From the NCBI GenBank assembly GCA_947330515.1, contig CAMZOE010000010.1, forward strand, positions 21,883 through 85,882: a DNA stretch of 64,000 bases, in the 5' to 3' direction. The first letter of the stretch is position 1; every line of letters starts with the position of its first letter. Below the pieces are notes generated by a model that ran no database searches, was not told the origin of the DNA, and saw only the letters and a program-made list of their open reading frames with translations. Below are positions 1-64,000 of this stretch, in pieces. This DNA comes from an uncultured Mycoplasmataceae bacterium (GTDB lineage: Bacteria; Bacillota_I; Bacilli_A; Mycoplasmatales; Hepatoplasmataceae). The position numbers were made by a program, and so were the translations under genes.

Positions 1-29
1 TTTTTACTTCCAAAAGAAGTTTTCCATAA

Positions 30-1013
30 CTATTTGTGGACATAATTTTCCTTTTTAATTATTGGTTTAAGAAGTACTTCTTCAAAAGTATAAATTAATA
101 ATTGAACAATAATTACAATCCCTAAAAGAAAAAATAAAGGAATTAGTAATTGCATAGGATGATTTAAAAAATTGATTCTTCCATCTTTTAGTAAAGAACC
201 AATAGTTGGTACTTCAGGAATAGTAAGTCCTAAAATACCAAGAACAGATTCTGCAAAAATCATTCTTGAAAAAGTACTTGCAGAATTAAGTAAAAGTGAA
301 GTAGATGAAAAAACCAATAAAGTAGAAAAAAGTTGTGGTTTTGAAAAACCATTTAATATTTTTGAGGTAATATAATCACTATTTCTCAATCTTGAAGTAT
401 TAGCACGAATTTGTTGAGAAGTAGTAACTCAACCAGTAAGAACAAGAGAAAATAGCATTACTAAAAAAGATGGTTCAAAAATAGAACTAAAAATAATCAA
501 TACTAAAAGTGATGGAAAAGCATAAAGAATTTTAATAATGTATTTAAAATATTTATCAAAAGTCTCATAATATCCACTCAACAAACCAACAACAATTGCA
601 ATAAAAATATTAATTATACTTGCAGTAATTGCTAGTGTTAAAGAAAATCTAACACCTCCAATAACCCTTGAAAAAAAATCACGTCCTAAGATATCAGTAC
701 CAAATAAATGTTCAAAACTAACACCTGCATTTACATTATTTGGATCTGTAGTATAAGGATCATAGAAGGAAAATAATGGTAAAAATAAGATTAAAAGAAG
801 AAAAATAATTAAAGAAGTAAAAAGAAAAATTGTTAACTTTTTAGAAAAAAAAGCAACAAAAGTTTCTCTTCATTTAGAAATATAATAAGTATTTGAAATT
901 TTTGTGCTTTCATTAATATGATATTTTTCTAAAGTAAAAAGAAATTCTTCTTCAAGAAAAATATTTTTATTTTCTACTTTTATTTTATTATTATCTTTTT
1001 TAAAGAACTTCAT
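30..1013 (-). CDS. oppC: Oligopeptide ABC transporter permease OppC
   Basis: TGA=Trp merge gives 327 aa; polytopic membrane protein with 'FGTDILGRDFFSRVIGGVRFSL' typical of OppC/DppC; downstream of oppB. Confidence 0.88.
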
Positions 1014-2028
1014 TTTTATACCTCATTCTTGGATCAGCGAAAGCAAGAACTATATCTCTAATTGCAAAAGAAATAACAATAAAAATAGTGTAAAAAGTAA
1101 TTGTGCTTAATAATAATGGTTGATTGTAATAATAAATTGAATCCACTATCATTGTTCCACTTCCAGGAACTGAAAAAATATTTTCTAAAGCTATTGAACC
1201 AAATAAATTAGTAACTACCAATAAAGGAAGATAATTAATTATTGCGTAAAATGAAGGAAGTAAATTTTCTTTTCAAAAAATTTGATTATTAGTTTTTCCT
1301 TGCATTTTAGAAAATTGATTAAAAGTCATTGCTTTTTCTCTTCTTATTCCATTTTTTAAATATCTTGCATAACCAAATGCTAGTGGAATAGACATAATAA
1401 CTGCAAGAAGAAAAATAATGTAAAAAGTATTATTAAAATATAAACTTGGAATTCCTAATTTTACTGAAATAATCATCATTAATAAACCTAAAATAAAAGA
1501 AGGAAGAGAAAATGCAATAACAAAAGAAAGTGCATTTACAAATAAACCATAAAAATTTTTTCTATTTGCAATTCATATTCCCATGGGAATACCAAAAAGA
1601 AAAGAAATTGCTAGTGCCATAAAACCAATAGAAATTGAAAGAAAAAAATGTCCTCAAAAAAAATTATTAATTGGTTCACCAGTCATTCATGAATATCCCA
1701 TAGTTGAAGAAAAAAAATCTTTAAATGAGAAGAAATATTTTTGTAAAAGAGAAAAATTAGGACCAACATGAAATAATTGTTGTAAATATAAAACCATCTC
1801 TGGTTGGCCACTTTGAATTGCTTCAGAAATTAATGATGGTTCACCAGGAATTAAATTAAATAAAAAAAATGTTAAAGAAAAAACTATAAAAACGATTAAA
1901 AAAAGTTGAACTACTCATTTAAAAAGTAACCATGACTTTTTTATATACTTAGGATTTATTGTATTAAGTGGGTTTTTACTAACCTGTTTTTGTAATTTTT
2001 CTAATGGTAATAAATATTCTCTAGACAT
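1000..2028 (-). CDS. oppB: Oligopeptide ABC transporter permease OppB
   Basis: Merged ORF of 342 aa; 'VPGSGTMIVDSI...DIVLAFADPRMRY' C-terminus typical of OppB; overlaps oppC start. Confidence 0.88.
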
Positions 2029-4462
2029 TTTTTAAAACTTCCTTTCAATAATTATCATTTTTAAGTTTTTTTCAATCAAAAGCAATAATTCATGTTTTCT
2101 CGCCAGTTAATGTATTTCCTTCAAAATAAATATGATTTGGATTTGAAAAAGATAGTTCGTTGTTAACAACAATAATTGGAACAGAATTTTTAATAATTAA
2201 TTCTAATGTTAAATAAATAATTAACTTTTGAAATTGATTTTGAAAACTATCATATTCATAATATGAAATACCATTTATTAAAGAGTTTTTAGTGGTAAAA
2301 AAACTTTCTAATTCGGAATGATTTTTTATAAAAATATTATTTTTTTCAAGTAAAAAAATCATAAAATTATCAACAGTATCGATAACATTTTTTGAAAGTT
2401 CTTTTCCTTGATAAGTGATCATTGAAAAATTATTACTATTATCATAAAATGATGAAATACCATCATTAAATAATTTTCTTGCAAGATTTGGATTATTATA
2501 TAAATTATTATCAAAAGAGTAGTCAGAACCATTTCAATAAGTTCAACTATTGCTAACATTAATACTTCTATCATTATTTTTTTTATTGAAAACTCTTAAA
2601 AAATTTCAAGAATCTAAAAAATCTAAAGAAATTTTTTGTGAAGTAAGATCTCAATCATCTGTATTATGATATTTATTTCAATATGAAGCCGTTGGATCAA
2701 CGTCGAGAGTAAAAGTAACTTCTTGAGAAAAATTTAAAGCAGGATTTGAAAGTGAATGAACAAGACTATGATAGATATAATCACTTTGTCCATCCTTTGT
2801 GGCAAAAGTAAGATTTAAAGGCTTTTCTTTACTTGGTAAAGGTAAACCTAATTGTTCCATATCACTTAAAAATATTTCTCAATAATAATTAGCAAGCTTA
2901 ATATTAACACTAGGGTCTTTTGATAATTGATTTTCTTTAAGTTTATTTTTTCTTGATTCTAAAGAATAATATTCCAAGCTTTCTTTTTGAGAAATATTTT
3001 TATGTTGATAATTAATATCACAAGCATAATCAATTAAATCTTGATTATCATAACTAAATGTTCTTGTTGGAGAAAAAGTAGTAGTCCCAAGAAGATTATT
3101 GATTCCTTGAAAATTATAATAATCATTTTGATTAAAAGCATAGAAAAATGCTCTCCTAAAATTAGGATCGCGATAATATAATGAAGCATTTGATGAATTA
3201 GTTTTATTTAAATTAAAAACAATAAAAGTTGTTGATGGACTAGTAAGAGATTTGTTTAAATAAACTTTTGCTTTTTTATTTTTTCTAATTATTTCTCCAT
3301 CTTTATTATTTGAAAATACATAAGAAACATTATCATTATTAAAATTACTTAAAGATGTGGATATCTCTTTAGTAACACGATATTGAATTTTCTTTGAACT
3401 AACAAGATTAGCATATCGATAATAATTATTTTTTTCAGCCTCAAAACCATATAAACTATCAAATTTTTTTAATTGATATGGACCATTACTTAAAAATGTA
3501 TTTTCACTATAACCAAAATTTCAAATAGGTTTATCAAAACCGATTTGTTTATATCATCATTCTTGATTTAATGGCATAAACGCCGGGGATACCAATAAAG
3601 AAGGAAATAATTCATTAGGATGATTAAGATTAAATTGTATAAAAGATTTTTCTTCATTATTTACAGAATCATAATAAATAATTCCAGGACCTTCGGTTAA
3701 ACCATAAAATTTTTGAGTAACTTCATTTGCTTCTTCTTTAGAACTAGCTTCTAAAAAAAAATTATTTGCTGTTTTAGTCAACCCATAAAAACCATTATTT
3801 GGATTATTATCTAAATCTCTTTCTTCAGTTTTAAAAGAATTAAAAACCTCATCAATTCCTTTAATATCAGAATATTGATAAAGATATCTTGATGATGAAG
3901 ATGCATTATTAACATCTAAGTGTTTTGAAATACCAAAAGCAAAATCTTTTGCTTTTAAAGAGCTACCATTTGATCATTTAGTATTAAGTAAATTAAAACG
4001 AAAAATATCATGTGAAAGATTAGTTTCAATTTCAGAAACAACTCCAAGAGAATATTTATTTGCTTTTAAAGGTACAAACTCTCCCAAAGGAATAAAATTT
4101 TTATCCATTACTTTATATTTCAAAGGCATATATAAATCTTTGATTTGTGAAAAAGTCTCTTCTGAAGCAACTTTCATTTTATTTATTGCATAATTGTTAG
4201 AAATAAAATAATTTTCATCTTCATTACTACCATCTTCAAAATTAACAGATGTTTTTACAAGACCTTCAATAAATGGAGTAGAAACTTTGGCTTCTAAAGA
4301 ATTACCATCAAGATAATTAATAGTAGTAACTTTATTTCCTAAAATTATCATATCAAAAGTAGAAAGGTTATTTTTATATAAAAAACCTAATCCAAGTAAA
4401 AACAAAAGAAGAAGAAAAACCGAGAGAAAAAACGCAACTGTTTTTGACCTTATAAATTTAAT
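2021..4462 (-). CDS. oppA: OppA-like substrate-binding protein with N-terminal membrane anchor
   Basis: Merged ORF ~813 aa immediately upstream of oppB; hydrophobic N-terminus 'VAFFLSVFLLLLFLLGLGFLY'; start appears to be ATT after GAGGTG. Confidence 0.7.
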
Positions 4463-4534
4463 TGTCCACCTCGCATATTAACTATTTATTAAAATTATAT
4501 AATATGTAGAATTAAAACTTTTAAATTGAAAAAA

Positions 4535-5470
4535 TTATCAATAATTGTCTTTATTCTTTTTATTAAATTTTGTAGATAAATTAATTAAAAAATATCATGT
4601 TAAAAGATAAGAAGGAATGATATAAGAACTTTTTAATAACCTTGGAATAAAAACATATTTAAATGAAGGTGCTCATAAATTTACATCTGCAACTGAAGAA
4701 AAAATATTCCCTAAAATTAATCTATAAATAACCGCAATGAATAACAAGTACTTTAATAAAGCTATTTTTTCATATTGATTTCTTTTTATTAATAAAAAGA
4801 AGATTAATTCATAAAACAAAATTGAAAAGAAAGAAGTAAGAATTAATGTCTGATAAACAATTCCTTTTAAAATATCCCTATTTAAATAACCATAAATAGC
4901 ACTAAAAAAGAAAAGTAATAAAAACATCCCTTGAATAAAAAAGAAATCCAAAAATATATGTTTTTGGAAATTATTGTTTTGAGAAACATTTTCTTTTGTT
5001 TTCATTTTTTTATATTTAAAAGCAACATTTCCTGCTATCAATCCTAAAAGAGGAAATTGTAAAGCGTACAATAATTGTCAAATTCATCCTTGAACAATTA
5101 ATATTCTTGTTGTATCTGCAATAAGTGCATAAAAAAAAGCTTCTATCGGACCAAAAAGAAATGCAATTAAAATAACTGTAGCACTATCAAAATTAAGAAA
5201 AATGAAATGATCAAGTGCCTGAAAAGAAGTAAGAAATGATTGAAGCAAAAATAAGGCAAAAAACATTCCCATAATTGTTATTTTTTTTGTTGTAAAAAGA
5301 ATAATATTATGTTTCTTATAATATTTAAAATTCTTAAATAAAACTATTACTATCAACAATATTGAAATTACAGCAATAATAATTGTTGGAATTAACAAAA
5401 TTTGATTAGTATTTTTAAAAAAAGTTTTTAGTGTTTTCACCTCATATTTATTTATGAAACAATTATACAT
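4535..5470 (-). CDS. ECF transporter S component-like membrane protein
   Basis: Merged ORF 311 aa; 'ITIMGMFFALFLLQSFLTSF...GPIEAFFYALIADTTRILIVQGW' pattern of ECF S components. Confidence 0.6.
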
Positions 5471-5545
5471 TAATAATATAAAACACTTAAATCAAACAAT
5501 TTTTTTAAAGTTGATTATTAAACTATACTAGTTCTAATATAAAAA

Positions 5546-5594
5546 CACCTATAATAAAATCATCTTTTAAGTTAAAAGATGATTATTATAGGTG
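5546..5594. terminator. Long inverted repeat, probable bidirectional terminator
   Basis: CACCTATAATAAAATCATCTTTTAA / GTTAAAAGATGATTATTATAGGTG stem with 2-nt bulge. Confidence 0.75.
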
Positions 5595-5609
5595 TCTATT
5601 TTAAATGGA

Positions 5610-6890
5610 TTAATTTTCTAATTTAAATAAATATTTTTTCTTTTTACCATAATCAACAATAAAGTAAGAACTTTCATTATTGATTAATTTTTTTAAATTT
5701 TGTTTAGAAAAATTAATTTCTTCAATAACTTCGTTATTTATTTTCATTGCTTTTTGATTAATAAATTCACTCGCTTCGCGTTTAGAACTAATTATTTTTA
5801 AAGAAATAAGTTTTTCAACTATAGTTTCTTCATCATCTAAAGCTATTGTAAAAAATGGCAATTGTGTTTCTAACATTTTATAATCATCTAAAGATAATTT
5901 TTCATATTCTCGTTTAAAAAGTCATTGAGAAATATCTACTGCATTTTGATAACTATTAACATTATAAAAAGTATCTAAAAAGCGTTTTGCTAATTCTTTT
6001 TGAAAAAATCTTTGATGTGGTGCTTCTTGGTGAAGAATTTTAATTTTAAGATATTCTTCTTCTTTAATTAAAGTTAATTTTTTTAATAAATCTTCCGCAA
6101 GCACATCACTTAAATTAAAAAAGTATTGATAAAAACGATAAGAAGGAACAAGATCTTCATTAACTCATAATGGTTGTCCTTCACTTTTTCCTATTTTTTT
6201 TCCGGATTCATCAACTAAAAGATTAGTAGTAATCCCAAAAACATTATTATTTATAGAATTAGTTTTTCCAATTAGTTCAATTCCTGATAAAATATTTCCT
6301 CATTGGTCGGAACCACCAATTTGTAATTTACAATTATGTTTTTTATTGAGAAAAAAGAAATCTATTGCTTGAAATAATTGGTAAGAAAATTCTGTATAAG
6401 AAATTCCTGTTGTTTCAAGACGTTTTTTTACCATATCTTTAGCAAGCATACGGTTAACATTAAAATGTTTTCCAAAATCACGATAAAAATCGATAATTGA
6501 AATCCCTTCATAAAAGGTTTTATTATTAATAATAAGGTAATCTTTTATATTTAGCTTATCGCAAAGATAATTAATTCTTTTTTCAATATTAATTACGTTT
6601 TCTTCAATAATATTTTCTCGTAATAAAACTCGCTCGCTAGTTTTTCCAGAAGGATCACCAATCGATCCAGTAAATCCACCAATAATAAATATTGGTTTAA
6701 AATTAAATTCTTCTTGAATTAATTTAACAGAAATAAAAGGAAGTAAGTGACCTAAATGAAGTTCAGGTCCAGTAGGATCTATCCCAACATAAAAAGAAAC
6801 TTTTTTTGAATCTTCTCTAGCAATTATTCCTTTCAAAACTTCTTCTGAAGTAATATCTTTAAAAATACCTCTTCAATTAAATTTTTTCAT
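5610..6890 (-). CDS. tyrS: Tyrosyl-tRNA synthetase
   Basis: Merged ORF; 'YVGIDPTGPELHLGHLLPF' (HIGH-type) and 'GGFTGSIGDPSGKTSER', C-terminal S4-like domain. Confidence 0.95.
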
Positions 6891-7296
6891 CATTGTCATC
6901 TTTTAGTTTTATTCTTTCTATTGTTTCAGTATAATCAAAATTTTCTTTTTGAGTTTTTATCGATTCTTGGATAGAAGATAAAATTACATAAATTTCATCT
7001 TTCATAAAAGAAAGTTTTTCTTCAGGGACTTCTATTTTATTTAATTCATCAAGTTTTTCTTTAAATAAATCTAATGAAATTTTTAAATTAACAACAATAT
7101 CATCCATTTCAAAATTTAAATTATTATTTTGCATAAATACTAAAATATTACTTTTAATATCTCTAATTATTGGTTTAATCTTATACATAAGTTCATTATA
7201 ATTTTGTTTTACTTTACTATGTTCATTAGATTTTTCTAAATAAATTCCAATAAGTAAACCTGTACTTATTAAAAGAAAATCCTTATAAATTGACAT
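6877..7296 (-). CDS. Conserved hypothetical protein with N-terminal TM (YtxH-like)
   Basis: 139 aa ORF, TM followed by coiled/charged region. Confidence 0.5.
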   Translation of the reverse strand: MSIYKDFLLISTGLLIGIYLEKSNEHSKVKQNYNELMYKIKPIIRDIKSNILVFMQNNNLNFEMDDIVVNLKISLDLFKEKLDELNKIEVPEEKLSFMKDEIYVILSSIQESIKTQKENFDYTETIERIKLKDDNDEKI

Positions 7297-7332
7297 TAAT
7301 AACCTTCTTTACCTTAATAAATATCTTCTTTA

Positions 7333-8031
7333 TTATTTTTTTTCTGAATTATCTAAATATGAATCTTCTTCATACAATTCTTTTTTTTCAAATTCTTTAG
7401 TTCCTTTTGAACTATCTTCTTTTCCTTTTAAACTATCATCTTTTTCTTCTGAACTATTTTTCAGATTAGTTTTGAATCGGTCATTTTCTAAATCAATCTC
7501 TGTTTCTGATTCAAAAATTTTTCCTTTTTTAAAAGTTTTTGTATCTTCTACTGTAGTTTCTTTATCTTCTTTGATAATAATAATTTCTTCTTCGAACTCT
7601 TTGTCTTGACTTTTTTTATTGTTTTTAGCTGTTTGTTTTTTATCTCAAATACTATTAAATTGAGACAAAATACTTTGAAAAAGTTTAATTAAAGAAGTTT
7701 GATTGTTTTTTAACATTTTATAAATATTTAAAACTGATTTATTTGCAATAACATCTGCAGTAATTGCATAATTAGAAACTTTATTAATTAAATCAACAGT
7801 AGGAGTAAGTGCTTCTACTTTATAAGTAATATCTTCAACTAAATAATCAACTTTTTGAGCAATAATATTCATTCTTCTAACAAATAAAATAACAACAATG
7901 AAGATAACAATAAGTGCAATAAGAGCAATAACTCCTAAAAAAGAAAGAATTATAATCAATGCATCCTTATTACTTGTTTGTAACAACTCTTTTTGATCTG
8001 ATAAATTATTAAGTAAAATATTTATATTCAT
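7333..8031 (-). CDS. DUF948-like single-TM protein with charged C-terminal tail
   Basis: Merged ORF 232 aa; hydrophobic segment then long K/E/D/S-rich tail. Confidence 0.5.
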
Positions 8032-8095
8032 TATATCTCCAATTTATTTAATTTTTTTCTTTAAACTTGAAACACTTCAAACTTCAATTTTAAAA

Positions 8096-9145
8096 CTAAA
8101 TTTCTAAACTTAAGTCTTTCGTCAAGATATCAAAAATATTTTTAATTAACTTTTGTGTTTCTTGATAATCATTTAAATCAAATATTACTGACCCACTATG
8201 AATATTTCTTACCAATAATCCTAATTGAATAACTGGTGTTCCAGCGGCAATTAAAGAATATGCATAAGCATTTGTTCCTCCGTGAGAAAAATAATCTTGA
8301 TAAGTAATTTTATTAGTTTTTAAAATCTTTTCAAGAAAAGTAATAGTTTCTAAAGAAGAAATATGTAAGGCATCTTTATGTCTTAAGAAAGTTCCTTTTC
8401 CTAAATCACCTTCGCTTTTTGATGCAGGAAAATCATTAGATGGTGAAGTATCAATTGTAAAAACTAAATCTGGATTTACTTTATAAGTTGCAGTTCTCGC
8501 CCCTCTGATACCAACTTCTTCTTGGACACTACCAACTAGAACTAAATCATATGGTAATTCTTTATCTTTTGTATAATCTGCAATATCTAATAATAATGAA
8601 ATTCCTACACGATCATCTGCTGCTTTAGTAATTACACGATTACCATTAAAAATAGTTTCACTATCGAAAACAATAATATTTCCAATTTTTAATTTAAAGT
8701 TTTTTTCAATCTCTGCTTTTGAGACAGCTCCTAAATCAATATACATTTTTTCTATCTCAGGTGCCTTAGCAGAAGGAGCAAGAGGATTTATTGGATAAGT
8801 AATAACTCCAACATAATATTCACCTTCATTATTATAAATCCTTACTCTTTGATTTAATAGTGATGCATTGTTAATGTATCCATGTGATTCAAATTTTAAT
8901 AATCCATTTTTAGTAATATCTGTAATCATAAATCCCACTTCATCCATATGTGCATCAAATAATAATTTTTTAGCATCTTTTTCATTAGATTTTTTAGTAG
9001 CAATGATTGATCCAAGATTATCATAGTCAACCTCAAATCCATTTTCTACAAAAACTTTTTCTAAATAATTACTTACATTACTTTCTCGTCCTGATATTCC
9101 AGCGACTTCTAATATTTCTTTTAATCTCTTTTTATTTAATTTCAT
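8096..9145 (-). CDS. M42-family glutamyl aminopeptidase-like metallopeptidase
   Basis: 'LLFDAHMDEVGFMI', 'AADDRVG', 'VQEEVGIRGA', 'IDTSPSNDFP' motifs; ATG at 9145 with AGGA upstream. Confidence 0.9.
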   Translation of the reverse strand: MKLNKKRLKEILEVAGISGRESNVSNYLEKVFVENGFEVDYDNLGSIIATKKSNEKDAKKLLFDAHMDEVGFMITDITKNGLLKFESHGYINNASLLNQRVRIYNNEGEYYVGVITYPINPLAPSAKAPEIEKMYIDLGAVSKAEIEKNFKLKIGNIIVFDSETIFNGNRVITKAADDRVGISLLLDIADYTKDKELPYDLVLVGSVQEEVGIRGARTATYKVNPDLVFTIDTSPSNDFPASKSEGDLGKGTFLRHKDALHISSLETITFLEKILKTNKITYQDYFSHGGTNAYAYSLIAAGTPVIQLGLLVRNIHSGSVIFDLNDYQETQKLIKNIFDILTKDLSLEI

Positions 9146-9277
9146 AAAAATCCTCACTATTTAATTTTGTAATTGAATTATAGTTTTAATACAACAAATA
9201 GTTCAATGAATACTATTATTATATAATTAATTTATTACAAAAATAAAGTATTATTAAAATACTAGAAAAGGTAAAAG

Positions 9278-10219
9278 ATGAAAAAGATAGGATTAATATT
9301 AGATTCAACATCAAATAATTCTAAAAAAGAATTAGCAGAAAGAGGAATTGGATTCATTCCTATTCCTATTACCATCGATGATAAAGAATATTTAGGCGGA
9401 ATAGACATTCTTACAGATGAAATTGAACAAAAATTTATGAATAATCCCAACATGAAAATACACACTTCATCACCGATGCCAAAACACATCATGGAAGCTT
9501 TTGATGAAATATTAGAAACACATGATGAAGCGATTTATATTGGATTAAGTACTAAATTTTCTTCTACTATACAATTAGTTAAAAGTATAGTAATAGGAAA
9601 TGATAAATACAATGGAAAAATTCATGTTTTTGAAAGTAAATATTCTGCTCCATGAACTACATTAATTATTGATGATTTATTAGAATTAATTAAAAATGAA
9701 AGTATTGAAACAATTTTTGAAATTCTAAAAACTCATCAAGAAACTTTAATTGGATATTTATCACCAGGTGATATCGTTCATTTTTACAATGGTGGAAGAA
9801 TTACTAAAGTTCAATATAAAACCGCTAAACTTTTAAGAGTTAAACCAATTCTTATTATTAGAGATGGTTTCATCGATCAAAAAGAAACTTTAAAATCAAC
9901 AAGTATTGATGGTATTATTAAAAAAGTTTTTGGTAAGTTTGATGCGTTTATGAAAAATATCCACAATAACGGTTTAAAAAATGCAACTGTTAAAGATATA
10001 TGATTTTTAACTTTAGGAAATAAAGAAAATTTATTGAAAGTAAGAGAAAAAATCATGAAAAATGAAAAACTTTATCATGGACAAAAAATTATTGATATTA
10101 AATTAGATGCTTCTCAAACAGGACATATGGGTCCAAATTCATTTGGAATTTCATTTTACTTGCCTTTAAAATATGTAATAGACCAAAAAATAAACCAAAA
10201 AATGAAAGAGGTAAAATAA
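9278..10219 (+). CDS. DegV family protein
   Basis: Merged through TGA; 'IGLILDSTSN...', 'HTSSPMP', 'YLSPGDIVHFYNGGRITKVQY' DegV pattern. Confidence 0.9.
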
Positions 10220-10220
10220 T

Positions 10221-11120
10221 ATGAACAAAGTAGGAATATTATTTGATTCCAGTTGTGGATTTAGTAAAGAAAAAATTGAAAAAGATGGAAATTACTTTAT
10301 CCCAATAATTATTGAAATTGCTGGTCAAGAATATCAAAGTGGTATCGACTTAAATAATGAAATTCTTTTTGAAAAATTTAAAACTCATAAAGAACCATAC
10401 AAAACTTCTTCAGTAAGAATGATTGATTTTGAAGAACAACTTAATAAAGCCTTAGAAGAAAATGAAAAAGTTATCGTTCTTGCAATTTCAAAAGGAATTT
10501 CTTCAACAACAGAACATCTTGCACATTTTGTAAAACAAAATGATAAATACAAAGATAGAGTTATTGTTTTTGATTCTAATTATATTACTCCATGAACAAT
10601 GTTCATTTATGATGATTTAATGGCATTAAAAAATTATGAAAACGTTAATGTAGAAATGGTTATTAAAATGCTTGATTTTTATAATAACATTCAACAAGGT
10701 TATGTTGCTCCAGATAATTTAGAACGTTTAAGAATTGGTGGAAGATTAAATGAAGTTCAATATAGACTTGCAAAAGTTTTAAAAATTCAACCAATTATTG
10801 AAGTTATTGGTGGTGGACTAAATAATGGAAGAACCTTTAAAGTGCGCAAATTTGAAAAAGCAATTAAAAAAATGGTTGATGAAGTTGCTAAAGATTGAAA
10901 AAGAATTGAAGAAAAAGATAATGGTAGCGGAGTTAAAGTACTTTATTTAATTCATGGAAATGATCAAGCAAAAGATTTAATGTTTGATTATGCAAAAGAA
11001 ATCGGACTTTATATCCATGGAGAAACTACTTTATCTCCAGCAATTAATTGTCACCTAGGAGAAAAAGCTTTTGGAATTGGTGCAGTAGAAACTAAACCTT
11101 GAAAGTACTTTATTAAATAA
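10221..11120 (+). CDS. DegV family protein, second tandem copy
   Basis: 'VGILFDSSCGFSKE...', 'YVAPDNLERLRIGGRLNEVQ'; starts 1 nt after the previous stop codon. Confidence 0.9.
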
Positions 11121-11160
11121 GTTACAAATATTAAACTATAAACTAACATCAAAGTATTAT

Positions 11161-11186
11161 ACGTCGCATTATTTATCTATGCGACG
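11161..11186 (+). terminator. Rho-independent terminator of degV pair
   Basis: ACGTCGCAT-N8-ATGCGACGT followed by TTTT. Confidence 0.8.
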
Positions 11187-11215
11187 TTTTTATTTAATAA
11201 TTTTAATTTAAAAAT

Positions 11216-11239
11216 GCTTGAACATTATTATGTTCAAGC
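11216..11239. terminator. Perfect hairpin between convergent genes
   Basis: GCTTGAACAT-TATT-ATGTTCAAGC. Confidence 0.6.
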
Positions 11240-11268
11240 AAATTTATTTTTCAATATAACTTATAAAG

Positions 11269-12171
11269 TTATTTCCCAACACTTTCTCTTGGAAAAAATA
11301 AATTTTTTAAAGATACCAAGAAAAAAGGTAAGAAAGAAATTACAAAAGGATTTCATGTTATTGTTTTAAAGAAAATGCCATGGTCAGTGTGATAAAGATC
11401 GTTCATATGAGACATATCAAATCAATTGACAATTACCGGCGGTACCGGTTCCGGCGGTTTTACTCAACTAGAACCTACATAAAAAAGATCTTTTCCAAAA
11501 AGTTCTAATGCACTTCAAGGAAATAATAAAGTATTTATTATTATTCTTGTTTTACCTATATTTTTGTTTCATGAAAAATAAAACTCATTATCTATTGTTT
11601 GTCTTTCTAATTTAAGTGGATGATAAAAAATACAAGAAAATACTAATAGATAAAAAACAGTTGCAATAACAATAAGAAAAACTAATGTTTGTTCCTTAAT
11701 GAAATGGTTAAGAAGATAAAAGAAAATAATAATCATAATAACTTCCATAAAACTATAATAAAAATACATATGAAAAGAAAATTTACTTCAATCTATAAAA
11801 ATTAGTTCTCCTGTTTGACGTCTTCATTCACTTCCTCACCCTTTAAGATTAAACAAATAAACATACATTAATCAAACAGTAATAAAAACAACTCCGTAAA
11901 AAAGAATTTCTAAAAATGCTTTTGCTTTTATAGAAATTTTTTTATGCTTAGAAACAACAATTCTTTTTAAAAATAGTTCTTGATTAAGTTTTTTATATTT
12001 TATAGTTGTAAAAAATGATATAAACAAGGTTAAAGCAATTGTTAATATTCCAAAAGCAATTTTAACTAATGGACGAATAATTGTCAGGGTTGATAAAAAA
12101 ACTACATCAATTATACTAATTACAATTATCAATAAAATAAATTTTTTTAATGAATAAAATATTTTTCTCAC
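11269..12171 (-). CDS. Polytopic membrane protein of unknown function
   Basis: Merged ORF 300 aa with several hydrophobic segments; contains KPPEPVPPV. Confidence 0.6.
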
Positions 12172-12240
12172 TTTTTCTCTCTCTTTTTTTTAAATTGCAA
12201 ATTTACACTTTAATAACAATGTTATCATATTTTTATAAAA

Positions 12241-12262
12241 AAAAAACTATAAAATAGTTTTT
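12241..12262 (-). terminator. Hairpin downstream of tRNA-Trp
   Basis: AAAAAACTATAAAATAGTTTTTT. Confidence 0.5.
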
Positions 12263-12281
12263 TCTTCTACACTTATATAAA

Positions 12282-12357
12282 TGGCAGGGGTGACAGGAGT
12301 CGAACCCGTAACCGATGGTTTTGAAGACCACTGCTCTGCCAATTGAGCTACACCCCT
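12282..12357 (-). tRNA. tRNA-Trp (anticodon UCA)
   Basis: Cloverleaf AGGGGTGTAGCTCAATTGGCAGAGCAGTGGTCTTCAAAACCATCGGTTACGGGTTCGACTCCTGTCACCCCTGCCA; anticodon TCA. Confidence 0.95.
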
Positions 12358-12386
12358 ATTAAGCAAAATGCTAAAACTAACTAACA

Positions 12387-12605
12387 CTAAACTTTTGTTT
12401 TGATGACATCAATAACGTTTTGAATTGTTTCCATTTCCAATAGTTCTTCGTCTTCGATTTTTATATTAAATTTTTCTTCAACTTCTAAAATTAAATCAAG
12501 TAAGTCTAGGGAATCAATTCCTAAGTCTCTTAAATTTTTAGAAGGAGTAATTGTGTTGTCTTTTAGAAATTTTTGAATTTCTTTTAAAATTTTTTCATTA
12601 TTCAT
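12387..12605 (-). CDS. acpP: Acyl carrier protein
   Basis: 'NLRDLGIDSLDLLDLILEVEEKFNI' phosphopantetheine DSL motif. Confidence 0.92.
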   Translation of the reverse strand: MNNEKILKEIQKFLKDNTITPSKNLRDLGIDSLDLLDLILEVEEKFNIKIEDEELLEMETIQNVIDVIKTKV

Positions 12606-12621
12606 ACTATTCAATTATAAA

Positions 12622-12651
12622 GAAAAAAGTCTTTTTTAAAAAAGACTTTTT
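12622..12651 (-). terminator. Terminator hairpin
   Basis: AAAAAAGTCTTTTTTAAAAAAGACTTTTTT just downstream of the permease stop. Confidence 0.65.
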
Positions 12652-15600
12652 TAAAATATATTTTTTATAACTTCTTTAGAGTTTAATTTATAGTAAAAAT
12701 AAAAACTAACTGAATACAATAAAGCCATAATTATAAGATCTAAACCAATGATTGCTAACCATTGTCATCAAACCATTTTAAAGGTTAAATCAGCTGCCAT
12801 CAAGAATAAAAATAACTTAGTAAAGAGGAAGAACATTAAAAATACTAAAGGAATGAGGACAACAAGTGCTGTAAATACCAATAATAGGTTTGGCGAAAGA
12901 ATTAGTTTAGAAGTTTGCCTAGTATTATAACCTAAAGATTTAAGCATCGAAACTTCTCTAACATTATCATCAATTGTTTCTTTAATTGAAATCAAAATCA
13001 TAAACATAGGAATAATTAGGATAATTAAAGAAGATAAAATTAATGATTCGGTAATAATTTTATTTACTTGATTACTTAAAGCTTTAAGAAAAGGTAAATT
13101 GTAAGTTACTTTTAAATCTGCAATTAAATTATTTTTAAAAACACTTGAAGATTCTTCTGAACTTTCACTTAACAATTCTATTCCTTCATCAGGCTTAAAG
13201 AACTTAAGCATTTTTTCATAAGAAGATTCAGAAAATCCATAAGAAGATTGATTATCAATTTGAAAAGCATCATTATAAAAAACATAATGAAAAGAAGTTG
13301 CTTTTTGAGTATATCCTTCAACAAATTCTCTAGAAGTTAAAATTCCATAATCAATTTTGCTGTAAATACCAATAATTTTGATTTTAATAAAATCAGGATT
13401 ATTAAATCTATCAAAATTTTTAATGTAAAGAAAATCCCCTTGTTCAACTTTTTGATTTCTTGCAATCCCTTTGTCAATAACAACCGGAATATATTCTTTA
13501 TTTGGAGTTTCAGATGCAAACCTTTCTGTTATATTAGGTCCGCTTTTAAACTTGATGTTCATTCATCGCTCATATTCTTTATAACTATCAATAAAACTAA
13601 CATTAACTGTTTTAAAAAGATTTTTATCATCTAAACTAATATTTGATGTTTTAGAAACTCCTAAAGAACTATGAAAAAAGAAAGCTGCTTTCTCACTATC
13701 AAATAATGTTTTCCCAAAAGTAATATATGGAAAAGTTCTTAAATAGAAATCTTTTAAAGCAATTAAAGGTTCATCATTTAAATCTATTTCAAGAAGATCC
13801 ATATAATTATTAGAAATTCATTTATAAGTTGGTGATAAAAAGATAAATTTATACATTCTCATTAAAGTTAGATTTTCATTTTGAATAACACCTTTATCTG
13901 TTTCTTGGTAAAAACCTTTATCAAAATTATCCCAAGTAGCAAAAGGATGATCTTTTTTATATAAAAATGCTAGCTTAGCATATATTTCAAAGAAATTTCA
14001 TGTTGTTTGTGGAGAGATATAAGAATAATCAAATAATTCATAATTATCAATTACATCTTTTTTAACAACATCATTTCTTTTAACTACATAATTAGAACTT
14101 AAATAATTAGTAATTTCAAGAGAAATTCTTTTATATTCATTTTTATAAGTAGAAGAAAAATCAACATTTGTATCAAGAAGAGAAAGATTATATTCTCCTA
14201 ATAAAAACTCTTCATCAAGAATTTTATCAATTGCTTCAAAGTTTAAATTGGTATATCTTTCTCTGAAAGCTTCATCTAAACCATCAATTTTTTTAAAGTA
14301 TTTTCTTGGTGAAGAAAAATTTGCATATCGATTCCATTCCCTAAAGGAATAATAATCATAATTATCAAAGTTTGCCCCACTAAAATTTTCACTAGTATTA
14401 ATTGAAACAAATGAACTAATAGTAAATGAAATTGCTACTAAGAACAATGAAGATAATGTTGAAAAAACAATTAAAGAAGATTTTGAAATACTCTTGAAAA
14501 TATTTTTAAAAGCATATGAAACTTCAAATGATTTAAATTTATCTCCAATTTTTGACATTTTTCGGAAAATAATATTTGGATTATAAACACTTTTTCCTTC
14601 TAATAGAATTGTTTCTTTCTTTGCTAAGGATTTTCTTATTTTTAAATAAGAAAAAACAATGATGATTGAAAAAGAAAGAAGAAAAATAAATATTAAAGCA
14701 ATTATAGACGGTGGCCTAACAACAACATTAAAAAGATTCTTGTAATTTCTCATTGATAATCAGTAAAAAAGAACTGAAAACGATAATGCAAAAACATTAT
14801 TTACTAGCATTAATATTATTGGAAACATTAAAAAAGATAAAGAAATTGAGTTTGTTGAGTAACCAAAAGACTTTAGAACTCCAAATTGTTTATAATTATC
14901 CTTTATTTTTGAATTAATAATAGAAAATAAAATTGTTATAACAATAATAAAAAGAAGAATGATAATAACAATATTTATAATTTCCGTAATGTAATAATTT
15001 AATGACCCATTATCATTCCTTGAATAATAACTATTAGAAGTTTTGTTGTAAGCAGAAGCAACATCTAGTCTTATCATAAAATAATTAAGAAAATTTTGTT
15101 GGTCTTTAAGTTTTAATTCTTCAAATTTCTTACCTGGAAAAATTGATTGAAAAATGTATTGATTAAATAAATTAACTCTTTGTGCAAGTTCTCCTTCAAG
15201 TAGAGTTTCATATTGTTTTTTTGAAACTTGTTGTCTAATAGAAAAACTATCAATCATGCTTTTTGTTTGTAAGATAACTTCTTCTCTTCTAGTAAATCGA
15301 GGACTATAATTTGTTAATTCTGGATCCTCACCATATACTAAACGATTATAATCTAAAGAATTAATTAGTATAGATCCTGTTCATTCATCATCACCAGAAG
15401 AATATGAATCACGATAAGTGGCAATTGGCATAAAAGAATAAGTTATTTTGTTATTATATTTTTTATATAAAGAAACTTTATATTCTTGCCCCAAGGAGAT
15501 ATTATTTTTTTCAGCAAAATAATCACTAACAGCAACTTCAATTACTTTATCATCAGTAATTGGTTTATTTTTATGATGATTATTTATTGATAATAAATCT

Positions 15601-16466
15601 TCCTTAGTATAATATCCGTTACCTACTCTTTTCTTAGCAAATTCTGTAAATTCATAACGAGCTAAATAATAATTTTCTCCTTTTTTAGAAGATGTTTTTT
15701 GTGTGAAACTATCATCTCTAAACATTTTGTCAAAAGAAGTATAAAAAGAATTATTTGAATAATTATAATCTTCCAAATTAACAAAATATAAAGTTCTAAT
15801 ATTTTTAATTATTTCCTCAGAACTTTGTAATTTAGCAGTAACTTGAAAACTTTGAACTAAACGATAATATAAATCGTTATTTTCATCATACAAAGAACTA
15901 TAGTAGTCATAACTATTTGCAATCATTTTTCAAACATCAAGATTAAAAATGACTCCTTTTGAATAGAAAGTATTTAACGGTTTATAAGTATGAGAAATTG
16001 GATCAAGGGTATCTGCTAAAGGTGATTCTTTATAAATCTCTGACATAAATTCACTTCATTTTGGTCCAAATTCTACTCCTGGAAATCATGGTAACTCGTA
16101 AGTAGGGTATGGCGCATCAACAAACATTTCCCAATATTCTTTAGTTAAATACTTTCTTGAATTTCAATCACCATAATAACCTTTATTTGGATTCAACGAA
16201 AACAAATGAGTATTGTAATTATCATGATTATCTTTAATACTATTTTTATAAGTTATCATGGAGGTAAAACCACCAAAAACAAAACCAAAGGAAATAGCAT
16301 AAAAGAAAAGTAAAATAACCATTGAAAATGAAAAAGATTTAATTGTTTTCAATGATGATTTATAAATAAATTTATTGTCTTTAATTCCTAAAATAAATTT
16401 AACCAATAATAAAAAAAATAACCCAATAAAAATAAAGGAAACTACTAAAATAACAATGCTTAACAT
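12651..16466 (-). CDS. Large FtsX/MacB-like ABC transporter permease
   Basis: Six same-frame ORFs merge through TGA into 1271 aa; 'SKIKDNYKQFGVLKSFGYSTNSIS' and 'DDNVREVSMLKSLGYNTRQTSKLIL' FtsX-type segments separated by large soluble regions. Confidence 0.8.
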
Positions 16467-16470
16467 CTTA

Positions 16471-17889
16471 TTAATATACTTTAGCAATAATTGCTATAGT
16501 ATTTACCATTTCTCCTGAATGAACACATTTTCCTAAAGTTGAAGTTTTTTCCAACATTCTAATAGTAGCTCCTTCAATTTTTTCTTGTAATTCAATCTCA
16601 AAAGCAGTATCTTCTTTTCAATAAACTTTTGCAACTTTATCGTTATCAATTACTTCTTTTAATTCTTCCATAGAATCAACTTTAGTAATAAATTTTAAAG
16701 TATTTGCTTTTGTTTTTTCAAATAAATTATTTTTATATTCAGTCTTAAATTCTTTAAAAAAATCTTTTGTAAGTAAATCTAATGAAACTGGATTTTTTGA
16801 ATTCTTAGAACGATCAACAATAATTACTTGATTTTGTTCTATATCTCTTTTACCAAGCTCAATTCTCATAGGAACTCCTTTAATTTCTCATTCTGAAGAT
16901 TTAAATCCCATTCCTTTTTCAGAATCATCCATTTTAACTCTTAAACCATAAGCTTTTAAAGTTTTAAAAAGTTCGCTTGCTTTTTGTGATATTTCTTGAT
17001 CACCATGAGGATTAAAAGTTAAAATTACAACATGAAATGGTGCGACATCTCAAGGAAGTACTAATCCTTCATCATCTGAATGTGACATAATAATTGCCCC
17101 AATACTTCTTGTTGAAACTCCTCAAGATGTTTGATTAGGATAAATTGATTTTTGTTCTTTACTTTGAAACTTAACATCAAAAGAAGTTGCAAAAGTAGTT
17201 CCTAAAAAATGACTTGTTGCTGATTGTAATGCTTTTCCATCTCTTAAAATAGTTTCTATAGTATAAGTATTTTTTGCACCAGCAAAACGTTCATTAATTG
17301 TTTTTTCACCATCTAAAACAAACATATCTAAGTGTTTATTATAGAACAGTTTATATAATGAAAGAATTTTTTTACTATATTTATATGCTTCTTCTTCAGT
17401 TTCGTGTAATGTATGTCCTTCTTGTCATAAAAATTCTGAAGTTCTTAAAAATGGGCGAGTGTTTTTTTCTCCACGCATAACATTTACTCATTGATTAAGT
17501 TTCATTGGTAGTTGCTTATAACTTTGTAAATTATCTTTAAAATATTTAGCAAATAAAGTTTCAGAGGTTGGTCTAATAACTAATGGTTCAACATTTTTAT
17601 TTCCAATTTTAGTAATAGTAAATACTTCTGGTGCAAAACCTTCAATATGTTCTTTTTCTTTTTCCAAATAAGAATAAGGAATTAACAATGGAAGATAAAG
17701 CTCTTCAATTTCATCTTGTTCGAAATATTTAGTTAAAATTTTTTGAATATTTTTTCAAATAGCAAAAGAATATGGTTTTAAAATAACACTTCCTTTGGAA
17801 GGTCCATAATCTATTAATTCTGCTTTAGTTAGTATATCAGTATATCATTTTGCAATATCTACATTAAAACTAGTGATAAATTTTGACAT
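16471..17889 (-). CDS. proS: Prolyl-tRNA synthetase (eukaryote/archaeal-type)
   Basis: 472 aa; '[14 protein letters not shown]', '[18 protein letters not shown]', '[23 protein letters not shown]'. Confidence 0.95.
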
Positions 17890-17976
17890 TTTTACTCTTT
17901 TCTAATTTAATTTCTGTTGATTATATATAAATTAATTTTATCAAAATAAACATTTACTTATTAAATATAATATTAT

Positions 17977-18645
17977 TTATCCTTGATTAATATAATTTAT
18001 CTGTTCACATATTTCATTAATTTCTTCAGAAATTAACTCAAGATTTCGAATAATTACAAAAATTTTATAAAGAACATCTACTCTAGATTGTTCTTCAAAA
18101 TCTTTTGGAATAATAAAATCAAGATTAATAATATGAATTATTTGAAGAAAACTTTTTTGAAGATCATCTGAATCTTCTAAAATCTTAGTTGCAAGAGTTT
18201 TATCTTCTGTTAAAATAAGATTTTTTAATTCTTCCAAAATAGAAATTAATGTTTTTTCATAACCAATAAAATATTCAATTTGTTTGTCACCAAAAATTTC
18301 TTTAATAGACCACAAATAAGTTATTAACTCTGCACTTTCTGTACTATATTTTGAAATTTTATTTACTTCCGAAAACATATTAAAATATCCTATGTTTCTT
18401 CTTAAATCTTTAGAAACTAAGGATTTTGTAAAATTAAAAATAGATTTTCTTCTTGCTTTTTGAATCGCTTTGTCTAAGTCAATATTTTTTTGTTGAATTT
18501 TATTAAATTGAAATTGTACTTTCTTAGAATCTTCTAAGAATAATTTATCCATTTTTTTAATCTCATAAATTAAAAAATCAATTGCTTCAAGCAAACATTC
18601 CTTTAGATTTTCTTCAAAATTCTTAATTAATAAATTTTTTTCCAT
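17977..18645 (-). CDS. phoU: PhoU-like phosphate transport regulator
   Basis: Helical 222-aa protein next to pstB at the end of the pst locus. Confidence 0.65.
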   Translation of the reverse strand: MEKNLLIKNFEENLKECLLEAIDFLIYEIKKMDKLFLEDSKKVQFQFNKIQQKNIDLDKAIQKARRKSIFNFTKSLVSKDLRRNIGYFNMFSEVNKISKYSTESAELITYLWSIKEIFGDKQIEYFIGYEKTLISILEELKNLILTEDKTLATKILEDSDDLQKSFLQIIHIINLDFIIPKDFEEQSRVDVLYKIFVIIRNLELISEEINEICEQINYINQG

Positions 18646-18673
18646 GTTTTTTAATTTTCTCCTTTCGTTAATA

Positions 18674-20047
18674 TTACCCAAATTTTCCTCTAATATAATC
18701 ATCTGTGCGTTTTTCTTTCGGATTTGAAAATATCTTTTGAGTTTTATCAAATTCTATTAATTCTCCTTCATAAAAAAACGCAGTATAATCTGAAACTCTT
18801 GCCGCTTGTTGCATTGAATGAGTAACTATAATAATAGTATAATCTTTTTTCAATTTTAAAATTAAATCCTCTATTTTAGAAGCAGCAATTGGGTCTAAAG
18901 CTGAAGTTGGTTCATCCATTAAAAGAATTTCTGGTTTATTAGCAATAGTCCTCGCAATACAAAGTCGTTGTTGTTGACCACCAGAAAGAGAAGTACCTAA
19001 AGCATTTAAATTACTTGAAACTTCATCTCATAATGCTGCATCTTTTAAAGATGATTCAATCAATTCATTTAAAATAGCTTTATTTTTAATTCCATTTATT
19101 TTTGGTCCATAAGAAACATTTTTTGCAATTGACATCGGAAAAGGATTAGGTTGTTGAAAGATCATCCCAATTTTTGTTCTTAATTCTGTAATTTCAATTT
19201 TATCATTCTTATTTTTTATTGATCTTAGTTTATAAATATCATATTCTCCATCTAATAGAATTTCTCCTTCAGCAGAAAAAACAGATATTTCATCATTAAT
19301 ACGATTTAGTGTTCTTAAAAATGTTGATTTTCCACAACCGGATGGACCTATGATTGAAATAACTTTATTTTTTGGGATATTAATGTTAATATCAAATAAA
19401 GCTTGTTTCTCGCCATAAAAAACATTAAGATTTTTGATAACAAAAGAAAAATCGTTTTCAATGTTTTTATCTTTTTCAAATACCCCATCAATTATTTTTA
19501 TTAAATCTAAACGATTTTTTAATTTTTCTTCTAAGGCTTCGATATTAATTTCTTTTTTAGTGATTTTAACATTATTATCTTCGATATCTTTAACAACTTT
19601 TTCAATTGTTAAAGTAAAAAGTTTTTTTTGATGTTTAAGAATTTTTTTTAAATCAGCTTTAAGATTTACTAATTCAAAAAGTTCAACACTATATTCTTCT
19701 TTTGCTGCTTTTTTTTCTATAACGATTTCTTTTAAAGAATTAATATTATTTGTTTTTTCATTAATATCTAATTCTAAACTATCAGAATTTTTAATTTCTT
19801 CGATAGTTTTTTCTTGCTTATTTTTTTTATTTATTTTTAATAACAGTGTTGCTTTTTCTGCATTAATTTTTTTATCTAATGAAAAAATATCTTTGGATAA
19901 AGTAACTCTTTCTCGATTTAATTCTTTTTTAAGTTGTTCATATCTTAAAAGTTCGCTTTGACTAAGATTTTCTTTGTTTGAACGCAATGAAGAAAATTCT
20001 AAAGTTTTCTGTTCTAAAATATCTTTTTGAATTTCTTTCTTAAACAT
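18674..20047 (-). CDS. pstB: Phosphate ABC transporter ATPase PstB with long N-terminal coiled-coil extension
   Basis: '[21 protein letters not shown]', '[24 protein letters not shown]', '[33 protein letters not shown]'; first ~200 aa are K/E/L-rich heptads. Confidence 0.93.
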
Positions 20048-22239
20048 TAAATTCCTCCCATATAAGAAAAGTATCTTATTTTTATTTTTTCTATAATATT
20101 AAATTTTTGATCAATTCTTTTAAATAAATTTAAGAAAATAATTGCAAATATAACAATTACAATTCCAATAATGAAAATTGAAAAAATTGCTTCAAATATA
20201 CCGAAAAACATAATTATTATTCCAACAAATAAAATAATTGCTTCTGTATATTTTGTAGTTTTAATAAAATTAGCAATAGTAGAAAATAATAAAATTAAAA
20301 AGACAATTACAATTCCGATTGCTTTTACATATTCTCAAAGAATTACTTCTTGTCTAGTTAATTTATAAATTTCACTTGCAAGTGTTGTTCCACCACTTTT
20401 AATTCATTCACTTGCACTTGATTGTGAAATACTTCCATAAATAGTAATAAAAATAGCGGAATCTGCAATGATCATTCCAATTGCAACTACGGCAGAAGAA
20501 ATAATTGATGGAAGCGCTTGTTTTAAAAGAACTTTTTTAGTTGTAATTCAATTAGTTCCACCAAGTGCTAATGAAGCATCTTTTTGAGAACTAGGAATAG
20601 AATCAAAACCTTCTTGAGTTGTTTTTAAAATTGTTGGTAAGACAAATAATGAAATAGTAAAAGCAGCAGAAAAGGAATTCAGATGAATAAAATTATTAGA
20701 AAATAAAGGAACAAAAATAATAGTTCCTATTATTCCATAAATTAACGAAGGAATTCCTGTTAAAACTTGTACCATTAAAGAAATAAAATAAGAAAATTTT
20801 GTATTTTTTTTAATGTAAATTGAAGTTGTAATTGCAATTAATAAACCGATGCTTAACGATAAAGTTAATGCAATAATAATAGTTAGCAATGTTCCAAACA
20901 GTGGGGTTGCTAAACCATAAACCTGTTGTCCATCAATAATAGTAAAAATCCCAGAAGTAGAAAGGTATTTAAAATTTAATACTTTGAATCCACCAAAAAA
21001 AAGAAAACTCACAATGGATAATAAAATTAAAATTCCTATCATTGAAAAAGAAACAATAAATAGATTTCCTAATAAAGTTCGTTTATTTTTAAACTTAGTT
21101 GCTCTTTTATTTTTGTTACCATAATAAGAATTATGTAATTTAATTGTTGCTATCTCATGACTTAATTCTCAATGTTCTTTTTCTTCAATAAGTCTTCGTT
21201 CATATAAAATTTCTTTAGAAAATTCTTTGAATTCTTTTTTAGTAAGTGCTTTGACACTTTGTTCTTCTACTTTCTTTTTAATAAATTTTTTTTGTTTTAT
21301 TTTTTTATAAGCTTTTTTAGAACGATTTTCTAAATCAATTTTAATTTCTAAAATTTTCATTCCAGAAAAAACAATTAAAATTGTCACTAATAACAAACTT
21401 GCCATTGCAAACATAGATGATTGTTCTAAACTTCCAGAAGCAACTTCTTGAAACCCTTGTAACATAGTAGCAGTAATTAATGTTGTAAAACCAAAAAGAC
21501 TAAAAGTAGGACCATACGATGATTGTGATGCAACCATAGAAACAGCAGTTGCTTCACCAATAGCTCTTCCTAAACCTAATAAAATTGCAACCAAAATTCC
21601 TTTGGAAGCACTTCTTAAAGTGATGTGAATTGAAGTTTGTATTTTTGTAGCACCAAGAGCAATAGAAGATTCTTGAAGTTTTCTATCTACACCTTCTAAA
21701 CTAGAAATACTTAAAATAGTTATTGTTGGCATAATCATAAATGAAAGTGTTACAACAACTGAGATAGCAACTCCTGGAGGGACATTAAAAATAGCGCTAA
21801 TAATGCCATTAATGATAAACATTCCAAATGCTCCATAAATTACAGAGGGAATAGCAGCAAGAATAGAAATAACGATAACAAAAGTAGATTTAAATGCTTT
21901 AGGAATTATTTTAACAATAAATAATGCTGTTAACACTGAGACTGGAACAGCAATTAAAAGTGATAAAAAAGAAATTCATAAAGTATTTATAATCATAAAA
22001 CCACTTGAAAAAGCTAATGAAGAAGGATTATAATAATTACCAAATAAAAAATTCATAAGAGAAAAATTATCAAAAACAAAGAAAGCCGAAATCCCCTTAG
22101 AAATAAGAATAAAGATAAAAGAAATAATAAAAACAATAAACAATGAAGTTATTGTTATTAAAGCATTTTTAGTTAATTGATCTCTTTTAACTTTTTTAGT
22201 TTGAATTCTTTTTCTAATAATTGTTTCTTTTGATTTCAT
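20047..22239 (-). CDS. pstCA: Fused phosphate ABC transporter permease (PstC-PstA)
   Basis: 730 aa; two permease modules each with EAA-like loop ('LQESSIALGATKIQTSIHITLRSASKGI' and 'QKDASLALGGTNWITTKKVLLKQALPSI'). Confidence 0.88.
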
Positions 22240-23556
22240 TTAAATTTCCTCTGCTTTAAGTAAATTAAAGTTATATAATTCTTCGAAATTTAATCCTTTT
22301 GTATAAATTAAATTTATTCCATTAGTTTGAATTTCTGTTGGTCTTAAAAAAACTTCTGTCCCTTGAGAATCAATTTTATGTTTAATTTTTTCTTTTGAAT
22401 TAATAATGAAAGCAATAGCATCTATTTGAAAAGAAGCATAAACTGAATTCTCTGTAATATCATATTTATCTTCTCCACCAATAATAGTTTCATTTGTTTG
22501 ATGAAAATAGTTTCCCTTATCCAAATTTATTTCTTCTGGACTTCTTGATTGAAAAGCAATTCATGGTTTTGTTGGCATCGAACTTCCAATATTTGTATCA
22601 CTTTTAAAAGCATCACCACTACCTTTAAGATTTTGATCAAAAATAATGTTATTGGTTTCAGTAATCTTTAATGAAGCAAAAATATTTGATAAATCTTCCA
22701 AAAAGTTTTTTTCAGCATTAGTAAGCGAACTAGCAACAGAGGTAGAACCAACTAAATAAATATCAATATTTTCATTTGATGCTTCATAAGCATCAGAAAA
22801 AACACCAACATTAGTAATAAAGTTTTGCATTCCTTTATTGAAATTTACATCATTAAGAGATAACGACAATGGTAGCACTTCATAAGCACTTGAAGAAAAC
22901 AACAATCAATTATAAAATAAAAATGAATATAAAAAGACGTTTAAATCTAAACTATTATTAATTTCATATGCTTCTGAAAATCCTTTTCAATCACCGACAG
23001 GAGTTGTAATTCCTTCATCTCATAAATTATCAGTTGAAGAATTATAAAGATTGTCTTGAATAAAAGTATTATATTTACTATCAACCCTAAAAAAGATATT
23101 GAATTCTCTTTTTGAAGCATAATTGTCCATATTATTCTTAATATCTTCAATAGGATTTACATCATTAAGATTTAAAATTCTATAACTATTATCCTTAAGA
23201 ACATATTTACCTTCTTTATCTTTAGTAATCAATGAAAAAAGAGAAGCATAACCAAAAGAATTTGTTGAATTAGAAACTTTTCTAATCATGTCATCATTTC
23301 CACTAACAGTTAAAACATTGCTAGTATATCTTTGATTATTTTCATCAAAATTAATTGAATTTTCGAAAGCTTCTCTTGTTCCTGAGATTGAATCTCTATT
23401 ATAAGCAATAACAGGATTAGTTGGTGTAGTTTTTCCACTTAAAAGAAAAGGTAAGAAAATGACTAACATAATTACTACAGTAATTGTTACCGAAATTAAT
23501 GAAGTAAAAGTAATCTTACCTTTTGTAGTTTCTAACCAAAATTTTATTTTATCCAT
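22240..23556 (-). CDS. pstS: PstS-like phosphate-binding protein, membrane-anchored
   Basis: First gene of pst locus; 'AYNRDSISGTREAFE' phosphate-binding-type motif; N-terminal TM anchor. Confidence 0.75.
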
Positions 23557-23630
23557 TTTTTTCCTTGTAAAATATATTTATATCTAACTTTTACTAATAT
23601 TATAAATTAATTAATAAAAAAAAATTATGA

Positions 23631-25070
23631 TTAAATTCAAAAAATAAATTGTTCAAATTCTTTCTTTTTAACATTAAAAAATAAAAGATCTTTTTCAATA
23701 TTGTTTTCATTTTCTGGTAAATTTAGAAGTTCTTCTCTAAAGGAAACATTTTTTATATTAAATTCTTGAGTTTTTTTTGAAATTGTTTTATCTTTATCAT
23801 ATTCAAGTGATATATTAAATTGATTTTTTAAATTAGAAATTTTAAGAGGGATAAAAATATTTTTAATATTATCAACATTAAAATAATTTAAATCTTGAAA
23901 ATTAAAATTAAATATTATTTTTTTATCAACAAAAATAGTATCATCAATAAAAACTAAAAACCAAAAAGGAAGAGAAATAATAATCCACTTGATATCAGGA
24001 GAATCGTTTGCTTCTTTATTTGCTTCAGTAATTAATTTTAAGAAAATTTTATTCAATAGTGTTGGTCCCACTAAAAATAAATTTGTCAAGAGTTCTTTTT
24101 TTAAATCAATTGAAATCTCAAGTCTATCTTTTCTATTTTTTGATGAAGTTTTCACTATTTTTAAGTTCTTAATATCTTGAGTTAAAATCTTTGTTTGAGT
24201 TTCGATTTCGTTATATATTTTTAAAATAAAATGTTTTGATTGAATTTTTTTAATTTTAAATGTATATAAATATTCAATTAAAGATAGTTTTAATTTTTTA
24301 TCAAAATCATAATTTGAAAAATAACCAACAATTTTATTAATAAGGAAATTAAAATTAAGATTCTCTGAAAGAAAAAAATGTATCTCTTGTGAAAGCTTTA
24401 ATAATTTATTTTGATCTTTAAAAAGTAAAATAACTCTATTATCTTCAGTTATCAAATAATCAACTATTTCTTTTTGGAGTTCTATATTTAGCAATAAAAC
24501 ATTAAATAAAATAAAACCATAATTTTTAAAATATCGATCATCGATTAAATCAATAAAAATATATGCTCCATATTTATATCTTTCAGTAAGATCTTTTATC
24601 TTATTATCATATTCCATTAATTTTATTTTATTTAATGAAGTAAAAATATCTTTATTAATTTTTTTAGTTTTAATTTTATAAACTAAATAAACTACATCAA
24701 TTTCTATTTTTTCAAAATTAATATAATTAATTTTTAACTGAAAAAAAATTATTTTATGAGAGAAAAATAAAATTACATTGTTATTATAATTAATAAATTG
24801 AACTAAACTTCCACTATCAAGAGAAAACTCATCTTTTTCTCGATCTTTTTTAATAAAAATATTTTCATTAATAAATTTTTCTTGATCATCGGGAATAGTT
24901 TTATCAAATGGAGAAACATATGAACAATCATTAATTTTAAAAAGAAATTCTTTTATTCCCATTGAGTTATTTTTAATTCCTAAATTTTCATCACTAAAAT
25001 TTACTATTTTTTTTTCTAAATCTATGGTAAATAAAGTTTTTCTAAAATTAGTTATTTTTTTACTTTTCAT
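23631..25070 (-). CDS. Hypothetical protein with possible degenerate GGDEF/EAL-like regions
   Basis: 479 aa ORF overlapping the end of the helicase gene; 'GAYIFIDLIDDRYFKNYG...YLITEDNRVILLF' resembles the GGDEF fold pattern. Confidence 0.5.
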
Positions 25071-27183
25071 AAACCTCCAGCGCTTTATTATTTTTAATTA
25101 AAATTTTAATACCAATATTTTTATCAAAAGCAACCTTGACATAATTTCCCATATCTTCTAAAACCACACCTTTATGATAATCGCGATGATAAACAACACT
25201 ACCAGTTGTTATTTTAGAATTATCTTTAAAATAATCTTCTTGTTTCATTTGATAAGAATTATCTTCTTTTTGTTGGAAGAAAATACCAGAATATAATCTT
25301 TCTTTTTCTAAACCTAAATTATTTAAAAATGAAGATTCATTCTTTCTTCTTCCATTAAAATCAAAACCTTTAGAAAAAGTTAAAAATAGTTTTTCTTTTG
25401 CTCTTGTAATTGCAACGTAAAAACTTCTTCTTTCTTCCTCAATACTTTTAAGAAAATTACCAGAATCATTTAAAGCATTTCAAGTAGGAAAAACCCCTTC
25501 AATTAAGCCAACAACAAATACAACTTTAAATTCTGTTCCTTTTGAAGAATGTGAAGTTATCAAAGTAACCATCTCATTTGAAGATTCAGTATCTGCACTA
25601 GAAGTTAACGAAACTTTTTGTAAGTATTGAACAAATGAGGGAACTAAATTTTCTAAATCTAATTGTTTATCTAATTCTAATAATGCTTCATGAAGATTTT
25701 CAATTCTATTTCCATCATCTTCATAATATTTAAAGAAATAAATTTCTTTTAAAAAATTAGTAAAGTATTTTTTAATAGAAATTATTTTTCCTTTATTAAG
25801 AAGTGCACGATATTTTTCAACTGTTTTAATATATTCATTTATTTTTTTACCTGAAGCAACTTCTTTAGTTGCTTCAAAATATGAAAGATTATTTTCTCTT
25901 GAATACTTAATGATTTTATCTAAAGTAACAGCACCAATTCCTTTAGGTGGTACTTGACTAGTAATCTCAAAATAATAATTATCATCCAATAAAAGAAAAC
26001 CTAATAAAGAAAATAATTCTTTTATTTCTTTACGATCATAAAACTTAAATCCTCCAATAACTTTATAAGGAATATTATTTTCAATGAAAGATTTTTCAAA
26101 TTCTTTAGAAATATAATTACTTCTATAAATAATAGCAAAATCACCAAAATTATATTTTTCCTCTGTAATTAAACAAGAAATTTTTTTAGCAATAAAGTTT
26201 GCTTCTATTGGAGCAGAAGCAAATTCATTAATCTTAATTTTAAAATTTGTTTTATTAACATTTCTTGTAAATAATTCATTATGAATTCTATTTTTATTAT
26301 TTTTAATTACTTTTTTCGCAACAGTTAAAATTTCTGGAATAGAACGATAATTTTCAGAAAGAATAAAAGTTTTAACATTATCAAAATATTGATCAAAATT
26401 TAAAATTAAATCAATATTAGCACCTCTTCAAGAATATAAATTTTGATCAGGATCACCAACTATTGTTAAATTTGATTTTTTAGTTGTTAATAATCTTAAA
26501 ATTTCAAACTGAATATCATTTGTATCTTGAAATTCATCAACAAAAACATTTAAAAATCGTTCTTGATATTTCTTTGCAACTTCAGGATTTTCTCTTAATA
26601 AATTTCTTGTTTCAATTAATAAATCATCAAAATCAAAACCATTATTTTCTTGTTTATAATCTTTGTATTTTTTATTTAACTTTATTTTTGTTTTTTCAAT
26701 AGCAGGTGTATTTTCTAAAATTTCTTCGTCTTCAATATCATTCATTGATGATAAAAAATCATTAGGAGAAATGTTTTGTAATTGAAAGTTTTCTTTTTGA
26801 ATTTTTTTAACAATTCTTATTTGTTCGGTATAATCAAAAATTTTAAAATCTTGATTTTTTTCTTGATTAGAAAATTCTATTCTTAAAAATCATGAAGCAA
26901 AAGAATGATAAGTAAAAATCATTGGAAGCATTCTTTCGTCATCTGTAAATTCTTTCATTCTTTCAATAATTTCTTCTTTAGCTTTATTTGTAAAAGTAAT
27001 AACCAAAACTTCTTTTGGGTTAACATTTTTAACGAAAATTAAATATGCAATTTTAGCTATAATAGTAGTAGTTTTTCCGGTTCCAGGACCAGCAATTATC
27101 CTTGTAGAAGTATTAAAATGAAGAACAGATTTTTTCTGTTCTTCATTTAATCTATCAAGTATTTTGTTTTCAATGTTTTCCAT
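25060..27183 (-). CDS. pcrA: UvrD/PcrA-family superfamily 1 helicase
   Basis: 'LNEEQKKSVLHFNTSTRIIAGPGTGKTTTIIAKIAYL', 'VDEFQDTNDIQFEILRLL', 'VGDPDQNLYSW', 'LITSHSSKGTEFKVVFVVGL'. Confidence 0.93.
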
Positions 27184-27197
27184 TTATTTTCCTTGAA

Positions 27198-28517
27198 TTA
27201 TTTATTTTTAAAAATTATTTCATTAATTTCTATTTCTTCAGTAGCTTCTTTCTTTAATTCTATATCTTTTGATAATTCTTTTTCTTCATTTTCTTTGACA
27301 TTTTCATTTTTAGAAACATCATTTTCTTTTGCATTTTCAATTACTATTTTTTGATTTTTATTTTCTTCTTTTGTTTCATCAACGATTGGTTCTTTCATTT
27401 CTTTTTCATTGTCTAAAAAAGAATCTTTTGAAGTTAAATTATTTTCTTTTTCATTCTCTAAAGAAGAATCTTTTAAAGTTAAATCATTTTCTTTTTCTTT
27501 TTCAAATTGATCTCAATCAATTAAATCTTCAATATCTAAATCATTATCTTTAACAGATGTTTTTTCTAAAGAATTAAATTCAATTAAAGTTTTATTTTCT
27601 TCAACACTTAAAATTTTTCATTTTAATTTTTCTTCTTCAATTGGAGTAATAGTATCTTCATTAACTTCTTCTAATAATTTTAATTCTCCATAAGTTGATA
27701 GTTCAATAACAGCAACATTGCTAAATTTATCTTGTAATCCTCTTTTTTTAGGATTAAAAGCGATAGTTAATAATATTGATAAAAATCAGATTGTAGCAAA
27801 TGATCTTCATAGAGAAATAATAATTGAAATAGTTCCTTGATAACCTTTAATGTAAGTTGAATTAAAATCTCTAACTGCTGTAATAAAACTAATAGCAGTT
27901 TGGAAAGTTTCATGTCCTTTATCTCCTCCACCAGGTATTAAAAGAGCAAAAAAATTGTAAAACATTTGTAATGTTTCAGGATTAAAACCAATAATAAGGA
28001 TTAAAACATTACTAAATATAATTACTGGTGTAATAAACATTTCTCTTTTAATATAAACCTTATATGAATGTTTATTTCTCCCTCATTCTTTTTCTTCATC
28101 TAATGAGAATGGAGCAATTCCTAAGAATTTTTTTCCTATAGTTTGTCCAAAATATTTTTTATTCAAAAATAAAGGATAAATATATCCGAAAAAAATTGCA
28201 CTAAAAATAGTAATTAATGTTCCTACGATAATCTGTCAAGAATAAAAAAAAGTAATATTGGAACCAAAAAATACATTAAAAAAAGTATCTGCACCAGTAT
28301 CTGGTGTTAATGGTGTTATTCCTGATGAAACTATACCCTTCAATTGATTAATAACAGTAATATAACTAAGTGTTGCAAAAATAACACCTAAAATTGAATA
28401 AGAAAATAAATCAAATAATCTAGCAAGCAGTCTTTTTCATAACGGTGCTGGAAGAGCTGATTTTTCTCCTAACTTGAAATAAAGATCTTCACGATCTATT
28501 GTTGAATTATTTGTCAT
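27198..28517 (-). CDS. RDD-family membrane protein with acidic repetitive C-terminal tail
   Basis: 'PLWKRLLARLFDLFSYSILG', 'GQTIGKKFLGI' RDD pattern; ~160-aa E/K/N-rich tail. Confidence 0.75.
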
Positions 28518-28540
28518 ATTTTTATTATATAATAAGTAAT

Positions 28541-29392
28541 CTAAATTATTTTTTTATAATCCTTTGCTTTAGCGGCAATAACAACATTTTCAAATAACGA
28601 TGCTACTGTAATTGGGCCAATACCATTAGGTGTAGGAGTTACTAATTTAGCAATCCCATTAAAGTCTTGATAAACAAAATCACCAGCAACCTTACCATCA
28701 TCAGTTTTCGATACTCCTACTCCAATAACAATTGCACCTTTTTTAATCATTGTTGCTTCAAAAAGATTTTCTTTTCCGACTGCACTAACAATAACATCAT
28801 ATTTATTTAAATCTTGCTTTCAATTCTTTGAAAATTCATGAACAATTTTAACAGTAGCATGTTGATATAAACAATATTTAGAAAGAGGCATCCCCAATAA
28901 ATCTGAATAACCTATAATCAATACTTCTTTTCCTTTTAATTCAACATCATAAAGATTAAAGACGTGAACTACTGCTTTTGCAGTTGCTGGCATAAAAGAG
29001 GTTTGAAAATTATCCATTAATCCTTTGTTTGTTGGTGAAAAACCATCAACATCCTTATTGGGGTCAATTAAATTAAAAAGTTTGTACTTATCAATATTAG
29101 ATAACAAAGGTAGTTGAATTAAAATTCCAGTAATAGTTTCATCTTGATTCATCTTTAATAAAACTTTTTCTACTTCTTCTTGAGAACAAGTTTTTTTATG
29201 AAATAATTCTATTTCTACACCAATAGTTTTAGCAACATTAATTTTATGATTAATATAAATTTCTGTTGCTTTATCATCTCCTAAATGAATAATTCCTAGT
29301 TTTGGTTTTAAAGAATTTGTTTTAATAGTATTTTTTAAATCAGAAATAATTGTTTCCTTGATTTTATTACCATTTATATAAATTGTTTCCAT
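28541..29392 (-). CDS. folD: Methylenetetrahydrofolate dehydrogenase/cyclohydrolase
   Basis: 'ITGILIQLPLL', 'DPNKDVDGFSPTNKG', 'TPTPNGIGPITVASLF'. Confidence 0.95.
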
Positions 29393-29407
29393 CTTTTCTC
29401 CTTTTAT

Positions 29408-29452
29408 CTCTATTTTCCTTTTTAAAAGGAAAATAGAGTTTTTAAACTCTAT
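29408..29452 (-). terminator. Overlapping hairpins between tsaD and folD
   Basis: CTCTATTTTCC...GGAAAATAGAG (29408-29438) overlaps ATAGAG...CTCTAT (29433-29452). Confidence 0.6.
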
Positions 29453-29456
29453 TAAT

Positions 29457-30443
29457 TTATTTTTTAAATAATTTTAATTTTGGTAATGAATCAACAGTTA
29501 AACTTGCTTTTTTGATTAACCCATTAGTATATCTAAAATAAAAAGCAGTGCCAATCATAGCAGCATTATCTGTTGTAAATTTCATTGATGGTTGAAAAAC
29601 ATTAATATGTGTTTTATCAAAACCTTTTCTTAAAAAAGAATTAGCACTAACACCGCCACCAATAATTAAATTATTAATTTGGTATTGTTTGATTGCTTGA
29701 TTAGTTTTTGTAATTAATTGGTTTATTGCTGCCTGAGTAAAACTATATGCAATTGCTTCTTTAGAAAATTCATTTGTTTTTGATAACTTTAAAACATTTG
29801 ATTTTAAACCTGAATAAGAAAAATCAAGAGAATTTTTTAAAATAATTTTTGGATTAGGAAATTTTTCTGAAAGATCAAATTTTTGTGAAATTTCATCAAT
29901 AATTTTCCCGCCAGGATAACCAAGTTCTAAGATTCTTGCAACCTTATCAAAAGCTTCTCCAACCGCATCATCTCTTGTTTTGGAAATAAGATTGTATTTA
30001 AAACCATCTTTTCTAAAAAGAATTGTATGTCCGCCTGAAGCAATTAACACAATTGCTTTTTTTGGGACATCTTCATAGTTTTGATTTATAAAAGCTGAAT
30101 AAACATGACCTTCTAAATGATTAATAACATAAAGATCAATTTCATATAATGTTGCTAATGTTTTAGCAACTACTAGTCCTATTTGTAGAGTGTTTATTAA
30201 ACCAGGGCCTTGAGTAACAACAATCGCTTCCATTTGTTGTAATGTTAGATTTGCATCTTTTAAAGTAAATTTAATTAGTTCATCAATTGAATTAGTATGT
30301 TCCCTTGATGCCATCTCAGGAATTATCCCTCCATATTTTTCATGAATATTTTGTGATTTAGTATTCATTGATAATAATTGGTTATTTTCGAAAATTGCTA
30401 TTGAAGTGTCATCGCAAGAGGTTTCTATTGTAAGAAAAAACAT
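29457..30443 (-). CDS. tsaD: tRNA t6A modification protein TsaD
   Basis: 'TIETSCDDTSIAI', 'VTQGPGLINTLQIGL', 'HLEGHVYSAF', 'ASGGHT', 'GGGVSANSFLR'. Confidence 0.96.
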   Translation of the reverse strand: MFFLTIETSCDDTSIAIFENNQLLSMNTKSQNIHEKYGGIIPEMASREHTNSIDELIKFTLKDANLTLQQMEAIVVTQGPGLINTLQIGLVVAKTLATLYEIDLYVINHLEGHVYSAFINQNYEDVPKKAIVLIASGGHTILFRKDGFKYNLISKTRDDAVGEAFDKVARILELGYPGGKIIDEISQKFDLSEKFPNPKIILKNSLDFSYSGLKSNVLKLSKTNEFSKEAIAYSFTQAAINQLITKTNQAIKQYQINNLIIGGGVSANSFLRKGFDKTHINVFQPSMKFTTDNAAMIGTAFYFRYTNGLIKKASLTVDSLPKLKLFKK

Positions 30444-30444
30444 T

Positions 30445-31791
30445 TTAATAAAGAATGTTCCCTGGAGTTCTTGGGAATGGTAAAACATCTCTAATGTTTT
30501 TTGTCCCTGTAAGATACATTACTAATCTTTCAATTCCTAAACCAAATCCTGTTGATTTTAAATAACCTTCTTTTCTTAAATCTAAATATCATGATAATTC
30601 TTCCATATCAATATTATTAGCTTTTGTAGCTGTAAGAATTTTTTCAAAATCATTTTCTCTTTCACTACCACCAATTAATTCACCAATTTCAGGAATAATT
30701 AAATCAAAACCTCTAACTGTTTTTTGATCATCATTTTGTTTCATGTAAAAAGCTTTAATTGTTTTAGGATAATCATAAATATAAACTATACTATCTTCAT
30801 AAAAAGTTGCAAGAAATTTTTCATGTTCTGTTGAAAGATCTAATCCAAATTCAATATCTTGAACTTCAAATTGTTCCTTATGCTCTTTTAAAATTTCAAT
30901 TGCTTTTTCATATTTAATTTTTTTAATTTTTTTATCCATTAGGATAGAAATTCTTTTCCCAAGATCAACACCTGTTTGTTCTGTAAGAAAATCAATGTAT
31001 TCTTTAGCGTGAAGATTTAAATAGTTTGCTACATAAGCAAGCATTTCAGCACTTAAATCCATTACTTCATTATAATCAGCAAAAGCAATTTCTGGTTCTA
31101 ACATTCAAAATTCAGAAGCATGTTTTTGAGTGTTAGAATTTTCAGCTCTAAATGTTGGTGCTAATGTATAAACCTTAGTAAATGATTGAGCAAATGATTC
31201 TGCTTGTAATTGTCCAGAAACTGATAGTGAAACTGAATTAGTAAAGAATTCTTTTTTATCATTAGTGACTACTTTAAAAGTTTCTCCAGCTCCTTCGGCA
31301 TCATTAGAAGTTAAAATAGGAGAATTAACATAAATAAAACCTTGTTCATTAAAGAAACTGTGAAGAGCAAACATTATTAATGATCTTATTTTAAAGATTG
31401 ATTGAAAAGTTTTTGTCTTTGGTCTTAAATGAGCGATTTCTCTTAAAAATTCATGAGAATGAGTTTTTCTTTGAAGAGGATTATTTTCAGTTGCTAATGC
31501 AAATTCATTAATTTTTAATAAATTTCCTTCTAAAACATTATTTTTATTATTTTTTACTAACTCAATAGTAAAATCTATTGCAGAAAAAATCGGTAAACTT
31601 TGAAGAAATTTAAAAGTTTTTTCATCGTTTAATTTTTCTGCTTTATAAACAACTTGAATACCATTTAAAGTACTTCCATCAAAAATTTCAAGAAAACCAA
31701 TTTTTTTTGATGAACGGTTAAAGCGAACTCATCCTTTTAACTGGACTGTTTTTCCCTCATTAGAAAGTTCTAATATTTTTTTTATTGACAT
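30445..31791 (-). CDS. asnS: Asparaginyl-tRNA synthetase
   Basis: '[21 protein letters not shown]', '[15 protein letters not shown]', '[24 protein letters not shown]', '[15 protein letters not shown]'. Confidence 0.95.
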
Positions 31792-31817
31792 CTTTTTTTA
31801 CTCCTTATTAAACTTGA

Positions 31818-32339
31818 CTAGTTCATATAAATTAATTCTATATCATTTGAATTTTGTAATTTAAATTTCGAAAGATTTTTTTCTAAATCTTTTGCTCCAA
31901 AATTTTCAAAATTTATTTCTTGATTTTTAAATTTTGGATCTTCTTTTACTAATTTAAAAGTTTCTTTTAAAAATAATTTTTTTTGATAAAAAAAATTATT
32001 TTTAGAAATTTTTACTACTGGTTTAACTTTTTTTCTTTTTCCTAAAGTTAATGTATCAATTACCATTAATTCAATTTTTTCATTAAAAATTTTATATGTT
32101 TTAGCAATTAAAAAAGATACTTTTACCCCGGTAAAAGAACCGGGACCAATAGTTAAATAAATTTGTTTAATTTCATCATTTTTAATTTTATTTTCTAATA
32201 AAAAAGTTTTTAACTCATCATTAGTTTTTTTTACCATATCTCGATTAGCATTTATTTTTTTAAAAGCAACTACTTTGTTTTCTTCATTAATAATGCCAAA
32301 CATAATCTTATCTGTTGATGTATCTAAAAATAATTTCAT
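31818..32339 (-). CDS. tsaB: TsaB-like protein
   Basis: 'MKLFLDTSTDKIMFGII', 'IYLTIGPGSFTGVKVSFLIAKTY'; ATG directly follows the tsaE stop. Confidence 0.85.
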   Translation of the reverse strand: MKLFLDTSTDKIMFGIINEENKVVAFKKINANRDMVKKTNDELKTFLLENKIKNDEIKQIYLTIGPGSFTGVKVSFLIAKTYKIFNEKIELMVIDTLTLGKRKKVKPVVKISKNNFFYQKKLFLKETFKLVKEDPKFKNQEINFENFGAKDLEKNLSKFKLQNSNDIELIYMN

Positions 32340-32789
32340 TTATTTTATCACCTCAATTTTTACTTTATCATTTGTTAATTTTTTTAACTTAATAATTATT
32401 TTATTTTTTTCCTTTTTTAATTTTGGAAATTTTGTTGGTCACTCAATAAAAACATGACCATTTTGGATATCTTCATAAATAGAAGCTTTTTGTTCTTTAC
32501 TTAACTCTTTTTTAACTAAATATAAATCATAATGATAAAATGATTGTTTTTTAGTTTCATAAGTATTTTTAAATGAAAAAGTTGGTGAAGTAACTTCTTC
32601 ATTAATTTCAAAAAAACTTAACATTCCTTTTATTAACGTTGTTTTCCCTGCAGCTAATTCTCCACTAATTAAAAAAAGTATCGGATCATCACTAGTTGCT
32701 ATATATATTTCTGAGATTTTTTTACCTATTTTATTTGTTTCTTTTTCAGAAGAAGAAATAAACTCCATTTTTTTATTAAAAAAAATCAT
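32340..32789 (-). CDS. tsaE: tRNA t6A ATPase TsaE
   Basis: 'LFLISGELAAGKTTLIKGML', 'VTSPTFSFKNTYETKKQSFYHYDLYLV'; start could be the ATG at 32768. Confidence 0.9.
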
Positions 32790-32808
32790 AGTCAAAATAA
32801 TAAAAAAA

Positions 32809-32885
32809 TGGGGCGAATGATGGGGATTGAACCCACGAATGCCGGAACCACAATCCGGAGCGTTAACCACTTCGCCACATCCGCC
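32809..32885 (-). tRNA. tRNA-His (anticodon GUG)
   Basis: Cloverleaf GGCGGATGTGGCGAAGTGGTTAACGCTCCGGATTGTGGTTCCGGCATTCGTGGGTTCAATCCCCATCATTCGCCCCA; anticodon GTG, G-1 present. Confidence 0.94.
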
Positions 32886-32968
32886 ATTATGCAATTTCAA
32901 TTTACATTAATCTTAATTGCTATTTATATTATAATAGCAAACCATTTTTTATTAAAAATTTTTTTTGA

Positions 32969-33601
32969 TTATTTTTTAATAATCTTAATGAAATAAATAG
33001 GTTTTCCTTGTTTGATGAATCTTTCTTCATACTCTGTAGTTATGATTTTTGGTTTATTTGTTTCATGTAAATCTAATGAAGTTTCCACAATTTCAAATCC
33101 TTCAAAAGAATCAAACTCATCAAATGAGAAATTATATAAGGGTTTTTGATCGGTTTTTATTTCTATAAAACCATGTTTTTTTAACACATTAAAATATTGA
33201 GAAATAAATGTTTTATAAGTAAGCCTTCTTTTTTCATGTTTCTTCTTTGGTCAAGGATCTGAAAAGTTTAAATATATACCATCAATTGTTTCTTTTTTAA
33301 ACCATTCATCTAAAAATAAAGCATCTCCACTAATAAATTTTAAATTATCAATAGGTAATGATTGTTGTTTAATTTTATTTAAAACTAGATATTGAACAGA
33401 AGGATACTTTTCAATTCCAATAAAATTATGGTTTTCTCTTGATAAAGCATGTTCTAAAATGAATCCTCCTTTACCCATACCAATTTCTAAAAATAATGGT
33501 TTATCATTATTTTTAAAAAATTGATTGCTTTGTTTATTTTCAATTAATAATTTTGACGCTTCAAGCTTTTCCAAAGCATCTTTAACATTTCTTAAACGCA
33601 T
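32969..33601 (-). CDS. trmB: tRNA (guanine-N7-)-methyltransferase
   Basis: 'LFLEIGMGKGGFILEHA', '[23 protein letters not shown]'. Confidence 0.94.
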
Positions 33602-33612
33602 TTCTCTCCCTT

Positions 33613-35541
33613 TTACTTGTAAATAAGATTTAATATCTTATCTTTTTTATAAATGATTTTTGAAATTTTTTCAATTTCAATTCGATGTTGTTTAATTAAT
33701 TGATCAAATTGAACTTTTAATGTTGGTTCAAGTTCTTCATAAGAAGAACTGAAATCATCACAAGAAATAAAAAACTCTTCATCAATAATCATTTTGATAA
33801 ATTTACCATTTTTTTGGAATACTATTTTTCTTTCTACTTGAAGTTTAATATCTAAAAGTTCAGGTCATTTAGCAAAAGATAATTCCTCTGTAAAAGTTGT
33901 TTTTGATCATAACTCTTCAGCGATATGAGGTGCAAATAATGATAATGCTTGAAGAAACACTTTATAATTTTTTTCACTAATTTCTTTAGAAGCATAAAAA
34001 TAGTTTACAAAAACCATCATATCTGAAATTGCATTATTAAATTTAATCTCATTAATATTTTTATCAAAAGAAGATAAAAAATTGTTATATTTTACATCAT
34101 CTTCATAATTTGATTCTTTTTTAAAAGATAATTTTTGATTAATATTGTAAACTCTATCTAATCATGTACGAATTCCTTTAATACCTTTATTCGATCATGG
34201 TTTAGCATCTGCAAGTGGTCCCATGAACATTTCATATAATCTTAAAGCGTCAGCACCATAAGTTTCGATTACTTCATCTGGAGAAACAGTATTACCTTTA
34301 GATTTAGACATTTTGTCTCCATCAGTTCCTAAAATCATTCCTTGATTAAATAATTTAATAAATGGTTCTTTTGTTTCAACAACTCCAATATCATATAAAA
34401 ATAGATGTCAAAATCTTGCATATAATAAATGAAGAACAGCGTGCTCTTGTCCACCGACATAAAAGTCAACAGATAATCATTTATTTAAACGTTTTTTAGC
34501 TTCTTTACTATCTAAGTCAAGAATAATATCTTTACCATTTTCATCCTTATCTTTTAAAATATAAGCAATGTAGTATCAACTAGATGCCGCTCATTGTGGC
34601 ATTGTGTTTAAATCCATTGTTCCTTTGATTCCATGATTATCATATTGAATTCAATCAGTTGCTTTAGATAATGATGGTTTGCCATCTTTAGAAAACGTAT
34701 AGTCCTTAATTTCAGGAAGTATAATTGGATAATCTTGTTCAGGAATTAAATATAATTCATTATTTTCTTGATGAACAATTGGAAATGGTTCCCCTCAATA
34801 TCTTTGTCTTGCAAAAATTCAATCATGAAGATGTAAACCCTTCTCTTTCTTCCCTTCATTATAAATTCAATTTTTTTGCAACTTAATAATATTTGTTGGT
34901 CAATTTAAACCATCAAGATTTTCAAATAAACGATCAGCATACTTAGTAATTTTTAATACTCATTGTTTCATTGGTTTTTTTACAACAGGAAAATCACCAC
35001 GCTCTGAAAACATTTTACCATCAACAATATTTACCTCTTCATTTGAAAGAACAGTATTTAATTCTTCACATCAATTAATTTCTATTGCTTTAATTTCTGC
35101 AAGTCCATGTTTATATAGTTGAGCAAAAATTCATTGTGTATGTTGATAATAATATGGTTCAGAAGTAATTAACGTTTGTTCTCAATTAAATGAAAATCCA
35201 AAACTTTTTAATTGTCTAACAAAATTACCAATATTTTTCATAGTAAATTCTTTAGGAGAATTATTTGTTTTGATTGCGTATTGTTCTGCCGGAAGACCGA
35301 AAGAATCAAATCCTATTGGATGAAGAACTTCAAAACCTTGCATTCTTTTTAACCTAGAATAAATATCTGTAATAGTGTACCCTTCTGGATGACCAACATG
35401 TAAACCTTGTCCTGATGGATAAGGAAACATATCTAATGAATAATATTTAGGTTTGCTTGAATTTAAATCAACCTTGAAAATATTATTATCTTCTCAATAT
35501 TTTTGTCACTTTTTTTCAATTTCTTTATGTTTATAATTCAT
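33613..35541 (-). CDS. leuS: Leucyl-tRNA synthetase lacking CP1 editing domain
   Basis: 642 aa; '[19 protein letters not shown]', 'DWIFARQRYWGEPFPI', '[33 protein letters not shown]'; no CP1 insertion. Confidence 0.96.
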
Positions 35542-35555
35542 ATATGAATTATAAA
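35530..35555. promoter_or_regulatory. 26-bp perfect palindrome containing leuS start codon and a TATAAT -10-like element
   Basis: TTTATAATTCATATATGAATTATAAA; TATAAT ends 6 nt before ATG on the minus strand. Confidence 0.65.
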
Positions 35556-35556
35556 A

Positions 35557-35587
35557 TAAAAAAAGAAACATTTAAGTTTCTTTTTTT
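35557..35587 (-). terminator. Terminator downstream of the giant coiled-coil gene
   Basis: AAAAAAGAAACTTAAATGTTTCTTTTTTT on minus strand. Confidence 0.7.
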
Positions 35588-35608
35588 ATTTTTTTTATTT
35601 AAAAAGGA

Positions 35609-38600
35609 TTAATTGCTTTTAAGTAATTTAATTAATTTTTGAAATGATGTATGTTTTAAGAATTTTTTATAAGCATTTTCATCTTTATCAAGTTTTGAAA
35701 TTAAAAGATTTAAAGCATTAATTGGATTTTCAGGATTATATTTAATACCGAATTTATCTAATTCTTCAAAAATAATAGTTTTGAATGAAATTTCATTTTT
35801 ATTAGAAATTTTTGAAGATAAAATTGAATTTGATAAACGTTTCATATTTCAGAAATATGGTTTAACTTGACTAAGTTTGTATGGTTTTTTCATTTCTAAA
35901 TATTCTTTTGAAGAAAAAATTTCTTTAGATTCATTATCGTAATCAACAAATAAGAAGATTTGTGAAAATTCTTTTTGTTGAGTTGTTTCTAAAACTTTTT
36001 TAATTTCATTTTTAGATGATGGAAGTTTAATAAATTCATAAATAAACTCAGACATTAATATTTGTTCTTTATCTACAATTCATTTAATAAATTCTGTTGA
36101 TAAAGGAGATGTTAAAATCAATCTTTCTTTTTCAAATGAATTTTGTTCAAACCCTTCAGATAAATTATTTAATCTTAAAAATTCATCACGTTTATTTAAT
36201 TGTACTTCAACTTTATTGATTCTTTTTTTCAACTCATCATTTTTTAGTTTTAAAAAATCTTTTTCTTTAGTTAATTTTATAACTTTATTTTGAGTATCAA
36301 TAGAATTATTGTTTTTTCCAAGTGATACTAATTTGTCTTTTAAAGAATCGTTTTCTTCTTCTTTGGTAATTAAAGTTTCTTTTAATTGATTAATTTTTAA
36401 GTTCGCTTTTTCTAATTTCAAGTCATTATTAGAATCTTTGGATTTTTTCAGTTTTATTTCTTTAAATTCTTTTTCTTGTTTAGCTAATTTTGCTTTTAAA
36501 TCTTTAACTTCTTGTTCTTGTTTTTTAATTTGAGTTTTTAACTCTTTTGAATCATCAGCTTTAGTTTTATGATCTTCTTTTTCTTTAGCTAATTTTGCTT
36601 TTAAATCTTTAACTTCTTGTTCTTGTTTTTTAATTAGTTCTTTTCTATTATTTTCATTCTCTTTAGAAGAATCAGCTAATTGACTTTCAAGGTTATCAAG
36701 TTTATCTTTTAATTTTTGATTTTCATCATTAATTATATTTGTTTGTTTTTTTGTTGTTTTTTCTAGTTCGCTAATTGCTTTTTTCATTTCTGAAATTTTA
36801 GCGGATTGAAGTTTAGCGTTTTCTTTTGCCACTTCTTTTTGTTCTTTTAACTTTTGAGTTTGTTCTTGAATTTTAATTAATTTAATTTCATATTTTTCTT
36901 TTAAGGAATCAACTGTTGTATTTGATTTTTCAGTAATCATTTCTTTTTCTTCATTTAAAGAAGTTATTTTATCTTCAAGTTCATTAATTGTTTTTTCAAA
37001 CTCATCATTTTGTTCTTTTAATTCATTTTGAATTGCTTGGAATTCAATTGTTTGTTCTTCTAATTCTTTTTGATTAGTTTTATGTTTTTCAATTTCAGCT
37101 TCATAATTTATAAGTTTTTTGTTTTTAGTAATAATTGCTTTTTGCAATTCATTTAATTTTGCTTTTAACTCTTTTATAGAAGTTGTTTTTTCTCTTAATT
37201 TTTCATCTTTAGAATTAGAACTTTCATTTGCTTTTTGTAATTTAAGTTCTAATTTTGAAAAATTATTTTTTCAAGTTTCAATTTCATTATCTTTAGTTGA
37301 TAATTCAAGTTCATTATTATGAGTAAGTGTTTCAATTTCATTTTCCAATGTTTCAATTTCAACTTCCAATTTATGAGAAATTTCCATTAATTTAGAATTT
37401 TGTTCTTGTGTTTTAACCTCTTGGATTTTTAAAGATTCTGTTTGGTCTTGAACAATTTGTAGTTTTTTACCTAAAAGATCATTTTCTTTTTGTAATGTTT
37501 TAACGGAAGTATTCGCTTCTTTTAAATCTTTTAAAGATTCTTTTGCTTTTTCAAAATGTAATTGTTTTTGTTCTTCAGATTTTTCTAATTTTATAATTAA
37601 GCGTTCTACTTGATTTTCTAAGCGTTCATTTGAAAGTTTATAATCATTAATTATATTTGTTAATTCTGTTTCTGAATTTTCTAAAGTTTGTAAGTCTTTC
37701 TTAATGTTTTCTTTTTCTTCTTCTATTTCGTTATTTTTTTCTTTAAGATCACTTAGTTTTGCTTCAAAATCATCTTTTTCAACTATCATTGATTGAATTT
37801 GATTGTTTAAAGTTTTTACCTGTTCATTAAGTTCATTTTGAAGTTTTTCATTTTCTTCTTCAATTTCTTTTTGAAGTTTTTCGTTGTTTTCTTCAGTTTC
37901 TTTTTGAAGTTTATTCAATTCATCTATTTGTTCATTGAATTTTTCAATTCTTTCATCTTGAACTTTAACTCTATCACTTCTTGCATTTAAATCTCTAGTG
38001 ATTATATTAATCATTGATTCACTTTCAATAAGTTTATCTTTTAAATTAGACAATTCATTATTTTTTTCAATAATTATTTCATCTAATTTATCTTCTAATC
38101 CTTCAATTAATATATTTTTTTCATCAAGTTTTTCTTCTAAAATACTAACATCTTTTTTTGTAGATTCAATCATAACTTGACGATTGTTTGATAAAATTGT
38201 TTGTTCTTGTAATTTTTTATCTAACTCATCTATCTCTTGATATTTTTCAATTTCTGTTTTTTCTAATTCTGTTTTTTGATCATTATTAGTTTGTGTTAAT
38301 TGTTTGATTTGAACAAGAGCTGACATTAAATCTTTTTCTGTTTCTAATAGCTTACCATTAGTGTCTCCAAAATCTTTTTTCAATTCTTCATGTTCAATAT
38401 GTTTACGGTCTAATTTATTTTTAATTTCTGAAATTACTTTTTCAGATGATAATTTTTCTTGTTCAACTTCAAATTCCAAACGATCAATATCAATTTTTTG
38501 TTCATAATTTGTTGTTTTTAATTGTTCAAGATCTTTTTGATATTCATTTTGATTATCTTTTATTTCAACATTTTCTCTTTTTAAATCATTTATTTCATCT

Positions 38601-41278
38601 CTTAAAACCAATTCTCGATTTTCTAATGATTTTTTAAGAATTATTTTTGATGCTTCAATTTTATCATTTAACAATTCTGTTTGTAGTAATCTTGAATCAA
38701 GAAGTTTTAATTTTTCATATTTTACCGCATCTTCTTCTTCAAGTGCTAATTTTTTAGCTTCTAAAGCGTCATATTGTTGTTGTAAAATTTCATGTTTAGA
38801 ATTAGCATAATAAAGTTCATCTTTATTAGTTAATTCTAAATTTTCTAATTCAACTTTTATTTTATTGTTTTCTAATTCAATATCTTGATGAGCTTTTTTA
38901 AGTTCTTCATTAATTTCTTCTAATTTATCAATTTTAACTTCAAATAAATATATTTTTGCATATAATTCATCATATTCTTTTTCATTATTTTTTAATTTAT
39001 TATTTAATAATGTTATTTCTTTATTTGAATCCATTAATGTTTTTTCATGTTTTATTTCATAAGCATATTTTTCTCTTGTTGCTTCATTAATTTTACTTTG
39101 ATTAATTTTAGAATCAAAATAATGTTTTGTTAAATTAATTTTTAAATCATTTAGTGCTTCTTTTAAATCTTTATTTTCATCAATTAATGATTCTAATTCT
39201 TCATTATTTAAGTTATTTTCATTTTTAGATTCATCTACTAAATAACTATTTTTCAATTCTAGATATTGTTCATATAATTCTTTTTCTCTTTCGATGACAG
39301 TATCATAATTTTTTCTTAATTCTTTTTCTGAATTCTCTAAAAGAAAAATTTTATTTTCAAGTTCATTAACTTCATCATCATGATTATCTTTTTGTAACTC
39401 TTTTTCATTATATTCATTAAGTTGATTTGTTAATTCACTAATAATTTTTTTGGTTTCTTTATCTTCTTCTACATTATTTTCATTTATTAAAGTAATTGTT
39501 TTTTTCAATTCATCAATAATACTATTACTTTTTTCTTTTGTTTCAACTAGTTCTTCATTAAGTTTATTTATTTCTGTTTGTAAAAGTTCTTTTTCTTCTT
39601 TAATTTGTAAAAGATCACTTTGTTCTTTTTCATTTACAAGTGGTTTTGAAGTTGTAGTTAATTCAGTTTTATTAGTATCAGTTTTTTCTTCAAGATAATC
39701 AATATAATCATTCAATTCTTGATTTTCTTTTTCTAAACTTAACAATTCATCTTGAAGATTAACAAATTCTTCATCTTCATCATCGTTCACATATTTAATT
39801 TCTTCTGAAAGAATATTATTTTTTTGATTAGTTTCTAAAAGTTCTTCTTCTTTTATTTCTAAAGAATTTTTTAATTTGTCTATTTCTTGTAATAAAGCAA
39901 TTTCTTTTAATGAATCAAGATTTTCTTTATCTACTTCAAGAAGTAATAAATCATTAACGTTTTCATATCTTTCTTTATCTGTTAAAAAGATTGTTGAATA
40001 AACGATTTTTGATTTTATTTTATTAGCTATAAAAAATAATAAACGATCTTTTGTTACTTTTGGATAAGAATCAACTAATTGTTCTGTAAAGAAAATTTTG
40101 TTTTCTTTATCTTGTAAAATAATATTTAATACTTGAAAGAAGTTTAAAAATCCACTTCCTAAATTTTCTAAATTATAAATTTCATTATTTGAATCGACAA
40201 TTCTTATAATTACAACTTCATTTTCATGATATGAAAAAGGAATTAATTTTATTTCTTTTATTTTAATATCATTGTTTTCACTTAATTTTAAATAGTAAGC
40301 AAAAAATTCTTTAAGTTTACTTTTTACTTTTTGTGAAAGTTTTCCATTACTATTTTTTCTTTTTGTTAACTCTTTGAATAAATCTTCTTTTGTTGCATTA
40401 AAGAAAGAAAGAAAAACAGACAATCAATCCTTTTGATTATCAATTATGTTTACAGTTTTTCCATAATTTTCATCTTGTTTAATGAAAACAATGTTTTCTT
40501 TTAAGTAAGCAAAAATTTCTAAACGAATATCATTAGTTTTTAGTTCTCTTCAAATTTCAGTTACACTTTTTAATAAAGGAATTAATTTTTCGATAAATTC
40601 AATTTCAAATGATTCTTTGCCATTTGTTCCATGAACTAAAATATCATTAATTAATTTATATGAATCATTTTTATTTTGAATAATGGATTTATTTAATGTA
40701 ATAAAAATTTCAAAAATACCAATAACATTTTCAAAAGTAATATCTTGAATATTATTTTCTAAATCTTCCATATGATTATTTTCTTGAACAATTATATGAT
40801 TTCTTTTTGAAGATGAATATTTTTTATTGTTAATGAATAAATATTCTCTAATTAACTTTTTAAAACTTTTTTCATCTTTTTCTCTCAATGAAAAGAAATT
40901 ATTTCAAATATTAAAAAAATCTTGATTTAAAAAATTAATATCGTTTTCAACATTAACTGAAACATCAGGAAAAATACTAGCATTTTTATTTACTCTAACT
41001 AAATAATTTAAATTTTTATATGTTTTTCCATTTTTGGAGACAAAATTATCAAAATTAAAATTAATTTCAATATCTTTATCTAAAGAAGAATTAAAATCTA
41101 TAGCATCAAATAAGTTATATCCTAATGCTTTTTCAATCGCTTTTGTAATATTTTTTTTACCCGATCCATTTTTGTTCGAATAAATTGTTAAATTTTTATC
41201 TGGATGACTAAGATTGTCTAACTCTACACCATCATCATTAAAGTTTCTAAAATTTTTTATTTTTATTTTTTTTAACAT
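35609..41278 (-). CDS. Giant (1889 aa) coiled-coil protein with degenerate N-terminal OLD/RecF-like ATPase head
   Basis: Six ORFs in one frame joined by TGA=Trp; head 'IKIKNFRNF...NKNGSGKKN...LGSGFLNFF...KIFFTEQL'; ~1250 aa of E/K/L/N heptads; C-terminal globular segment. Confidence 0.85.
36479..36635. repeat. Two exact 52-bp direct repeats, 105 bp apart
   Basis: tttagctaattttgcttttaaatctttaacttcttgttcttgttttttaatt at 36479-36530 and 36584-36635. Confidence 0.85.
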
Positions 41279-41401
41279 TTAACTTCACCTGTCTTAATTT
41301 AAAATACTTATATTTAAAAATAAGTATTAATGTTATATTCATTATTATTTATAATTATAAACTATATCAACAAATTGAATTAATTGTTAAAAAAAATAAA
41401 A

Positions 41402-41424
41402 AAGAGAGATAATGTTTCTCTCTT
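41402..41424 (-). terminator. Hairpin downstream of tRNA-Ile
   Basis: AAGAGAGA-TAATGTT-TCTCTCTT followed by AT-rich tract. Confidence 0.55.
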
Positions 41425-41464
41425 ATAATATTCACTATTTTTAAAATATAATCTACTTTAAAAA

Positions 41465-41541
<77 letters not shown>

Positions 41542-41557
41542 ATAAAAAAAGATAATA

Positions 41558-41959
41558 CTATCTTTTTGAAAATTGTGGGGATTTTCTAGCACCTTTAAGA
41601 CCATATTTTTTACGTTCTTTAACTCTAGAATCTCTTGTGATTAATCCTGCAGCTTTTAACACTTTACGATATTCAGTAGAAGATTCAAGTAATGCTTTAA
41701 CAATTCCGTGTCTTACAGCACCGGCTTGTCCACTAATTCCACCACCACGCACATTTACTTTAATATCAAATTTATCTACATTTTCAGTAATAACTAAAGG
41801 TTGCATTAAATCTTGAATTAAAGTTTTTCTTGGGAAATAATCTTCAATATTAGTTTTATTAATTAAAATTTTTCCAGTTCCGTTAGGAATAAGAATAACT
41901 CTTGCAACAGAAGTTTTTCTTCTACCTGTTCCTAAATATCTTAATTCATCTTTACTCAT
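41558..41959 (-). CDS. rpsI: Ribosomal protein S9
   Basis: '[14 protein letters not shown]...[16 protein letters not shown]...[24 protein letters not shown]'. Confidence 0.97.
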
Positions 41960-41963
41960 ATTA

Positions 41964-42404
41964 CTATTTATTTCCTTTTAATTCTAATACTTCTGGTTGT
42001 TGTGCTTGATGTTCATGTTCTTCATTACGATAGACAAATAATTTTTTAATTTGTTTTCTACCTAACCTATTATGCGGTATCATTCCTCATATTGATCTGT
42101 AAACCATTTCTTCAGGATAATCTTGAATCATTGTTTTAGCATTACGTTCTCTTAATCCACCAGGATATCCAGAATGTTCATAATACATTTTATTATTTAA
42201 TTTGTTACCTGTTAATTTTACTTTATCTGCGTTAATTATTATTACATAATCACCGTTGTCAAGATGAGGAGTATATGATACTTTATTTTTTCCAGTTAAT
42301 ACTTTAGCAATTTCAGTAGACATTCTACCTAAAATTAAATCTGTTGCATCAACTATATATCATTTTTGCTTATCAGCAAAGTTTGACATTTTAGTTTGTC
42401 TCAT
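41964..42404 (-). CDS. rplM: Ribosomal protein L13
   Basis: '[22 protein letters not shown]', '[18 protein letters not shown]', '[20 protein letters not shown]'. Confidence 0.96.
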
Positions 42405-42484
42405 ATTTCTTTTACTCCTTGTGTCTTTTATATTATATATTTTTTTTTATTGAAAATAAATAAAAATTTTTATTTTATGAAAAA

Positions 42485-43228
42485 TTAGTAAAAAACTTCA
42501 TAAAGATACAAGGAATTTCCTTTCGCTTTGTAATGTACTTTTCCTTTTGAAGGAAATAATAAGTATTCTTTAAATTCTAATAAAGTTATTTTTTCTTCAT
42601 TTAAAGCTAGCAAAGAACCAACTAAATTTCTTACCATGTAACGTAAAAAACCATTGCCATTAAACTCCAAAATTAAAGAATTATCGTTCTTTATAAGATT
42701 AATATAATTAATAGTTCTTATCGAATCAAAATAATCTTCCTTTGCAGAAAAAGAAGCAAAATCATGAGTTCCTTTTAAAATTTCAATACCTTGATTGAGT
42801 AACTCATAATTAAGATTGTGTTCATAAAGTAAAAAATAATTTTTTAAAAAAATAAATTCTTCTTCATTTCATTTAGTTTTAATTTTATAACGATAAGTTT
42901 TATTTTTTGCAGAAAAACGAGCATGAAAGTTTTTATCAACAATAAAAACTTCTTTTACAAAATAATGAAATCTTGGTTTATTTAAAACTTGAATAATCGC
43001 TTGAACCGGAATAGAAGTATTTGCTTTAAAAGAAAATACTTGAGCAACTGCATGAACATATCTATCAGTTCTTCCAGAACTATGAATTATAATTTTTTGA
43101 TCAAATAATTTTGAAAGTTTTTTTTCAAGTTCGCCTTGTACAGTAATCAAACCAGGTTGCTTAGCTCATCCATGAAAATAATTTCCATCATAAGCAATAA
43201 TAACTTTATAGTTTATTTCATTACTCAA
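42485..43228 (-). CDS. truA: tRNA pseudouridine synthase A
   Basis: 'IIAYDGNYFHGWAKQPGLITVQGELE', 'SGRTDRYVHAVAQVFSF', 'GNGFLRYMVRNLVGSLL'; TTG start. Confidence 0.88.
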
Positions 43229-44049
43229 TATTCTATGTCTCCAATCCTAGGAATAATATTGCCACCTTCAATTGCCATAAAAATGAAAAAAATAAATAAA
43301 ATAATAAATATAAAAAGTAAAATAAAATCTGATTTTTTATAATTATTTTGAAAATAAAAACTTCTTTTTTTTGAAGGAATATAACCTCTATTTTCCATTG
43401 CTATTGCTAAACTATCTGCTTTTTCAAATAATCCTGTTAATAATACAATAATTGAAGAAGAAAAATACTTTATTTTATAAATAAATATTTTAGGACTTTT
43501 ATTAGAAAAAATATTTCTTGAACTTTGTGCCAACATAATATTATTTATATCATCTTTTAAAATAGGTAAAAATCTAATCGCAATTGAAAACATAACCGCT
43601 AAATCATCGGTCGGAACTTTAAAATAAGATAGCGGTTTAAGAATTCATTGAAAAGTATATACCATTTCATCAAGCTTCATAATTGTTGAAAAAAATAGTG
43701 AAATTAAAATTAATAAAAAGAATCTAAATGCAATTGAAAAAGATAAATAAAAAGAATATCAATAAACTTTTAAACTACCAATCTTAAAAGCAATCCCTCA
43801 ATTTATATAATCAGGTTCTTTAATAAAAAACATATTAAAAAATTCAACAAAGAAAAAAATAGTAAAAAAATTAATTAAAACAAATAAAACTCTTTTTCAA
43901 TTAATTTTTAAAATGAAAAAGAATGGTAACATTAAAGTTAAAAAAAAGATTCTTCCAGTATTATCAATTGGTAAAAGAATAATTATTAATGATAAAAAAT
44001 ATAATAAAAGTTTTATCCTAGAATCAATATTTAAAATATTATCTTTCAT
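43213..44049 (-). CDS. ecfT: ECF transporter transmembrane component EcfT
   Basis: Polytopic; 'NNIMLAQSSRNI', 'LAIAMENRGYIP' EcfT motif; next to two ATPases. Confidence 0.88.
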
Positions 44050-44824
44050 TTTTTTTGTTTTCTAAAAAAATATCAATAAAATCTTGTTTTTCTAATGATA
44101 TTTTTTTCATTTCCTCAATTATTTTTCCATACAAAGGAAGTCAATCATATAAATCATACATAATTTCTTTTGTAAGTTCCGGATAATCTTTTTTATCATA
44201 GGTAAATATTTTTTTATCTTTTATGATAAATAAACATTCATAATATTCATTAATTATTTCTAAATCATGGGAAATAATTAATAAGTAAGAATTTGGATTT
44301 GTTTTAAGATATTTTTGTAATAAAATAATAATATTATTTTTTGTTTTTCAATCTAAATTTGCTGTTGGTTCATCTAAAATAAGTAATTTTGGTTTAGAAA
44401 ATATTGCTTCTAAAATAAGAAATATTTTTTTTTGGCCATAAGATAATTCACTAATATTTTTTTGAAGTTTATCAGCAATTCCAAATTCTCGTAAAACATT
44501 TATAGCCTCTTTTTTAGTAACATTTTTATTTTCCAAAAATAATTCATTTTCTAATGTTTGATGAAGAATTTGTTGATTTGGATTTTGAAAAATAATTCTT
44601 GTATTTTTTTTAAAATACTTTAATTTTTTTTTATTTAAAATTTTTCCTTCTTCAGAGAAAGAAATATTGTTCATTTTTTTCAATTGAGCAATTGAAAATG
44701 CAATGGTAGATTTCCCTGAACCATTAGGACCAAGTAAAAAATTAATTTTGTTAGCTTTTAATGAAATTTCTGTTTGTTCAAATAAAACTTCATCATTTAT
44801 TTTATGAGAAAAATTAATTTTCAT
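44039..44824 (-). CDS. ecfA2: ECF transporter ATPase EcfA2
   Basis: 'FLLGPNGSGKSTIAFSIAQL', 'IIFQNPNQQI', 'LSYGQKKIFLILEAIFSKPKLLILDEPTANLD'. Confidence 0.88.
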
Positions 44825-45629
44825 TTTTTCCTTCCTTAATAGTTTTAATTTGGTTTGCAATAATTTTTGGCTCAAAAGAATATTTTAAATTATATTTTTG
44901 TTGAAAAGAAAGAATTTCTCTAAAAGATTTTTCCTTAAAATTTGATAAATTTTTTTTAAGAAATTCATTCTCATTTTCATAAGTAATAACTTTTTTATTT
45001 TCAATCTTTAAAAATTTTCATGAAATATCATTTTTTGGAAAAGTTAAATCATGACTAATTAAAATAACTGTTTTATTTTTATCTTTTAAATATTTTAATA
45101 ATGAAGAAAAGTGCTTAATATTTTGTGGATCAAGCATTGAAAAAGATTCATCAAGAATAAGCAACTCTTTAGAATCAATATCAAATTCTACTAAAGCAAC
45201 TTTTTGCTTTTCTCCGCCAGAAAGAACATTAATTTTTTTTGGAAGTAATTCTTCTATCTTATGTTCTTTTACTTTATTTAAAATTATTTTGTCCATCTCT
45301 TCAAAAGAAAGATTTTTGTTTTCTAAAGAAAATGCTAAATCTCTTTTTACTTCACTATAAACAAATTGATTATCTATATTTTGAAAAATAATACCACTTT
45401 TTTTCATCAATAAATTTGCATCTTCTTTAGAGATTATTGGTTTATTTTTTATAAAAATTTCACCACTTGTTGGTTTAAATAAACCCATTAACATCATTGA
45501 TAAAGTGGTTTTTCCTGAACCATTATCTCCATATAAACAAATAAAATCTCCTTGATTAATTTCAAATGAGATTTTATTTAAAATAATATTATTTTGATAT
45601 TTAAAAGTTATATTTTTAAAAGTAATCAT
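44814..45629 (-). CDS. ecfA1: ECF transporter ATPase EcfA1
   Basis: 'LYGDNGSGKTTLSMMLMGL', 'IIFQNIDNQFV', 'LSGGEKQKVALVEFDIDSKELLILDESFSMLDP'. Confidence 0.88.
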
Positions 45630-45634
45630 TTACC

Positions 45635-45997
45635 TTATACAAACATAATAATAGAAATTGGCGCACCATCACCTTTTCTATTATCTAATTTTAAAACTCT
45701 TGTATATCCACCATTTCTATCCTTGAATCTATCATTAGACATTGTAAATAGTTTTTGTAAAGCTGTTTCATTTTCTGAAGCATCAACTTTTCTTAAAATT
45801 TTTGCTGCTTGTCTTCTTGAAGCTAAAGTATTTTTTTTACCTAAAGTAATTAAACGATCCATATGTTTTGAAAGTTCTTTTGCTCTCGCATGAGGAACTT
45901 TAATTTGTTCATGAACAATTAAATCAGTTAATTGATTTCTAACAATACGAACTCTTCTTGCTCCATTTTTAACATTAGTTTGATGATTTTTTCCCAT
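45635..45997 (-). CDS. rplQ: Ribosomal protein L17
   Basis: 'RRVRIVRNQLTDLIVHEQIKVPHARAKEL...RNGGYTRVLKLDNRKGDGAPISII'. Confidence 0.97.
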   Translation of the reverse strand: MGKNHQTNVKNGARRVRIVRNQLTDLIVHEQIKVPHARAKELSKHMDRLITLGKKNTLASRRQAAKILRKVDASENETALQKLFTMSNDRFKDRNGGYTRVLKLDNRKGDGAPISIIMFV

Positions 45998-46021
45998 AAT
46001 TTTTCTCCTCTCTTTCCTTAA

Positions 46022-47002
46022 TTATTCAGTTTTAAATGAATAACCCATATCTTTAACAACTGCAATAATTTCTTGAATTGATTTTTCTCCAAGATTATTA
46101 ATTGATTTTAAAGTTGATACTGGAATATCAATTAAATCGTTTAAAGTTTTAATTCCTTCACGTTTTAAACTATTTTCTGAGCGAACAGAAAGATTTAATT
46201 CTTCAATTGAAATTTCTAGATTATTATCTTCTTCTTCAACAACTTCTTCAATTTCTTCTTCAAAAAATTCATCAATAGATACTTCAACAATATCTGCAAA
46301 TGCTTTATAATGTTCAATTAAAATTTTAGAAGCATATGTTATTGCTTTGTCTGGTGACATTGAACCTTTAGTTTCAATTTCTAAAAGCAACTCTTCGTAA
46401 ACTTTTTCTTCTCCAGGATTAACTTCATTTACTTTAAAAGAAACGTTTTTAATTGGTGAAAATATTGAATCAATAGCAATAACTCCACGTTTATCATCTA
46501 AATGTTTTTTTACCATTTCACGGTTTTGTTCAAACGTTCTAAATCCTTTTGAGAAAGTTAAAAATAATTTGAATTCAAGTGCTCTAGGTTTATTAGAATG
46601 AGCAATCACTAAATCGGGATTTGCGATTTCTATTCCGGCTGGTGCAGAGATATCTCCAGCTCTTACTTCACCTTTTTTTGAAGATAAAGTTAATTCTAAA
46701 ATTTCATCAGGTTTAATTATTTCTTCATCAATTGAAAAAATAATGTTTTTGATATTTAAAATTAAATGAACTGCATCTTCTCTTACTTCTTCGATTGGAC
46801 TGAATTCATATAGTACATTTTTAATTTCAATTGCAAATGGTGCAACTGAAGGAATTGATGATAATAAAACTCTACGTAATGAATTACCTAAAGTTTGTCC
46901 AAATCCACCTTCTAATTTTTTAAATGAGTAAGTAGCTTTGTTTGGATTAGTATCATCTTTGGAAATGTATTTACTAAAAGTTGGTTTTAAAAATTTTTTC
47001 AT
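46022..47002 (-). CDS. rpoA: RNA polymerase alpha subunit
   Basis: 'GFGQTLGNSLRRVLLSSIPSVAPFAIEI' and C-terminal alpha-CTD 'LNLSVRSENSLKREGIKTLNDLI'. Confidence 0.97.
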   Translation of the reverse strand: MKKFLKPTFSKYISKDDTNPNKATYSFKKLEGGFGQTLGNSLRRVLLSSIPSVAPFAIEIKNVLYEFSPIEEVREDAVHLILNIKNIIFSIDEEIIKPDEILELTLSSKKGEVRAGDISAPAGIEIANPDLVIAHSNKPRALEFKLFLTFSKGFRTFEQNREMVKKHLDDKRGVIAIDSIFSPIKNVSFKVNEVNPGEEKVYEELLLEIETKGSMSPDKAITYASKILIEHYKAFADIVEVSIDEFFEEEIEEVVEEEDNNLEISIEELNLSVRSENSLKREGIKTLNDLIDIPVSTLKSINNLGEKSIQEIIAVVKDMGYSFKTE

Positions 47003-47028
47003 GTTTTTTCCTTATTATTCATTCCAAA

Positions 47029-47424
47029 TTATCTATTTAAATATTTTTTTGGTTTTCTAACACCATTATGTGGAATTGGTGTTACATTTTTGATTTTTCT
47101 TACTTCTAAATTAGAAGCTTGAAATTGTCTTAAAGCGGCATCTTTTCCTGGTCCTACCCCTTTAATGTAAACATCAATAATTTTAACCCCGTTGTCTTGT
47201 GCTGATTTTGAAATCGCTTGCGCAACTAGTTGCGCTGCATATGGAGTTGATTTTTTAGCACCTTTGAAACCAATAGCTCCTGCTGATGATCATACAATTG
47301 CATTACCTTCCATATCAGTAATAGTAATGATTGTATTATTAAAAGTAGAACTAATATGAGCAATAGCTTCAGGTATATTTTTCTTAACTTTTTTTCTTCT
47401 TCTTGTTGTAACTTTTTTAGCCAT
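47029..47424 (-). CDS. rpsK: Ribosomal protein S11
   Basis: '[46 protein letters not shown]'. Confidence 0.97.
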
Positions 47425-47444
47425 AATCTTTTACCTGCCTTTAC

Positions 47445-47819
47445 TTATTTAGTTGCTTTCTTTTTATTTGCTACAGTTTTTTTAGGACCTTTTCTTGTTC
47501 TAGCATTTTGTTTTGATGATTGTCCTCTTACTGGTAATCCACGTCTATGACGGATTCCACGGTATGAACCAATTTCCATTAAACGTTTAATGTTATATGC
47601 AACTTCACGTCTTAAATCACCTTCTAAAGTAAATTTATTTACTTCATTACGTAAATTATTTAACTCTTCATCAGTTAAATCTTTGGTTTTTTTTGATGGA
47701 TCAACATTAACATTTTTACAAATTGTTAATGCTCTTGATCTTCCGATTCCAAAAATATGAGTAAGTGAAATGCTTATATGTTTATGATTTGGAATTTCAA
47801 TATTCTTAATTCTTGCCAT
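47445..47819 (-). CDS. rpsM: Ribosomal protein S13
   Basis: '[30 protein letters not shown]...[17 protein letters not shown]'. Confidence 0.97.
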
Positions 47820-47841
47820 ATCTTATGTTAACTTTCTTAAT

Positions 47842-47955
47842 TTATCCTTGTCTTTGTTTGTGTTTTGGGTTTGAGCAAATAACGCGTACTCTCCCTTTTC
47901 TTTTGATTACTTGACAATCTTTACACATTGGTTTTACTGAAGATCTTACTTTCAT
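47842..47955 (-). CDS. rpmJ: Ribosomal protein L36
   Basis: '[37 protein letters not shown]'. Confidence 0.97.
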
Positions 47956-48184
47956 TGTTTACTCCTTTTCTTTTATTTTTATCACTAAAAATAAAGTTAA
48001 TACTTTATTAAAAGCATTAATTTCTATGATATTTTTTAAATAAACACTTTCATGCATTCACGTATTGTATAATTCAACTAAAATCAGGTTGAAGATTAAA
48101 ATCAAACGGATTCTAGATGCAACGTAAATTATTTTATTCCAAAACTTATTTAATTATATCCTTTATATTTTAACATATTTAAAG

Positions 48185-48212
48185 AATAAATCCCTTTAAA
48201 AGGGATTTATTT
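48185..48212. terminator. Perfect hairpin between PnuC-like gene and rpmJ leader
   Basis: AATAAATCCCTTTAAAAGGGATTTATT. Confidence 0.7.
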
Positions 48213-48255
48213 TAAATTAAAAGTATAAAATTACCAAATTATTAACTAAATTTAT

Positions 48256-49128
48256 TTAATTACTTAGATTTGGTCAAACAAAAAAATTAACAACATTAGT
48301 AGTGGAATAAAAAGTAAATAAAATAACTAGTGACATAGATGAAAGTCTAAAAGAAGAAATTTCAATTGAACTACCACTATTATTTGGAACTGTAATAGCA
48401 TTAAATAATCATCAAATAATTAAAATAATATCTGAAATTAAGAAAATTATTTGACTTTCAACAGATTTTTTTGCCACTAAAATAATACTTATTAAAGAAA
48501 GTGAAAAAGCAAATCCATCAATTACTGCAGAAACAATTTCATAACTAGTTGCATCTTTTAATGGTATTTTTTTAATTAAAAGTGTAAGTCCAATTGACAT
48601 TCAAAAAATAAAAAAAGAAAGAAGAAGAACAATTCCTGAAATTATTAAAATTGTTTTTATTGTTCCATACTTATTAACTAAAATAAAATCAAATGATTGT
48701 TGTTCATCATCAACTTTTATAAATCATTTATAGTATTGATACATTCCTGTAAAAAAGAATGTAACATTTTCAAAAAAAAGAAATCACAAATGATTCGTAG
48801 AATTAACAATCGCAAGAGAAATAACTGCTATTGTATTAAAAACAATAAAAATTTTAACTCTATTTACATTTGGACTATTTGGATCATATAGTGAATATGT
48901 TGCAACATTCATCATTCCAAAAATCGATGAAATAAAAGTAATAGCAATATTCCATTTAAGAGAACTACTAATCGTAGTTGAATCTTGAACAAAAATTAAT
49001 CATGATAAGTTCATTGTAAATAAGATTGTTACAAAAAAAGCAAACAAAATAATAATCATTTGTTTTGGAATTTTTTGAGAAATTTTTTTATGTCAATTTT
49101 TCTTGACATCGTTATTTAATATATTCAT
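48256..49128 (-). CDS. PnuC-like nicotinamide transporter family membrane protein
   Basis: Merged 290-aa polytopic ORF; 'GMYQYYKWF' and 'AKKSVESQIIFLISDIILIIWW' resemble PnuC segments. Confidence 0.5.
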
Positions 49129-49216
49129 TTTTTTTCTTTCTAATTTAATTATATTAATGAATTATACCTTAATTTTATAAAAAAAATATCTATTATATAT
49201 TATGAATATATAATAA

Positions 49217-49249
49217 AAAAATGAAGATTTTTTATAAATCTTCATTTTT
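49217..49249 (-). terminator. Terminator downstream of infA
   Basis: AAAAATGAAGATTT-N5-AAATCTTCATTTTT. Confidence 0.7.
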
Positions 49250-49256
49250 GTTTTTT

Positions 49257-49475
49257 TTAGAATCTATAAACAATTCTTCCTCTTGTTGGATCATAAGGAC
49301 TAATTTCAATGGAAACTTTATCTCCAACTAAAATTCTAATAAAATTCATTCTTATTTTTCCAGAAACATGAGCAACAATTGTATGTCCATTTTCTAATTT
49401 AACTTCGAATTCACCTTTGGGAATTAATTTTACTACTGTTCCGTTAAGCTTTAATACGTTTTCTTCTTTTTGCAT
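49257..49475 (-). CDS. infA: Translation initiation factor IF-1
   Basis: '[65 protein letters not shown]'. Confidence 0.96.
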
Positions 49476-49477
49476 AC

Positions 49478-50251
49478 TTATACTTTGCTTAAAATTTTTG
49501 CTCCTTCCTTTGTTATTAATACAGTGTGTTCTTCATGGGAAGTATTTTTCCCTTTAGAATTTCTAACACTTCATTTATCTAAAGGATCAATAAAAACTTG
49601 ATCAGTTTCAAACATTACCATAGGTTCAATACAAATGGTCATATTTTCTTGTAAGACAAAGTTATTTCTCTTATCAAAGAAATTAGGAACATTTGGTTCT
49701 TCATGAAGTTCTTTTCCAATTCCATGACCAACAAAATCTTTGACAACATGTAATTCATTTGCCTCTACATATTCTTGAACTTCTTTTCCAAGTTCACTAA
49801 GTTTTACTCCAGGTTTTGCAAATGCAATAGCAATTGCAAGTGCTTCCTTAGTAATATCTAAAAGTTTTTGATTTTTTTCACTTATCTTTCCAACCCCCAT
49901 TGAAAAAGCTGCATCTCCATAGTAACCATCTTTTTCAACTCCAACATCAATTGAAACAATATCCCCTTCATGTAATGGATTATTATTAGGAATCCCATGA
50001 ACTAAAGTTTCATTAATAGAAAGACAAATACTATTAGGAAAACCATCATAATCTAAAAATGCAGGTTTTCCACCATTTTCTTCAATAATTTTTTTAGCAA
50101 TTGCATCAAGTTCTAAAGGGATTGATCCAGGTTTAATCTCTTTTTTTAGTTCTTCATGAACTAGTGCTACAATTCTTGAAGCTTCTTTTACTTTTGCTAT
50201 TTCTTTTGGAGTTTTAGAAAAACTTTTAACATTAAAAAAATTTTTAAACAT
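49478..50251 (-). CDS. map: Methionine aminopeptidase type I
   Basis: '[29 protein letters not shown]', '[20 protein letters not shown]', C-terminal '[12 protein letters not shown]'. Confidence 0.96.
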
Positions 50252-50879
50252 TTAAAACCTCTAAAATTATCTCTTTTGTTGGTTTATTTGCATCAATTTC
50301 AATTAGATTATTTTGTTCTCTATAATAATCAATCATTGGTTTTGTTTGTTCTTCAAAAACTTCTAAACGATGTTTAATGCTATCAGGATGATCATCTTTT
50401 CTAATGATTAATGTTTCATTATCAACATCACAATGATTTTCTACTTTAGGAGGATTGTGAGTAAGATTGTAAATCTTTCCGCACATTGGACAAAGCCTTC
50501 TTCCGGAAAGTCTTTTAATGATTACATCATTAGATAGATTAAAAGAAATTATTTTATATTCATTAATATTTTTTTCTTGAAAATATTTCTCTAATCTTTT
50601 TGTTTGATTTAAATTTCTCGGATAACCATCTAAAATTATTTTTTTAGAAAGATCCATTTTTTCTAGTGCATCAACTAAAACCTCAGTTGTAGTTTGATCA
50701 TCAATAAGATTACCTTCATTCACTAGTTTATTAATTTTTTTTGAAAGGTTAGAATCACCTTTCATAATATTTCTAAATAAATCACCAGTTGAAATATGAA
50801 TAAAATTATGATTTTCTTTCAACTCAGATGAAACTGTCCCTTTCCCAGTACCAGGGGCTCCTAAAAAAATATAAAACAT
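50244..50879 (-). CDS. adk: Adenylate kinase
   Basis: 'FLGAPGTGKGTVSSEL', 'ILDGYPRNLNQ', lid 'RRLCPMCGKIYNLTHNPPKVENHCDVD'. Confidence 0.96.
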   Translation of the reverse strand: MFYIFLGAPGTGKGTVSSELKENHNFIHISTGDLFRNIMKGDSNLSKKINKLVNEGNLIDDQTTTEVLVDALEKMDLSKKIILDGYPRNLNQTKRLEKYFQEKNINEYKIISFNLSNDVIIKRLSGRRLCPMCGKIYNLTHNPPKVENHCDVDNETLIIRKDDHPDSIKHRLEVFEEQTKPMIDYYREQNNLIEIDANKPTKEIILEVLNV

Positions 50880-50887
50880 ATATTAGT

Positions 50888-52243
50888 TTAGTTGAATAAA
50901 ACTGTATCAGAATCTGAAGATTTTTTTGAATTTCTTTTTTTATTGATATTAGCTTTATTAACTTTACCTTTCTGTGAAGATTTTGTTCCAGAAGCAATTA
51001 ATCTTGCTTGGATTTGTTGTCAAGTATCTATCGAAATAGAAACCATAATAATTGTTGATGTTCCACCAATCCCAATATAATTAGGAATTCCTAAGAAACC
51101 AATTAAATATGGAAGGATAGCAACAAAAGTTAAATAGAATGCTCCAATAATTGAAAGTGAAGTTACTGTTTTTGATAAATAAGTTTCAGTTTCAATTCCT
51201 GGTTTAATCCCTATAATAAAGGTTGACTGTTTTTGAAATTGCTCTGCAGTTTGTTCGCTATTAATATTAATATGTGAATAAAACATTGTGAATAAAAAAA
51301 CTAATATTGAATATAAAGTAATTCCAAACAGTGAATTTAATGAAAAATTTTGTACTACTCAATGTTTTCCAACTGAAGTATCAGGGAAGAATTGAGCAAT
51401 TGTTGGTGCTAAAGTCATTAATGATGAAGCAAAAATGACCGGAATTACACCTGCTGGATTTACTTTTAAAGGCATATAAGTTTGTTTTGTTTTCATTAAA
51501 CTTAAACCTCTACCAGTTTGTTGAATTGGGATTTGTCTTGTTGAAGTTTCAAATCAACCAATAAATAAAATGATAAGTAAAAACAATGAAATATAAAAGA
51601 TGAAGAACATAAATGAAGTTAAATAGAAGGTTGAACCCATAATATTAACTCAAGAATTATTTAGTTTAGAAGGCAATAATGCTAAAATTCCAACTAAAAT
51701 AAGCATTGATGTTCCATTACCAACTCCATACATTGTTATTTGATCAGCTATTCAAATAGCAACCATTGATCCGGCAACCATAATAACAGTATACTCTGCA
51801 ATATATGCTGATTCACTACCAGCAGGAATTGTTACATATCCTGAACTAGTTAATGCTAAAGCAATGGCGACAGCTTGAACAATTGCAATAAAAATTGCTG
51901 TTATTCTTGTAATTTTTTCTAATTTAATTCTTCCTTTTTCTCCTTGTTTGTTTAAACGTGCAAGGGGAGGAATTACATCAGTTGATAGTAATTGAATAAT
52001 AATTGATGAAGTAATATACGGTGTGACTCCAAGAGCGAAGATCGAGAATTTCATCAATCCTCCTCCTCCAAGTAAATTAAGAAGAGATAGAAAACTTGCT
52101 TCGTTCCCTAAATCACCTTGATTTATTTGTGCCCCAGGTAGTGTAATTAGCGTTCCTAAACGAAATAAAAGTATCAATAACAATGTTATTAATACTCTCT
52201 TTAATATTTTTCAGTCTAAGAATAATTGTTTCAAATATTTCAT
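50888..52243 (-). CDS. secY: Preprotein translocase SecY
   Basis: Merged 451-aa ORF; '[29 protein letters not shown]', '[15 protein letters not shown]', '[26 protein letters not shown]'. Confidence 0.96.
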
Positions 52244-52256
52244 AACCAATAAAAAA

Positions 52257-52700
52257 TTAAACTATTATTAGTTTTACTCCTGCTTTTTCAAGTTTTTCTT
52301 TAGCGGAAGCGGAAACTTTGTTTGCTTGAATTGAAGCAAATTTCACTTCTAAATCTCCGTTACCTAATATTTTGATTTTTTTGTTAAGATTTTTGATTAA
52401 ATTAAATTCAACAAATGTTGCTAAAGTAACTTCTTTAACATCATTTAAACGATTTAAATCTTGGATATTGATAATATCATATTCAACAGTATTAATGTTA
52501 TTGAACCCACGTTTGGGAATTCTTTTGTAAAGTGGATTTTGTCCACCTTCAAATCCTATTTTCTTACTATATCCTGCTCTGGATTTTTGTCCATTTTCTC
52601 CACGTCCGGCAGTTTTACCATGACCAGAACCAGTACCACGACCAACTCTTTTTTTAGCTTGTCTAGAACCTGGAGTAGGTTTTAAAGAATGTAATTTCAT
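52257..52700 (-). CDS. rplO: Ribosomal protein L15
   Basis: 'LHSLKPTPGSRQAKKRVGRGTGSGHGKTAGRGENGQKSRAG'. Confidence 0.97.
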   Translation of the reverse strand: MKLHSLKPTPGSRQAKKRVGRGTGSGHGKTAGRGENGQKSRAGYSKKIGFEGGQNPLYKRIPKRGFNNINTVEYDIINIQDLNRLNDVKEVTLATFVEFNLIKNLNKKIKILGNGDLEVKFASIQANKVSASAKEKLEKAGVKLIIV

Positions 52701-52713
52701 GTCTATCTCCTAT

Positions 52714-53385
52714 CTATAGTTTTTTGTCTCTTAATTTTTCAAATTGTTCTTTAGTTTTCATTGAAACAAGAGCATCTATTGTTCCAAGAACAACAGCTTT
52801 AGGAGTATTTGAACCTAAATTTTTACTATAAATATTTTCAATTCCAGCAAGTTCAACAACTGAACGTACAACATCAGAAGCAACAATTCCTTTTCCATCT
52901 TTAGCTGGTTTTAGTAAAACTCTTGCAGCTCCATTGTGTCCAATATATTCATGAGGAATAGTTTTATGATCACCAACTATTTTTACTGAATAAATATTTT
53001 TTCTTGCAAGTCTTGCAGCTTTTTTAATCGCTTCAGGTACTTCTATAGATTTTGCAGTTGCAAATCCTACATGACCTTTTTTATCACCAACAACAACTAG
53101 TGCAGAAAATTTAAATTTTCTTCCACCTTTTGTTACTTTGATAACTCTTTTAATTTGAATAACTTTTTCTTCATATTGATCAGTTTCACGATTAAAGTTT
53201 TTACGATTATTTCTTCTTGGTCTATTATTATCTCTTCTAAATTCTTTTGGTTTAGAACTAGGAATAGATGGTTTAGAATCAGAAGAAGTTTTTGGATTTG
53301 AAGCAACTTGTTTTGAATCACTTGTAGTTGATTTAGAAGTTTTTTCTTGAGTTACTTCTTTTTTTATTTCTGAATTTTCAGTCAT
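52714..53385 (-). CDS. rpsE: Ribosomal protein S5 with ~70-aa N-terminal extension
   Basis: 'KVIQIKRVIKVTKGGRKFKFSALVVVGDKKGHVGFATAKS' preceded by S/T/K/N/R-rich extension. Confidence 0.96.
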   Translation of the reverse strand: MTENSEIKKEVTQEKTSKSTTSDSKQVASNPKTSSDSKPSIPSSKPKEFRRDNNRPRRNNRKNFNRETDQYEEKVIQIKRVIKVTKGGRKFKFSALVVVGDKKGHVGFATAKSIEVPEAIKKAARLARKNIYSVKIVGDHKTIPHEYIGHNGAARVLLKPAKDGKGIVASDVVRSVVELAGIENIYSKNLGSNTPKAVVLGTIDALVSMKTKEQFEKLRDKKL

Positions 53386-53394
53386 AATGTCTCC

Positions 53395-53745
53395 CTAAAA
53401 TTCCAATCCGTTTTCTCTTAAGATTTCTGCAAATGCTTTAACTTTACCATGATAAAGATATCCACCACGATCAAAAACAATATTTTTAATATTTTTTTCA
53501 TTTGCTTTTTTTGCTAAATCAGATGCAACTTTTTTAGCGTTTTCAATATTTGAACCATTTAGTTTTAAAGTTAATGTTGAAGAAGAAACAAGTGTTTTTC
53601 CTTCATTATCATCAATTATTTGAGCATAGAAGTTTGAGTTGGAAACGAAAACATTTACTCTTGGGCGTTCACTTGTTCCAGCAATTTTCGCTCTAACTCT
53701 ATAATGACGAATTTTTCTTGCTTGTTCTTTTGTTTTTTTTGCCAT
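53395..53745 (-). CDS. rplR: Ribosomal protein L18
   Basis: '[37 protein letters not shown]'. Confidence 0.97.
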
Positions 53746-53754
53746 GTCTACTCC

Positions 53755-54294
53755 CTATTTAGCTGCTTTTCCAGCTTTTCTAATAATATGCTCATCTTTA
53801 TATCTAATTCCTTTTCCACCATATGGTTCTGGTTTACGAAGTTTTTTAATTTGAGAAGCAAATAAACCAACAGCTTGTTTATCAATTCCAGAAATAATTA
53901 AACCAGTTTGTTTAACTAATTCAACTTTTAAATTATCAGGAATTGTTTTCTCAATTTTATGTGAATAACCTAATGAAAAAATTAATTCATTACCATTCAT
54001 TTTAACGTTATATCCAACTCCAATAATTTGAAGTTCTTTTTTATAACCTTCTTTAACACCAATAAGCATTCCATTAATTAATGAATTAATAGTTCCATGC
54101 ATCATTCTTGCTTGTTTAGCGTTATTATTATTAACAACTTTTATTTGGTTGTTTTCTTTAGTGATTTCAAATTCTCTTGGGAATTTTTTTTGCATTTCTC
54201 CTAGAGAACCTTTTACTGTTACTAAATTATCTTTAGTAATTGTTACTTCTACTCCCTCAGGAATGTTTAAAATTCTTTTTCCGACTCTACTCAT
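53755..54294 (-). CDS. rplF: Ribosomal protein L6
   Basis: 'MSRVGKRILNIPEGVEVTI...RKPEPYGGKGIRYKDEHIIRKAGK'. Confidence 0.97.
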   Translation of the reverse strand: MSRVGKRILNIPEGVEVTITKDNLVTVKGSLGEMQKKFPREFEITKENNQIKVVNNNNAKQARMMHGTINSLINGMLIGVKEGYKKELQIIGVGYNVKMNGNELIFSLGYSHKIEKTIPDNLKVELVKQTGLIISGIDKQAVGLFASQIKKLRKPEPYGGKGIRYKDEHIIRKAGKAAK

Positions 54295-54300
54295 AATCTA

Positions 54301-54696
54301 TCAAACGAAAGCTAAAACTTCCCCTCCTAAATTATTTAGTTTAGCATTTTTAGCTGTCATCATTCCTTGTGAAGTTGAAATTACAGCAATCCCAAATCCA
54401 TTAAGTACTTTAGGTAATTTTTCAGAACGTGAATATACTCTTAAACCAGGTTTTGAAATTCTTTTTAAACCTGAAATAACACGTTTTTGTCCTTTATACT
54501 TTAAATAAATTAAAATTGATTTTTTAGCTACATTATCACTATTTAAGATTTTAAAATCCTTAATATAACCTTCATCAATTAAAACTTTTGCAAATTCATT
54601 TTTAATTTTTGAATATGGTATTTCTACTGTTTTAAATCTTCTTTGGTTTGCATTTCTAATGCGTGTTAGCATATCTGCAATTGGATCATTTATCAT
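54301..54696 (-). CDS. rpsH: Ribosomal protein S8
   Basis: '[32 protein letters not shown]...[31 protein letters not shown]'. Confidence 0.97.
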   Translation of the reverse strand: [131 protein letters not shown]

Positions 54697-54726
54697 ATCT
54701 CTTATACTCCTTGATTAAAATGCACC

Positions 54727-54912
54727 TTATCAAGATGATTTTTTAACACCTGGAATTTCCCCTTTTGATGCCATATCTCTAAAGCAAACTCTACATATTC
54801 CATATTTACGATTAACTGCATGTGGTCTTCCGCAAATTTGACAACGTGTATATTCTCTTGTAGAAAATTTTTGATGTTTTTTTTGTTTTTCAACTAAAGC
54901 TTTTCTAGCCAT
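54727..54912 (-). CDS. rpsN: Ribosomal protein S14 (zinc-binding type)
   Basis: '[61 protein letters not shown]'. Confidence 0.97.
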
Positions 54913-55477
54913 TATTTGACGCTCCTTTAAATTTAGTACCAAAAGGCATACCTAAACGTTTAAGCATTTCATAAACGTGCTCATTTTCTGTTGAAGATGT
55001 TACCATGGTAATATCTAATCCTTTAATGGTTTTAACTTTATCATATTCAATTTCAGGGAAAATAATATGTTCTTTGATTCCTAAAGTATAATTACCAAAT
55101 TGATCAAATGAATTACTATTTAAACCTCTAAAATCACGAATACGTGGTAAAGAAATAGAAATTAATTTATCTAAAAAATCATACATTTTTTGTCCTCTTA
55201 AAGTTACTTTAACTCCAATTGGCATATCTTGTCTTAATTTAAATGTAGCAATTGATTTCTTTGCTTTAGTAGTAATTGGAAATTGTCCTGTAATTAATGC
55301 TAGTTCTTTTTGAGCATCTTGAATGATACTTTTATCATTAACTGCTTTTCCTAAACCCATATTAATTACTATTTTTTCAATCTTTGGAACTTGCATTATG
55401 TTAAGATTGAAATCTTTTTTTAAAGAAGGAACAATTTCAGTTTTATATTTATCATATAGTCTTGATTCTATACCCAT
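54905..55477 (-). CDS. rplE: Ribosomal protein L5
   Basis: '[55 protein letters not shown]'. Confidence 0.97.
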
Positions 55478-55498
55478 AATTAAATGTTTTCCTTCCTC

Positions 55499-55828
55499 TT
55501 ATATATCTTGATTATTTTTTTTCAAGAATCTAATTTTATTTTTTTTACCTGATTTTTCATTGATTTCATAACGATAACCAACTTTTGAGGCAACTACATT
55601 TTTCCCTTTTCCTTCGACAACCATTACATTAGAAACATCAATTGGTCCTTCTTGTTTAATGATTCCACCTTCGGGATTTATTTGTGTAGGTTTTTTATGA
55701 TAAGTTTTAATGTTGATTCCTTCAACAATAACTTTTTTTGTTTCAGAGTTAGTTTCAATTACAACTCCAATTTTTCCCTTATCTTTTCCTGCAATAACAA
55801 CTACACGATCACTTTTTTTAACTCTCAT
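55499..55828 (-). CDS. rplX: Ribosomal protein L24
   Basis: 'MRVKKSDRVVVIAGKDKGKIGVV...NIKTYHKKPTQINPEGGIIKQEGPIDVSNVMVV'. Confidence 0.97.
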   Translation of the reverse strand: MRVKKSDRVVVIAGKDKGKIGVVIETNSETKKVIVEGINIKTYHKKPTQINPEGGIIKQEGPIDVSNVMVVEGKGKNVVASKVGYRYEINEKSGKKNKIRFLKKNNQDI

Positions 55829-55838
55829 AACCTTCTCC

Positions 55839-56207
55839 TTAAAGAACTTCTTGAGCAAGTGAAATTACTCTTGAGTAACCCTTTTCTCTTAATTCTCTTG
55901 CTACTGGTCCAAAGATACGAGTTCCTCTTGGTGTTTTATCATCTTTAATAATAACTGCAGCGTTATCATCAAAACGAACAATTTCACCAGTATTACGTCT
56001 TAAAGGATATTTTGTACGAACTATAACAGCTTTTACAACTTGTCCTTTTTTAACCATTCCATGTGGTTGAGCAGATTTAACTGTACAAACAACAATATCA
56101 CCAACTGAAGAAAATTTACGATGTGATCCACCTAAATTTCTAATAATTAGTAATTCTTTTGCTCCTGAATTATCAGCTACATTAACTCTAGTTTCTTGTT
56201 GAAGCAT
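55839..56207 (-). CDS. rplN: Ribosomal protein L14
   Basis: '[40 protein letters not shown]'. Confidence 0.97.
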
Positions 56208-56208
56208 A

Positions 56209-56472
56209 CTATTTAGCCACCTTTTGTCTCTCTTTTACTTCTACTAATCTGAAGTATTTAGATTTAGAGTATAGTTTTGTTTCCATGATTGATACTTTAT
56301 CGCCAATTTTAGCTTCTCCATATTCATCATGCGCTTTAAATTTTTTAGAATATTTTACACGTTTTTGATATAAAGGATGTTTACGGTAAGTGTCAACTTG
56401 AACGGTAATTGTTTTGTCCATTTTATCTGAAGTAACAACCCCAATATAAACTTTTCTGTTATTTCTTTCCAT
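56209..56472 (-). CDS. rpsQ: Ribosomal protein S17
   Basis: '[45 protein letters not shown]'. Confidence 0.97.
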
Positions 56473-56473
56473 T

Positions 56474-56719
56474 TTATTTTCCTTTTATAGCTTTTTTATT
56501 TTTTGCTTTTGCAACAACTTTTGGGCTATCTTTTTCTTTAATTACTGTAAATACTCTTGCAATATCTTTTCTCACTTGTGTTAGTTCATGAGTTTCATTT
56601 AATTGACCTGTTTCTGCTTGAAATCTTAATCTCATAAATTGACCTTTTAAAATTGAAATTTCTTTTAGAAGCTCAGGTTTTGATTTTGCTCTTAGTTTTT
56701 CTATATCTTTTTTAGCCAT
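56474..56719 (-). CDS. rpmC: Ribosomal protein L29
   Basis: '[56 protein letters not shown]'. Confidence 0.95.
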
Positions 56720-57131
56720 TTAAATCATCCTTTTTAACTACCTTACATATAATTGGTAATTTATGTTGTCCAAGTCTTAATGCTTCTAAAGCATCTGCTT
56801 CATTATGAAAATCAACTTCAAATAAAATCATTTTAGGTTTTACAACGGCAACGTATCTATCAACACTACCTTTACCTTTTCCCATACGAACTTCTAAAGG
56901 TTTTTTAGTAAGTGCATTATGAGGAAATATTCTTATTCAAATTTTTCCACCACGTTTCATATGTCTAACAATTGCTTTTCTGGCAGATTCTATTTGTCTT
57001 GCATCTACTCAACCAGCTGTTTGTGCTTGAATAGCATATCTCCCAAATTCAATTGTTGTTCCACGTTTGGCTTTTCCTTCATAAGAAACACGAAATGGTT
57101 TTCTGTATTTAGTTCTTTTAGGTTGTAACAT
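56712..57131 (-). CDS. rplP: Ribosomal protein L16
   Basis: Single-frame reading through TGA: '[54 protein letters not shown]'. Confidence 0.97.
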
Positions 57132-57955
57132 TATTTAGCACCATCCCCAGAATTTGTTTTACCACCATTATTCGGTCTATTATTATTGTTTGATCTATTA
57201 TTATTATTTGATCTATTATTATTATTTGATCTACCATTATTTGGTCTATTGTTGTTATATCTTTTTTTGTAAGGTTTTCTTTCTTCCTCAATCATTGTTA
57301 CTGGTTTGTTTCCTAAAATTTCTGATTTAGAAATTCAAACTTTTACCCCAATAACACCATAAGTTGTTTTAGCTTCTGCGATTGAAAAATCAATATCGTT
57401 TCTAAATGTTTGTAAAGGAACAACTCCACGAGAATAACCTTCTGAACGAGCCATTTCAACTCCGTTAAGTCTTCCAGAAACTTTAGTTTTAACTCCTAAA
57501 GCTCCAGCTTTCATAACTCTCGCAATCATTTTCTTTTGAATAATTCTAAAAGGAACACGATTTTCTAAAGCAATTGCGATTTCATTAGCAACTAATTGTG
57601 CTGATAAATCTGCTCTAGGAATTTCTTTAACATTTAATTCAATGTTTTTGTTTTTATCTTTTAAAACTTTTTTAATTGCAATGTTGATTTCTTTTATATT
57701 TGATCCATCTTTTCCTAAAATAATTCCAGGACGGGCAGTATAAATATCAACACTTATTTTATTATTTTTAGCAATTCTATTAATTACTATTCTTCCGATA
57801 AAATATTTTCTTTCAAGTGGTTTGAAATAATTTCTAATTTTTTTATCTTCACCAAGAAATTTAGCTCAATCTTTATTATCAGAAGGATATCATGTTGCAT
57901 TTCAAGGTTTAGTAATTCCTAAACGAATCGCATTTGGATTTGCTTTTTGACCCAT
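57131..57955 (-). CDS. rpsC: Ribosomal protein S3 with repetitive C-terminal tail
   Basis: '[14 protein letters not shown]...[17 protein letters not shown]...[18 protein letters not shown]'; tail [12 protein letters not shown]. Confidence 0.96.
57170..57255. repeat. Tandem ~18-bp repeats in 3' end of rpsC
   Basis: Repeats of ttatttgatctattatta on + strand, encoding (NNNNRS)n. Confidence 0.85.
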
Positions 57956-57957
57956 GA

Positions 57958-58302
57958 CTATCTCCCTTTTCTTTCATCAGAAACAACTACTTCTAAAATT
58001 GTTGTTCTTTTTCTTTTAAGATCTGCTCTTCCTTTTGCTCTAGGTCTAAATCTTTTTAAAGTTGGACCTTCGTTTGCTACTGTACGACTTACAAATAATT
58101 TATCCGCAAGCATTCCATGATTTTCTGTTGCATTAGCAATAGCAGAATTCAATGTTTTTAATACTAATGGTGCAGCTTTTTTATTTGTTTGTTCTAAAAT
58201 AGCAATGGCTTCAATAGTATTTTTGTTTCTAATTAACTCTAATACTAAATTCACCTTTTGTGAAGAGATACGTAAATATTTTGTTGATGCTTTTGCTTCC
58301 AT
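57958..58302 (-). CDS. rplV: Ribosomal protein L22
   Basis: 'AKASTKYLRISSQKVNLVLELIRNKNTIEAIAILEQTNKKAAPLVLKTLNSAIANATEN'. Confidence 0.97.
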   Translation of the reverse strand: MEAKASTKYLRISSQKVNLVLELIRNKNTIEAIAILEQTNKKAAPLVLKTLNSAIANATENHGMLADKLFVSRTVANEGPTLKRFRPRAKGRADLKRKRTTILEVVVSDERKGR

Positions 58303-58314
58303 TTTTATTTTCTC

Positions 58315-58590
58315 CTATCTCTTTTTCTTTTTATCTGCGCCGTGTCCACCGAATTTTCTCGTTGGAGCGAATTCACCAAGTTTATGTCCTACCATATCTT
58401 CAATGATATAAACATTAACAAAATCTCTACCATTATGAACTTGGAATGTTAATCCAATAAAATTAGGGAAGATTGTAGATCTTCTTGATCATGTTTTAAT
58501 TGGTTTCTTTGATTTTGATTCAACAGCTGCTTCAACTTTTTTTCTTAAATGCTCATCGATAAACGGTGCTTTTTTTAATGATCTTGACAT
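58315..58590 (-). CDS. rpsS: Ribosomal protein S19
   Basis: '[78 protein letters not shown]'. Confidence 0.97.
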
Positions 58591-59441
58591 TATTTTTTAC
58601 CATTCCTTCTTTTAATGATGTATTTATTTGAAGCTTTATTAGCTTTACGTGTTTTAACACCCATTGCTTTTTTACCTCAAGGAGTCATTGGAGATTTTCT
58701 ACCAACTGGTGATTTTCCTTCTCCTCCTCCATGGGGATGATCATTAGGATTCATTACAGACCCTCTAACTGTTGGTCTAATTCCTTTATGACGATTACGT
58801 CCTGCTTTTCCAATTCTTTCTAGTGAATGAGCAGCATTTGAAACTTCCCCGATTGTAGCTCTATTAGATGCTAAGATTTTTCTTCTTTCACCTGATGCAA
58901 GCCTAACAATTACATATCTTTCAGATTCATCTTTTCCAAGTAATTGAGCAGATGTTCCGGCAGTTCTAATTAATTGTCCACCTTTTTTAGGTTTTAATTC
59001 AATATTATGAATTATTGTCCCTTCAGGCATGTTTTCCATTGCACAAGAATTTCCTTCTGCAATTTCAACTTCTTCTCCTGATAAAACAGTTTGTCCAACT
59101 TTCATATTTTTAGTGGCTAAAATATAACGTTTTTCACCATCTAAATAATGTAGTAAAGCAATAAAAGCAGTTCTATTTGGATCGTATTCAATTGATGCTA
59201 CTTTTGCAGGAACATTGTCTTTGTTTCTTTTAAAATCAATAATACGATATCTTCTTTTAACTCCTCCACCTTTATGACGAACAGTTATTGAACCTGAATT
59301 ATTACGACCTGATTTTTTATTTAAAGGTACTAAAAGGCTTTTTTCTGGTTTATCGGTAGTAATTGTATTTTTATAAATAACAACTGATGAATTTCTTCTA
59401 CCAGGTGATGTTGGTTTATACTTTTTTATTTGTTGTGCCAT
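58590..59441 (-). CDS. rplB: Ribosomal protein L2
   Basis: '[15 protein letters not shown]...[47 protein letters not shown]' pattern. Confidence 0.97.
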
Positions 59442-59450
59442 AATTACTCC

Positions 59451-59822
59451 TTATTTTTTACCATTCATAATTTTATCTGTATTGATAATTTTTAATCTTG
59501 ATTTTTTCTTACCTTTTTCGTTGTTTTCAACACCTTGAGAACCATATATTGGAATTGATCCCTCGGAAAGATATACCATAGCTTTTTTATAACCTCTAGT
59601 TTTTCCTTCATATTTACCAAGACGTTTAGCTTTAGGTTTTACTACTTGCATTCTGATTTTAGAAATTTTAACATTTGAATTAGCAAAAATAATTAAGATA
59701 GCTCTTTTAACATCTGTTTTAGTTGCTTTTTTATTTACTTCAAATGAATAAACATTATTTTCTAAAAGACTTGAAGATTTTTCAGTAATTATTGGTTTGA
59801 TAATAATATCATTTATATTCAT
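59451..59822 (-). CDS. rplW: Ribosomal protein L23
   Basis: 'IIIKPIITEKSSSLLENNVYSFEVNKKATKTDVKRAI'. Confidence 0.95.
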   Translation of the reverse strand: MNINDIIIKPIITEKSSSLLENNVYSFEVNKKATKTDVKRAILIIFANSNVKISKIRMQVVKPKAKRLGKYEGKTRGYKKAMVYLSEGSIPIYGSQGVENNEKGKKKSRLKIINTDKIMNGKK

Positions 59823-59823
59823 T

Positions 59824-60456
59824 TTATTCAAGCCCCTTTTCTACTAACTTTAATACTTCTTGAGAAGAGAAAATAACATCAGAATTAATAATATCTTCTA
59901 AAGTTAATTCTTTAAATGGTACAGCAAGAACATTCCCTAAATTTCTTGATGATAGGTATGTTTTGTAATCTGATTTATCACCTTTTAAAAGAATAATGAT
60001 TTTTTTATCTTCACTTTTAAAGTTTTTTAGCATTTGAACAAAATCTGATGTTTTTGGATGATTAAACTCAATTGCATCAAAAACGATGATTTCATTATCT
60101 TTTGCTTTTTGTGATCAACCTGATTTAAAAGCTAATTTTCTAACTTTTTTATTTACTTTAAGAGTATAGTTTTCCATTCCTGTTGGTCCGAAAACAACTC
60201 CCCCACCTCTTCATTGTGGTGAACGGATTGAACCTTGTCTAGCTCTCCCTGTTCCTTTTTGTTTTCAAGGTTTTCTTCCTCCACCAGAAACTTCAGTTCT
60301 AGTTTTTGTTTTTTTAGTTCCTTGACGTTTTGCAGCTCTTTCAGAAAGAATTAAATCAAACATTGCTTGATTATGTGGTTCGATTCCAAATACTTCATTA
60401 CTTATTTCAATTTTAGAAACTTCTTTTCCTAAAACATTAAATACTTTTAATTCCAT
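59824..60456 (-). CDS. rplD: Ribosomal protein L4
   Basis: '[48 protein letters not shown]'. Confidence 0.97.
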
Positions 60457-60459
60457 AAT

Positions 60460-61383
60460 TTAGTTCTCCCCCTCTTTTTCTTCTTTTGCTTTAACTGTTT
60501 CTTTTGCTTTAGTAACAGATTTTCTTAGTTCATCTAAAGAAAGTTTGTTTGAATTACTAATTCCAAGTTCTTGCGCTTGAGTTAATAATTCTTTTTGCTC
60601 TTGAAGTTCTTTATCATGAATTTCTTTTGCAGCAACAATAGCTTCTTTCATTTCCTCAATTGACATTTTTGAATTTAATGAAGCTGAATATTTTTTACCT
60701 TCTTCGATAAGTTCATTTTTGATTTTTTCTTGTTGTAAATTAACTAAAGAATAATCAGTTAATAATGTTGATTTTTTAATTGATTCTTTAATAATTACAT
60801 AAGATTTATTAGGACCTGGAATTGATCCTTTAATTAAAACATAATTATTTTCTAAATCAATTTTTAAAATTGGTAAATTTTGAATTGTTTTTTGTTCACT
60901 ACCCATATGTCCAGGTAATTTTTTAGTTTTTTTAACTGTTCCACGGATATCTCCTAAAGAACCTGAACCCCTATGATATTTAGAACCATGGGCTTTTGGA
61001 CCAATACTATAATTATGTCTTTTTATTGATCCTTGAAATCCTTTACCTTTTGAAATACCAGTAACATCTACATAAGTATTTTCTTCAAATATAGAAGCTT
61101 GAATTGTTGAACCAGGTTCAAACCCTTCCATATTACGAATTTCTTTTATAAAATATTTTGGAGTTGCATTAACTTTTTTAAATTGTCCTTGATCAGGTTT
61201 ATTTGTTCTTGAGATTTTTTTATCCTCATAACCTAACTTAAGTGCAACATATCCATCTGATTCTTGAGTTTTAGCTTGTAAAACAACATTTGGTTTAACT
61301 TCAATAACTGTTACAGGAATTGCTTTCCCATCAGCGCTAAACACATGTGTCATTCCGGCTTTTCTTCCTAGAATACCTTTCAT
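60460..61383 (-). CDS. rplC: Ribosomal protein L3 with ~100-aa C-terminal extension
   Basis: '[15 protein letters not shown]...[40 protein letters not shown]' then a helical E/K-rich tail. Confidence 0.96.
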
Positions 61384-61480
61384 AATATATTCTCCATTCA
61401 TTGGCTTTTTATTCATTGTTTTTTCATGTAAAACATAAAAAAATTAAATAAAAGCTTGACACTAAATAGTTTTTAAACGA

Positions 61481-61792
61481 TTAAACGTTTTTTATTTGAA
61501 CTGTAACTCCTGTAGGAATAGCTATCCTATTCAATTTATCAATAGTTTCTTTATTGTAATTATGAATACCAACTAAACGTTTATGTGTTCTTAGTTCAAA
61601 TTGTTCTCTAGATTTTTTATATTTATGTACAGCTCTTAAAACTGTAAATACTTCTCTATGAGTCGGTAATGGAACTGGTCCATAAATATCCGCACCCGTA
61701 GATTTAACTACATCAATTATTTTTTTTGTAGTTGCATCTATTAAATTTGAATCATATGATTTTAATTTAATTCTAATTTCGTTACTTTCCAT
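61481..61792 (-). CDS. rpsJ: Ribosomal protein S10
   Basis: 'IRIKLKSYDSNLIDATTKKIIDVVKSTGADIYGPVPLPTHREVFTVLRAVHKYKKSREQFELRTHKRLV'. Confidence 0.97.
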   Translation of the reverse strand: MESNEIRIKLKSYDSNLIDATTKKIIDVVKSTGADIYGPVPLPTHREVFTVLRAVHKYKKSREQFELRTHKRLVGIHNYNKETIDKLNRIAIPTGVTVQIKNV

Positions 61793-61912
61793 GAAATTTC
61801 CTTTTTTTTCCACTATTTTGTGTGTGTCAATTAAGGTACTTTAATACCATTTTTATTTTATCAAAAAATGAAGAAAAAAAAATTTTTTTTTATATAATTT
61901 AAAAAGAAAAAA

Positions 61913-61958
61913 ATTCATTATAAATAGGTTTACTTTTTAATACCTTAATATAATGAAT
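61913..61958. terminator. Long inverted repeat upstream of the S10 operon
   Basis: ATTCATTATA...AGGT...ACCT...TATAATGAAT followed by T-rich sequence. Confidence 0.6.
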
Positions 61959-62001
61959 ATTTATTTTTTTCTTAATACAATTAAAACTTTTTTTCTATAA
62001 A

Positions 62002-62868
62002 TTAGTTTTTTTCTACTTCTTTTGTTTCACTATCAATAGTTTTATTTATTGAATTCTTTTCTTTGTTTTTTTTCTCTGGTTTAATTTGTTTTTCAACAAC
62101 GCTTTTAAAAAACTCTTCTGGAACAACAAAACTTTTTTTAGATTTTTTCATTTCATCTAAATCATGAATAGATATTGTTTCTTTTGCTAAACTAGTTTTA
62201 TTTGCCCAATTTCATTCACCATAAAAAGGAAATTCTGGATACATTCCACTTCAAACAGCTTTATTATCATTTCTCTTAAAATTAATATAAAAAATCTTTT
62301 CAATATGATCATCATCTTTAGAATTTACCACTAATGTTGATAATCTAACATTATTTTCTTTAACATTTATTAAAACATTATAAATAAAGAAGCTTAAAAA
62401 GTTTTCTTCATTTTCTTCAATTTTATGAGATCTTTCCAAAACTTCAATACTAAGTTTTAATTTTCAATCGAAAGGATTACTTTTATCTCAACTAATTTCA
62501 TTCATTTCTAAATGAAATATTTCTTGAGGAGTAATAATTTCAGAATTCCATCCTGATTTAATTTTAATTTCATTAACAACACAAATTTTTGATGAAACAA
62601 TGTTTGAACCTCAAAAATTATGTAAATATCTTTTAATATAAATTCTAACAAGTAATGGTTTTAAAAAATGAATAAAAACAATTAAGAATAAAACAATTAA
62701 TGTAAAAATTTCTGAATAAAATTTAATTACTTCTGATTTTTCTACAATTCCAGTAATTACAAAAATTCCAGAAATTAATGCTATAATGTGCAAAACAAAA
62801 CTTGTTTTTTCAATTATCTCATAAATAATTGAACCTTCTACATGATTAGTTTGATATTTCTTTTTAAT
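62002..62868 (-). CDS. Hypothetical two-TM membrane protein with charged C-terminal tail
   Basis: Merged 288-aa ORF; start appears to be ATT, 6 nt after GGAG. Confidence 0.7.
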
Positions 62869-62946
62869 AAAAAACTCCTTTTTTTATGAATAATTCTTAT
62901 ATAAAATAATTTTTTTATATAATATAATTTTATCCAATAATGAATA

Positions 62947-62984
62947 AAAAAGCAAGACATATTATAAAATATGTCTTGCTTTTA
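62947..62984 (-). terminator. Strong terminator hairpin downstream of EIIB-like gene
   Basis: AAAAAGCAAGACATATT-ATAA-AATATGTCTTGCTTTTATTT. Confidence 0.75.
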
Positions 62985-63013
62985 TTTATTTAATTAATTA
63001 TTAAAATAAAATT

Positions 63014-64000
63014 TTAATCTAATAAATTATTTAGTGCTTGAACTAAAGAATCAACTTCTCCGTTTCAAATTAATTGGAAAGAATTTGCTCTTCCTACAAT
63101 ACTTTTAACATCTAGAGTTGTTATTTTTTCATCATCAACATTTTTTCTATTTTCTACTTTTATAGAAATTCTTGTAATATTACTTTTAATTGTTTTAACA
63201 TTACTTTTACCACCAAGAAAACCAAGTAATAATTTTGCAGTTTCTTTATCTTCTTCAGAAATTGTTACTTGTTGTTCTTCAAAAACTTCTTTTGATTTTG
63301 AGTATTCTTTTGTTTTAGTTTTTTCTTGAATAGGTGATGATTTTTGATCAGTTGTTTCTTTTTCAACAGTGGCTTTTTCAGCAGCGGCTTTTTTTGCTTT
63401 AGCTAATTCTTTTTGACGTTTTTTCTCTTCATGAAGTTTTTTATCTGCTTCTGCTTTTGCTTTAGCTTTTGCATGAGCTTCTTCACGTTTTTTTTCTTTT
63501 TCTTTTTCTAACGCTTCTTTTCTTGCTTTTTTGTCTGCTTCTTCTTTTGCTTTTGCTTGTGCGGCTTTTTTGTCTGCTTCTTCTTTAGCTTGTTGTTGTT
63601 CTTTTGCTTGTGCAGCTTTTTTATCAGCTTCTGCTTTAACTTGTTGTTGTGTTTTTGCTTGTGCAGCTTTTTTATCTTCTTCAATTTTATTTTGATCTAT
63701 TTGTGTTTCTAAAGTTTCTTTTAATTCTTTAAGAATTTCAAGAGCTTCTTCTACTTCTTTAACATCATTAGATTCATCAACTATTACTATTTCATCAGCA
63801 ATAATTTCTTTTGTTAAATTGTTGATTAATTGATACTCTTTTTCAACCGCTTCAACATTATAACTAACTTTTCCTGATTTCATATCTCTTAGTTCTGATT
63901 TTAGAAGATCGGCTTCTCCACCAAAAATAACTTGTAAATTTTTATCTTTACCTGAAACTCCTGCAGCTCCAAGTTCTTTTAATAAATCATCATGAACTAG
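63014..64000 (-). CDS. PTS EIIB-like protein (5' end outside window) with KA-rich linker and second degenerate EIIB-like domain
   Basis: N-terminal part in window 'LKELGAAGVSGKDKNLQVIFGGEADLLKSELRDM' and C-terminal 'AKLLLGFLGGKSNVKTIKSNITRISIKV...VGRANSFQLIWNGEVDSLVQALNNLL' both fit the PTS EIIB pattern. Confidence 0.65.
63533..63673. repeat. 17-aa (51-bp) repeats in EIIB-like linker
   Basis: KKAAQAKTQQQVKAEAD / KKAAQAKEQQQAKEEAD / KKAAQAKAKEEAD. Confidence 0.85.

Follow-up and report, generated by a model that had tools for sequence, protein, structure and literature searches.

What does a reduced, wall-less bacterium do with a protein of 1,889 amino acids that joins an ATPase-like head to a coiled coil of some 1,250 residues? 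The gene in question lies in a 64,000-nucleotide stretch of Hepatoplasmataceae DNA (the window), contained within one 85.9-kb contig of a MAG (832,759 bp, 85 contigs, 84% completeness); Hepatoplasmataceae MAGs of up to 0.83 Mb have been described from the foregut of Rimicaris shrimp (PMC9636832). The gene and the putative signals upstream of it are as follows.

35609..41278, minus strand: whole gene, 1,889 amino acids, 223.6 kDa, pI 5.1, a single gene between tRNA-Ile/rpsI and leuS
41361..41390, minus strand: promoter-like TTAACA-18-TATAGT with TG upstream of the -10, read upstream of the gene
41402..41424, minus strand: terminator-like hairpin downstream of tRNA-Ile and ahead of the gene (1 found against 0.4 expected)

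Under genetic code 4 the frame runs on the minus strand from an ATG at 41278 to a stop at 35609-35611 and contains no TAA or TAG. An earlier note on this DNA had read six open reading frames in one frame with only TGA between them as a single protein; this was borne out, and the strand is added here. The six TGA codons are tryptophans (W125, W243, W285, W1336, W1733 and W1810), a reading that fits a tRNA with a UCA anticodon at window positions 12282-12357 (minus strand), labelled SeC by ARAGORN and, under code 4, most likely a TGA-reading tRNA-Trp. Each of the remaining five frames holds 24-182 TAA/TAG codons, and the probability of an open frame of such length arising by chance, computed from base composition, is approximately 5e-79. 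Codon usage correlates with that of neighbouring housekeeping genes (0.975), as does synonymous codon usage in the head (r 0.92) and in the coil (r 0.98) taken separately. The giant ORF is real. It was considered whether the gene might nevertheless be decaying or non-functional, or a mis-assembly of an ATPase fragment with an unrelated coiled-coil gene, as degenerate motifs in the head, the incompleteness and fragmentation of the MAG and the absence of relatives of the protein could suggest. Quite improbable on balance, this explanation is opposed by 1,889 open codons, by host codon usage in both head and coil, by the placement of the window inside one contig and by a ribosome-binding site, AGGTGA, approximately 8 nt before the ATG.

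The terminator-like hairpin suggests a separate transcript, and from sequence layout the gene looks like a single-gene unit; promoter-like sites are no more frequent than in shuffled sequence. Its surroundings are housekeeping genes (rpsI, tRNA-Ile, rplM, truA and leuS). Synteny comparison yielded no positional orthologue in relatives, since rpsI and leuS are not neighbours there. The leuS ORF as listed (window 33613-35571, minus strand) begins at an ATG within a T-rich hairpin just past the stop of the giant gene; translation probably begins at its second Met, residue 11. The leuS match in a complete family genome (G004:C1:185810-187714) has one TAG among its TGA codons, which may just mark the frame end. 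In a further family genome (G009) two coil-rich ORFs of 886 and 613 amino acids lie directly downstream of leuS (L103:12532-15189 and 15896-17734), an arrangement that differs in other family members.

The protein divides into three parts, with a repeat near the end of the second.

39932..41278, minus strand: head, residues 1-449, pI 7.7, SMC_N/AAA_15/PtuA-like at the N-terminus
36161..39931, minus strand: coiled coil, residues ~450-1706, ~1,257 residues, pI 4.9
36422..36631, minus strand: internal duplication of 35 residues (five heptads), residues 1550-1584 and 1585-1619
35612..36160, minus strand: tail, residues 1707-1889, pI 9.0 (basic), without heptads or known domain

The coil was scored with a heptad matrix that approximates the classical COILS preferences and whose values are relative. 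Blocks of 50 residues scored above 0.3 from 451 to approximately 1700, with those of the head and the tail lying near 0; the mean over residues 450-1690 was 0.434, with 93% of residues above 0.3, against -0.02 for residues 1-449 and 0.266 +/- 0.013 in composition shuffles. A Fourier test agreed, giving a windowed heptad power of 2.14 versus 1.04 +/- 0.12. These data uphold the continuous coil of about 1250 residues that the earlier note had placed after the head, its end being placed at approximately residue 1706 by visual judgement and from the extent of the AF2 helix. A single proline (546) occurs between residues 407 and 1724, and heptad scoring detected no hinge mid-coil, no 50-residue block between 451 and 1700 falling below 0.32; a GDTNG spot near residues 971-975 is not a hinge-sized interruption. 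Fully extended, ~1,257 residues at 0.15 nm each would measure about 185 nm; the earlier note had given a potential length of more than 150 nm for one continuous helix. Register shifts occur roughly every 40-90 residues, so that the rod may bend or break. The duplication shows that the coil has grown recently and in whole heptads. No membrane-like segment was present in the protein (maximum KD19 1.27). SMC and Rad50 models also matched the coil, among them NCBIfam SMC_prok_B at 4.8e-11 over the coil alone, and these matches were rejected as compositional. Elsewhere in the window (63017-63883, minus strand) a 289-residue protein has approximately 150 high-scoring coil residues.

Within the head, two segments bear on its relationship to known ATPases.

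41153..41176, minus strand: degenerate Walker A, NKNGSGKK, residues 35-42, consensus GxxxxGK[S/T], read directly
39992..40156, minus strand: candidate remnant of signature, Walker B and H-switch, residues 375-429, SGFLNFF...KIFFTEQLVDSYP...KIVYST

Profile searches placed Pfam SMC_N on residues 1-55 (E=1.8e-5 with the head, 2.8e-7 with residues 1-70) and Pfam AAA_15 at the same terminus (6.9e-6), both under the gathering score, and from a defence library PtuA matched the head at 5.9e-6, with PbeC and GajA weaker. Against a profile of local SMC, RecF and AAA_15 proteins residues 1-80 scored 22.9 bits, where the best of 5,000 shuffles reached 14.6. On such profile evidence the P-loop region is real, and the data support a relationship of residues 1-75 to P-loop ATPases of the SMC/RecF/AAA_15/OLD kind. 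A match of the protein to Pfam RsaA_NTD (E 0.11) was rejected. AF2 of residues 1-619 from a single sequence gave pLDDT < 50 across the head.

The second half of the ATPase, which the earlier note had also placed in the first ~450 residues, stands less firmly: the N half is matched by profiles, but of the C half there is no more than a degenerate trace, and a profile built from Mycoplasmatales AriA-like ATPases did not score it above shuffles. The order and spacing of residues 375-429, the sole candidate segment, match the signature, Walker B (DEPExxLHP) and H-switch (THS) of relatives, for example SSGFKAFF...DEPDKNLH...TSHSP. A pattern written post hoc for the segment occurred in 9 of 50,000 shuffles; run over 2,196 decoy tiles, it matched only genuine ABC-type ATPases. 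Similarity to AAA_15/OLD/RecF is significant for the N half and for the C half is confined to this motif pattern, so that a second ATPase half below profile detection is plausible at this position. Its catalytic residues are substituted (Walker B Asp to Thr and Pro to Gln, H-switch His to Ile, as in FFTEQ and STIF), and Walker A has lost both its first Gly and its final Ser/Thr. Because Walker A, Walker B and H-switch residues are all replaced, the head is probably a pseudo-ATPase, provided that the second half is correctly read, and the degenerate motifs suggest that it has lost hydrolysis. The kinship in the earlier note's "ATPase-like head" accordingly holds, but it had missed these substitutions, which make an active ATPase doubtful.

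With PtuA the best defence-library match, and with such ATPases present in relatives, the protein could have evolved from an ATPase of the OLD/PtuA/AriA type into a sensor of stress or of anti-phage defence, coil and tail forming a sensor or effector arm. This seems improbable: the matches are confined to the P-loop N-terminus, neither an effector domain nor a partner gene was found, and the gene is a predicted single-gene unit with degenerate motifs among rpsI, rplM, truA and leuS.

The tail produced no match in Pfam or NCBIfam, no recognised DNA-binding domain and no match against the PDB. AF2 of residues 1600-1889 returned coil plus a helical tail of low confidence, and Foldseek of this model found nothing at E<=0.001. 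The tail scores near zero for heptads, as expected from the earlier description of a C-terminal segment of ~200 residues lacking them.

The arrangement of parts was then compared with that of SMC, Rad50 and SbcC, which the protein resembles in its long coil and, below the gathering score and with a degenerate Walker A, in an SMC_N-like P-loop region at the N-terminus. It differs in that the two candidate ATPase halves both come before the coil, hinge and C-terminal half are missing and the motifs are degenerate; Pfam and NCBIfam searches revealed no C-terminal signature or Walker B half after the coil. The succession of head, uninterrupted coil and non-heptad tail claimed earlier, which is not that of SMC/Rad50, is therefore sustained, and because the whole coil separates head from tail there is no counterpart of the SMC-style tail-to-head hairpin. 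The host has a housekeeping SMC (C35:6672-9497, 951-961 amino acids; TIGR02168 score 762), whereas the giant protein reaches 41 bits against a cut-off of 567. That a standard SMC/Rad50/SbcC has been misread as a new architecture, a suspicion raised by the SMC-like N-terminus and long coil, is scarcely credible given no hinge-sized break, no signature or Walker B in the tail and a true SMC elsewhere; this reading is already refuted unless a highly diverged half is hidden in the tail. A giant coil joined to a head of the SMC/OLD class would be a variant architecture, ending in a tail without recognised domain.

A less direct tie to the SMC/Rad50/RecN world would be a DNA or nucleoid tether, in which the head dimerises and perhaps binds ATP, the basic tail grips DNA and distant chromosome sites are bridged. 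The head N-terminus is closest to SMC_N, the coil has its compositional SMC matches (SMC_prok_B) and the pI of the tail would suit DNA, but the part order differs, the hinge is absent, catalytic residues are missing, a full housekeeping SMC is already present and the tail has no recognised DNA-binding domain. We regard a tether of this kind as unlikely.

Homologue searches covered 320 Mycoplasmatales genomes. No head homologue was found in these or in 395 sampled Bacilli, IMG/VR, phages and plasmids, and no credible tail homologue in the 320 Mycoplasmatales, IMG/VR and phages; one weak tail match in Mycoplasmatales (E=4e-4) carried an in-frame TAA and was discarded as noise. Since coils evolve fast, genomes were also scanned for the architecture. 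In the host, where the scan covered most of the genome (contigs 1-66, apart from some contig ends), the giant gene had 1,162 high-scoring coil residues and the next protein, SMC, 325. The complete genome of Ca. Hepatoplasma crinochetorum (657,101 bp) contained no comparable protein by coil scan, the maximum of 275 residues again belonging to SMC. As far as sampled, the gene appears specific to its genus, where it is represented by one genome. Hepatoplasma attaches by stalk-like appendages (PMC5033963), and because stalk-forming H. crinochetorum lacks a comparable protein, the giant protein is not a general family scaffold. The gliding role and comparison with M. mobile raised earlier do not apply, the host being a member of the Hepatoplasmataceae and the full scan of H. 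crinochetorum having turned up no such protein. Three Hepatoplasma genomes encode a conserved 527-529-residue OLD/AriA-like ATPase with intact motifs near dinB-like and ftsZ-like genes (L159:5325-6905, L160:5808-7394 and L162:5979-7559). An ABC match in H. crinochetorum (G003:C1:456022-456513) falls within an open frame reported to be 13,708 amino acids long, and giant repetitive ORFs have been reported for Hepatoplasmataceae (PMC10928387).

The giant protein probably serves its lineage as a specific scaffold or tether inside the cell, and the analogy with HMW2 makes a cytoskeletal or spanning function a reasonable proposal. The reading we tentatively prefer, at somewhat short of even confidence, is a cytoplasmic parallel rod with a retired-ATPase cap and a basic docking tail, acting as a fixed-length spacer or scaffold in a wall-less cell. 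Two or more chains would zip in parallel along ~1,250 residues, giving a rod no longer than ~185 nm; the heads at the N-terminus, derived from an SMC/RecF/OLD-class ABC ATPase minus its catalytic residues, would form a dimerising or docking cap; the tail would dock elsewhere, on acidic membrane, on the nucleoid or on a protein partner; and the rod might fix a distance as HMW2 sets core length in Mycoplasma pneumoniae. Counting for this rod are the continuous coil with one proline in ~1,300 residues, the lack of a second ATPase half in the tail and of a membrane-like segment, the substituted catalytic motifs, the whole-heptad duplication and the precedents of HMW2 and PcdA. Counting against it are low AF2 confidence for head and tail, the register shifts, the activity of PcdA and the lack of a counterpart in H. 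crinochetorum. The bolder claim of a new bacterial cytoskeletal ruler or tether, a ~185-nm rod capped by a retired SMC/OLD-class ATPase that arose within one Hepatoplasmataceae genus independently of HMW2, is rather unlikely. Were the rod model true, giant coiled-coil length standards would have been invented more than once in wall-less bacteria, and an ATPase head of the SMC/OLD world would have been recycled from enzyme to structural part in a reduced genome. The protein would then also offer a testable handle on the way symbionts of this kind acquire their shape or arrange their nucleoid.

Among known systems, OLD, PtuA, AriA and AAA_15 proteins share with the giant protein the motif order within one contiguous head, an insertion between the halves and matching N-terminal profiles, but they keep their catalytic motifs and, in the relatives examined, lack a 1,250-residue coil. 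PcdA of S. aureus, a degraded NTPase of defence type that has come to work with the division cytoskeleton, is reported to keep NTPase activity despite degraded Walker motifs (PMC10602043), so that such motifs do not prove inactivity. Like the giant protein it is lineage-restricted, of defence-type NTPase origin, degraded in its Walker motifs and cytoskeleton-linked, but it belongs to the McrB/AAA+ family, has EVE domains and lacks a giant coil, and the parallel is one of analogy only. HMW2 of Mycoplasma pneumoniae has 1,818 amino acids, 1,257 coil residues and a calculated length of ~190 nm, and engineering has shown that it sets length in the attachment organelle (PMC8191905). It too is a giant mollicute protein of similar size and comparable coil length, the equality of the two coils being a coincidence within coil-boundary error, but it is described as 11 coil domains and is likened to the giant protein by description, with no sign of sequence kinship: neither head nor tail of the giant protein had a credible match in 320 Mycoplasmatales genomes. 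To our knowledge, a P-loop-like head has not been reported for HMW2. By this analogy HMW2 would be the nearest functional analogue of the giant protein, which is probably not itself a member.
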